Positions 1-64,000 of a DNA stretch of 64,000 nt are shown here, piece by piece. Numbering within the stretch: the first letter of the stretch is position 1; each line of letters opens with the position of its first letter. The notes beneath the pieces are model-generated. The model was not told where the DNA came from. It did no database searches and worked only from the letters and a program-made list of their open reading frames with translations. Source of the stretch: Paramecium tetraurelia (taxonomy: Eukaryota; Ciliophora; Oligohymenophorea; Peniculida; Parameciidae); contig NW_001799622.1 of NCBI RefSeq assembly GCF_000165425.1, forward strand, positions 124,001 through 188,000. The letters are read 5' to 3'. The position numbers and the translations under genes were made by a program.

Positions 1-558
1 ATTTTATGGAATTGCAAGATTGGAAGGGCAAAAAGCATAGCAATCCCTTTTATTTCAAATTTGCAGTTATCTCATAAATAAGGTATTCATTGCTATCATA
101 AATGAATAATTAATGAAACATGCCCTTCATGAAAGTGCAGCATTATTCTTATACAATTTTACCTGCATACTCGCCATCATATTTAACCTTCATTTCATTT
201 TTTTGAATAAAAGGAATGGCAAATTTTCTTTCTGCTTGAATTGGAATATTGTTGTAAAAGTCCCTGGATGTAATGGTTAAGGGTCTCAAACTGGGGCAAC
301 AGATTGTTCTCATCAATTTGTGGTTTTCTTCTTCTTCGATATCCATGATTTTCTGAGTGAAATGAAAAGTATAAATACCATTCCCAATTATGAAAATGCC
401 TCATTTGATTGAAAGAGCTTGAAATTATTGGGAAGTTCACAAGGAAAGAGAGGAATGCCAATATTTGATGGGATGGGAAGAGTACAAACGCAGTATTCGA
501 GTGGATCATTCTCTTGTTGCAAAAGAGCACATTTAACATATTTGAGTCCTTCTGTCAT
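1..558 (-). CDS. Scramblase-like protein (3' end missing)
   Basis: Runs off the left edge, so the C-terminus is missing. Translation from the ATG at 558 starts MTEGLKYVKCALLQQENDP. One 26-nt intron at 353-378 (GTA...CAG on the minus strand) restores the frame. Later blocks resemble the phospholipid scramblase/LURP family: a CC-x2-LRPLTI block, then a GKIVQ segment, then LFIYDSNEYLIYEI and a cysteine-containing GLLCFLPFQSC. In scramblases these correspond to the Cys-rich RPF region, the IG-x-V-x-Q strand and the central beta-barrel strands. If correct, it would act at the inner face of a membrane, possibly in lipid movement or membrane-linked signalling. The 5' end lies 98 bp from the divergent SDR gene, so the two probably share a promoter region. 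The family call rests on patterns only. Coding status is firm; function is tentative. Confidence 0.5.
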
Positions 559-656
559 TGTTAATATTATATTTATATGTATTCACATAGAAATTCAATA
601 AAGCAATAATTTGATACAATCTCTGATAATATTTAATTTAGGTCCATAATTCATTA

Positions 657-1497
657 ATGTTCGCTAATCTTCCTGGAAAAGTAGCATTGATCACTGGTTC
701 AACAAGTGGCATTGGTTTGTCCGTTGCAAAGAAATTGGCATCTTAAGGTGTGCATATCGGACTCAATGGATTTGCAAAGCCAGAGGAGGTCGCAGCCATT
801 AGGAAAGAAATAGAGGGCTAATACAAAGTAAAGACATTCTATCACGGAGCAGATTTGAAGGAAGGACCATAAGTAGATTTGACAAATATCGATAGGTTAA
901 AAGCATGGTGTAGGAAACAAGCAAGGCTTTAGGAAGTGTTGATATCTTAGTCAACAATGCTGGAATTCAATACATAGAGACAGCAGTAAACTTCCCAGAA
1001 TAGAAATTCAATGACATTATAGCAATAAATCTCACTGCTGCATTTCTTACAACCAAATATTCATTGCCATAAATGCTTGATAAAAATTGGGGTCGTATCA
1101 TCAATATCGCAAGTGTTCATGGTATTGAAGTCATTCTCATATGATAGGATTGGTCGCTTCTGTGAATAAGTGTGCATATGTGGCTGCAAAACACGGTATT
1201 GTTGGATTAACAAAGGCAACAGCTCTTGAAGTTGCAAAGACAGGAGTCACTATCAATGCAGTTTGTCCTGGATGGGTAATGACCAAGTTGATAGAGACAC
1301 AAATCTAATAAAGGGCTGATTAATATAAGATATCATTTGAAGAAGCTTAAATAAAATTATTAGAAGAGAAGTAACCCTCTGTCACTCCAGTGCATACTGA
1401 TTAGTTGGGAGATTTGATTACATTCTTGTGTTCTGATTCAGCTTCTTAAATCAAAGGATCTGCATACACCATGGACGGTGGATGGACAGCATAATGA
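657..1497 (+). CDS. 3-hydroxybutyrate dehydrogenase-type short-chain dehydrogenase
   Basis: Predicted 263-residue classical SDR that would oxidise (R)-3-hydroxybutyrate to acetoacetate with NAD+. The N-terminal Rossmann motif is TGSTSGIG near residue 12, followed by NNAG in strand 4. The catalytic Tyr-x3-Lys is in AYVAAKHG, preceded by the conserved IASVHG serine block. The ending MDGGWTAQ then TGA is typical of D-beta-hydroxybutyrate dehydrogenases. Two introns restore the frame: 873-895 (23 nt, GTA...TAG) and 1122-1147 (26 nt). The second splits the HG-LVAS block precisely. The length matches the roughly 260-residue family norm. Substrate specificity is inferred from overall pattern; a related SDR activity cannot be excluded. 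Confidence 0.85.
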
Positions 1498-1528
1498 TCT
1501 ATAAAATAATTATATAAAAGTTAATCAA

Positions 1529-4500
1529 TCATCTTTTTTTCTATGCAATTTGGATTATATTTTGGTTCAAATATCTTTTGGGAGATATTAATAATAATGA
1601 TGTTTAACAAGTCCCTATTGAATCCACTTACATTTTCAATAATAATCTTCCTAAAATCCAAATGATTGACAATCCCAGCACTCCAACACTCAGGATAAAT
1701 ATCATCAAAGTTTCCTTGTAGATTGACAAAGACTTATCGAATTATTCCTGGGCAGTTGTGACAACTTTATCGTATGCTTCAACTAAGATGTCACTTCCAT
1801 AATCAATGTAAATGGTGTGTTCTAAACCATCGAAGAAGTCACTCAGATGCTCTTGAGTGCTATTCCCATAATTATTGTAAAAGAACTAAGGATAAGATTC
1901 AATAATTTTGTTAATTTGAGTGATCAAATATTTCATCCCATGATGGTAGTATTGAATGATGTTAGGATTATGAAGATAAGTCTATGTTTCATTGCACAGG
2001 ATTCCCACAGATTACAAACAAATATCATCCTAATTTAAAGCTTCTAGATTTGTCTTTAATTATTGATCACTTATAATTGAGACGAAGTTATTGTTGAACT
2101 CTATGAATTGATCTTGTTTATCACTTCTTAATTCTTAAGAATAATTGATAAATTACACTTGACTCATAATGTTTATGAATCTCTCTTAATCATAAGTCTG
2201 ATAACTTATTAGATCCATATTATGGATTATGTTCATAAAAGAAGATTGAGCCAATTTAAAATTAAATAACAAATCTATGTTAGCTAGTAACTATTAGGAA
2301 AGTACGAAAATAACAAAGAAGATAATCAAGAAGTAAGCCAGAATAACAAAGAGTCCTATCAACAAAATAATAATGTATCTGGTTTGATTGATATGCTACC
2401 GTTTTAACTTTTCGTATAATTTATATTTATTTTTCTTATTGTTTGTATTCAAAAGCTAGGTTTAACTTTGATCCGTTAGTTGTTGATTATGGTATTGCAT
2501 ATTCTCAACGCTACTCTCAAACATCCTTGTTTCTGAAACGAAATCAATCAACATCCATTCATATAAGGATTTCTTAAAAATTGATTACACTTACTCATAT
2601 GTCTCGATCTCATCCTGTACTTCATATATTTACAATTTCATAACAACTTTGTATAATCTACGATGATCGTTAGATAATCTTGAGATTAATGGAATTTATA
2701 GAAATTGCAATAGCATAACCAGAAAGAAGATTACAACCATATAAATGGTCAATAATTATTGGGTTTATTCTTCATTTGTTATTTTATCATCGTAACAATA
2801 GTTAAATGCTAAATGTGGTAATTACCCAATTTCCTCTAAATTAGCAACAGCAATTTGAGTAATACTTGGATTCAGTAACGTATTATTTCTAATTTTATAA
2901 AATTGGGCTAAACTCATTTAAATAGTCTCTTATAACGTTGGTTTTTGGATTAATTCATCCTCAACATTGTAAAATTAATTTACACTAAACTCTACCTAGT
3001 TGATATCAAATAATTAATTGCTTTGCAAATTGATGAAGTCCTGCAAACCTAAGTCTACCTATTATAAATAGAACAATCTCATCTTTACATCCATTTGGAA
3101 TTAAGAATCCAATTCTATACGATACAGTCCATGTGTAATTTAGGAGTAGGCTTTTTAGGTAGACAACATCAAATCTATTAGATTGAGACAATCTCCAAAA
3201 TCATATTTCTGGTACACAGCTATGGTCAGTAGAATGATATAGCCTACAATTAAGAATAAGACAATGTAAAGCAGATATTTTTGTACTCTAAATGTAGTTG
3301 GGTTTATGAAATCTTCAATTTTTTATAAGGTCGATTTATAATTAGAATCAAATAATTTTAGGTTTTCTGAATATTTGACTTAGTATTCCTCTTAGATTTA
3401 TTATTATGATGCTCGACTGTCCATAGCCAATTTGCTGTCATTTTCATTAAAGAAATCTTATTATTTTTTCTTAGCAAATGCTTTGGAATTCATAGTAGTG
3501 ACTTACTTTTCTGTGTTTTTAATTAAAGATTCTTATGAATTGAGAGTAAACTTTTATTGAATTTCAACTTCATCACTTCGACTAGATAATAATTGAGCAT
3601 TATCCATTTACTTAAAAGGACTGGATAATTGATCCAACTTTTATGAGTCTATGTAGATGTCTTCAAAGTAATGAGAGGGATGTGATGGAAATAGATAATT
3701 GGTCACTTCAGCATCATGATCACTTCTTTATTCACTGATATTTCCCTAGACGCTAATGGAATCTTCAGTTTACAATTGCTATTCTATTAACTACCGTTTA
3801 GATTGATAGTTTTAGAAGGTTTGTTTAATCGTGTCTCTCACTTATCTTTTGTATCCCATAGTTGTCAGTAGTAATTATTCATTCACAATTAATTCAATTA
3901 AGAACATTTACTATTTCAAATCAATATCATTCTTTTTGTATCTATACTCTTCATAATTAACTGAATAGTAAACTGGTACAGGATTGAAATCCTGAGGAAC
4001 AATTTTTTCAATGTATTTTGTGTACTTATCCTAATAGATTTTCTCTGCTCTTGTTTTAAGTTATTCACTGTCTTCTTCACTTGGAATGGAAACTTAGGTT
4101 TAAGATTGTGGTTTGACTGAAGTCTTCTACATTTCTGATTGTCTAGTTGTTCCAAATTGCAATGCTTGATGTCTTTTCAAATGTTCATCATAGAAAAATG
4201 CACACAACTTCTCATTAAAAATGCTAACTGCCTATTAGACACTGACCGAATCACTCTCTTGATCATACTTCTACCCCTTATACTAACTACCACTTGAGAA
4301 GTTGTTGGATTAAACGCGAGTATCATCTATAATCTTCTACAAGGCCTTTTCATATTATTACACAAACAAATGCAAGTCCTCTGGAACAAATAAGTAGGTC
4401 TCTTTATTACTAACCACATTGTTACTATTCTCTAAATCAATCAAATTTGGATATCTATTTTTTGGAGGTGTCTCACCATCCATCAAATATTCAATCCCTG

Positions 4501-7121
4501 TTTATTCAATTTCTCTACAAATGAAAGGCAGAAGCATCCATATCAATACCTTATTATAAAAGTCATCAATGGTTAAAATGGAATTCGACCATTGTTAATC
4601 ATAAACATCATAACTCTCACTTTCTAAAGAAGATATTTCTGATCTGCTCTTCTCTACACTCGGCTATTTAAGCGAAGATAAGTTTTAATTAGCTCTTAAT
4701 CTTTGCAATCTATCTATCATTTTGAATAGACCCTAAGTCACTCCTAAAATATTTCCATTAACATCAAAAAGAATGTGTTGTACTCCCTTAAATACTACAT
4801 TCTTCAATTTCTTTGCTTCCTCTACTGATACTTTTGGTTGCTACTCCTCCAATGACTTAAGACACCCTATCATTGTGAAATCATCAGTTAAATCCTTACT
4901 AAAATTGTGTGCAAGATACACCTAACATCGAATTAATGTCTAATCGTAAATCTTTGCAAATGTCTAAAAGTACTTACCTATTCTGGCTGTTCCTCCCCTT
5001 CTGATATAATTTTGCATTATCTCATCGTGCACAGGTGATAACCAGGCAGGCATCAGAGTATTAATATTCCCTTTAGTGTAATCAAGAAATGCCTCCAATG
5101 GATTGTCAAAATGCCCAAATCCAAAAAACTTAGGTATTAATGGTGAAATAACTTCATTCAGCACTTTACCTATATTCGGCCCTTAAGCTATACATACTTT
5201 CACGGATATTGCCTCCCCTTTAAAGAAATTGATATTCGTAATTTCAAAGGTATTCATACTTTTCTCTTACTACAAAATCTCTCTCCTCTCTAAATTAATA
5301 AGATAAAGTTCTTACCTTTTTCCAACTCAAAGTATTTTCTCACATTGTTAAATAATAACAAATCAATCAAAGCACTATATTTTAGGAATTGTACATTAAA
5401 GGTTCTTCCATTGTTATAGAAAATAGGTTGATAGACCTTTAATTAGTATAGAATTTAATGTTTGAGTAGTTGTAGTTTCTAAACTTGCTGCTCAATATCG
5501 GAAAAACTAACAAATTTACCTGCCAAATAGCTCTTCCAAAATTGGATCTTAAAATGACTGAGTTACATCAACAAAGGAAGAATGTTCTGTTTTATTTATT
5601 CCATTTAGTATAGTGTCTATACTATGCTTCTTTCACTCTTACTGACTTATAACTTTACATTCGACACCCTTGTATCTTTATTTATATTATAGTCTTCGTC
5701 CTTTTGCATCTATGCTTAGAGAATGTATTGCAATAGTAGACAAATCTGAATGAAATAAAATGAATAATCTCTCTTCTTTTAAAATAAGATCTTCAATTCT
5801 TAATAACTCTTCGGAGCATTATTCCTATACTTGTTAATGAAGGTTAAGAATTTTAGACTATAAATTTCTAGGTTTTTGTAATCGCTCCTATGTTTTTCGA
5901 ATCCTATCCTAAATAAACACGATGTTAAAATAACCGCATCATCCCACCTTAATATTCCACTGGCTCCAAATCTACGGCATTAACATTTTACAGATTAGCA
6001 TCGATTAAAATGCAAACTAAATTTCTATATTAATTCTATCGTTCTCTTCTTACTCCTCTGTGTTGCTTATATTATCTCAAAGAAGTCTTCTATGATCAGC
6101 AGTTCCTAGTATTAATTCATTGTATTATGGTATGTTTTTAATCTCTTATCTTGCATTAAGACATGAAACAAATATTAAGTAATTGGTTGAGTGACCAGCA
6201 TTAGGGTAGAGAGACTGTAACGCAATTCTGGATTTTTGTACATGATTGTAGTGAAAATGAATACCAAAATATGCATCACTAACAATCTATTGTAAATGAT
6301 TGAATATTTGGAAAATCTATGTTTTTAATTAAATTTATACCCAAAAGGTAATTAAAAATAAGCTTCGTAAAACAATATTAGTATGATTATTCCATGTATA
6401 GTTCTACTGATGATGTTCATCATTTGATCTTAGCTCTGATTCAAGATGGCCATTGGAATGATTAGTAACTGCGCCACGCAATTATTGTAGGTGAAATGTT
6501 TTCTCAGTTGTAGTTCGTTGAATTCGAAATTTATGAAATAGATGTTCGAAATAGTCAGGGATACTACTGAAAAGAGCAAGTTCAGCAATGCCAATATCAA
6601 AAGCAATAGATCATTTTAACACATCAGGTTCCAACTTATGTAATGCATTTGAGGAAGGTAGAGAAGCCAAGTGAAATACAGGAAATAGTAATTCACTAAC
6701 TTTGTGGCAGACTTTTAATTTAAGTGTTTTCTTTTACCTTTAAGATCGATTTTGATATGATATCTACGTTTTAGTTTTCGCTTCTGATTTTTCTATGTAA
6801 AATTATAAGATAAGGCAAGACATTTAGAATAGCCAATAGAACCCCCGTCAATATGTTAATTGCGTAAATATCTTAGAATAGGGTTGTCAATATGCTGATT
6901 TCTGAAAGCGCTTTAATCAATCTGAAAATATTCTCATCATACTGCTATGTTATAAAATGAGTGAGCTATAAATGATAAATGAGAATCTATAAAGCAGTCA
7001 ATTTGATATTATTTATGGATGGAGATAGATTGGTCTAAATGATCAAATTCATGTAATCACGAATCCATTACATAATTAATTAATTTAAATTCATTTTCAC
7101 TCTATCACACTTCCACCTCAT
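1529..7121 (-). CDS. Large polytopic PAS/TmcB-like membrane protein
   Basis: Predicted 1846 residues after removing introns at 6712-6737 and 5290-5315 (26 nt each). The N-terminal third carries many hydrophobic segments, for example around FYEAYFQLPFGYKF and LVMHILVFIFTTIM, separated by short loops. Near residues 660-720 is a PAS-like segment containing INTLMP, HDEIMQNY and G-x-ARIGK. This is the hallmark of the large ciliate TmcB/TmcC-like PAS membrane proteins. A long acidic/glutamine-rich soluble part follows, then further hydrophobic segments, the last being IFILSVGVLGLSIIWILGR near the C-terminus. Family members are predicted sensory or scaffold membrane proteins without known ligand. 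The start could also be an in-frame ATG at 7094 or 7073. It converges on the SDR gene with only 31 bp between stop codons. No catalytic motif is seen. Confidence 0.8.
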
Positions 7122-7479
7122 CTCCAATTGCACTCATAAACCCTCAGCTTTCAAAACTTCAATCAACATTATCTATCCAATACTAATAATCATAACTATA
7201 TAATATAAGATATTATCATAATAATTCTTATTAATTCTATTCAAAATCCATATCCACGTTCTTAACATCTCAATCCCTTTATATTTATAAGAATACCCTC
7301 AAGAACCTTAATTTGCTGAAGAAATTTGTAAATTAATTTTGATTACACCTAAATATAATAGATAATAGCATATCAATAGCTTTCCTGATTTTTAAGTATA
7401 AAATAAATTATTCATTGATTCTAATCTTTAGATTAACAACTGGTACATACACCTACTAAAGAATCATTTAGATGAGTTT
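7122..7479. other. AT-rich intergenic stretch
   Basis: Upstream of the PAS/TmcB-like gene. I see no supported gene or RNA. It presumably holds the promoter of the minus-strand gene. Poly-A/T tracts dominate. Confidence 0.4.
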
Positions 7480-7978
7480 ATGCTGATATTTAATTTTAAA
7501 CTTTTATTATTCTTCTTACTTATAATGACCTTTAGCAGATAAATCTAAGTTTAAATTTGATATTAAAGCGCAAGGTTTATTTTATTATATTACAAATGGA
7601 AATGATAATGATCCTACCAAGTATATATTATTTCAGTCAACTTTTTATTAATCATATGCACTTTTTCATTTAAATAAAAAATGTACTTATTCTAATGGCT
7701 TTCAGTATTTACTTTATTAATATTTCTATTTATTTTCACTTTAGAATTTCCTTTTTTTAATTTAAGTTAGTTAATTAAATATAATTTAGGAATAAAACTT
7801 TATAGGCTATATATGCACTTTATATAGCATTATGTTTATTGAAATAAGCTGTCAATGTAGTTTAGTAATTCTTACATTTATTATATTTTAGGTTTTTTTC
7901 ATTCCAAATAGGGAATATGGAATTTAATTTAATTTTGTTTAAACTAAATTAAATGTTACAAGTAATATAAAAATATGA
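7480..7978 (+). pseudogene. Possible secretory-protein gene, apparently frameshifted
   Basis: An ATG at 7480 opens MLIFNFKLLLFFLLIMTFS, which looks like a cleavable signal peptide. That frame soon reaches TGA. The adjacent frame, starting right after the serine codon, is open to TGA at 7976-7978 and begins ADKSKFKFDIKAQGLFYY, a plausible mature secreted sequence. No GTA...AG intron fits between the two parts, so a one-base change separates signal and mature protein. Open frames arise easily in AT-rich DNA with a single stop codon, so this could be chance. Alternatives are a sequencing indel in a real gene or a decaying gene copy. No family recognised. Confidence 0.3.
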
Positions 7979-8207
7979 GCATAAATTTGTACTCTCAGTT
8001 TAATTCACATAGAATTAAAATGGAACCAAATAATTCATTAGCCTATACTATTATTATAATATTACATCCATCTAACTGAATATGTATTTCATAATCATAT
8101 TATACCTCAATAAAAGGTTTGATTTGAATTTATCAATGTATGTAAAATCTTAAGAGACTAATAATCAATCAATATTTCTCCAATAATTATTAAGTGATGA
8201 TTGGTTG

Positions 8208-8472
8208 TCAATTCAATAGTTAATATTCTTGTTTTCTTTTTGAAAGGCAATTATTATTGTGAAATATTGTGTATTGAACAAAATTTTTGTGTGCTATAGC
8301 ATTACTTTGACTATATAATTTAGAGTCTTCTCTCAATAGGGTTTATTATTTAGAGGAATCTAGTTGATCATCATTAGAAGTTTACTCTAGCGATATTATT
8401 ATTATTTCAAATTAGTCTTGAATTATTAATTGTAAACATAATTCAAATACTTTTATATTTAATATAATACAT
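8208..8472 (-). CDS. Small hypothetical ORF downstream of the GDT1-like gene
   Basis: Reads as 76 residues from the ATG at 8472 if a 34-nt intron (GTA...CAAG on the minus strand) near the start is removed. The predicted peptide is polar (S, N, Q, K) with a short stretch FVQYTIFHNNNCLSKRK. It sits only about 27 bp after the stop of the GDT1-like gene on the same strand. It has no recognisable domain, and a chance ORF is quite possible. Confidence 0.22.
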
Positions 8473-8499
8473 AGAGTTGTATTGAAATCATATATACAA

Positions 8500-9302
8500 T
8501 CATAAAAATAGAGCCATATAAGTGTTTATGAATGCTATGGAAAGGAAAGCAATGCCTCCGAGAAAATTGAAATTTTTTTCAGATACTTAATTTGCAATCA
8601 ATTTTCCACCATGAACTGCTATAACGGTGCAAAAAAAGTGGGCCATAATGGCACCCAAGAATATATAGAATGGGTTATAGATTGCAGTCAGACTTATGGT
8701 GGTAATTTGACTTTTATCGCCCCATTCTCCCAAAAGCGTTAAAGTAAATGCCTACCAAACCACGGATTGGAATTGCACTTATATAAAATCTATTGTTAAA
8801 TAATGAGGGTGCTTACTTTTGGTCACATTGTCATTCACTTGGTCGGTCTCTGGATCTGGCAGATTCATCAATTTTTTATCCAAGGTGGTCAGCTCCTATT
8901 CAACTTCTTGTAGTTCTTCCTTTTCTTTCTGCATGGTGTACCAGGCATAGAGAAACTTAACACCAAAACCATAAAAAACAATTGAAACTAGAACCTAAGC
9001 GTAGAGGATTGAAATCAATTCTGGAATGACGAGTCCAAAAATGGTGCTGATGATTGTGATGAGTATTAGTGCCAGAGTAGAGCCGATCAGAACTGCTATT
9101 CGGTTATATTTAATAGACATTATAGCAGCTAAGAAGAAGGTCTATTATAGTATGACAATTCACATATTACTTTATCACCCAATTCAGTAACAATAATTGA
9201 ACAAAATGATTGGGATAAACTAAGTAATATTTTATCATTTCCATCAAAGCATAAGGCTTCTGTAATCAAAATGAAGAATAATGTTATGGTGTGACATTTC
9301 AT
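8500..9302 (-). CDS. GDT1: GDT1/TMEM165-family Ca2+/Mn2+:H+ antiporter
   Basis: 257-residue UPF0016-family membrane protein. An N-terminal signal sequence (MKCHTITLFFILITEALC) is followed by the first signature, ELGDKTFFLAAIM, near residue 45. The second, GEWGDKSQITTI, lies in the C-terminal half. The two E-x-G-D-K-[ST] motifs form the cation pathway in this family, which exchanges Ca2+/Mn2+ for protons in Golgi-type membranes. A charged central linker separates the two three-helix halves. A 29-nt intron at 9142-9170 falls exactly inside GDK/TFF. A further 27-nt in-frame stretch near 8790-8816 has intron-like ends but also reads through. The last helix ends AFINTYMALFL. The two-motif architecture makes the family call strong; subcellular location is inferred. 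Confidence 0.92.
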
Positions 9303-9589
9303 AAAATAAATAATTCTTATTAATAATAGTGTTATTTGACCGGAGCATTCCCTCAGTATATACAGAGCATCCTCAGAAGTAAGGTGGAAATTAAATGTTC
9401 CAAATTTAGGAATGATTTGGGGACCAAAGACATATTTGAGGGAGAGGAGAGACCACTCGATATTATTGAATGGGCTTGGGGGGGACTCAATTAATTGTGA
9501 TTTACGGAATGTGAGAGAGAGTTGAATTGTATAAATTCTTTTAAAATTAATTATTAATTAGAATAGTTAATAAATATTCTAAATATCAG

Positions 9590-10783
9590 ATGAACATGCA
9601 ATAATTTCCAAATTATTACCCTTATATATTAGAACCTTAGGTAACATTTTAGGGGGAGATTGAACAACAAAGTATGACAATAATGCATTATAAATTCAGA
9701 ATAGAGCTCCAGTTCAAATTACAATGAGTTTAACTTCATTCATTAGAATTTTTATCCTCCTGCATATTCTCATTATTAATTCGAGTACGTTCAAGAGAAC
9801 GAAATCCCAAGTTAAATGAAGAATAAAAAAAGCAAAAAAAATAAGTAATTAATTGAATATAGAAAACAGGAATAACGACTAAAAGGGGTTATTGCCAAAG
9901 ACCATAGAATCGGAGAAACAAATTGTTGAAGATCTGCAATAAATAGCTGTCTCACAATAGTAGGGAGACTAGATGTAAATATACATAAAATTTGATTTAA
10001 GAATCAAGCCCATCACTCCTTATACAGTTCTACACTATAAGCAGGGGAGTGCAATGCCCAAACTCCAATCTGATTTGGTTTCAAATTAACAGAACGAAGG
10101 GGCAGGATCATAGGAAGGTTCTCAATAAACCCAGAAGCAAAAAGGATAGAATCAACAAATAAAGAAACCGAAGAAGGAGAATATGAATACTGGTCATTGG
10201 TCGACTGATGAACACTCGACTTATATTTAATTTTTGCAACAATACGAGAATATCATGGCATCTTCGATGATGAAGAAGACTTCTAAGATATTCAAATAGA
10301 TGAGTGAATTGATTGGAACCAGGACTCCTAGTTAGTGTCGGAGTCACCATCAGAAATTTAACCCTTATGCGTTGCGAGGGGAAAATGGGAAACGATTGCC
10401 AAGGACTGAAAGGAGCAGGGCAGGCAGGAAGAAGAAGAACCAATAATGTGATGTGCCTAAGGCAGGTAATGTTTATAACATGAATAAAAGAGGAAGGAAA
10501 TTTGATTATGAATTACGAGGCTGCCGATCCTTATTACTACATGATGTTGGAACAACAGAAATACTACTATGCTGGTTTGCATCAGGACTACTGGAACCAA
10601 GCATAGGAGGTGGAGTAGAATCAGAGCATCAAGAAAGAGGAAGAGCCTGATCATTTGAATCACGGGTAGATGTAGTAGTCTGAATTTGATGAATATTTGA
10701 AATATAGTTCCTAAAGGAATGGAAACTAGCTGGATTACAATTTCGATGTTAGAAATCAAGCAGTAAGCGATTTATTAATGTGA
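9590..10783 (+). CDS. SANT/MYB-like DNA-binding domain protein
   Basis: About 371 residues with three introns: 9672-9699 (28 nt), 9845-9869 (25 nt) and 10466-10490 (25 nt, unusual AAG acceptor). A further 27-nt in-frame intron near 9976 is possible. The start is ATG at 9590 or 9596 (MNMQQ). Residues about 195-250 contain TGHWSTDEHSTYIQFLQQY, then KTSKIFKQMSELIGTR and QCRSHHQKF. This is the SANT-like pattern of MYB-related proteins common in ciliates (W-x4-H...GTR-x3-QCRSHHQK). The N-terminus is Tyr/Asn/Gln rich with a lysine-rich patch. The C-terminal exon is Tyr/Gln/acidic. The likely role is a nuclear DNA-binding regulator; targets unknown. Downstream sits the ABCC gene, 110 bp away on the same strand. 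Confidence 0.8.
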
Positions 10784-10893
10784 TAATTTTATTATGTGAC
10801 ATGATATACAACCATTTAAATTATTCATACACCCCCAGAAACTCCCCTTTATCATCCATTTCTAAATTTTATATAAATCAATTAATACTTCAT

Positions 10894-15594
<4,701 letters not shown>

Positions 15595-15654
15595 TACTAC
15601 TAAGCATTTAATTATAACAATTATATTTGAATATTTAAGTATCATAACAACTCT

Positions 15655-15692
15655 TCAAATATTTAGTTTATCAAAAATATTTAGTTTATCAA
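15655..15692. repeat. 18-bp tandem duplication at the AMPD 3' end
   Basis: Two adjacent near-identical 18-bp units (core AAATATTTAGTTTATC on the plus strand) encode the duplicated last residues of AMP deaminase before the stop at 15655-15657. Confidence 0.8.
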
Positions 15693-17814
15693 GATGTTCG
15701 TACTCTTCATTCAAAGTCACTTTTCTATACATGAATCTTGTGGCTGGTAGGTTATTTCGATCTTCAGCATCTACAAATCATATGAAATCACAAATTACTT
15801 TTTTATGCAATTCTATCATTATAATTTTCTCCAATCCAAAAATCTTTGATTTCCTTTTCGAAACTGCTTTGTCTCACTGAATTTCTGGCTAATTCAGCCT
15901 AATCAATGGCTGACAAATCAAAAATCTATGATGCTATAGCATATTCTTCTAACAAAGGTTCATTTGTCAAATGTAAAATCAATGGATCATCAGTTGATAA
16001 ACAAACATTCAAACCAATTTAAAAGTACTTTTAAAACGGAGATTTTTAATAACGACAAAACAATTTATTATTTGAAACTGGTGACATTGCTATTCCAATT
16101 TATTTTAAATAAAACAAGTATTCCAAAACTGGAGACTTTTGCAATTCCAACCCATGATTTATACCATCGGATACCAAGTAGGCAGTTGCCAAATGATCAA
16201 TGTTTCCAGCCTCTCCACAATGAGGTCGAAATTTAAACGTATTTAATCCTCTCTACTTTCTTAAGGCATTTAAAGTATATAAATTTGCATAAATGTAATA
16301 AATCCAATAGGTATAAGGTGGATTTCTATCTCCAGCCCAATCCTTAGGACATTATTTCAAGTCTGAAATTGCAAAGTATTCATACAAAGATTCATCATCA
16401 ACAGTATCAAAGCCTGTTATTTGGAATAAGGCTTGATATAGAAAAGGGTCTATGGTTGGGTTAATTGTAATATCAAAGAGAGGTCTAAAGATGTTATCAA
16501 TCATATCTTAAAAACAATGAATCATGCCAGACTTTTTATAGACACTATAGAGTCTGGGGATTTGAACCATCCATCTAACCTTGGAAGAGTAGAGTTTGTT
16601 CTTTATTAACCACTTTCCTAACTTATGCCATTCTTCCATAGATTTGCCATAGATAGATACTCTCCATTCACACCCTACATATTGTTGTTTATCTAATTGA
16701 TCCATCAATTCCTTAGTCAAATCTGCAAGGTATTTCCCTTTAATGTAATTATCTGTCTTCAGAAATATCTCCCTTAATTTAGGAGTGCCCATAGGATTAT
16801 ACTTATTATTAAATCTATCAAATCTCTTATAGATTCCTTTGTCTGCTTGCACATCCAGAGTATTCAAGGATAAATCAATGGGATCAACGTTAATACTTTT
16901 GAAGATGTCTTTTAAACGAATCTTAGTTCCATCTTTGATGTCAACATGATCATCTCCACACTTTTCATATTTCCTTTAAATGAATTCCAACAAGTGTTTT
17001 GCACTCATGGCTGCTGAATGATGAATGTGAGTGTCTACTTTAAAGACATTATAAAAATCTCTTCTTATAATATTCTTTTAATCTAATTATTCATTTTAAT
17101 GATTGAAACTATTGATGATAATTATTTTACATTTCATGCATTTAAAATTTTTACTCTAGGAATTTGAGTCTATCGTAACAAAAGCTAGCAATTGAATTAT
17201 TACCTACACATTTCATTAGATTGATTAAATCACTTATAAATTACAACATAGTTGGTACAATGACATCAATATTCTCACCTGACTTCGTAAAAATGATTCC
17301 ATCTTCTTAGAGAACTTCAGTATTTTCTAAGATTGGTAGGACATCAACTCTTCTATTCCAAATAATATATGGTTCATTTTTAGAGTTATATTAAACAAAT
17401 TTGCTTGAAATTTCACTTTATTCATGGCCATCGAATGAATAGTAGTCTCTCAATTTCAGTAACTCAAGGATCTTAATGGCAGAATCTTCTGATTCTTTAG
17501 ATTTTGCTCCTTTGTATTGTTTTCCAGGTTTGATTCTCAAAATGTCAAAATTTAATGCTTCCTTGATTTCTTCTTCTGCTATGTCACTAATTCTCCGAGT
17601 GGCTTTGGCAGCATAGCCAAATTAGTTACCAAAAACAGTTTTTTACTATGTTAGGAACTATTCATACATTTTTAGAATCCTCTCTAGCCAACTTTAAATC
17701 AAGACATTGTTTTTGCAGATTTTATTCTTCAGCAACATATTACATTGATAGTCCTTGAGCATCAGGTTCTAATGTCAATTACTTATCACTAGATCTCCCT
17801 TAGAATTCGAGCAT
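15655..17814 (-). CDS. AMPD: AMP deaminase
   Basis: 695 residues; converts AMP to IMP and ammonia in purine nucleotide balance. Introns are 17646-17667 (22 nt), 17109-17130 (22 nt) and 15771-15798 (28 nt). Family blocks in order: [16 protein letters not shown] (zinc-binding H-x-H), [53 protein letters not shown] and CLSTDDPL (zinc/catalytic Asp pair). The N-terminal 180 residues are divergent, as in other AMP deaminases. The last exon ends with a duplicated [11 protein letters not shown] encoded by an 18-bp direct repeat. The start ATG at 17814 (MLEFQGRSSD) is the first in frame. Converges on the ABCC gene with a 60-bp gap between stop codons. All catalytic motifs are present. Confidence 0.96.
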
Positions 17815-17998
17815 TTAATTATATAAATTATGAAATAGTGTATTTTAAAAGTATGAATAGAGATTGGTATTGAAATTAATGATTCCTATTGTTGTTAAAT
17901 AATTTCTAATAATATATTATTTGTATTCTTGATTTAAAATATAACGAGAATCTAATTTTTGATAGATATATTATTCTATAAATTACACTAAAACTTTA

Positions 17999-18970
17999 TC
18001 AATTTAATCTGAAATATTGAATCTAATGGTATTGTTTTGTATGAACAGATAATTTTAAATCTATGAGATCTTCTGAAATAAATTTCATTGCCAAAGATCC
18101 TAAATTATGATTGTAAGTCTATTATACCTTTCAACTTATCCCCTTTGGAGGCAGGTATTTCTTCATTGAAGTAGAGAATGACTGGTTTCCAGAAGGGAGA
18201 CTTGGATGGACCCATGATGACATCGATTGGTAAGTGGGTGAAGGTGAATGAATATTTCATCCATATAATTACTCCTGTAACGAAGTCTTGTCGATTGATT
18301 TGAACTTGATAGGAGTTACTAAAGGACAGATCTTCGAGTGTGCATTTCATCAAGTCGACCTCATAAATTAAGACAGGATCACTATTTAATTAGTCTTATC
18401 TAATGCTTTCTAGTAGAGGCTCATGCTTGACCCATCGTTTCATCCACTTCATGTTAACTCCATAGACGGAATCCCTTATTATAGGGGTAGGAAAGCATAC
18501 CAAAATGTCAATTTTTATTCACGGTATTCTCCATCTTCAATTGACTGAAGTAACAATTAACCTTTGTCTGGCAAGATGAGTCCGTCTTTATTGAGGTATT
18601 TGTCTCTGGCTGCGATTAACTCCTGGATGTTTCCTCTGTAGAAGAGCAAGTTGCCCATCCAGGCAGAAATGATGATATCGACCTTGCATTCTAATTCAAC
18701 TTCCTTGATGGACTTTTTGTGTAGGGTGACGTTGTTGACGTTGTTCTATTCAATGATTTTTTGTGCATGATCGTGTGATTTCATGGCGAATACTTGTTTG
18801 GCACCGGATCTACTAAGAATCACAGGGATGAGGCCAAGCCCAGCATTGAGATCCAATATCACTTTGTCTTTGAAGAGATGTTTGTTGCGAGTGATTGCGT
18901 TGAGGAATGGCTGGATGCGATTTTAATCCTTGAGGATATCCTCGTCATTGAGAAAATTGTTACAATCCAT
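17999..18970 (-). CDS. PRMT-like protein, predicted catalytically inactive
   Basis: 305 residues aligning by eye along the whole protein arginine methyltransferase fold. Introns are 18475-18500 (26 nt, AAG acceptor) and 18100-18127 (28 nt). Recognisable blocks: [25 protein letters not shown] (motif I), [21 protein letters not shown] (double-E loop region), [24 protein letters not shown], and a beta-barrel ending [12 protein letters not shown]. Key residues are replaced. Motif I is DLNAGLG instead of D-x-G-x-G-x-G. The ribose-binding acid after motif I is Lys (FAMKSH). Both glutamates of the double-E loop are gone (SAWMG...FYRG instead of SEWMG...YES). The THW loop reads PFWK. The N-terminal YFxxY helix is not evident. 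It is probably a pseudo-enzyme or regulatory partner. Start codons of this gene and the C2H2 gene are 10 bp apart. Confidence 0.85.
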
Positions 18971-18983
18971 TTTAATTAAAATG
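18968..18983. promoter_or_regulatory. Palindromic divergent start region
   Basis: The sequence CATTTTAATTAAAATG is a perfect 16-bp inverted repeat holding the start codons of both divergent genes, with only TTTAATTAAA between them. Any promoter for either gene must therefore lie in or beyond the other gene's first codons. Confidence 0.75.
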
Positions 18984-19972
18984 TCTGAATTTCCATGTGA
19001 TACTTGCGAAAAGCAATTCAAACTAAAAAGAACATTGGAAGCTCACAAAATGATACACACTGGAGAGAAACCCTACGAATGGTATAAAATAACTTATTTA
19101 AATATGGAAAAGTGCTCAGTGTCAACAACGCTTTAGACAATATTCCTCCCTACAAAAGCATCAAAGAACACACTCTGGAGCTAAACCATATGAGTGTGAG
19201 GAATGCAAATAGGCTTTCTCCCAAGTATATAAGTACCAGATTTTATTAGATCTCCAATTTGAAGAGACACTAACGCAAACATTCCAATGAAAAACCCTTC
19301 AAATGCGAGGAATGTGGAAAACAATTCATCACCAGTCAAAATTACTAACAACATAATTCAAAACATCAATAGGATCGAAAATAATATAAATGCGAAAGTG
19401 GCTGTGGCAAAACTTATTTTTATATGTGCAGTTTAAAGAAACATGAAAAGGAAATGCATCAGAAAAAAGAAAAACCCATATTCACCACTGAATCCTATAA
19501 TCAATAAATTAAAAACCTCAAGGATTTCTTCACATGCAACCATCCTCAAGTAATACACAAAAATCATGTTGATGTACTCTTCAATGGATGCCTGTACTAT
19601 TACAACGAAGGTAATAAAATATCATAACTAGAAAATCAAAAAATTGAATATCACGAGCTTGTTGATGGTGGCAAACTAGAATGCGACCCAGTCAAAGATC
19701 ATTAGCATTTCCAAAAGAATCAACAATTTGCATAGATCGATTGTTCACAATGTCCCCAAGAAGTCAATTGCTGTTTAGCCACAAACCAAGGCAACATCCA
19801 AGAATCAGAATATCCCCAATCCTATGTCTTACATTATCATGGCCCTAACTGCGGACACCCCATAGTCTTGCACAACGGCCACGTCGATTATCTAGTCAAT
19901 GAGATGCTTCATTACCCTCATGATGGACATTGCGATAACCACGGAATTCTGAATAGAATCACAGTATAATGA
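18981..19972 (+). CDS. C2H2 zinc-finger protein with five fingers
   Basis: 311 residues. Introns are 19082-19112 (31 nt, AAG acceptor) and 19225-19249 (25 nt); both lie inside fingers and restore the C-x2-C...H-x3-H spacing. Five consecutive fingers occupy residues about 4-155. They start [40 protein letters not shown] and [12 protein letters not shown]; the last has a C-x4-C spacing. The linker after finger 1 is the canonical HTGEKPYE and those after fingers 2 and 3 are close variants ([16 protein letters not shown]). The C-terminal 150 residues hold further Cys/His clusters, for example [13 protein letters not shown] and [15 protein letters not shown], which may bind metal but match no finger I know. 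The likely role is a nuclear DNA- or RNA-binding regulator. Confidence 0.9.
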
Positions 19973-19999
19973 GAACATTAATAATTATATAATTCAAAA

Positions 20000-22055
20000 A
20001 TGTCATTAAGAAGCGTTGTCGAAATCGTAACTCATGTCGAGAGTTTTAGAAACGTCGATCTCTACTACCAAGGTGTTTATTTCCTCAGAATCACTATCCA
20101 CAATGATGCCCCCCAAGATGTACACCCATCAATCCANNNNNNNNNNNNNNNNNNNNNNNNNNNNNNNNNNNNNNNNNNNNNNNNNNNNNNNNNNNNNNNN
20201 NNNNNNNNNNNNNNNNNNNNNNNNNNNNNNNNNNNNNNNNNNNNNNNNNNNNNNNNNNNNNNNNNNNNNNNNNNNNNNNNNNNNNNNNNNNNNNNNNNNN
20301 NNNNNNNNNNNNNNNNNNNNNNNNNNNNNNNNNNNNNNNNNNNNNNNNNNNNNNNNNNNNNNNNNNNNNNNNNNNNNNNNNNNNNNNNNNNNNNNNNNNN
20401 NNNNNNNNNNNNNNNNNNNNNNNNNNNNNNNNNNNNNNNNNNNNNNNNNNNNNNNNNNNNNNNNNNNNNNNNNNNNNNNNNNNNNNNNNNNNNNNNNNNN
20501 NNNNNNNNNNNNNNNNNNNNNNNNNNNNNNNNNNNNNNNNNNNNNNNNNNNNNNNNNNNNNNNNNNNNNNNNNNNNNNNNNNNNNNNNNNNNNNNNNNNN
20601 NNNNNNNNNNNNNNNNNNNNNNNNNNNNNNNNNNNNNNNNNNNNNNNNNNNNNNNNNNNNNNNNNNNNNNNNNNNNNNNNNNNNNNNNNNNNNNNNNNNN
20701 NNNNNNNNNNNNNNNNNNNNNNNNNNNNNNNNNNNNNNNNNNNNNNNNNNNNNNNNNNNNNNNNNNNNNNNNNNNNNNNNNNNNNNNNNNNNNNNNNNNN
20801 NNNNNNNNNNNNNNNNNNNNNNNNNNNNNNNNNNNNNNNNNNNNNNNNNNNNNNNNNNNNNNNNNNNNNNNNNNNNNNNNNNNNNNNNNNNNNNNNNNNN
20901 NNNNNNNNNNNNNNNNNNNNNNNNNNNNNNNNNNNNNNNNNNNNNNNNNNNNNNNNNNNNNNNNNNNAACAACCACCCCAATAATTATTAGACAAGAATT
21001 TGGGAGTAGAACATAGATAGAAAAGTGAGAAAATGAGATTAGAAACCAAAGTTCAAGAATTAGGAGTTGAAGATTTGAATTCATTTCCAAAAACAGATAC
21101 ACAACCAATCATCTTTGAAGAATTCACTCCCAGAGAAGATAAAGATAAAAATGAAGAAAATATAGTAGATGCAGACATAACCAATAGTGAATATGACATT
21201 ATGTCATATCGAGGCATTCATTTGATAGTACTGGTTCATGGTTTTCAAGGCAACTCATATGACATGAAATTATTTAAGAACTACATATCATTAGCACATC
21301 CTGAAGCCATGTTTTTGTGTTCATCAATAAATGAAGAAAACACTGAGGGCAACATCCAAGAAATGGGAGAAAAACTAGCTACTGAAGTCATCAATTTCAT
21401 ATCTGAAAATTGTCCAGAAAATACTTTAGGTAGATTAAGCTTTATTGGACATTCATTAGGAGGAGTTATAATCAGAGCTTCCTTACCCTATCTAGATAAA
21501 TACTAAGATAAGATGTACACTTACATTAGTCTTTCATCTCCACAATTAGGATACTATTATAATGCTAGTAAGATTGTTGATGCTGGCATGTGGGTATTGA
21601 AGTAATGGAGAAAAAGCAAATGTTTAGAATAGTTACAAATGACTGATAATAGAAATATTGAAGAAACATGTCTCTAAAAACTTGCCTTGGCTAAAGGATT
21701 CGCTTGGTTTAAAAATGTCTGCTTTTTCAGTTGCATCTAAGACAGTTATGCTCCTTATGATTCTGCCAGAGTACAACTCTCAAAAGAGGCCCTTGAAGAT
21801 TAGTATTCATATATATGTTATAAATTTAAGGAAGAATAAACCATACGTTTAGATGGTCAAAGCATTATTGAGGCATCTTGAAAACACAAATGTTTATAGA
21901 ATTGATGTCAATTTTGAGATTTAAGAAAAGTATTTATTTCCATCAAATATAGAAACCTTGATACACTGATAGGCAGAACTGCGCATATTCAATTCTTAGA
22001 ATGTTAACCCCTATTAAGAATGATTGTCAGTCTATATGATCAATTCTTCTGTTGA
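20000..22055 (+). CDS. FAM135: FAM135 lipase-like (DUF676) protein, interrupted by an assembly gap
   Basis: The N-terminus MSLRSVVEIVTHVESFRNVDL matches the FAM135 N-terminal domain (F-x-NVDL-x2-G-x-Y-x-I). An 831-base N gap follows. After the gap the alpha/beta-hydrolase part reads HLIVLVHGFQGNSYDMKL, LSFIGHSLGG (nucleophile Ser in GHSLG), YTYISLSSPQLG and SARVQLS. A C-terminal NLDTLIGRTAHIQFLE matches the conserved NTLIGRAAHI of FAM135. Introns are 21803-21830 (28 nt, AAG acceptor) and 21930-21952 (23 nt). FAM135 proteins are cytosolic or ER-associated putative lipid hydrolases of unknown substrate. Because of the gap the total length and central introns cannot be given. Begins 27 bp after the C2H2 gene's stop, same strand. 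Confidence 0.9.
20137..20967. other. Assembly gap (831 N)
   Basis: Run of N inside the FAM135-like gene. Six-frame open frames crossing it have no meaning. Confidence 1.
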
Positions 22056-22147
22056 AAATTTGATAATTTATTAATTGTTAAATTCAAAGCTAATACTAGA
22101 TAGTATATAATGACATCAGTCTTAATTAATAATTCGTATTAATCTTA

Positions 22148-23114
22148 ATGTAAAGAATTCAAGCACTTTCCAACTAGTTCAATCCTACTATTGCTCCCCC
22201 TGCTGGCAATGTTACTTATCCATGGGTTATGAAATACCCAGATTTCTTCCCTTTTGAATAGGTAGGCAATCTTAAAGGCAAAACCGTCATAATTAGTGGA
22301 GGATCAAGAGTATATCCAAATCTTATTTGCTTAGGGCATTGGATTGGCTATTGGAATTAGAGCTGCCAAAGATGGTGCTAATGTTGTCATACTTGCCAAA
22401 ACAGTAGACCCACATCCTAAGTTACCAGGTACAATTGCATCTGCTTGTGCTGAAATTGAAAAAGCAGGAGGTAAGGCATTGGGAATTCAATGTGATATCA
22501 GATTTGAAAAGGATATTTAAGCTGCTGTATAAAAAACTGTTGAAACCTTTGGTGGAATTGACATAGTTGTGAATAGTGCTAGTGCAATATCACTTACAGA
22601 TACAGAATCTACAGACATGAAGAAATATGACTTAATGCATCAAATCAATACTAGAGGAACGTATTTAATGAGCAAGACTTGTATTCCTTATCTTAAGAAA
22701 TCCTCTAATCCTCATATTCTCAATTTATCACCTCCTCTAAGTATGTAATCCAAATGGTTTGCCCCACACATTGCATATACTATGGCTAAATATGGAATGA
22801 GTATGTGTGTCTTAGGGATGAGTGAAGAATTCCGAAATTAAATTGGAGTGAATGCCTTATGGCCAAGAACTTCAATTGCAACAGCTGCAGTTCAAAATGT
22901 TTTAGGTGGGGACTCTATGATGTAAGCATCTAGAAATGTGGAAATTATGGCTGATTCTGCACATGTTATATTAACAAGTTGTCACAAAAAGACTACAGGA
23001 AACTTTTTCATTGATGACGAAGTCTTAGCGAGTGTTGGAGTCAAAGATTTTAGTATATACAGATGTGATCCAAAGTTCTCGGATTCATAATTAGCACCTG
23101 ATTTTTTTATTTGA
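22148..23114 (+). CDS. HSDL2: HSDL2-like short-chain dehydrogenase
   Basis: 313 residues; one 25-nt intron at 22310-22334 splits the cofactor motif SGGSR/GIG. Other landmarks are LAIGIRAAKDGANVVILAK, GGIDIVVNSASAIS, NTRGTYLMSKTCIPYL, the LNLSPP block and the Tyr-x3-Lys in AYTMAKYGMS. The end DPKFSDSQLAPDFFI resembles the C-terminus of the SDR part of HSDL2, a peroxisomal or mitochondrial lipid-metabolism SDR. The SCP2 sterol-carrier domain that follows in animal HSDL2 is absent here, and TGA comes at 23112. The substrate is unknown, presumably a hydroxy-acyl or steroid-like lipid. The glycine motif begins SGG rather than TGG; otherwise the catalytic residues are complete. Confidence 0.9.
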
Positions 23115-23394
23115 GAAAATTAAACAATATTAACAATCAATAATTTTCTTTATTTTATAAAATGAGTTGAAAAAATCTTATATGATACATCATTTATATA
23201 TTAGAATTAAAAAGTATTAATTAAAGAAAATATCTATTTATGATTATAAATAAAGATATAATTTTTAGTATCAAGTTAATTAAATATTAAATCAATGGAT
23301 TCTAAAATAATAATATCCTTATTTTTTGTCAGCATAACATATAAAATAAAGATATTCTACAATTCAATTATTTTAATCAATATATTAATTTATT

Positions 23395-24430
23395 TCAACA
23401 CTTTATTTCTTTCTTTGAACTCAGTATTTTATTGCGAACATGAATACCAGAGAATGTCTTTAAATAACAAGTTTAAATCATTCTTTTAGAGAAGGTTCTT
23501 TGAGTCAATACTTGAATGTCCTGTTTTATATTCTAATTTGATTTTCCTCTTCTGGGACTACTATTTTTTGATGAATAGTCAAATGTTTCTAGGTTAGGGG
23601 CTGATGACCTCAGTGATATGGGTCTCAGGAATAATTGGGTTGAATCTGTTTAGAGATGATTTGTCCTTTTTTAAGGGGACTTTTCCCAAAGATATGGTCT
23701 CAAATTAATGGAGGGAGTGCAAATTAATTTGAAATTAGAGTTAAATTTCTTTTAATTTGGACTTTCAATCTTGGATCTGAGTTTATGGGGGCTAGTATCT
23801 GGAATTGAAAGGAGAGTTGTAGTAGACTTTAATGATTTAGTTGAAACTGTAAGTAAAGATTATTATTTTTGTTGTAAATATGAACTAGACCACAAATCTT
23901 AGGTGAGTTTCTCTGATTTCAGTTATAAATTATGAAATTTATTCATTTTATATGATTGTTTCCCACATTCATTACAATGACAACTAAGTCTCCTTTGATT
24001 ATGCTCATTTACTTCATACATCTTATCTCTAATCATTCTCTGCTTTTATTGTCTCTTATCCCTCTAAATGAGTTTATCTATCAACAAAGTTCGATGATGA
24101 AAGAGTAGTCTTCTTGATTTTTCTTAGTTCTCCGTTTTGATTGTAGTAGCTTATGAAACTCGAGATTTAGGTGCTTCCACAAATTAGTAATAATGTGATG
24201 CATTTAAACTCCGAGCTTGGTAAGCTATAAAATATCATACCTCTTAACCTTCCCTCTATAGAACAACTCTAACTAAAGGCTTTTGTTTTCATCTAAAGTC
24301 CCGATTAATATTATATTTATATTATCTCAATTTATGGATATTGTATGCAAAATTGCAGCACTAAATTCTCATGGCAAATCATCAAGTATCTCAAACATGA
24401 TGGTAAGCCCTTATTCAACGAATACTCCAT
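23395..24430 (-). CDS. Hypothetical basic protein with a short Cys motif
   Basis: Reads as 336 residues with one 25-nt intron (24216-24240, CAAG acceptor). The frame has no TGA for over 1 kb, far more than expected by chance. The central part is strongly basic (IQRDKRQQQKQRMIRDKMY) and leads to LSCHCNECGKQSYKMNKFH, a lone C-x-C-x2-C-like cluster. The C-terminal half is Ser/Pro/Lys rich, with motifs such as IPDTSPHKLRSK and SPRRGKSNQ. An in-frame ATG at 24292 is an alternative start. The one at 24430 is preferred because it leaves a 62-bp divergent spacer with the next gene. An alternative 28-nt intron near 23418-23445 would change the last 20 residues. No family recognised; a nuclear or RNA-related role is only a guess. 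Confidence 0.5.
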
Positions 24431-24492
24431 AAACTTGTCGGTCTGTTTTATAATTTATTCCAATGATCCAATCATCTGTTAAAAAATAAGAA

Positions 24493-24949
24493 ATGAAAAA
24501 ATTTATTTTAAAGCAGAGAAGAGAATATGATAAAAAAAAACAAATCGTAGAATCAGGCTAATTAACTTAAAGGGGCATGGCCAAATATCTCAAACCAAAT
24601 AGTAAATCAATATATCATTAAAGGGTTGAAATGGTAAAAAAATGAATTAAGACTTTGTAATACAATAATAGAGACAAAATTAAAAATTGCTGATTTAATA
24701 TTGAATACAAAAGGAGGATAATCTAGAAAGGATACATTAATAGAAAGGATCTAAACTCAGATTGAAAGCCCTAGATAAATTTTCAGCTAGAAAAAAATTA
24801 AGAGTGAACATAATGTATAACAATTCATAGATAGAATAAAGTCTTAATCTATCCCTTTTAAATTAAGATCAGATGCTTAATCTCCCTCGAAAATTAATCA
24901 ATCTCAAAAAATAATCTAAAATGTTAAAACTATATGTAAAACAGAATGA
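24493..24949 (+). CDS. Small lysine-rich hypothetical protein
   Basis: 144 residues from ATG 24493 with one 22-nt intron at 24602-24623 (AAG acceptor). Starts MKKFILKQRREYDKKKQ. The body is basic and helical (NTIIETKLKIADLILNTKG), and the C-terminal half is Ser/Gln/Lys rich. The spliced frame and the divergent position relative to the minus-strand gene favour a real gene, but no domain is recognisable. Its 3' end overlaps the stop region of the converging minus-strand gene by about 46 bp. Confidence 0.5.
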
Positions 24950-25426
24950 TTTTTATTAATCAATATTATTATTAATTGTTTTAATTTTTGTAATTTATTT
25001 TTCATCAATTTTGTAACTGCATCCATACATACTTCTTGTATTTATTTCTCTAAATTTTCATAATTTTCTGCTCTTAAGATTAATTTTTCTAAGATTTATC
25101 CAGCCTTAGCAAGATTATCCTCCTCAAAATTTTTAGTCCTAATTAACTTCATCTTCTTCAATTAAATTTGTACCCATTTCTTTTTTAAAAATAACTTAAT
25201 TCTTATGTGAATTAAATATCTTAATTATTTGACTAGCAATTGTTATTAATTTCTTTAGGATTAATATTACATAATGATACAATACATTAAAAATTTCTCC
25301 AAAATGAGCATTTATGTAGGAGATATTGAATTCATTCTTCCCTGAAGACTGAGTGTTAGGTTGCTACCAGTGATAATTATTGTATGTTGAATTACATGTT
25401 TTCCCTTAACATTTATTTTATTCCAT
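24904..25426 (-). CDS. Hypothetical 165-residue protein
   Basis: Starts MEQNKCQGKTCNSTYNNYHW and continues through NEFNISYINAHFGEIFNVLY and a hydrophobic-helical stretch. Removing a 25-nt intron at 25123-25147 (atypical GTT donor, GAG end) joins an acidic LIEEDE to EDNLAKAGQILEKL, followed by an amphipathic helix with ENYENLEKQIQEVCMDAV. Spliced length is a multiple of three. No family recognised. The predicted C-terminus overlaps the converging plus-strand gene, so the true stop could be earlier if another intron exists. Confidence 0.45.
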
Positions 25427-25693
25427 TTAGTTAAACTTCGTATCATCATACATCTAGAAAATGTTTATAAGATTTCAATCTTTCAGAATTTACTAGATTA
25501 TAAAATATTTCCCATACTATCTAACAACTTTTATTAATTTTCTTACGCAAGTACTTATTCATTTCATTTTATTATTTCATTAAACTTGATGATTAGGGAA
25601 TTCTTACTTCAATAATATTTATGTAATTACCAAAAATCAATTTAATCAAATAATAAATTAGAGATTCAAGCAATTCACTTAACAAATAATATA

Positions 25694-28600
25694 ATGAATT
25701 AAAATTTTTTCGACAATGCTAACCAAAAATAAGTATTGTATTTTATTTATCAATTTAGCAACTTTATAAAGCATTATCAAAATATAATGGTCCAACTACT
25801 TCAACTCCAAGCATTTTGTCAGAATATTTATCATCTGCAAAAACATAAACATCAAATAATAAAAACAACTCTAATAGAGTGAAGCCTTTACTCAGTCCAT
25901 AAAATATTTCAAAGCCTATCTAAAATGATTCATTAAGAATTAAAACTTCTACTCTTCACTTTCCTTAAAAACAACCGGTTTCCCATCACATCAAAAGTCT
26001 TTCCTCAGATATCAAGCAGCAACCACAACCTCCAATTAGAAGGAGAGGAAGACAGGAAAGAATGATATTTCAATCGGATTCCTAGCAAGCTCCATTCTTG
26101 ATCATACAAAATAAAGTCAGAGATTCAAGAAGAATGGATACTGTCAGAAAGAGTACCTTGCCCTCATTGCAGCTGGAATCACAAAGAAGCATCTAAATTA
26201 CAAGTCCGAGAATAACAGACATCCCTTTGGTGCCAATTCAATAAGTAACCGAAATTTAAGATTCAAAAAGCCAACTTTTTTAAGAAGCAGATAAATTTTA
26301 TATGGATGAAGTAAATAATGCAGATGATAATGAATTTGTAAATGAAGACAAAAAAGCATCAGATCTTTTCAATATATTATAACGAAAGGTTAGTATCACT
26401 GAGCCAAATGAATTGAATGAACTTAAAAATCAAAATGAAAATTAGGAAGAGGTCTTTTAGACTGAAAGAGAAGTCAATTTTGATGACGATGAATTATAAT
26501 CATCGAGAGCAATGAAAAAATTAAGCGTAAAGATGAAATTCAAAAATGCTGTATCCCAGTAAGTTTAGAATATGTTTAAACATAGAGAAGTAATATTTTT
26601 ATTAAAAATAGTTAAAATCATTGTTTACAGTCATCATCTCACCTGAATTCAGTTCAAAACATGAAGAGGAAAGGTAGAAAATTAGTGATTAATACGAATA
26701 AGGAAACTTTATATTAGCAAAAAATATGTAAACCCGCAAAAAATCCAATAATATTGAATCTAGATAAAGCATTAAATGCATCAAAGACAAATATGTTTTT
26801 AAACATAGTCACAAAATAAACACTATTGTTTAGAGTCAATTACAAAAATTAAATACAACAAACAAAGCATTTTAAAGAAAAATATCAATGATCAAGGGCA
26901 CACAATGGACTACTAAAGAATGTGACTATCCATAATAATAGTAATTTTCCTTATTAAACAAATTTAAAAAGTAATCTGTCTATTCAAATCAGATTGGTTA
27001 AGGATAAGTAATACAAAATAATTATGAATAAATTTTACCGAATTTAATGGATGATGCTAATAAAATAATTATTACAATTACTAATCCTATATTGTAAAAT
27101 ACAATTTTGGAATTTAACAAGCCTAAATTTATTGTTCATATGGATACTATTATTGATGAATAAGTAATTCAACCAATTTCCCCACCTAAAAAAGCCATTC
27201 AGCATTCCTCCTCATTACATTCATCTTTTAAATTGTAAAAAATATAAAATTCAGCCTCTTAATCAGTTATTATTAATAAAGATCATATTTCTAATCACAA
27301 TGTGTATAATAGTATTTTGAATACGAATACTATTGAAGATAACAGCAATTTGGATTTTAATTAAGAATATTCTAAAGTAAGAAATTAAAATTAATAATTA
27401 GTCAAATTTATATGTGAGACTCTATTATCAAAATAGATTACATAAAATACCACAAAAGATATCTTATACTTAGCATAATTTAAAAGAGATTGAAGATATA
27501 TTTTACTAATATGTCTCAATGATAACTGGTTCTTAAATGTAAATCTTGTTTTTAGGATTAGTTCTTTTTAAACAAGCCGTAATTTTACGAAATAAATTAA
27601 GAGCATAGAAAAATCAAATTTAGTTTAAGAATCACAAATATTTTTTGAGAAATATGATATTCCCTAGTTACGAAAACAGTTCTCGTTTGACTTTGAAAAT
27701 TCAATTAGTCTTCTATCTAGTTAATCAGATTAGAGTAATTCATTTGATCAAATTTTAGAGGGACCAAATAGCAGTAATTGATTTCATAAAACTAGATTAG
27801 GACTTTAAGTTGATCAAAAACATGAAAGTAAAATGAAAAACATTATACAATCGATGAAAAATTTAAGTGATGACTCTGAATCATAGATCTTCGTTGAGGA
27901 TGTTGTAAAAAATCAAATATGTAAATCTCCAAATTAATTTAGAAATTTCAACTGGATTATTAAACACAATCAAGAAGGTGAAGAATAAATTTCATTGTCC
28001 GTTAAATGCATAAGTCATAATAAGTGTTTTAGATTAGAGTACTAAGAATGATCTATTGACATTCCAAATGATGGAATAATCTGAGGAACAGATTCAGCAA
28101 TTTATTCATGGAGATTGCGACACTAATGCATTAACAAACTTAGACTCTTTCTATTTATAAAGAAAACTGAGAAATATGATACTGAATGGCATCGAAATGA
28201 GATATGAAAAGATACTCATCGGCAGATATTAGAATTAATAAAGAATGATTGATCCAGAACATTCTGATCTTGTGTAATCAACTATTCTTGAAGCTCCATA
28301 ACATCTTATTTCTTCTTCTTAACAATCTCAATAATCTCAATAATCTTCGGAATACTAACTGCTTCAAAAACAAAAGCTAATCAGTCTCAAATAGCAGGGC
28401 AGAAGCAGAAATTTATAAAGAGATAGTTTGACTGTTATCGTCAAACCTAAACTCAATTCCAAACATACTATCAATTCCCCTGATGTAACCAATGTCCATA
28501 GCAAACCCACATCTTAATATACAAATCAATTAACTTACAATGTCTTCTCAAGCTTCAACATAATATCTTACAAAGCCTACCAATCAATCATAATAATCTG

Positions 28601-29372
28601 TCAAAGTCTCAAGCGTGTAAAATCTAGAGGAAAATTTGTCCCAATTGGAGATAAGTCCACAATCATCCTTGAAGTCGATAAAATCTAAATCCGCCATGGA
28701 TTCCTCACATATTATATCTTAGACTAATCCTCCTAAGATGTAGAAAAGTCAAAAAATCAAAGATTTAGTCAAAGTGTCTCAAGAAAAATTGACCCTTCCT
28801 CATTAGCAAATTTAATAAAAGGAGGAATTAATTCCTTCCAAATAATAATAAAAGTCATTTAATGGTTCATTGCTTTAATAACCCATTATGGAAAATAAAG
28901 TATATATCCTTCTTTAAGTTTAGTCTTTGAGTATGTTTTCCTATTCATTACGAATGAGAAACCAAGCTTTAGGCCATAACAGAAGATAAAACCTCGATCA
29001 ATTCAAAATATTAGAATAACTTATTTATGATAATGATTTTCAAGAAGTAATAATTATCTATTAAGAATAGTTCTCTGAACATCTGTAATAGGTGCCACAA
29101 ATGTATATAGACCGAAGATTAGAGAACAATGACACTTTATTGATTTTGGCTTCCAAAAGTGGATGTAAAGATATGGTTAAAGAACTAATTAAGATGGGAG
29201 CAGACATTAACATTTAAAATGTATTTTTTTACTTAAGCAGGATGATGGAAATACGGCTGTCCATGTAGCTCTATCATATGGCCATTATAAAATTGCAGAC
29301 ATACTCATTAGAGCAGGAGCCAACACTAATATTCTAAATAATATTGGTAAAAATGCTTGGAGTATATTATGA
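25694..29372 (+). CDS. Large ankyrin-repeat protein
   Basis: About 1160 residues. Introns recognised: 25733-25758, then 22 nt near 26591, 25 nt near 27377, 23 nt near 27538, 27 nt near 27773 (contains an in-frame TGA), 28 nt near 28000 (GTC donor) and 20 nt near 29221. Most of the protein is low-complexity Ser/Asn/Gln/Lys. Around 28280-28340 it is Gln/Ser rich. The C-terminus has two ankyrin repeats: NNDTLLILASKSGCKDMVKE with LIKMGADINIQN, then DGNTAVHVALSYGHYKIADI with LIRAGANTNILN. One frame change near 28440-28630 is unresolved. It is explained either by a further 22-nt intron with GTC donor (candidate 28606-28627), which makes the total length a multiple of three, or by a one-base error. 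The likely role is a protein-interaction scaffold. The start ATG at 25694 (MNQNFFDNANQKQ) gives a phase-0 first intron. Confidence 0.75.
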
Positions 29373-29388
29373 TGAATAATCTCTACTA

Positions 29389-30204
29389 TCAAATTCGTTT
29401 TATCTACTAACTTTATGTATGCAAAAAATCTTTATAGGAGATTGGTTTGTCTCCTCTGACTTCTGAATTACAAACATTGAGTGTAAATGTATAATCAGAA
29501 CCACTTATTGAAGGTCTTGGTGATTATGAACTCTCTTCTTTTAGAATAAGCAATCCTTGTATTTATTTTTTGAGTAATTCCACTTCTTAATTTAATGAAT
29601 TAATTTTTTCATCTCTTTATTTGTTCTCTTAAACTATTAAATCGACTTTTTTTTATAGTTATTCTTTCTCATTTAGAGTTTGAGTGTATAGTTTCTTGTA
29701 ATCTTATCTATTCTCATACAAGTATTCATGATTTTCATCATCTTCTGTCAATAAATTCTTATATTTCAATGTCATATTATTTCTACAATCTTGTTTGTTC
29801 TATAGATTTATGATTTTATGCTCTAACTAATTCAAACCCTATTTGGCTTCGTTAATCATGATTCCAAACTTTTTTCGATCGTTTTCATCTTGAACTGTCC
29901 TAAGCATTGGCGATGTACTTTTTCTGGTCTATTAATCACGTTAAGCATCCAAATATTTAAGCAGCCCATTGATGTTGTCAAATCCTTATTTTTTAAAAAG
30001 GGAATATAACTAATTTATGGTCTTCTCATCTGGCTTTGATTTTTGATTAGACTCTGCATATGATGAATTGGATGAATATACAGCTGACTATCTTTTAGAT
30101 GAGCCTTAAGATATACTAGTAATTGTACATGAAGAAATATAAGGACTATTGCATCGAGTTTTGTTGGTTCTATTCAATATGTCTTGGAAAGGGACAGAAT
30201 TCAT
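29389..30204 (-). CDS. Coiled-coil protein
   Basis: Intron-free 271-residue frame starting MNSVPFQDILNRTNKTRC. The first 60 residues are Ser-rich and probably disordered. Then a short segment KTINQLYSLFKKQGFDNING precedes a long Lys/Glu/Gln coiled coil from about residue 110 to 225 (for example KKLYTQTLNEKEQLQKKVDL). The C-terminus SGSDYTFTLNVCNSEVRG looks structured. It converges on the ankyrin gene with only 16 bp between stop codons. No family recognised. A cytoskeletal or basal-body role is plausible for such ciliate proteins but is inference. Confidence 0.75.
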
Positions 30205-31487
30205 GTTAACTGATAAATTAATAATAATTTTATGAGAAATTTAGTATATTTATTCTTATATAGAATAATTGTGATATTTGACTACTCTGATTAAACTTCA
30301 TAAACTCAAGGTTAAGATCTATTTTAATTGATTAGAAGTATGTCATACCAAGAAAGTGTTTTTATTCTATAAAAGAAGTTAGTAAAATTTAATAAAATTG
30401 TTGATTAGTTTATATATAAAGACCCCATATAACATTCAAATTTTAATATTTCTTTTTATTGAAATAATAACCACCTTATCAGGCATAATAACTCTATCAG
30501 GATAATTATTTTATAATATATATATAAATAGTATATTTTTACTTTATTACTGTTTTTTTGGAGCCACATCATATTCAAATAACTCTGACCACTCAAGCTT
30601 ATTTTAAGAATATAGTTTTTGTTCGAAAAGGATTTGTATTAATGAATGTATGCATTATAGAAGAAATAGAAGTAAATAAATAAATGAACATCCATTTCCC
30701 TGAATTTGATTAAAAGTTGCAAAGAAATGAATTGTTTAATAAATTTAATATGAGTATTTATAGCTCAAAAGGTGGTTATATAATCTTAAGAATAATCAAT
30801 TTAATTAATTATTTTAAATGAATGAGTCTCAATTAAAAATAAATGATAAGTATTTGATAAATGAATTCGAAGATTATTAAAATCATTACACTCCATTTAT
30901 TTGATCTTTATAAGTTTGAATTAAAAAGAGAAAATGATTTTAGGAAATATGATCAAATTCTTGATTAATAATAAATTGTTAATAGAAAATAGTTAATTGA
31001 ACATTTTATTCTTACCAATATCNNNNNNNNNNNNNNNNNNNNNNNNNNNNNNNNNNNNNNNNNNNNNNNNNNNNNNNNNNNNNNNNNNNNNNNNNNNNNN
31101 NNNNNNNNNNNNNNNNNNNNNNNNNNNNNNNNNNNNNNNNNNNNNNNNNNNNNNNNNNNNNNNNNNNNNNNNNNNNNNNNNNNNNNNNNNNNNNTTATAT
31201 AATGTTTTAAATCGCATGTCATCATCCATAAAAATTAATAAAATTTTAATTTAGGGAAAATCATCAAATTACACCCATAATAAACACTAAAATAGCTGAA
31301 ATAGCAACCGCGCATTCGCAAATAGATCATATGTGCTTTTATGACTAGATAGATACAAATATTTAAAAGGGGCTTTATAAATTAGAATTATCTTATTATA
31401 TAAAAATAAAGATTTACTTGGAGCTTAGGAATATTAAAATGAAATATTTGTTTATATATACTTTAAATAAAAATAAATAATTAATTA
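30205..31487. other. Long AT-rich intergenic region containing a gap
   Basis: About 1.28 kb with an N run at 31023-31194. Several frames are open for 100 or more codons because only TGA stops, but none shows a domain, clear start or consistent introns. I do not call a gene here. It includes the upstream regions of the coiled-coil (-) and ANP32-like (+) genes. Confidence 0.5.
31023..31194. other. Assembly gap (172 N)
   Basis: Run of N in an intergenic region. Confidence 1.
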
Positions 31488-32137
31488 ATGGAGCAACTCA
31501 ATAAACAAATCGAAGAGCAAGCAGATGAATAAGATATTGTTGAGGATTTAAACATTGAAGGAGTGAAAATCACAAAATTCACTGAGGAAATGGCTGCTCT
31601 CTTTACTAAACATCAATCGCTTCTAGGTTTGGCATTTGAAAAATGCGGATTGACAACACTAGAGGGATTCCCTAAATTGAAGAAATTATAAAATTTAGAG
31701 TTTTAAAACAATTCTTTAACAGGAACATCAATTAAATATATAGCAGATAATTTCAAAGAGTTGATCAACTTGAATTTATCATAAAATAATATTAAGTCAG
31801 TTGATGTAATCACAGTAAATATCATGATAGGATTTGAAACCCTTAGCTTCCCTAACCAAGCTAGAATCATTGGAGTTGAAGGATAACCCTTTGACCAAAG
31901 AAGCAGGATATCATAAAAAGGTGTTCCAACTTATCCCATCCCTCAAAGTGTTGGACAATAAAAATGAAAAGGGAGAGGAAGTCCTTGATGTAATATACTC
32001 TATTTATTGATTAGGATGAGGGTGACGATAATGATGATGATGATGATTTAGATGAGGATGATTCATTTGATGAAAGTGAAGAAGATGATGAAGAATCAGA
32101 GGAGCCAGCTAAGCCAGTCAAGAAAACAAAAAAATGA
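31488..32137 (+). CDS. ANP32-like acidic leucine-rich nuclear phosphoprotein
   Basis: 199 residues with two 25-nt introns (31806-31830 and 31990-32014). The N-terminal LRR domain reads LGLAFEKCGLTTLEGFPKLK, NLEFQNNSLTG, LINLNLSQNNIKSVDDLKPL and SLTKLESLELKDNPLTKEAG. It is closed by the LRR cap HKKVFQLIPSLKVLDNKNEK. The C-terminus is an almost purely Asp/Glu tail (EGDDNDDDDDLDEDD onward) and a final basic PVKKTKK. This is the ANP32/LANP layout; the tail is known to bind histones or basic proteins and the LRR to bind partners such as phosphatases. Shorter than animal ANP32 (about 250), mainly in the tail. The second intron sits exactly between LRR cap and acidic tail. Confidence 0.88.
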
Positions 32138-32246
32138 CATTTTGCCCCATTAAAACATATAAAATACCGCCAATAATCATTTCAATATCCCCATATATAC
32201 TCATCACCATTACTAAGCTATATATCCAATTCGTCACTAAGCTCAT

Positions 32247-32641
32247 TCAAATAAGGATTCTATTTTGGATAATATAAATTTATTATACTAAAGCCAATCG
32301 GATTTCTAATTGCTATTCTCTATAGTCAAGACTCATCATCATTTACTCACTTGAAAGATTGGGAGTCTAAAAGTTGGCAAGCTGATTAACATTCCTCACA
32401 GGAATTTTATTCTTTTTATTTAATCTATTAAATATACTATATTCAAAGATTATAAAGCTTCTTATAATTAATGCGTTTAGATTTTGGTCGTATTTAATGT
32501 CATATTCATATCACATAAATTATGGATACACTACTTTGAATGGAACTCCATCCAATTTCTTAGTAAGGATAGACTCTTACCATATGCCCATATGTTACTC
32601 AATGTAATTTAATGAAGGAGAGGAATATTAATTGAACTCAT
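32247..32641 (-). CDS. Small hypothetical protein
   Basis: 122 residues from ATG 32641 with one 26-nt intron at 32412-32437 (AAG acceptor). Sequence begins MSSINIPLLHQITLSNIWAY, continues through a helical NTTKIQTHQLQEALQSLN and ends EIRLALVQQIYIIQNRILI. Spliced length is a multiple of three and the frame is TGA-free. No domain recognised. Converges on ANP32-like. Confidence 0.45.
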
Positions 32642-32921
32642 ATTACAATTGTGACTAATTTAAATGAGCAGTTTCCATAAATTTGAGATATTAATAATTT
32701 TATTAAAAAATCCTGCATTCTGATTTTAAGATAATCCTAATACTATGTTATGAAGAATCATTAATTAGGATAGTAGTTATTCATAATAGAGAAATATAAA
32801 AAAATAGTAGACAGGGATTTGAATAATTGAAAAATTTCAATTAATTAAAAAGCATATATGAATAAAGATATTGAAGAGAACTTTAAATAAAAGTCAAGAT
32901 GATCTGAACTTATTATACATA

Positions 32922-34744
32922 TCAATATAGAGTAATCATATTTATCCTCTATTCTAATTTTAATTTTTATTCATCATCCTTTTAATCTTCTGGAATTGTA
33001 AAGATAAAATCTTGATTAATTTTATTTTTTTTGTTGCCTACTTTTTAAATCCAAATAAGATTCTTTATTTCTTACCTCTTGATATCATGAAATAGTTTCA
33101 GAACTGTAATCAAAGAAAAAAATTGCAGTGTTGATGATCCGTACAAATATATAAGTTGACCCACTGGATCTCTTATTAAATCAGTTACTAGGACAGTAAT
33201 ACTTAAGCCTCCAAATAGAATTTCAAAAAGAATTCCAAAATAAACTAATAATTGGATTTTAAATAAAATTTATCTGTCAATAGCTAAATTAGCAGATTTA
33301 TTATTATACTATTCCTAGTATTCATCAGACTGATAGTGAATTTACTGAGTCTTCTGGTCTTGAGAACTATTACTGATTTAACTTAATTTCTTATTTTCAT
33401 TTTGTTATTTTGATTTGAATAATGGAGTTGATTTCTCTTATTGTTTTCTCTTTTCAACAATTTGTTTGGTCTCTTTCACAGATTTAATTTATTATTTAAT
33501 CGTATCTTATTAGGTTACTCTATCATCATTATTTTCCCAATCTATACCATTTTATTAATCCTCTTATAAACAACAACTATTGATCTCACACACTTGTTAA
33601 TCTGCCTAATATTGGTTATCCACCTGATTTGAATCAGAATTGTTATCTTGATTTTTGATTTATTTTATTTCCTTTTAGCTTTCCTATCTAAAAAAAGATG
33701 AACCACGTACTCGTTTAATAAAAGTTCTAGCAAAGGATACCGATTTTATTTTAGTAACAGCTAATTTAGGTTTAACTTCTTCAATTTATTTGACTTCATT
33801 TTTCTAATCTTCAATACTCACTTATCTAGACATCCTGACATACTTATTCATGGATTCTGGAGACTTGCTAAAGCTATCATTTTAAGAAATTTATTCAATT
33901 TATTCATTATTTTACTTCTACTATTCAAGGAATTAGTGTTTGCAATTCTGAATTTATTTCTTAATACATTCCTGAAGAGATTGCCCATAAATCAAAAATT
34001 CAAGTATGAAAATAAAGAAATTGAACAATAGAAAAAGATAACAGAACATCAAAAATGCAGGATATTACACACCTTTCCTTAGTCCTAATTTTATAATATG
34101 AAAATCGATACCATTCATTGTACTGACTGTAATCTAAACTAAAAGGACTATAAACAGTCTTAACTTTAACACTTCTTTGTAATATTTGAAGATGTACTTC
34201 CTTTTCTCTTTGTTAGAATATACATTGTATGAGATTTCATCATACATTGTATACCAAACAATCAAGAGACACCCATAAATGTAAAATAATATTGTGTAAA
34301 CCACTTCTGATAACAATCTCTCTATTACGATCGTCTTCCCTTTCTAATATGCTTTAACCAACTTTCACTTACATAAACTTCAAAAGGATCGAGAATCAGC
34401 CAAATCAATTTGCAAAGAGATAATATTATCGTTAGGACAAGGATGTAATTCTAAGGTGACCCTATTAAAGCAAGGGCATATTGCAGACAACTACTATGAG
34501 TTCAGACTAATTACGTGTAATAGGCTGGTATCTTTGATGTCTTTAAAGAGACCTAAAATTATCGAATAGTTATAAAGAGAATAATCACAAAAGCAGCACA
34601 GTAAACACCTTAGAATGTATAATATGGACCAATGAAAATGTCCTATAAATTCTTCTAACACTCCTCCCCAAATGCACCAACATCGCAAAGGCATTCTCCA
34701 TCAATCACTATTCCTTTATCACAACATTCTATTTCGCATTATTA
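32922..34744 (-). CDS. Seven-TM membrane protein with EGF-like N-terminus
   Basis: 590 residues; introns 34494-34514 (21 nt) and 34344-34372 (29 nt). The extracellular start MQCEIECCDKGIVIDGECLC continues DVGAFGEEC, an EGF/laminin-like Cys pattern. Then hydrophobic segments: YCAAFVIILFITI, NYILVLTIILSLCKLIWLIL, VVYTILFYIYGCLLIVWY, LRLFIVLLVQITV and FLMFCYLFLLFNFFIFILEF. A roughly 210-residue polar Gln/Lys/Ser loop follows, then IQLLVYFGILFEILFGGLSI and STLQFFSLITVLKLF, and an acidic/basic tail. Seven segments with a very long loop between five and six suggest a GPCR-like layout, but no conserved GPCR family motif is visible. The THH1/TOM1-type seven-TM family is another possibility. The start is uncertain: hydrophobic sequence continues in frame upstream of the ATG, so a signal peptide exon may be missing. 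Confidence 0.65.
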
Positions 34745-34991
34745 CATTATAAAATTATAAAGTAAAATAATTACAACTTCGATTAATATTGTGAGTAAAA
34801 ATTCATTATTAATAAGTTATTGATTTTCTCAGGAATCTTTATTTATAAAATCATAATTAATCTAAACTCACATGTACATTTTCAATTTATTAAAAAGAGC
34901 ATGTAATGTAATTAGTATTACCCATAATCCGATAGTGGGGAGATTGTCTAAATCAAAGCAGTGAAGTTTGGAGAAAATCATATTAATTGAA

Positions 34992-35496
34992 ATGAATAGT
35001 TGCTTTTAAAATGAGAAACCCGCTGAAGAGATCAATGATGGATAAATATAAACTTATAGAAACGATACTCATTAAAAATTGAAAGCAATTTAAAAAAGTT
35101 ATTTCAAATATTTATTAATGAATGATCTCACAACTAATTAGACAATCCTTAGCTAAGGAAATGTTGTCATAATCAGAAATCAAATAAAAATTACTGATGA
35201 GAATACAAGAAATGATAAAATAATAAAAAAGATGATTAGGATTTAAAAAGTTAAAGCAATTTATGTAAATTACCATATAATTAGAGAAGCCAAAGTAGAT
35301 GATGATCATTTAATGAGAATGTATCAATCTTCAAACAGAATTTAAGTCTAAACGAATTAATTTAATTAATAATATAAAAGACCCTTAAATGAAATTGCAA
35401 TTAATTAATAACATATCGAACGTTCTTGAATTAACTTCTTAAGTGAAGAGCTAAACAATTATAGAGGAAACTCAAATCTGGAATTGTGAGAATTGA
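34992..35496 (+). CDS. Hypothetical basic protein
   Basis: 153 residues with introns 35265-35284 (20 nt) and 35295-35317 (23 nt), separated by a 10-nt exon. Such a tiny exon lowers confidence. Starts MNSCFQNEKPAEEINDGQ. It contains THQKLKAIQKSYFKYL and KIIKKMIRIQKVKAIYR, which vaguely resemble IQ calmodulin-binding helices, then a helical Asn/Lys-rich C-terminus ending EETQIWNCEN. Lies 247 bp from the divergent seven-TM gene. No family recognised. Confidence 0.38.
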
Positions 35497-35950
35497 CGTT
35501 TTTTGATTATGAACACAATATATTTGAATTTTAATTGATAAATTCATTAGAAAATAAAAAGGGATGTAAATGAAGTTCAGAGTCATAAAGAGAGCAGGAT
35601 TAAAGTTGAAAATTTTAAAATCAATAAATTATATTAAAATTAAATAATTGAGGTTTAGATAAGATGAGAACTAAGCTGAGTCATCTATGCTAATAATTTA
35701 ATTGAAAGGTAGATATATAATTATCACAATTTAATTATGATAAAATTTATTTTTTCTTTATAAGTTTGTAATTAGATTTGTATATTTTCAAAATAAAATA
35801 AGTATGTGATTTCCTGTGAGTGTTATGAATATGTGACCTGAAATTAATTAATTCAGATTACTAAATATAATTAGCAGTAAAAAAGGATGTTTAAATAGTG
35901 AAGAATTAATTAAATTTATATAAAAAAACCAAAAAGGCAAAGTTATAATT
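35497..35950. other. AT-rich intergenic region
   Basis: No supported gene. Upstream sequence of the MYB gene, with poly-A/T runs. Confidence 0.4.
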
Positions 35951-37052
35951 ATGAAGGAATATCGTCAAAGCTGGAATTAAGATGTAATTATTATAAATAA
36001 AATTTCAGGAGGATCAATAGCTATAAGAATTATACAAGGTTTATGGTGATAAATGGAAAAAGATTGCTGAGTTACTGCACTTAAGATAGAAATCTTAAGG
36101 AAAGATCAGAACTGCAGCCGCTTGTAGAGAGAGGTATCAAAATATTCTTAAACCTACTTTAAATAAAAATTTATGGACAAGAGAAGAGGAAGAAAAATTA
36201 TTTTCATTATAAAAACTCTATGGGAATTGCTGGACTAAAATTACAATAAAGATGCGAAATCGATCAGAACTAATTTGCAAAAACTATTTTTATGCAACCA
36301 TCAGGAGAGTACTGAGAAGATTGAGCAAGTAAGTCGGCATCTTAAAACGTAATAAAATTATTTTGTAATTTAGCTTCTCAAATGTTAAAATCTATAAAGC
36401 CCAGTGTCTTAATGAGCATATACTTGGAAGACAACTAAGAAACTCAGTTGGTTTTCAATTAGGAAGTACGCCTAAATTTAAAGTAATTGATCACTAAATA
36501 TTAATTTATACAAAAAGAAGAAAATATACCTTTAGATAATGAGGAAACAAAAAATATTAGACAATTGATTAGAGACTTAGTTGATGCTAAGTATAGATTA
36601 TTATATAAATTAGTATTTAGTATTTAGAGTTTAAAGGACGGTTTCAAATATAAAAAAAAAATAAACTGAATTTTTAGAGTAATAAAGAAGAATTACAAAA
36701 GGAGCAAGAAAATATAATAAAAAGAATTAGATTATAAGAAGATGTATTTGTAATGAAATATCCACATTCTCAAAATTAAATACAGAAAAAAGAGTAAACT
36801 CTTAAGGACAGCTCATGTAATGAAAATAAGGGTTTTAAAAACTTAATAGCAAATTAGAATTCTTAAATTCCTGAAAGTTATTTTTCAACGTAATAATACT
36901 TTAATCTCTAATAAACCTAAGCTTATTTCCAAACCTATATGGATTACTCTAAATATAATGCATAATATCAATTTGGAAATTACTTTGATCCCTACTCATA
37001 CTTTTATTATCAATAGACTCCTTACCAATTTCAATTGTAATAGAGAATTTGA
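35951..37052 (+). CDS. MYB (R2R3-like) DNA-binding protein
   Basis: 342 residues; introns 35984-36008 (25 nt), 36349-36373 (25 nt) and 36591-36613 (23 nt). The two N-terminal MYB repeats cover residues about 5-115. Repeat 1 reads WNQDEDQQLQELYKVYGDKW, KKIAELLH and AACRERYQNIL. Repeat 2 reads LWTREEEEKLFSLQKLYGNC, WTKITIKMRNRSELICKNYF. The regularly spaced Trp and the third-helix arginines are characteristic. The middle is helical and acidic. The C-terminus is Tyr/Phe/Gln rich (FGNYFDPYSYFYYQQTPYQF), resembling a low-complexity activation region. Likely a nuclear transcription factor. The start ATG at 35951 (MKEYRQSWNQ) leaves the first repeat almost at the N-terminus. Converges on the ABCA gene, 71 bp apart. 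Confidence 0.88.
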
Positions 37053-37123
37053 TTTTTTGAAAAAATAACCTGAATACATATTTCAAACTTAATGTATTAA
37101 TTTAATATAAATATAATTTATAA

Positions 37124-40100
37124 TCATGATTCAACTTGAATTTAAACCTGCTCCTATTTTTGGTCCTTTTATTGCAGATCTTGTTTTGCGAATATGTTAA
37201 ATATCTACTCGATGGACGCTTGCTTGATAGAATATTAGGAAATAGTCAATTGTTATTTATTCTTTTCAAAAACTGAGAATAATTTGCCAGCTGAAATATT
37301 GGAAAGCAATCTAATCCTATAAAAGGTTTAGAAGTGCTCAATAATTTCATATTGACCAAGTTATTGCTAAATAAATTCTAATAGTTTTTTTCCATTCTAT
37401 TCTACAAGTACATACTCTGCCAAAGTTTCAACACTAATTCCGTGTCTATTTAAATCATTATACATATGTGACCCTGATTCTTTAGGTTGAATATAATTCA
37501 TTAATTAACCTTGATTAATCTTTTGTAAAGCACTGAGAGTGGCTGATTGATTGAGTTTTATGCCTTTACTTAATCCCATCTACTCAATGATTTGATCAAG
37601 GAGATTAACCTTTGGTTTCTACAATTTGATTTCAACCTCATATCCTTAGCCGTACTTATTCTTGACATGCTAGACAGATCCAAAACATCTCAAGTTGCCA
37701 TCGACTTGAATGGCAACTTTGGTTGAAAGTGCTTCTGCCTCTTCCATTGAATGAGTAGTCAAAATAATTGAGCTTTACTTTCTCTAAGTGGATATCCTTG
37801 ATATAACATTCCACATGAATCTTCTGGCCTCAGGATCCATACCTGTTGATGGTTCATCAAGAAATACAATGGGTGGATTACCTATCATAGCAATAGCCAC
37901 TGATAACTTTCTCTTATTACCTCCTGATAATTACCCAGCTTCTACAGACTCAAACCTCTTAAGATCCATTTCCACCATCTTTTTTTCAACCAATTCATGA
38001 AGGTGTAAATTAGAAATCCCCTTGATTTTGGCAAACAATTCTAAATGTTCTCGTACAGTAAGATTCTCTAATAAGGCATCAAATTAAGGACAATATCCAA
38101 TATTTTTTCTGGCATCTTGAATTTAATCAATAACACTATATCCAGATACATAGGCTACTCCTGAAGTTGGTTTTAATTCTCCAGATAATATTTTGAAAGT
38201 GGTAGTCTTGCCAGCTCCATTAACACCCAATAAACTAAAGACTTCTCCATTGCCAACTGAAAAGGAGATGTTGTCAACTGCTACTTTATGTTACTTCTTC
38301 TCTAACATAAAGACCTTTCTCAAATTTCTGACCAAAATTGCTTAATCTTAAGGTCTATAATTCTAGCAGAGTTATTATTCTTTCTCCACATCATCATCCA
38401 ATATTTTTGGATTGTATGGAATGGATGCCTCGTTAGATCCCAATTTTTACAATGAACCATTGTCTTCAAAGAATTCCAAAATAAACACTATAATCATATA
38501 TCCAACTCCACTGATTGCAAGCACAATTAAATCCTCACCTGCAACTCTCATTGCAAAAGTGTTAGGTGGAGTTATTGAATTCTCAAAAATCAATTCAAAG
38601 AATTGTTTTAAACTTGTCCTCAACAATCCTAATGCAAAGGAGAATGATGGAATTGGTCTAAAGACCCAAACCAAATAGGAAGCAGCATCTCTTGTAGAAT
38701 CAATAAGGAAGAATACGTAAATGACAATACTTATGATGGATCCAAATACAAGGTGAATGAAGAAGGAGGATAACAATGAGTTTCCTGGCACTTTGAAAAG
38801 GAAGCTTAAAGCATAGCTAAAGGGTATGATGGCCCATCCATAAAGAATAAAGAATAGAAAGACTGCTCCATAATTACCATCCAATATTAAAGCATCTATG
38901 TCAAAGGCCAACACCATTAGTGCACTTACAATTGCAGGTATCAAATGTTTGACTATATCTATTATCCAATTGCTTGCCCAATAAGCTAGGACTGAAACAC
39001 CAGAGACTAGTTACTAATGCTTAATATTGATTTCTCTTTCTTTTACTATAAATGAAATAATTGATGCGGGTATGAATGCAAAACCAATTGAAAATATAAA
39101 GGCTGATAGATATCCAGCAACTGATTAATCAATACTCTATTCATTTTGAGTTTGTGGGAATGGGTAAAAGGATACTTCAAGATTGGCTGAGGCGGTATTT
39201 GTAACCTTCCTTAAGATGGCTTAATTCATTTGATTTAAGAGAAGGGGTGAGCCTTGTACAAATACTGAATTCTGTAAAAACCAATAGGAGTAGGTAGAGC
39301 CAACAAATGAATTAAAGAAATACCATCCTGGACTTTCTCTTAATTCAAATTGATCGAAGTATTCTTAATCAGCTTATTCTAATTTGGATGATAATTTAGA
39401 AATTGTCCAATCATTGGGTGAAAAATATTACATCAAGTTCTAGCCAGCTTAATCTCCACCCCAAAACAATTATAACTTTAAGTCATCATATAAGCCTTAT
39501 GGTGTAATGATTGCCAACTCATCATCTTTCATCCACTTCACTGTCATAATAGCCAATCCAGAAATGACCACTAATATAGGTACAAAGATTTCACATACCA
39601 ATCCTCTTATATCCCTTCTGAAAATTCTAAATCTCTTCTACATCAATGCAAAGAGATGCAAAAAGAAAGTGGAACAGAATCCTTAAATTTTCTCAATGTT
39701 TAAGTCAACATTTTAATTAATCTCATCATTCTTTTCTTTATTTTATACATCATCAACTTATTCATGTCCAGCTCCTATTTTGGCCACCTTTAAAAACACT
39801 TCTTCTAAAGTAGTAATGCTGATTCCATAGGTTGCCACATGCAAAGTTTTCAAGTTCTTATCTAAATATTCAAACAAACTTGGGAACTTGTCGATTGAAT
39901 CAATTGGTAATTGCATAACTACTTCTGCAGACACATTAGATAGAACTGTGGCAGTGTTAATGTAAGTGATTATGCTGTCTATGATTTTTTAAGATTCAAC
40001 TTATGTGCTGTCTTTAACTAAAGTTAAATTATATCCAACTCCGAATCTATTCTTTAAGAATACACTGCTTCCAGAACATAGTAATTTACCCTCGCCCATT

Positions 40101-42391
40101 ATACCAATTCTATCTCCTAAGAAATCAGCTTCATCCATAAAATGAGTAGTTAGCACTATGATTCTATTGTCCTTGTAATTCTTTAACATTTCCCAAATAT
40201 ATCTTCTTGCACTTGTGTCCATTCCTGAAGTAGGCTCATCTAGATATACTAGTTTTGAATTTCCAATGAATGCAATAGCAACTGACAATCTTCTTTTTTA
40301 ACCACCTGATAGATTCTTACTGAGATAATCTGTTTTATCGGTCAAATCAACATCAGCTATTATTTTGGTTATTTAATCTTATATTTCACTAGATTTAATT
40401 CCTTTGAATTAAGCAAACAATTCTAAATGTTCTTTTACTGTCAGATTATCAAATAGAATATCATGTTAAGGACACACACCCATTATCTTTCTTAGTTCTT
40501 CTAATTAAGATTTCACATCATAACCATAAGCAATTACATCTCCTTTTGTAATTTCCAATAATCCTGTAAGCATAGAAATAGTTGAAGTCTTACCAGCACC
40601 ATTATGTCCTAATAATGCAAATATCTATCCTTAATACATTTACAAATTTAGGTTACTTACAGCCTATTTACCATTAGGATATGTTCTATGCAAACCTTTA
40701 ATGACGAGTGCTTCATTTTTTAATTCTTATTCTTTCAAAGCTTACTCAACTTCTTCAAATTTATCATCATGTGTATTCATTCTTTCCAATGACATTGATG
40801 AATGACTTACTCTATCCATTCTGTCCTTTTTCCAAATCCAATTAATGAAGAATAATGGATGTTTCTTAACTCCCCATTCGTTTGGAAATACTTAATCCAA
40901 ATATATGGCCAAGATCAAATATGCGATAATATTGATGACATGCCAAGTCCAAGCTATAGAAATACTGTAATTATTGATGGTAGTTGTCAAATTTGACCCA
41001 TCAAATCCATTGCCTTATGATTCCATTAGAGTGATAACACCAAATGAAAAGGCCAAAGAAGCTTGACTTGAAAAGGACACTCCCCAATATTAACTTCTAC
41101 TTGGAATAGCATTTGCAGGTACCAAGTTCAACATTAAAAACATTAGTAAATACCAAACAATTGAAACTATTAGTCCTGTTAAGGCTTATGAGAAAAACAC
41201 TGATAAAAAGAGTGATTACACTATTAGAACCAAGCAGAACAAGTAATAATTTAAGAATATAAACCCCCAACCAGATTCTACGAATATCATACTTTCTAAA
41301 AGTATATTAAATTATAACTTACTTAAAATAGCTGTTGCCAAGATTGAAATGATTCCATATATCAATAAATATTGGATTATCCATGACAAGTAAAATTAAG
41401 TGTTGCTCAATCCCATTATCTTCATTCCTTCTCTCAACTTCTTCTCTTTTTCATAAATAATCCCATGAGTCATTCTTAAAAATACAATCATCAAAGGCAA
41501 TGCCAGATAAATTCCATATGCTCCATTTACAAAATCTGGGAACTTATCTTCAATATGATCTCTTGATCTAACATGACTGAGAGTTGGTTCTATTGTGACA
41601 GATGAATCATATTATTGAATAATTAAATTATCAATCCAATTTTGAATAGTAAGAAATCCATTTTCGTAAAATAAGTAAGTGATTTCTTGATCCTCACTAA
41701 AAATATAGAAAGAATAATTACTATTTAAATGAATTAATCTTGTCCTTTCTATTCAATGGATATTCTATGTAATCTGTTGAATCAGAAGTGTTGAATCTTA
41801 AAGTGTAGCTAAAATCCTTCTAAAATACATCATCCCTCTCAAATATTATTGCTAGACAGAGTCCTTATGTATCTTATAACTTATTATATCCATCTGATCT
41901 CACATAGTCATCGACTTCATCATTATTTTAGAACCACTTCACATCATATCCATAATAATCAATAAAATAATTTGATAATTTCTAAGCCACTTCATTCTCT
42001 TTTGGTCCAATTCCTATTAATCCATTTCTGTAAGAAGCTCCTGAATAATCATGGTTATCAATGCAATTCCTAACATTAAAAACACGAATACTTCAATTAG
42101 GGCAGTGATTTCAGCAATTTTTCGGTGTCTTAATTTGGATTCTTGGAAAAACTGTTTAAATTTGGACTCAGAATTCGAGGCAAATCTGAATCATTGTATG
42201 CTTTTAAGTATGAAGTTTCAGGTATATCATCTATTTCAACTTGAGCTCTAATTTTATCATTAAATATGTTACCTGATTGTTAATAATAATCCGATGAAAA
42301 ACAAAGGAAGTATGATTTCACATACGGAACAACAACAATTCCTCTTCCACAATATATAGTTCTTTCTAAGTAAGGCTGTTAAGTGAGACAT
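37124..42391 (-). CDS. ABC transporter, ABCA subfamily full transporter
   Basis: About 1720 residues. Introns: 42248-42272 (25 nt), 42070-42091 (22 nt), 41697-41721 (25 nt) and probably 41296-41322 (27 nt). Order is TM1 (FFIGLLL region), a large first luminal loop, TMD1, NBD1, TMD2, NBD2 and a short tail. NBD1 has a GAGKTS Walker A and Walker [18 protein letters not shown] with a [14 protein letters not shown] switch. NBD2 has GVNGAGKTT, signature [19 protein letters not shown] and an [12 protein letters not shown]-like Walker B. These DEP(T/S)xGMD motifs are diagnostic of ABCA lipid/sterol transporters. The C-terminal regulatory region ends [20 protein letters not shown], the typical ABCA post-NBD2 block. 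Expected role: phospholipid or sterol movement at plasma or vesicle membranes. Intact by inspection. Confidence 0.94.
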
Positions 42392-42929
42392 GATTTAGTA
42401 ATTTATTTAATGCAAATATCTGTATAATCAAACTCTTCTATGGGAGTATTCTATAAAAATTTCCCTTTTTTATGGAATAAATTAATTATTCATCAATACT
42501 AGTTTATTTATTTAAATAATAATGTGTAATAATATTAATTAATTTCTGAGTTAATAATATTTTTATATTTAATTTAATATCTTATAACTTTTAATCTGAC
42601 ACTTTATAGTACTTAATTTCAATTGAAATCTTCCTCCAATGTGTTGTTTATTTCCAACATTATATCAATTTCTAAGTGCTAGTATTATGTAAATTAAGAT
42701 TCTAAAGTGCTTGAGGAATTACTGATTATATCGACTCGTTTTCTCTTGTCAGGTACAATAATATAAACAAGATTGGAAGATTTGAATGTTTTAAATTTAA
42801 GAATATTATTCAATATTTACTAATATAATTGGGGGCAGTATTAAAAATTGAATATTTATTAAAGAAATGGGGGTTTATAAACTTGGTAACTCTTAACTAA
42901 ATTTGAATTTTTTATTTATTTTTTTTGAG
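42392..42929. other. Intergenic region upstream of ABCA and 14-3-3
   Basis: 538 bp of AT-rich sequence between divergent start codons. No gene seen. Presumably holds both promoters. Confidence 0.5.
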
Positions 42930-43775
42930 ATGAGCACCAGAGACGAATTGCTTTATATGGCTAGACTCACAGAGTAAACTGAGAGATTCGAGGACATGGT
43001 TAACTACATCAAACAATTAGTTAGTGTAGGACAAGAATTGTCAGTAGAAGAGAGAAACTTGCTCTCTGTTGCTTACAAAAACAGCATTGGAGGAAGAAGA
43101 ACAGCTTGGAGAGTCCTTTCTAGCATTGAGAACAAGGAAGAAGGAAAGGTATAGAAATCTCACATTTTATTAATTCAAAAACTTGTCCCTTATATTAATT
43201 CATCTTTATTTGATTATTTTAGGCTCAAACCAATCCAGCAAGTCAAAGAAACCTCACCTTAATTAGATCTTATAAGAAAAAAATTGAATAAGAATTGAAT
43301 GGATTTTGCAATGATGTGCTCAACCTCATCGACACCTCACTCATCAGGACAGCTACTAATTCAGAAGCTAAAGTCTTCTATCACAAGATGAAGGGAGACT
43401 ATCACAGATATATCTCAGAATATTCAAGTGGAGATCAACATAAACAGGCTGCAGAAGGAGCATTAGAAGCTTACTCACAAGGCTTCAAATGTCGCCAACT
43501 CTGAGCTCAAAACCACAAATCCAATTAGATTAGGTCTTGCACTCAACTTCTCAGTTTTCTACTATGAAGTCTTGAATGACCCAACAAAGGCATGCAGCTT
43601 AGCTAAACAAGTATAAATTTTTCAAAATATCTTACAGGCTTTCGATGATGCCATCGCTGATATCGAGTAAATCGAAGAATCTTAATATAAGGATGCCACC
43701 ACAATTATGCAATTAATTAGAGACAACCTCACTCTTTGGACTTCTGAATTGGAAGATGAAGAAGGACCCAAATGA
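42930..43775 (+). CDS. 14-3-3 protein, apparent one-base frameshift
   Basis: Phosphoserine-binding adaptor; 247 residues expected. Blocks: [80 protein letters not shown] and DNLTLWTSE. The exon encoding helix 7 reads ...EAYSQ then GFKCRQL-stop. Dropping one G at 43481/43482 gives [21 protein letters not shown], the family sequence. So there is one extra base, either an assembly error or a disabling mutation. Intron 1 (43149-43222) is 74 nt, far longer than any other here; intron 2 is 43611-43637 (27 nt). Spliced length is one more than a multiple of three, agreeing with one extra base. All phosphopeptide-binding Arg/Lys residues I can place are present. Confidence 0.93.
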
Positions 43776-44597
43776 TGGAGGTATATGATATATATATATA
43801 TATAAATATAAAAAAATATAAACACACATCATTAAGTCCCTAACTTTCAACCCTCAGGGTAGAAATTCAATGAATCATAACTAAATTTTTGTTTAGTAAA
43901 TTAAAATTAGTTATATATTTTTAATAAATTTTATATAATATATCAATTTATTAAGAACTAATTGAGTCACACTATCCTAAAATAGAAAATGCTTTAATAT
44001 AAGCATTTTAAATCTTAGGATTGAATAAAAGATCTTATAAATCCAGCTAATTTCAAGGTTTAGAGCATAAAGCATTATTAATTTAAAGCCTAAGTATATT
44101 TATCCTTGCAAAAGATACTTTAAGCTACTTTGTCAAAAGATAGTTAAAATTAATGAAATGTTTATTCAAATGATAAACTTATTTTTAATATTATGAAGTA
44201 AATAATTAAATAATGCAATCTGAGGATATCATCATTATTTTACAAAGTTAGATCAATTACAAGTTATATATAACTTTATAATGCTTGATACGGAAAAAGA
44301 TATAAGTTAGAGTTTTATAAATTTAACTTGACTTCATTCTTAATTTAATGAAAATTAAAATTCTAAGAAGAAAAATGTCGTTAATGATGTAAGCATAAAA
44401 AAACTCTATTATAAATTAATAATGCCATAAAAATTCATCTAGTTTTTATTTCGTTATTTATCTTGTACATAACTTATTTAGGTCAATTAAATTCAATTCT
44501 TTATCTTTTAATATATTATTAATATAAGAATATTATCATAAATAAAATAAATAAAATATAATATCTAATAAATAGATATATATATTAATGTAAAAAA
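43776..44597. other. AT-rich intergenic region
   Basis: 822 bp between the 14-3-3 stop and a converging minus-strand gene. Includes a short (TA)n tract at about 43789-43804. A plus-strand frame at about 43955-44175 is TGA-free but has no ATG or domain, so it is not called. Confidence 0.4.
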
Positions 44598-45224
44598 TCA
44601 TGAATGTATGTAAAAACATATTGGTATCGATAAATCTCCAACATTTTCAATGGTGACTTAATTTTTAATTATATTTAAGGTGTTGGGTTTAAGTATTCTT
44701 TAAGAATGAGTAGATTCACATACTATATTATGATATTAATGTCTAATTGCGAATTTTAATTCAGAATTTTAGTTTAAAATTATTTAAACAGATTAATTTT
44801 GTTGCAATCTAATTATGAAAGCAAATCCTGAATCCAGTATTCTATATTTTGTAATAAAATTTACTATGCTGAGATTAGTTAGATATTTGTTTAGTTCTTA
44901 AGAAATCTCTTTTTTTTAATAATTGACTAGATTATTTACAGACTCATTCATTTGAATTTCTGAAATGGAGGATTCAAATAAGTGTAGGGGGTTGATGAGC
45001 CTTTCAATATCTAGATTAGAAATTTGTTAAAAGGAATTTATTTGATTGATGATCTCAAATTGAGATTCGTCCTTTTAATATTTGGCAGGAGTCTAGAGAC
45101 AAGAGGCAGTCAATATTTGCTCATTAAATACATCCTTCTGTTGATGTTCAAGCATAATTTGATAGAGGTTCTTGGATCTCGGTCTCAACCAAGTCGTAGT
45201 ATATTTATATTCTGTTGACTTCAT
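44598..45224 (-). CDS. Hypothetical 208-residue protein
   Basis: Single uninterrupted frame from ATG 45224 to TGA 44598, beginning MKSTEYKYTTTWLRPRSKNL. Richer in G+C than the flanks in its 5' half, which supports coding. Contains LEHQQKDVFNEQILTASC, a helical-looking ISNLDIERLINPLHLFESSI and, near the C-terminus, a beta-rich FITKYRILDSGFAFIIRLQQ. Ends SIPICFYIHS. No family recognised. Just downstream (17 bp) of the RING-H2 gene on the same strand. Confidence 0.55.
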
Positions 45225-45240
45225 AAATTATAAAAAATAA

Positions 45241-45860
45241 TCAATCATTTAGTAATGCCATTCTCACATTATTTCTACAGGATGGACACAAAGGTTTTGC
45301 ATTAAGCCATTCATCAATGCAAATATCATGAAAATAATGATTACATTTAGGCAATTAGACCACAATTTCCATCTATTCCAATTGACATAAGCAGATAGGA
45401 CAGTCTTCTTATTATGGTACCTAATATTCGATCCACGGTTTTCTTGTCAATGTTTACAACTCTTCTGGAGACAAGCCTCGGTTTACAATAGGGAAATCTC
45501 CTCTGATAAGTCCAAATATCACAATAAGAACAAATATGATAATAGTGCAAAAAGAGAGAGCATAACAAAGTGCATTGCAGAGTAAAAACAAATCGAATAC
45601 CCATTCACAAATCTATTAATTGTGTATTGTACTATTATGTAGATCGATCCATTGGCATTTTGGGCTGAGAAGGAATTTACAACTTTCACAGTTGCCAAGA
45701 AAATTGTCATTTCATATTCAAATCTACTTTTCTGTTTATAGAATCTACATAAAACTAATGGAAAGACCTGTAAAATGCAAAACAATTCTCAATTCTTACA
45801 ATCAGCAACACATTGATGCTCATTAATATTCTTGCCTAATTTGCATTCAGATTTGGCCAT
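45241..45860 (-). CDS. Membrane-anchored RING-H2 protein
   Basis: 177-184 residues. The C-terminal RING-H2 reads [20 protein letters not shown], then [20 protein letters not shown] and SCRNN, giving C-x2-C...C-x-H-x2-H-x2-C...C-x2-C. Upstream are two hydrophobic segments, ending with [23 protein letters not shown], so it is probably a membrane E3 ubiquitin ligase with a cytosolic RING. The 20-nt intron 45613-45632 is certain. The first exon is ambiguous. ATG 45860 ([17 protein letters not shown]) with a 45-nt intron and ATG 45823 with a 32-nt intron (45768-45799) both keep the frame. Substrates unknown. Confidence 0.78.
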
Positions 45861-46504
45861 TGATAAATAATGAATGAGGTAAAGAGAATAGGAATTACAT
45901 ATTTGAAAATTCCTTTTATTAAAAGTTTTATGATATTTAAGATCATTTCTAAAAGTTGATAATGTTTCGATTTCCTAATTTATTTTTTAAATTATGAAAC
46001 TCATTAATCAATTTGTAAACAAATTGATTTATAATACCCAACTTGTTCGTTTGATATCAATTATATAAAGATATATAAGCTGATTCAGAAGAGGTGAGTC
46101 TATCTTAAATATGTAGTGAAACGATAAATTTAGGATAGTTGTTATATCACTTTAAAGAACATGTCATTACAAAGTCTGTTTAATGCTTCGAATAATTGAT
46201 ATGAGAAAGGAAAAGGATTATTTTACTATTATTATACCAATATGTTATTTAAAAAAACTAGAAATAATTAATATTTTTCCTTTTTGCTTACCATTTAGAA
46301 ATAATTTTAATATAATCATCTTGTTATTTTACTACTCTTTAATCTATTAATAAATGTTTAACTATCATCGTAATTTCATGTAAAATAATATGTTAAGAAT
46401 TGGCATAATTAGTTATTTCATATTGCAGTATATTTGACATATCAAAATTATTTAGAAAACTATATTTATATATAATTATTTATAAAAGCTGTTATTAAAT
46501 TTGA
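45861..46504. other. Intergenic region with a palindrome
   Basis: 644 bp AT-rich region between divergent genes; no gene recognised apart from the inverted repeat listed separately. Confidence 0.4.
46006..46029. repeat. Perfect inverted repeat, 11-bp arms
   Basis: AATCAATTTGT, two bases, then ACAAATTGATT. A short-spacer hairpin or dyad between the divergent RING-H2 and Q-rich genes. Could be a regulatory dyad; function unknown. Confidence 0.6.
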
Positions 46505-47444
46505 ATGTCAATTATTGATCAAATTGATTTGAGTTTAGAAAAGGCAAGCAGCCTCTAATAAAAACGCTTTGAGGCAGAAGAATCAAAATAAAAATCCCTG
46601 AATTATGAAATCAATTAACTGAGAAGTTAATTTAATGAGAGTTAAGATGATTAGGATGAATAGATGACTCCTGAGAGAAGTCATAGTTAAAATTATAGTT
46701 AATCATAATACTCACCACTTAGAAATGATATTAAATAATTAGAATTATAAAAGTAATTACTTTAATCATCGGAGAGGAAGTTGTAGTAAGAAATTGAAGA
46801 TTCAGACAATGACGATAATTAGTTATAGATATATCCTAAATACGATAAAAAACATAAATAATAAAATCAATAATTATAATAATAATAAAAATACCCTCAG
46901 CAAAAATAAAATAAGGATCAAAGTAAACAGCCTAACAAAACATAAAAAGAGAGTACTCAAAAAATGAGATCCAAGAAGCATCAACTAGAAAATACATAAG
47001 TAAGGAAAGATTTATTATAAAAAACATAAAAAAGTGTTCCAAGATCAACTTAAATAATAACCACTACAACAGAAAGAAGAAATGAAAAAGAAAATGGATA
47101 TGTAATTTAAGAATAAAAAACAGAATATCAAAGGTTATAATAACATATAAAGTCTGTTAAAGCATAAGTTTCAAATCAATTGGTAAAAAATGAGAAAGTT
47201 AAACAAGAAACGCAAAATGATGATTAAAATTAATACAAAATTAGAGGATATAGAGACTAAGCTGAAATTAAATATTTTGGGTAATTACTTTATCCAATTT
47301 TTTAGACGCCCTCTGCCATGTAATGAATGTGTATTTTTATTAAATAAAGGAATGAGTTCAGATTATTGTTCTTAACATGGTAAAATGAACAAAGAAAGAC
47401 CACCAAATAAAACATTGCCTAAAAGATTAGCAAAGTTTTTTTGA
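46505..47444 (+). CDS. Q-rich coiled-coil protein with a C-terminal Cys motif
   Basis: 304 residues with a 25-nt intron at 47281-47305. The start MSIIDQIDLSLEKASSLQQ opens a coiled coil, followed by Gln/Asn/Lys-rich low complexity with TAA-encoded glutamine runs around 46860-46890. The last exon contributes PLPCNECVFLLNKGMSSDYC and SQHGKMN, giving C-x2-C-x12-C-x2-H, a possible single zinc site. The intron lies just before this motif; without splicing the frame stops early, so the motif supports the splice. No family recognised; possibly cytoskeletal. Confidence 0.65.
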
Positions 47445-48062
47445 TGTTTTATAATTTGGATTTTATTCAATTTGCTTTTCATAGATATGATATAAACTTA
47501 AATTAAATTAAACACTAAAATTCTATAAGACATTTTGGATACTAAGTTTGTATAATCATAAAATGAGCATAAAAAAAGGTGAACTTCAAGATATTTGACT
47601 TCTAATTTTTCAACCGAATGGAAATCAGCTGGATCTAGTAAAATTTTATAAATATAATCATTCCATTTCTTAATTCTATTTAAATTAAAATATTTAATTA
47701 CTATAGATGCCTAAGTAGATCCATACTAAACTGATTAGCTGGAACATTTATTATTGATCAAATATAAATTTAAAAATAATTAATGTGCATTTAAAGATCC
47801 TCTATACTTTATGTTTCAAATTCATAATGTTCATAATATCTCTTAACATAATGGGTAGTTTTATAGTTACACTCCTTTTAGTGATTTCAGCAATCTCTTC
47901 TATCCATTCGCAAGGCTTACTCTACAGTATTACGTTCTTTTTTTTTTAAATTTCTTTAACAAACAGATTATATTGGTATGCTTTTGATTGATATAGCCAC
48001 TCTCTTTTTATATTTTTAACATAAATATCCTTAGAACTTGTTACTATTGTTTAATTAATTAA
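47445..48062. other. AT-rich intergenic region
   Basis: 618 bp; no supported gene. Upstream of the CRAL-TRIO gene. Confidence 0.4.
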
Positions 48063-49367
48063 ATGATTAATCGATAAACTCTATTTTAAGAATGCTATCT
48101 TTTATTTCCTAAATGTACATGTTATTTTGTAATATTGTTTAGAAGAAGAAGTATGTTATGTTCTTGACAAAATAAAGGTAAGGAAAATATTTGAGGGTTA
48201 AGTTGAGTTTGACTAGCAGGAGATGGAAATCTTAAAATAATTCGAAACATACTTAATCTCAAAACGCTTTATGCCTAAGTTCTCACCCAATTAATTTAGG
48301 TGGACTGAATCCTAATTGCTGAGGATGTTATATGCTACTAAATTTAAGTTTGAGAAGACTTATGCAGCCATCCAGGCCTATATTTAATGGAAGAATCAAG
48401 CATTTCCACTTAAGGAGAATTAGGACACATCTAAATTCTTAGTAAAGAATACCTATATATTCTAGTTAAGTGGTTCTATATACCTTCATGGAAGAGACAA
48501 TAGATTTAGACCAATAATAGTGGTTAATGCTGTTAAATTGGCAGCATAAAAAAATATTGACATAACCTTAGATTCAATGACTATATTTTTAGAACATGTG
48601 CTTTCAAATTACATGTTACCTGGATAGATAGAGAATTGGTAAGAAATAAATTCTTATAAATAATAGGGTTGTTGTAATGGATTTAGGTGGTTTGGGAATT
48701 ACAAGTTTGCCAAGACAATAACTGTAAAGAGTATTAGATTATCTATAAAATAACTATCGTTCTAGAATGCATAAATGTTATGTAATTAATTGTCCTAGTA
48801 CAATCACATTTTCTTGGAATATAGTAAAAGGATTTTTAGAAGAGATAACTGTAAGAAAAATATCATTTGAAAAATCTTCTATTCCAACTGGATTATTTGA
48901 GCATTGTCATAAATCATAAGTTGAATAAAAATATGGCGGAGTTTCTTCAAATATTGAAAACACCTTTTGGTATTTAAACAGTTTTATTTTTTAAAAGGCC
49001 TCCAAAGGAGATTAGTTAATAATATTTTTTACCAACAGATAATATCTCAGATATACTTATTTCAAAACAATAATATAATCATCTCTATGAAGTCGGGAAG
49101 CTTTCAAAAAACCACATTTGTAAAGAACTTCTTGAAGATCTAGGATCAGCCAGCTATAATACAAATATGGATTAGAATATAGACAAAAAAATGAAAGAAG
49201 AAGTACCTGATCCAGAGGAAGAATAACAAGTTATTAACAATCTCATTCAAAACAATCAAGGGTTCTATTAAACTGAGGTTGAAGAAAAGTTTGATGCCGT
49301 ATTCTGGGAAGCCACAATTTAAAAACCATTAAGTTTTAATATTCACAAAAATATGTTAAAATATTGA
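48063..49367 (+). CDS. CRAL-TRIO (Sec14-like) lipid-binding protein
   Basis: 406 residues; introns 48115-48142, 48639-48666 and 48970-48997 (28 nt each). N-terminal CRAL-TRIO-N helices: TESQLLRMLYATKFKFEKTY. The lipid pocket follows: DNRFRPIIVVNAVKL, QIENWVVVMDLGGLGITSLP, YRSRMHKCYVINCPSTITFS, VRKISFEKSSIPTGLFEHCH and EQKYGG. This is the Sec14 order of strands and gate helix; members transfer phosphatidylinositol or similar lipids. A 120-residue C-terminal extension, acidic with DPEEEQQVINNLI and EEKFDAVFWEATI, is unlike Sec14 itself. A 30-nt in-frame stretch at 48178-48207 has intron-like ends but reads through. The start at 48063 (MINRQTLFQECYL) depends on the first intron. Confidence 0.88.
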
Positions 49368-49515
49368 ATATTTATATTTCTATATTTAGATAGCATTATG
49401 TTCTGTTTACCTTAAGATCTTTTTTAGAGTAATTAAATACAAAAAAAAAGAAGAATAATATTAAATCGATTTAAATGACTGAATTATTAAATATTATATA
49501 TTTCTAACTTAAAAA

Positions 49516-50657
49516 ATGGGGAATGATTGCTCAAGTGCATGCAATGTATGCAAAAATTCGGAAACTGTTGTAGATGCAACTTCGTTTCCAAACGATTTAA
49601 AATAATATGAAAACTCTAAGAATTTAGATTATACCAATGCGTCCAATCAATAATAATAATAACAATCACTATAATAACAGAACTTTAGTTAATTTTAACA
49701 TCAGCCTCTCGCGACTGAAGAAGTACATTCTCCGCATCCAGAACAGTTTAGATCTAATTCATAATTACAATAATACTTCTCATAAGCTGACAAATAAGAA
49801 ACAACTAATTATCATAATGATTAAAACACGCATCCTGAAAGAAGACCACCCTTTACCTTCAGAAGCGGAGCCATATATGATGGGGAATGGAGAGGTTAAG
49901 TGCGTGAAGGTTTTGGACTTTAAATTTGTAATTATATGATTCTGAAATTAGGGCCTGATGGAGCCAGATATGAAGGTTAATGGAAAGATAATAAGGCTTG
50001 TGGTTAAGGAAAATTTTGGCATGTCGATGGCGACATTTATGAAGGAGAATGGAAAGAGGATAAGGCAAATGGTTTTGGAGTTTATATACATGTGAATGGA
50101 GCTAAATATGAAGGATAATGGAAAGATGATTTATAAGATGGAAATGGCCTTGAAACCTGGGCAGATGGGTCTAAATATGAAGGTAGTTATAAGGAAGGAA
50201 AGAAGCATGGATTTGGTAAATACATTTGGAATGATGGGTCTTCCTATGAAGGTAATTGGGTGGATAACAAAATCTGCGGAAGAGGAATCTATTGTTGGAC
50301 TGATGGCAGAGTATGAAATTCTTTTGATTATTTTTAGAAATATGATGGAGAATGGTTAAATAATAATATGCATGGTAGAGGTGTTTACACTTGGAGGGAC
50401 GGTAGAAGATATGAAGGCGAATATTAATATGACAAGAAACATGGTTAAGGAGTTTATATTTGGGCAGATGGAAGAAGTATTCTAATATAATATTCTAAGA
50501 ATACGATGGATAATGGGCTTATGGAAAATAAAGTGGTTAAGGAAAGTATCATCTTCCTGATGGAACTATCCGTCTGGGTTTATGGGAAGATGGAAAAAGA
50601 ATTAGATGGTTGGAAGAAGATGCATAAGTGGCGAAAAATAATCATTAACGTTACTGA
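49516..50657 (+). CDS. MORN-repeat protein with putative acylated N-terminus
   Basis: 355 residues; introns 49928-49951 (24 nt), 50311-50337 (27 nt, in-frame TGA) and 50477-50499 (23 nt, AAG acceptor). The N-terminus [14 protein letters not shown] has a Gly2 suitable for myristoylation and nearby Cys for palmitoylation. A Gln/His/Asn-rich linker follows. Nine MORN repeats then fill residues about 125-345, for example [20 protein letters not shown] and [20 protein letters not shown]. All three introns fall inside repeats and restore their 23-residue period. MORN proteins bind membranes or organise cortical and ciliary structures. A membrane-anchored scaffold is likely; no kinase or other catalytic domain follows. 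Confidence 0.92.
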
Positions 50658-51137
50658 TCTAACCAATTTATTTTTATTCCATATAAATTTCTAAGAAAAT
50701 TATTGTAAATACATTTTAAACTTCGATAATGTTAAACATTTAATGTCTTGTCCCTAATGATATTATTCTAATTACTAATTCAGAAAATTCTTATAATTTA
50801 AAACCAGAGTAAACAATATTGAATTTAACAAGCAAAAGATTCCCTATTTATATCAAAGTTTAGGATTTAGGATTAATCGTTAGAAAACAATCATAAATTA
50901 AAAAAAATGCTTATATTATATTTACATAAAGCCTTTTATGACAATTAAAATCATAAATACAAAAGCATTAACCTTTTAGTCTCATGTTAGATTTCATAAA
51001 TAAAATGATTAGTTTTGTGAAGCAATTATATTATTTTGATAGTTAGAAGATAAAACTTTAATAATATATGAAATAATTTTAATATTAAAGAAAATACATA
51101 TTATATTTAGTTAGATCTTCTCCGAACAAATTTAGCA
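50658..51137. other. AT-rich intergenic region
   Basis: 480 bp; no gene recognised. Confidence 0.4.
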
Positions 51138-51350
51138 TCAATGATTCTTCTATTGTAATTTTGAATTCTTAAAAGTATTTCTAAGTTATATTCGTTTCTC
51201 TTCCATTTGTTGGCTTCTTTCAGTTAATTATTTTAATTTCATTTCTGACTTTTGTAATTCTTCTTATAAGCATGAATATATGTCCTTTTGGCTTTGGTCT
51301 ATCTTCATTTATTTTTATTATCCTCTATCCTAGTAATTTTAAGATTGCAT
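51138..51350 (-). CDS. Small coiled-coil ORF
   Basis: 70 residues, intron-free, MQSQNYQDRGQQKQMKIDQS then a helical EELQKSEMKLKQLTERSQQM. Heptad-like spacing suggests a coiled coil. Short enough to be chance, but the sequence is strongly biased to helix formers, and the ATG is 38 bp from a divergent plus-strand ORF. No family. Confidence 0.33.
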
Positions 51351-51388
51351 TTAGTAATTGTTGATTTGGGATTTAATTTACTCATTTA

Positions 51389-52135
51389 ATGGAGTCTTAA
51401 CAATTAATTATGGATTTTAATGTTGAGGGATTATTGTTTGTGATGTAAGTATTTTTGAATTTTGTTTTTTCGGAGGTGTTAATGAGGTTGGCATTTGATG
51501 TAAAAATGAAGTTTGAGATCTTGATTATAAAGGCATATCAATTTTTTATCTAATAATTGGGCTTTTGGGTTATGATACTCTAAATTGAATTTAGTTTGTT
51601 CTTATTGGGGAAATATTTTATTGGTTAACATTTCTTTAATCAAATATTTATTTTTTTCTTACAGTTTATATTAAGGATGGATATTATATATTCTCCTTAT
51701 AATATTAACAAAACTATGGCATTTTTTGAGTAATTTGAGGGATTTTTGGTTTCAAATAATCCTCATCATTCTGATATATAGGAGATAAAGAGCGCTATAA
51801 CATTTAACAAATAAATTAAAAAAAATATTTATTTATTAACAGACTCAATTTATTTCTTAATTTAATAAAATTAGTATCAATTATTTAATAATAAACAAAA
51901 ATTACTCATTGAGAAGTTATCTTTATTAATAAATAAATAATTAATGATTCATAATGTTTATTCCTCATTCAGGTCAGTATCATAAAAGTAATCTAAATAT
52001 AAAACAAGGCATTTTTCAAAATCATATTTTACAAAATTTATAGAGATCCATATAGTATTACTTGTTTATGAAAATCGTTAATATTTTTATAATGAAATAA
52101 CAATATTCAAAATAAGAAAACTCGAAAGATTTTGA
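51389..52135 (+). CDS. Hypothetical ORF overlapping the PMCA start
   Basis: Open for 248 codons from MESQQLIMDFNVEGLLFVMQ. It includes hydrophobic helical stretches (FNQIFIFFLQFILRM) and a charged helix SDIQEIKSAITFNKQIKKN. It runs 44 bp into the PMCA gene on the same strand, so the real 3' end is probably set earlier by an unrecognised intron. No domain recognised. The length exceeds most chance ORFs here, but AT-rich single-stop DNA makes this only suggestive. Confidence 0.33.
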
Positions 52136-55100
52136 AGAATTTCATCATATTGAAGAATTGAAGGAATTATTTCTTTTAAATTCAATAAATGATGGATCCA
52201 GTTTTCAGAAAGTGGTAAAATTGGGAGGTGATTAAGGGTTGGCAAAATAACTAAAATCGCATTTATTAGTAGATATGAAAATTAATTTAAATAGAAAGGA
52301 ATTGATTCAGAGGCTTAGGTGTAAGAGAATCGGGAAAAATTTGGGAATAATGATCCTATAGAAAAGGAGCCTGCATAATTGTACGAATTGATTTTAGAGT
52401 GTTTTGGAGATACAATGCTGTAAATACTATTGGTTGCTGCACTTGTTAGCACAGTAATTGGAATTATAAATGAAGGGGTCAAAACAGGGTGGACAGAGGG
52501 GTATAGTTAAATCTAATATCTAGAGCAACAATATTTTTAGCTGTTTTTTTAATTGTTTCGATAACAGCTGGTAATAATTATTTAAAAGAGAGATAATTTT
52601 AATAATTAAGACGTAAATTGGATGATGGAATGATATAAGTAGTTAGAGGGGGAATAGTCGAGATATCAATAAAAGAAATAGTTGTAGGAGATATATTGCA
52701 ATTTGGTATTGGAGACATTTTTCCAGTTGATGGTACTTGATAATATTATAATTTAGGTTTGATGATATAGGGATCTCAGATTAAGGTAGACGAATCTCCT
52801 ATGACTGGAGAGTCTGATGAGATTAAAAAATTACCATTCAATGAGATGACTCAATAATAATTGAATAACAAAGATCATCACCATTATAGTCCATTTTTGA
52901 TAAGTGGTACTCGATGTTTAGATGGAAATGGATATATGTTGGTGTTGCAAGTAGGATAAAATACGATACAAGGATAATTAAAATTATTATTAAATTAAGA
53001 TAACCCCCCTACACCTCTTTAATAAAAATTAGAAGGAGTTGCTGAAAATATTGGAAAATTGGGTACTTTGGTAGCAATTTTAACATTTATTGCTTTGATG
53101 GGACATTTACTCTATGATGTCTTTGTAGACCATAAACACGAATTATTTACTTTGTTATCTTTACAACTAATAATCGAGGCTTTCATGATAGGAGTGACAA
53201 TAATAGTTGTGGCTGTTCCAGAAGGTTTGCCATTAGCAGTGACGATAGCCTTAGCCTATTCTGTAGGCAAAATGAAGGATGAATAGAATTTAGTAAAGAA
53301 TTTAGCATCATGTGAAATTATGGGTGGTGCAAATAACATTTGTAGTGATAAAACAGGAACATTAACTTAAAATATTATGTAGGTAACTGCATTATGGATT
53401 GATAATCATAACTACCTTAATCAAGAAATAAATATAACTTCTAAAATTTCAAAATAATCTATTGAGGTTATGTCTGAGTCTATATGTTATAACTCTATAG
53501 CAAATCCTACTAAAGATAGAAATACTAATAGATGGACATAAATTGGGAATAAAACTGAATGTGCTTTGATTGAATTAGCCGATAATTTTGGATTTAAATA
53601 CTCCAATTATAGATAAAATGATAGAATTCTAAGACAAATTCCCTTCAGTAGCAAAAGAAAGAAGATGGTAACTGCCATATTAAATCCTAAAAATTAATCG
53701 ATCAGAATATTTAGTAAAGGAGCATCAGAAATTATTTTATAATAATGTTTCAGATACGTTTCTAATAATGGTGCCGAATTACCTCTCGATAAAACCAAGA
53801 AGGATGACATTTTACACAATGTTATTGAAAATTTTGCATCTCACTCGTTAAGAACAATAGCCATAGCATATAAAGACCTAGAACCTTAAAGTTAAGCAAT
53901 AAAGGGATTTGTAAACGCAAAAGCACATGTACATTAAATAAATGAAGATGAAATTGATAAAGATTTAACATTGATTGCCATAGCAGGTATCAGAGATCCA
54001 ATCAGACCTGATGTTGCTGAATCTATAAAATAATGCACAAGATCTGGAGTGACTGTTAGAATGGTTACTGGTGACAATATAATTACTGCTCAATCAATAG
54101 CATTAGAGTGTGGAATATTGGAGAAGAATAGGGCATAATAAGAATTCGAAGTAATTGAAGGTAAGAGATTTCGAGATTTGGTGGGAGGATTAGTAAATGC
54201 AAAAAATGAAGAAGGGAATGAAATAAAAGTGGTTAAAAATATGTAGATATTCTAAAAAATAAGCAAAGAGATGAAGGTAATGGCTAGAGCATCACCAGAG
54301 GATAAGTATTTATTGGTTACAGGCTTGATTTAAGAGGGTAATGTAGTTGCAGTCACAGGAGATGGTACAAATGATGCTCCTGCATTAAAAAAGGCAGATG
54401 TTGGATTTGCTATGGGAATTACAGGGTCGGATGTGGCCAAAGATGCTGCAGATATCATTCTCATAGATGACAACTTTAGCTCTATTATTACAGGTATCAA
54501 TTTTGATATTCCATAGCTATGAAATGGGGTAGAAATATTTATGATTGTATAAGAAAATTCATACAATTTTAGTTGACAGTCAATTTAGTGGCTTTGTTCA
54601 TGTCTTTTACAGGGGCCGTGATCTTAAAGTAATCTCCTCTTAATGCAATTGAGATGCTTTGGGTGAATTTGATTATGGATACTTTTGCTTCTTTAGCTTT
54701 AGCTACTGAACCTCCTTCCATTAAAGTTTTAGACAGACAACCATATAGAAGAACTGATTAAATTGTCTCGCCGACAATGTATCGAACCATAGTAGGAGCA
54801 AGCTTGTATCAAATACTGGTACTCACATTTATATTGTTTCTCTTACCAAAATTCATTGATTGCTCCATCCCAGAGGAATTGATTGAATAAAAAGTAATTA
54901 TATAATTTTAATCATAAAAGTACCCTAAGAACGTAGTACAAATGAGTATCTTCTTTTAAGCATTTGTGTTAATGTAAGTATTTAATTCAATTTCCTGTCG
55001 ATAATTAGATTATCACACAAGGAATCCTTTTGCTAATTTTTGCAATAATCCATTATTTTGGGTTGTTTAAACCATAACGGTAATTGTTTAGGTTTTGCTT

Positions 55101-55391
55101 ATATAATACGGAGGAAAATATGTAAAGGTCTCTCATTTGACATTATTTTAACATTTATTATGTGTTGGGTTTGGAATTGGTGGAATCGTATTTTCCATAC
55201 TATTTAAATTTATACCAGAACAACTATGCTAAAAAATTCATCTCTTTAGAGAAGAAGAAATCAAAACAGAAAAGATGGATGATACCTTAACCAGTAAATT
55301 AAGAAGAAAGTCAACTATGCGTCTACATACTAGTTAACGAAGTAAGCATGATATCGGTAGTCTAAAGAAAATGAGCTCCGACAAATTGTGA
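52092..55391 (+). CDS. Plasma-membrane-type Ca2+-ATPase (P2B)
   Basis: 1067 residues; introns 52269-52294, 52501-52523, 52733-52756 and 54494-54516 (23-26 nt). Motifs in order: REKFGNNDP near the N-terminus, [24 protein letters not shown] (actuator), [20 protein letters not shown] (TM4), [11 protein letters not shown] (phosphorylated Asp), [58 protein letters not shown] (TM5) and [14 protein letters not shown] (TM6). This pattern identifies a type IIB Ca2+ pump exporting Ca2+ from the cytosol. The C-terminal tail is short (about 55 residues), basic, with [15 protein letters not shown]. That could be a kinase site, but no clear calmodulin-binding autoinhibitory domain of animal length is visible. 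All catalytic motifs are intact. Confidence 0.96.
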
Positions 55392-55672
55392 ATTTAAAAA
55401 ATTATACAAATATTTAATCAGTAATTTATTTAAATATCCGATATCATCCATTTAAACAAACATTAAATCATAGAAATATGAGATATATCCCTCTATCTAC
55501 ATTTATCTTAAAATTAGTAATCAGTAGTTATAATCCCCTTCTATTATATTACTAAATCTTCTTCAAGCTAAATGGTTAATTTAAAATTCTAATTTGTCTG
55601 TAAGTAGATCATTCATACTTTATTAAAATTAAATTATTATTGAAATTTTAATATTTAAATAAAACAAAAACT

Positions 55673-57012
55673 ATGGAAAAGTAATACTTTATATATATTT
55701 CCTTAGAGAAGCCGTGGAAACGACCTTCAAGTACTTTTGCTATAAATACACTTATATTAACGCTATTGTTTTCCTTTTAACGCTTTGTTAATATTAGGGA
55801 GCTCCTTTGGCACTACCGCTCTTTTGTATGATATTGAACGAAATTGTTATCTGGATTAAATTTTCGAATGGGTAAATCGTAGACAAGCTTGATCACATTC
55901 TCCACATCTTATTTTATGTAAGTCTCTGATGTCAACTTAGATGTATGTCACGCTTATGTATTATTTAAATCTAAAATCCTATATTTTCAGCAATATATTC
56001 ATAGTCTTGTCTTTCATTCTAAAAGTAGCCTGTGACAAGCAATATAATGAGTAGCACGATTATTCAACTATTATACGATTGGTATTTTTATTTAATATTT
56101 AGAGTATAATTTTCTATAGATTTTCACTATTGATAGCTATTCTTTGTATCACATTAAAAGTCAAAGGATCTGTAGATTGGACGTGGTCATAAACCTTTTG
56201 GTGGTATTGGATGTTTTTGAGTGGATTAATAGGAACAACTATGACTTTTTTATTGATATTAATCAATAAACTAATTAAGATTAAATGCAACTTTAGAGTA
56301 AACCAAACAAAAAATGAAGGTACTAGATTCACATTCTAATTTAGTTAAATTATTAATATGGCTATTATATATTGGAACTTTAAGCAGTGTAATAGCAGGA
56401 ATTTGGATAGTAAATACATTAAATGAACTTGGAATCGGTTTCAATATTTAAATAGGAGACGTTTCTATCTATATCATTATACCTCTGAATATTCTCATAT
56501 TTTGCACAATCTCGTATTTATTATTCGATTCAGTGGTTGAATAGGTTTTAACAATAAATTAAATTCAAACTAGACATTCAAATACAAAGTCAAACTCTTA
56601 AGAGAAAGAGAAATAAAATAAAAAGGTGTTAATTAAGTAATCAATTTTCATGCAAAAACTATCAAACGCTTACTTTCGAAAAATAAAGACCCTGGAAATT
56701 TTGCAGCTCAAAGAGGCAGGCTAAAATCAAATATTAACAGAGAGAAATATGAATAAAAATATTATTAAAAAAAATAAACCAGCTCATCATAATTCTAATA
56801 ACAAGTGCATAATTTGTTGTGAGTAAGCTTCAAATGCAGTATTTATGAATTGTGGCCATGGGGGAATTTGTTATTAATGTGCAGTTCAAGTAGCATAAAA
56901 TTAAAAGGAATGCTTTCTTTGTAGATAGATAATTTTGTAGATTTATGAAATTGATGAAAAAGATGCTAGCATATTCAAAAGAGTGATCTCAAAAACTAGA
57001 ATTTCTAATTGA
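55673..57012 (+). CDS. Multi-TM protein with C-terminal RING finger
   Basis: 414 residues; introns 55681-55706 (26 nt, after the second codon), 55918-55940 (23 nt), 56082-56102 (21 nt) and 56320-56344 (25 nt). About seven hydrophobic segments, for example YINAIVFLLTLC, SNIFIVLSFILKVAC, SLLIAILCITL, WMFLSGLIGTTMTFLLILIN, LLIYIGTLSSVIAGIWIV and VSIYIIIPLNILIFCTISYL, lead to a basic cytosolic tail. The C-terminal RING reads KCIICCEQASNAVFMNCGHG, then GICYQCAVQVAQNQKECFLC and R (C3HC4 type). Such proteins are abundant in ciliates and are predicted membrane E3 ubiquitin ligases. Substrate unknown. Only 30 bp separate it from the kinesin gene. Confidence 0.85.
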
Positions 57013-57042
57013 TACTTTTTTTATTAATATTTTTAACAGTTT

Positions 57043-58692
57043 ATGAAATCTCAATTCGAAGTTTTCCTAAGACTAAAACCTTCCAACAAGTAAAGATAAT
57101 CATGTATTTTAGCTAATCCTAAAATGCTATGCAATACTAAATTTATCAGAATAAAAGATTACAAGTTTTATTGCCTAAACATGTTAAATTCGGAATGATC
57201 AACAACAGCCGAGACAATTTGGATTTCAATTTTACTCATGTTTTTGATTAAAAATCAAGTCAGGAACATGTATTTACGAATGTCACAACTCCTGTTATAA
57301 ATAGGTATTGTAGTATAATTCAAATTTAGTTTTTTGGATGGGTATAATGCCACTATTTTTGCTTATGGATAAACAGGATCTGGTAAGACATATACAATGA
57401 GTGGAGCTGAAACATGGTAGTTGAGAGGAGTTATACCTCGAGCACTTTCTTATATTTTTGATGAAATCGATAAAAGAACTAAATTTGAATATAAAATCTA
57501 TATTTCATTTATGGAGATTTACAACGAAAATGCATATGATTTATTAGAAAAAAGACATTTGGAAACTCCTTTGGAATAGTGGAACAAAGTATTTATATCC
57601 TAATTTTAAAGATAGCATTATTTGAAGATGATCAAAATAATATTCATTTAAAAAACCTATCCATTCATTAGTGTAACAATGAGTAAGAAGGAATTGATCT
57701 GCTGATGATGGGCAACTTTATAAGACAAGTCAGCTCCACTCCTATGAATTAATCAAGTTCTAGATCTCATTGCATTTTTACAGTAACTCTTGAAGGATGT
57801 GATACAACAAGTGAAACTTGTTTTGTTAGCAAATTACATTTAGTTGATTTAGCAGGATCAGAAAGAATTAGTAAGTCATAAGTGGAAGGCAATCTATTGA
57901 ATGAAGCAAAATATATCAACTTATCTTTAACCTATTTAGAATAAGTCATAATAGCACTGAATGAAAGGATGAAAGGAGCCAATAGACAGCATATTCCTTA
58001 TAGAAACTCATTGATGACAACATTATTAAAGGATTCACTGGGAGGTAATTGCAAAACTGTGATGATCGCCACAATAAGTTCTGAAAATGACAATATTGAA
58101 GAGTCACTTTCCACTTTAAGATTTAGTTAAAGGGTTGGACAATTAGAGAATGAGGTAATAAAAGTTGCTAATATGTTAGATAAGGAGAAATGAAAAGGTA
58201 GATTTGGAAGCTGTTGTAAAAAGATTAGAACAAGAAAAACTAGCCTTGATAAGAGAATTAGAATAATATTAAAGAGGAGGGACATCCACTTCAAGTAATA
58301 AGAAAATATAATAACAACAATAAAATTTATTACCTTAATCAAGTGGAATGCCTATTAGTTAAAAGGAGGTTTAAGAAAAAGTTGAACTATATCTAAATGA
58401 AAGGATTCCTTTATTGGATGTGAAAAGTGTTGAAGAAACATAGAAGTGCTTTGAAGCTATGAAGGATTTATATAATACAAGAATGAAGGAGTATGTGACA
58501 GAACTTACATTCATCTCTGAAAAGCTATAAAAATATGATGAAATATTAACCAGAAAGTATGAAAATATATAAAGTATTAGAAAAGAACAGAGTTCCTTCC
58601 TTGAATAAAAAGAGAATAGTTCACCTGAGATTGAAGTTTATAGAAGAAACGAGTCTCCACAGGTATAATTCAAAAAAAGACCAAACTAGTGA
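57043..58692 (+). CDS. KIF9: Kinesin-9 family motor (KIF9-like)
   Basis: 517 residues; introns 57090-57112, 57305-57329, 57589-57611 and 58155-58179 (23-25 nt). N-terminal motor domain: [14 protein letters not shown] (P-loop), NQSSSRSH (switch I), [14 protein letters not shown] (switch II), [18 protein letters not shown] and [20 protein letters not shown]. After the motor comes [20 protein letters not shown], the neck signature of kinesin-9 (NE-x-NEK-x-D), then coiled coil and a Gln/Pro linker. Kinesin-9 members act in motile cilia (central pair or axonemal motility). The tail is shorter than vertebrate KIF9 (about 790 residues). The start [15 protein letters not shown] fits the expected beta-1 strand. 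All nucleotide motifs are intact. Confidence 0.94.
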
Positions 58693-58749
58693 TAATAAAT
58701 ATATTTTTATATATATATATATATTTGCTAATCTAATTAATTAACCATC

Positions 58750-60621
58750 TCAAATACTCAAGGATGCTCCTTTTCCATTTAATTCTGCTGCTTCTTCTTA
58801 ACTGACATTTGATTGTTTGGCTTAAATCTAAGCATTTACTTGTGGACCCAATTAATTAATTATAAAGCTTAAACCCTTTTAATTAACTTCTGTAGAGTTC
58901 AAATTGACCGAAAGGCTAACCAAAATAGGCAAATTATGGAGGAACTAATATTATAATAGAAAATTAAATACTTTGCCTAGTTTACGAGCTCCTTATTCAG
59001 TAATTTTATTATAATGAACACTAATATTAACACTCTTTAGTGAAACCCATTTAGATGCAGAGAATTATTTATTTAAGTTTGCCAATGAGTTATCAGTCAA
59101 TTAATTTCTTCCGACATTAATTGTCAATTCAACAAGAGTTTCAGCGAAATTGGTTACGTTTTGGATTAATCCAGCAAATCCATCATCTTTAATAGCATTA
59201 CTTTATAAGGAGTATCCTGAGAAGTTAAGTGTAAGCTTCTTGACTCCTTTGTATGTTGACAAGGCATCTCCCAATTATTGAGCTGATTTATTATCAACTT
59301 GAGATTGACTAATAATATTCTGATTATAATCTACCTGAAGTTGAATAACACTCTTGTAACTTAACTTCCTCCAATAGATTTCACAGCTTTAGAAATGTGT
59401 TAGACTGCTGCATTAACATTCGATTATTCTGCCAATACATTTACTTCCTCTAAATTAGGTAATTTCACATTCTTAAATTCGTTAAAGAAGTCTTTTGCTG
59501 AATTTGCTTAGACCTATGATGAGAATTCAAAAGTCAACACCTTTAACTATTCTGCTTGTGATATTGCTATAATGATATTAGATTAAATTTTATACCTTAA
59601 GCAATATGTGACAATCCTTAGGCCTTTCCACTGACTCTCCAGTTAATTTATAAATTCAAAATGCCTGTTAACCTTGATATTGATTCTGCAATAGACTTTG
59701 ATTACTCTAGGGTAAAATCTCCAATATGGAGTATTATTCTTGTCTCTGGAGTAATCATTGTATTTAACAATAATGCAAATGCTTCAGCTGTCTCAATATT
59801 AAGACTCACGAAGTTTTGTTATTAAATAGAAGAGTCTTCTTAGATGATGTTTAACAATTGTTCTCCCAATTTCTTAATTTAGGAATTCCAAAACTTTAAA
59901 GCTAATTCAGTTTTGTCCTAAACAGCCTAATTTAAACTCTATTCCAAATTATCTCTGTAGAACTATTCTTTGGTTTTATTCCACACACACAATTCATTTG
60001 GGGCATTTCTCCAAGCTCTCACCTTTTTTGTTGTTGCAAACAGGTATTCTGGTAATTCTGGGGCTGCTCTCAATTCAGATATCTATTGATTCTTAATTCT
60101 ATATTACTTTATCTACTATTTCTTTTGGCTTTGGAATTGTAGCCTCCTATTCAGGATCACTTTTTAAAACTGTCTACAAGGAATCAAATGCTCTTTACAC
60201 GTTGTCACCTTCGCCTTAAGCACTTCCCACCAACTTAGACACAATATTATTGCAAGCATCCTCATAACCTTACTTAAGTTTTTAATTTAGTTATTTAAAA
60301 GAGCCAACTTGTTCTTACACTTAAGTCTCATAAGCTTATTTTTTCTTTTTGTAATTTTGAACAAGCTCCTATGATTCAGCATCTGGAACATAAGCTAAAG
60401 GAGACTTTTTAGTTAAATCCCTAATTTATTTTTATATGCCATTTTTACTATAAAAAGTCTGTAATAACAACTAGTTCAGTCTTTTCTCCAGTTTCATGTA
60501 GTTTTTGAGTTACATGTCTAGCAGTCAATAACTTGCTATTCAACACTTCCTTTGGCTCAGAAACAAGAACATAGGGTTGGTTATCAGTTGGGTTCAATAA
60601 TTGAGGGAATTCGAAATCCAT
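58750..60621 (-). CDS. LRR-like repeat protein, ciliate type
   Basis: 578 residues; introns 60421-60448 (28 nt), 60083-60107 (25 nt), 59567-59595 (29 nt), 59309-59334 (26 nt) and 58945-58971 (27 nt). The N-terminal half is alpha-helical (SFKQLNQKLKQGYEDACNNI). The C-terminal half shows recurring short beta strands: FVSLNIETAEAF, LKVLTFEFSS, VTRVLFNFS, VKKLTLNFSGY, LVELTINVGRNQLTDNS, LKSVNISVHYNKITEQGARK and LVSLSVNLNSTEVNQKG. These have the spacing of leucine-rich repeats of the ribonuclease-inhibitor-like type seen in ciliates. The likely role is protein interaction. Not assignable to a named family. Confidence 0.7.
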
Positions 60622-61498
60622 TAATTAAATATTGTCTCATCCCGCCTTGACTTAAATTCAATTATATTTTATATTCTAATTCATATTTATTTATCCAATG
60701 AAATTTAATATAAGTTATAATATATATATCAAAATAAAATTAATTGAAAATTTAATAAAATTTAACAACCTCTGAATACATTCAGATTAAATACATTTAA
60801 GTCAATTTCATACAAATTTATGTTGGTTCTTCTGAAAACTATTTCAAAAAAATCCAATAAAATTTATAATATCATTATTAAATCTTTTATTTTATAAATC
60901 CATCAGAAGATTTTGATAATATTGCTTTAAACAATATATCTAATTGTATAGTCTCTTTTAAGATTGAAACATATTGAAATATGACGGCTATTGTAAAATC
61001 AAATTCCTTTATTTCAAATCATTGTTATCATAATATTATTATTAAATATATAAGTTCAATAATTTCCATCTATTTCAACCTATTTTATCGAAAATTATCT
61101 AAAGCCTTTAAGATTACTCATCTGCTTTTTTGAATTGTATATAAAGATTTTTATAAGAATATATTCAATTCTATAAATGTTGTATCAATTAAAAATAATA
61201 TATTAAAGTTATAATTAAAGTCAACAATTTAAGATTAAAAAACAAAATTCTATTTTCAAGTCTATCTCTCTAATTTTTAGATACATAAAATAATAAAGAT
61301 TATATTTATTTTATGTATATTTGGATTTAATCAAATTAATAATTTCAATTCATGGATTTGTTTAAGTACTTATACCTAGTTTATCAATTAGCCCAAAGTG
61401 AGAATTTATGATTTAGAATTCTGAATTGACAAATTTGGCTAACGTTTTATGAAATTAGATTTGTTTAATTAGTATAATCATTTTATCAATAAAAATAA
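60622..61498. other. AT-rich intergenic region
   Basis: 877 bp between divergent genes; no supported gene or RNA. Presumably contains both promoters. Confidence 0.4.
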
Positions 61499-62881
61499 AT
61501 GTTTTAAAAGGAGCAAAGAAATGTTACGAATTCTGGGTATCAGAGTACTTCAAACGCATATGTTATGGCCATGAAGGCACTTCAAGAAAAAATAAAAGTA
61601 ATGGAAACATAAAGAAATGATTTATAGCCTTCTAATAAAATGAAGATTAAAGATGATGAAATTTTGATCTAGTAAATACAAGAATTGAGAAATTAAAATG
61701 AATCATTATCTATTTAACTATAAAGACAATAAAATGATAAAGAAAATATTAATAATTATATATTATAAATTGAAGCTTTGCAATAGGAGAGATTAATATA
61801 ATTGAAAGAATATCAAGATAGAATTCAAGAACTTATTCAAAAAGTAGAAGACGGTAAGAAGTAGAAATGTGAAATGTAGAATTAAATAGATTAATTGTAA
61901 AAGTAATTGGAATAGTATAAAATAAATGAAAGAGGATATATGCACAAATTGGATCAACAAAAACTAGATGAAAATTAAAAATAGATTGAATAAATATTGG
62001 ATTTAAAGCATAAAGTCGAATAAGGACAATAATATGCAAAAAAACTTGAAAAGAGATATGAGAGACTGTAAAATGAGAAAAATTAATTGGAATCTAACTA
62101 CATAGATTATAAGGAGAGATGCCCTGCGTTTAAATTGCAAGAATATGAAAAATAAATTTAGATGTATAGAAGTTAATTGGAAGAAAAAGAAAGGATATTT
62201 TTAAAAATGATGGAAGAAATATAGGATTAATGTTAAACAAAGGAAGATCAATTGACCAGAAGAATCTAAGAATTATTAAAAAAGAGTAATGAACAATAAT
62301 CTACAATAAATAAATTGACTACTGAATTAAAGGATTTAAATTTAAAGCATCAGTAATTGTAATTAAGATTGGAATATGAAGAAAAAAATAATAAATTTAA
62401 TCGTTAAAGGATGAAAAACGCATCCTCGTTTGAAGATTAAGATGTAGACATACCAAACAATATTCCAAGTTAATATTATATAAATTATCAGATTAAGAAA
62501 GGCGCAAAGTTAAATGGAGAACAATTCTAAAACTAATTCTCTAGTCCTCTATTTGAATAAAGTTTAGTCAAATCTAACAATGTACTAAAACAAGCAATAA
62601 AGGATTGCTTAGAAGATATGAAATAAACAAGTTTATTAAGGCCTGAATCGCATTTATATGGGGACTAAAGCTTATAATAATAATTTTCAAAAAACAAAAG
62701 AATATCACCTCCAATCTCGTCAAGAAATAATGAAATTGATAATTAGCTGAAATAATTGAATAATCGATATGAATAGTTATTAAGATAGGCTTAGAGAGAA
62801 TCAGATTTTAAGCTAAAAGCCTAAATTCGAAAAGAATTATTGGATATTGCCGAACAAATAAAAGAGTTAAATAGAAAATGA
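61499..62881 (+). CDS. Long coiled-coil protein
   Basis: 460 residues, intron-free, from ATG 61499 (MFQKEQRNVTNSGYQSTSNA). Segment SNAYVMAMKALQEKIKVMET begins a coiled coil that continues with Glu/Lys/Gln heptads to about residue 300. A Ser/Asn-rich middle and a final short coiled coil (QAQRESDFKLKAQIRKELLD) follow. Typical of ciliate basal-body or cortical coiled-coil proteins, but no named family is recognised. Many glutamines are TAA/TAG. Converges on the RRM gene, 33 bp apart. Confidence 0.82.
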
Positions 62882-62914
62882 TGAAATAATTAAGCTATTC
62901 ACTATTGATATAAA

Positions 62915-64000
62915 TCACATTGATAATAATTTTTACTTGTGCATCTCAGAGTTGAGAGAATGATAATTCATAATTTCTTCATTTGGGAACTTCTTTCTGC
63001 AGATTGGGCAAATATATAAAATCAATCTAGTTTGAGCCTCAACTTGGTTTATGATGGGTTTAGAAGGAGTAACCTTGACCTCTGGCTTTTTTGTTTATTA
63101 TAATTTTTCCCATTTCTTTAATTCTAACTCAGCCTTTTTTCTTATTTACGCCTCAGTTAATTGAGGCTGTGCTTTATTGATAACTTTGGGAGGGAGAGGA
63201 GAAGGCTATTCATCTTCTTTATCTGATTTGACCTCTTCGTCTACTTCTTCTACTTTTTATTACTTTTTTTATTGGGATTATTATTAACTTGGCTATTACT
63301 ATTATTAAGGTTTAGGGGCATGAATCTTAGGTGGAAGTTGTGTCATTAGATTCATTGGGGGGGTTGATAATGTAAGTTTTTACTCTTGTTTCAATATAAT
63401 CCTCTCTTGAGCAAGTTAAGCAGCTTGGTATGGGGCTTAAACTATTGGTTAGACAATTGAAACTTCTGGCATTTATATTGGTAATTAAGGAATAGGTTGG
63501 GTTTAAGGTGATTGATTATGTTATATAGGTGGAATTTAAGGGATTTAATGCATCGGCATAGGAGAAGGTATTGGTATTTGCATAGATATTGGCATTTAAA
63601 TTGGCAGGGGAATCTACATCTGAGTTGATTGTTGTTGTTGGATAATATCTTAGGGTTATTATGGTTGTTGTTATGTATTGACTTAAGATGAAATTGATGA
63701 GGGAATCTATGGTTGTAAAGGTCCTTATGGCTGCATCACAAATTAGTTATTTGGATAGAATCTAAATTTAGTCTTATAGTATACCCAAATGGTTTAGAAT
63801 GGTCTTCATATCGTGATGCTCTGTTGTTTCTGGAATATTAGATTATTAGTTAATCGCCATGAAGTCTGACTTCGTTTTAAGTAACATATCTATAAACATT
63901 CTCTGCGTCTTCAACACTAAAGAATTCTACAAAAGCAAAATCCTTTTATTCTTTCATTCTTGGATCCTTAGGTACTTTGTTTTTGACGAGTCTTATATCC
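62915..64000 (-). CDS. RRM protein with C-terminal zinc-finger-like motif (5' end missing)
   Basis: Runs off the right edge, so the N-terminus is missing. The visible start is the second half of an RRM: DIRLVKNKVPKDPRM, KDFAFVEFFSVEDAENVYRY (RNP1 is KDFAFVEF) and RLHGDQLIIQYSRN. One 23-nt intron lies at 63762-63784. A long Pro/Gln/Met-rich region follows, then Gln runs, an acidic VEEVDEEVKSDKEDE and a helical basic part. Near the end is LYICPICRKKFPNEEIMNYH followed by SLNSEMHK, a C2H2-like finger. This order, RRM then low complexity then a lone finger, recalls splicing-associated RBM5/10-type proteins, but domains in between are not seen. The likely role is nuclear RNA processing. Confidence 0.75.

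Follow-up and report, generated by a model that had tools for sequence, protein, structure and literature searches.

A 10-bp AT-rich spacer between head-to-head start codons in Paramecium tetraurelia, a candidate shared initiation region

Among described systems, the nearest case to the locus reported here is the AT-rich initiator of Giardia lamblia. TSS-seq in this organism revealed an AT-rich initiation consensus, and no link was reported there between symmetry and bidirectional firing (PMC3792122). The likeness lies in a somewhat symmetric, AT-rich start element of about 10 bp, with variants that include AAATTAAAATG and ATTTTAAAATG, in short 5' UTRs, and in some two-way initiation at a single nucleotide between adjacent genes (PMC3792122). 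Giardia is, however, a distant lineage, and its starts were mapped by TSS-seq, whereas those considered here are predicted from sequence (PMC3792122).

Within P. tetraurelia itself, Cap-Seq data for 10,087 genes gave 5' UTRs of 21.7 nt on average, with a median of 19 nt (PMC5485702). Such a median, together with overlapping UTRs in a compact genome, would explain how a 10-bp spacer can be workable; by contrast with the present locus, the text available from that study mentions neither a symmetric element nor a count of head-to-head spacers (PMC5485702). A bidirectional promoter has also been used in a Paramecium transgene, where one genomic region drove two divergent genes in a construct, but the fragment described was about 1.9 kb long, versus a 10-bp spacer here (PMC4937312). 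Regarding the initiation machinery, TFIIA, TFIIB, TFIIE and TFIIF were reported as undetectable in Paramecium by sequence similarity (PMC12716044). Our literature search returned no paper linking Paramecium with TTAATTAA and, for head-to-head genes, no title on Paramecium gene pairs among the matches listed.

The gene pair and its 10-bp spacer

The window analysed here is a stretch of 64,000 nucleotides (C203:124001-188000), and the genome searched amounts to 69.07 Mb in 231 contigs. Its long frames under the ciliate code, its introns of 22-30 nt and the presence of duplicate blocks are in keeping with the Paramecium aurelia group. The locus under study comprises the following features:

17999..18970, minus strand: PRMT-like gene, from the gene finder, with Pfam PRMT_C and predicted introns at 18100-18127 and 18475-18500
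18968..18983, no strand: 16-bp palindrome CATTTTAATTAAAATG, an exact match, with both start codons inside
18971..18980, no strand: 10-bp spacer TTTAATTAAA, separating both start codons
18972..18979, no strand: core TTAATTAA, present in the duplicate locus despite the loss of one spacer T
18981..19972, plus strand: C2H2 zinc-finger gene, from the gene finder, with predicted introns at 19082-19112 and 19225-19249 and a possible intron at 19611-19631

These genes form a divergent protein-coding pair whose start codons lie less than 1 kb apart, i.e., a head-to-head pair, as indicated by gene models and paralogues. The original prediction held that one 16-bp palindrome contains both ATGs, with only 10 bp between them, and this was confirmed on both counts: the palindrome is exact, and the starts are backed by paralogues and by the gene finder. 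The minus-strand ATG is the CAT at 18968-18970 and the plus-strand ATG lies at 18981-18983, so that the palindrome ends with the two start codons, and symmetry stops at 18968 and 18983. The PRMT_C region was tested on the window copy of the PRMT-like family, whose protein matched PF22528 (PRMT_C, beta-barrel/oligomerisation region) with an E-value of 1.3e-33. The C2H2 protein matched PF00096 above the Pfam cut-off in four stretches (E 5.8e-21).

Genes were predicted using an intron-aware finder trained on 233 kb, made up of the window, the duplicate block L003 and a further 16 stretches of 10 kb each. The first settings over-split the DNA (262 genes in 233 kb); the stricter settings used here gave 128 genes, and the strictest gave 113. 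The 102 complete genes among these 128 had a mean coding sequence of 1287 nt and 2.30 introns per gene, about 2.3 being published for the species (PMC5485702), and 215 of the 235 predicted introns measured 22-30 nt. Both window starts were called exactly, even without start-context scoring. It should also be noted that 30 of the 235 predicted introns in the sampled genes (about 1 in 8) end in AAG; two such introns fall within the PRMT-like/C2H2 pair, and that of the C2H2 gene retains its AAG end in the duplicate. Also within the C2H2 gene, GTAATAAAATATCATAACTAG measures 21 nt in the window (19611-19631) and 22 nt in the duplicate (L003 4883-4904). The 22-nt version must be an intron, since the reading frame would otherwise be lost; the window version, whose length is divisible by three and which contains no stop codon, is readable either as coding sequence or as an intron. 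Runs of N occupy 20137-20967 (831 bases) and 31023-31194 (172 bases) of the window, the first of which breaks the gene adjoining the C2H2 gene.

The PRMT-like gene has two deeper paralogues, located on C42 and C165 (71% and 67% identical to the window copy), which open at the same Met as the window gene (MDNLNDEE.. and MDNLADEE..). An upstream exon or an earlier PRMT-like start was rejected on the basis of this shared Met and of the interval from the upstream stop to the ATG, which holds no in-frame ATG. Regarding the C2H2 gene, its duplicate starts with MTEFACDTCEK, with TGA stops in the frame upstream. The frame in the window is open upstream as far as an ATG at 18783, but a longer C2H2 gene was rejected because of these stops in the duplicate. 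By inspection, the C2H2 start also fits a CxxC finger beginning at residue 6.

Both genes are under coding constraint. Comparison of the C2H2 gene with its duplicate gave a pN of 0.083 and a pS of 0.615 (pN/pS 0.135), the first intron being spliced differently in the duplicate model and in the window gene, a discrepancy that would, if anything, raise pN. The PRMT-like gene compared with its C42 paralogue gave a pN of 0.181 and a pS of 0.816, which is saturated (pN/pS 0.22). The gene pair is real and head-to-head, in a very compact, AT-rich macronuclear genome.

From the start codons and their spacing, initiation is indeed confined to the spacer or to the neighbour's coding sequence, as originally proposed; a start site 19 nt upstream of either ATG would lie 9 nt within the other gene. 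The further argument, that the lack of room calls for an unusual promoter, was overstated with regard to P. tetraurelia 5' UTRs (mean 21.7, median 19 nt; PMC5485702). Since leaders that short are normal in this species, the 10-bp spacing is no paradox and requires no special promoter.

Divergent pairs were counted in a 224-kb sample composed of the window and 16 stretches, 15 of them arbitrary and one picked for the second palindrome. This sample contained 32 pairs, with a spacer of at most 10 bp in 3, at most 50 bp in 7 and at most 100 bp in 13. The three 10-bp pairs are that of the window, which is the finding itself, one on C34, fetched for its palindrome, and one on C22, which came from the arbitrary stretches. 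The C22 pair (L010 3613-10000; 10-bp spacer, CATTTAAATTAATATG) joins a ROK kinase gene (Pfam) to a long gene that seems to encode a P4-ATPase whose C-terminal part is guanylate-cyclase-like. Calling the C34 pair required both the looser setting and start-context scoring; without such scoring, the window and C22 pairs were called and the C34 pair was not. At a stricter finder setting, the 10-bp spacer was found in 2 of 29 pairs because the C34 minus start shifts, by 167 bp at the strictest setting (113 genes). This start is conserved in its duplicate (MSSTNRAFRMKQ), and the corresponding protein has no Pfam match.

Genomic occurrence of the palindrome and fate of the spacer in duplicates

When one mismatch was allowed, CATTTTAATTAAAATG had a single match in the window, where shuffles expect 0.05. 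The exact 16-mer occurs at two places genome-wide, in the window and at C34:122048, each at predicted head-to-head starts, the plus-strand gene of the C34 copy encoding an M15 peptidase. Two copies are approximately what a random draw of AT-only spacers would yield, because CAT-W10-ATG occurs at 1005 places in the genome, with 1005/1024 expected for any given AT-only spacer. Palindromic spacers numbered 0 among the 50 matches listed of these 1005 places. A special 10-bp spacing was rejected, as genome-wide counts of CAT-Wn-ATG dropped smoothly from spacing 9 to 11, without a spike at 10 (1162, 1005 and 818 places for spacings 9, 10 and 11; 549, 325 and 315 for letter-reversed control patterns). 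A preference for symmetric centres in CATTTTN4AAAATG was likewise rejected, a palindromic centre being present in 3 of the 50 matches listed of 51 places, and the reverse word order AAAATGN4CATTTT was commoner, with 118 places versus 51. Under a site-independent model built from 108 start contexts, the probability of a palindromic 10-bp spacer was 0.0098 and that of a spacer equal to TTTAATTAAA was 2.5e-4.

As to an association with head-to-head starts, the C34 copy alone counts as independent evidence, because the window copy was found through its position. Among the other W10 places of the sample, 1 of 8 (C22) was at head-to-head starts, and the chance of the C34 copy falling at such starts is about 1 in 8. 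Apart from C34, the first 20 CATTTTN4AAAATG places of the listing were taken with flanks of about 242 bp and gave 0 head-to-head calls, with a finder of low sensitivity under the same settings (1 of 3 known pairs at 250-bp flanks).

The window locus has a duplicate on C182 (L003), in collinear pieces 84-89% identical and with the same gene order. The spacer region of this duplicate, CATTTAATTAAAATG, has one T fewer, with loss of the palindrome and an intact TTAATTAA. The original prediction had considered a shared symmetric element to be contradicted by loss of the palindrome in relatives that share the gene order; in this duplicate within the genome, the strict palindrome is gone. Symmetry may perhaps no longer be selected there, because the PRMT copy has decayed. 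The duplicate of the C22 locus (C216) carries the same 15-mer as C182, CATTTAATTAAAATG, and that of the C34 locus (C55) carries CATTTAATTAAAGT. The C22 member itself reads TTAAATTAAT, one change from the exact core, and symmetry is missing in both C22 and C216. A shared element as such is not contradicted: TTAATTAA was found in the closest duplicates of all three 10-bp pairs (3/3), and it is over-represented just upstream of starts (see below).

To the extent visible in the fetched stretches, every one of these three duplicates has retained one start and lost the opposite gene to decay. On C182, the PRMT-like gene is a relic (L003, about 3700-4244), made of fragments with a stop and with no gene called, and its C2H2 partner appears intact. 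The M15 peptidase has decayed on C55, with no protein match in 1,048 bases, and so has the ROK kinase on C216, with a 9-residue match in 501 bases. Identity upstream of the retained start, in bins of 1-12, 13-33 and 34-63 bp, was 0.92, 0.86 and 0.60 for C203/C182, 0.83, 0.81 and 0.67 for C22/C216, and 0.83, 0.48 and 0.40 for C34/C55, where conservation is limited to the spacer (only 10/21 at 13-33 bp). When the three pairs were pooled, identity was 31/36 at 1-12 bp and 45/63 at 13-33 bp, versus 327/644 at 34-240 bp. At A/T reference sites only, it was 31/36 and 38/48 versus 235/376 (one-sided Fisher p 0.0026 and 0.015, respectively). These conserved bins argue that the spacer, together with the first codons of the lost neighbour in two of the three cases, behaves as the leader and core promoter of the survivor, and the footprints beside retained starts may partly be due to the mode of decay of AT-rich DNA. 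In the window, the corresponding feature is:

18948..18980, plus strand: conserved stretch upstream of the C2H2 start, 0.86-0.92 identical in the duplicate versus 0.50-0.69 farther out, the PRMT copy having decayed there

Judged from its sequence conservation, this stretch is a candidate core promoter and leader of the C2H2 gene, and it extends over approximately 7 codons at the start of the PRMT-like gene.

Around deeper paralogues, namely C42 and C165 for the PRMT-like gene and C176 and C80 for the C2H2 gene, the stretches read contained neither the other gene as a neighbour nor the spacer; the spacer was also lacking from the P4-ATPase-like paralogues on C215 and C187. Deeper paralogues of the PRMT-like and C2H2 genes, and of a putative AMP-deaminase-like gene, sit on different contigs. 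Since deeper paralogues have neither the pairing nor the spacer, the three 10-bp pairs probably formed or survived separately.

The octamer near start codons

With both palindrome pairs excluded, 5 of 107 starts carry a TTAATTAA whose first base lies at -12..-7, against a dinucleotide-shuffle mean of 0.93, and 0 of 400 shuffles reached 5. The count was 5 of 108 starts without start-context scoring, and each of the remaining 6-bp intervals held 0-2 occurrences. Related tests gave 7 for TAATTAA (shuffle mean 1.65, 0/400), 3 for TTAATTAA at -12..-8 (0.63, 11/400), 10 for TAATTA (4.66, 9/400), 11 for AATTAA (6.24, 17/400) and 8 for TTAATT (4.29, 22/400). The excess at starts is suggestive, because -12..-7 was picked after the profile had been seen and among six motif/interval tests. 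It should also be noted that A is favoured at -1 to -3 of starts. The octamer is not a general promoter motif, as so few starts carry it exactly; this frequency was scored for the exact octamer, and a Giardia-type consensus would be expected near most starts.

The octamer was also compared at CAT-W9..11-ATG places, where clear head-to-head starts were found at 1 of 7 places with TTAATTAA and 0 of 7 without, so that the two groups were not separated. One more of the seven TTAATTAA places was unclear, and was uncalled after 585 bp had been added. In this comparison, flanks were of about 300 bp, a range in which the finder is also of limited sensitivity, recovering 2 of 3 known pairs with 350-bp flanks. 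Cases were chosen by eye among the matches listed, and controls were the next-listed places without TTAATTAA, C5:269487 being skipped for its TAATTA; the control L071 contains TAATTA once the A of its ATG is counted.

A proposed shared initiation region and competing explanations

The best-supported reading of these sequences, to which we attribute a probability of approximately 0.55, is that a minimal AT-rich initiation region with a TTAATTAA core serves both genes. We infer a transcriptional role for this region, with one copy acting in both directions. From a mechanistic point of view, the 10-bp spacer and the first 20 bp or so of each neighbour's coding sequence would constitute one shared initiation region. 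The 5' end of each mRNA would fall within the spacer or a few codons into the other gene, with a leader of about 0-30 nt, and both transcripts would overlap in antisense at their 5' ends. The functional part would be the AT-rich core, TTAATTAA or near it, at most about 10 bp from the start codon. As TTAATTAA is its own reverse complement, one copy would be positioned almost identically relative to either start codon. Perfect 16-bp symmetry would result from equal padding of the core by T and A on its two sides and would not itself be needed; exact symmetry is probably incidental.

The main rival to this shared region, a quite possible one, is a chance juxtaposition of two A-rich start contexts. 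The two genes would then have separate promoters, each lying within the coding sequence of the neighbour, the spacer would act as leader or translation context, and the palindrome would be one AT-only spacer of many. Such a coincidence is in line with the two genomic copies, close to the expectation from the 1005 CAT-W10-ATG places, with the palindromes counted among the matches listed (0/50 of the 1005 places and 3/50 of the 51 CATTTTN4AAAATG places), with the lack of a spike at spacing 10 and with the preference for A at -1 to -3. Against it stand the duplicates, which retain the spacer above the level of surrounding A/T sites. Both exact copies moreover lie at predicted head-to-head starts, versus 1/8 of the other sampled W10 places, a comparison in which only C34 counts and would do so by chance about once in 8. 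As for a strictly symmetric bidirectional element, on which a dimeric factor or the initiation machinery would use the full 16-bp palindrome and fire equally both ways, the perfection of the palindrome speaks in its favour, as does its sole other genomic copy, likewise between two predicted head-to-head starts; we nevertheless consider it very unlikely, symmetry having been lost in the same-order duplicate (C182) and in both members of C22/C216.

It is also highly improbable that the C2H2 gene alone is expressed, with a PRMT-like copy in decay, of which the start codon merely persists next to the C2H2 promoter. The relic state of the C182 duplicate would fit such a scenario, as would the window protein itself, which, by inspection against PRMT motifs, presumably lacks the catalytic double-E (two glutamates expected) and the N-terminal YFxxY. 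Against it, the window copy is open, spliceable and constrained (pN 0.18 versus a saturated pS of 0.82 with the C42 paralogue). The degenerate motif state is, furthermore, common to both deeper paralogues (L023 on C42 and L024 on C165), and is therefore old. With three copies, purifying selection and the catalytic motifs apparently missing, this is likely a pseudoenzyme family.

Returning to the shared region with its TTAATTAA core, a broader proposal can be put forward tentatively, and we hold it to be rather doubtful: TTAATTAA within about 10 bp of a start codon might be a minimal initiation element, which head-to-head genes would share across spacers of 9-11 bp, thus defining a class of compact bidirectional promoters that retain the octamer after loss of a partner. 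To our knowledge, Paramecium core promoters have hardly been described. At this locus, with 10 bp between start codons, all possible leaders and core elements are restricted to a very short stretch, amenable to mutagenesis of every single base. The duplicates in which one gene was retained provide, in addition, a natural deletion series.
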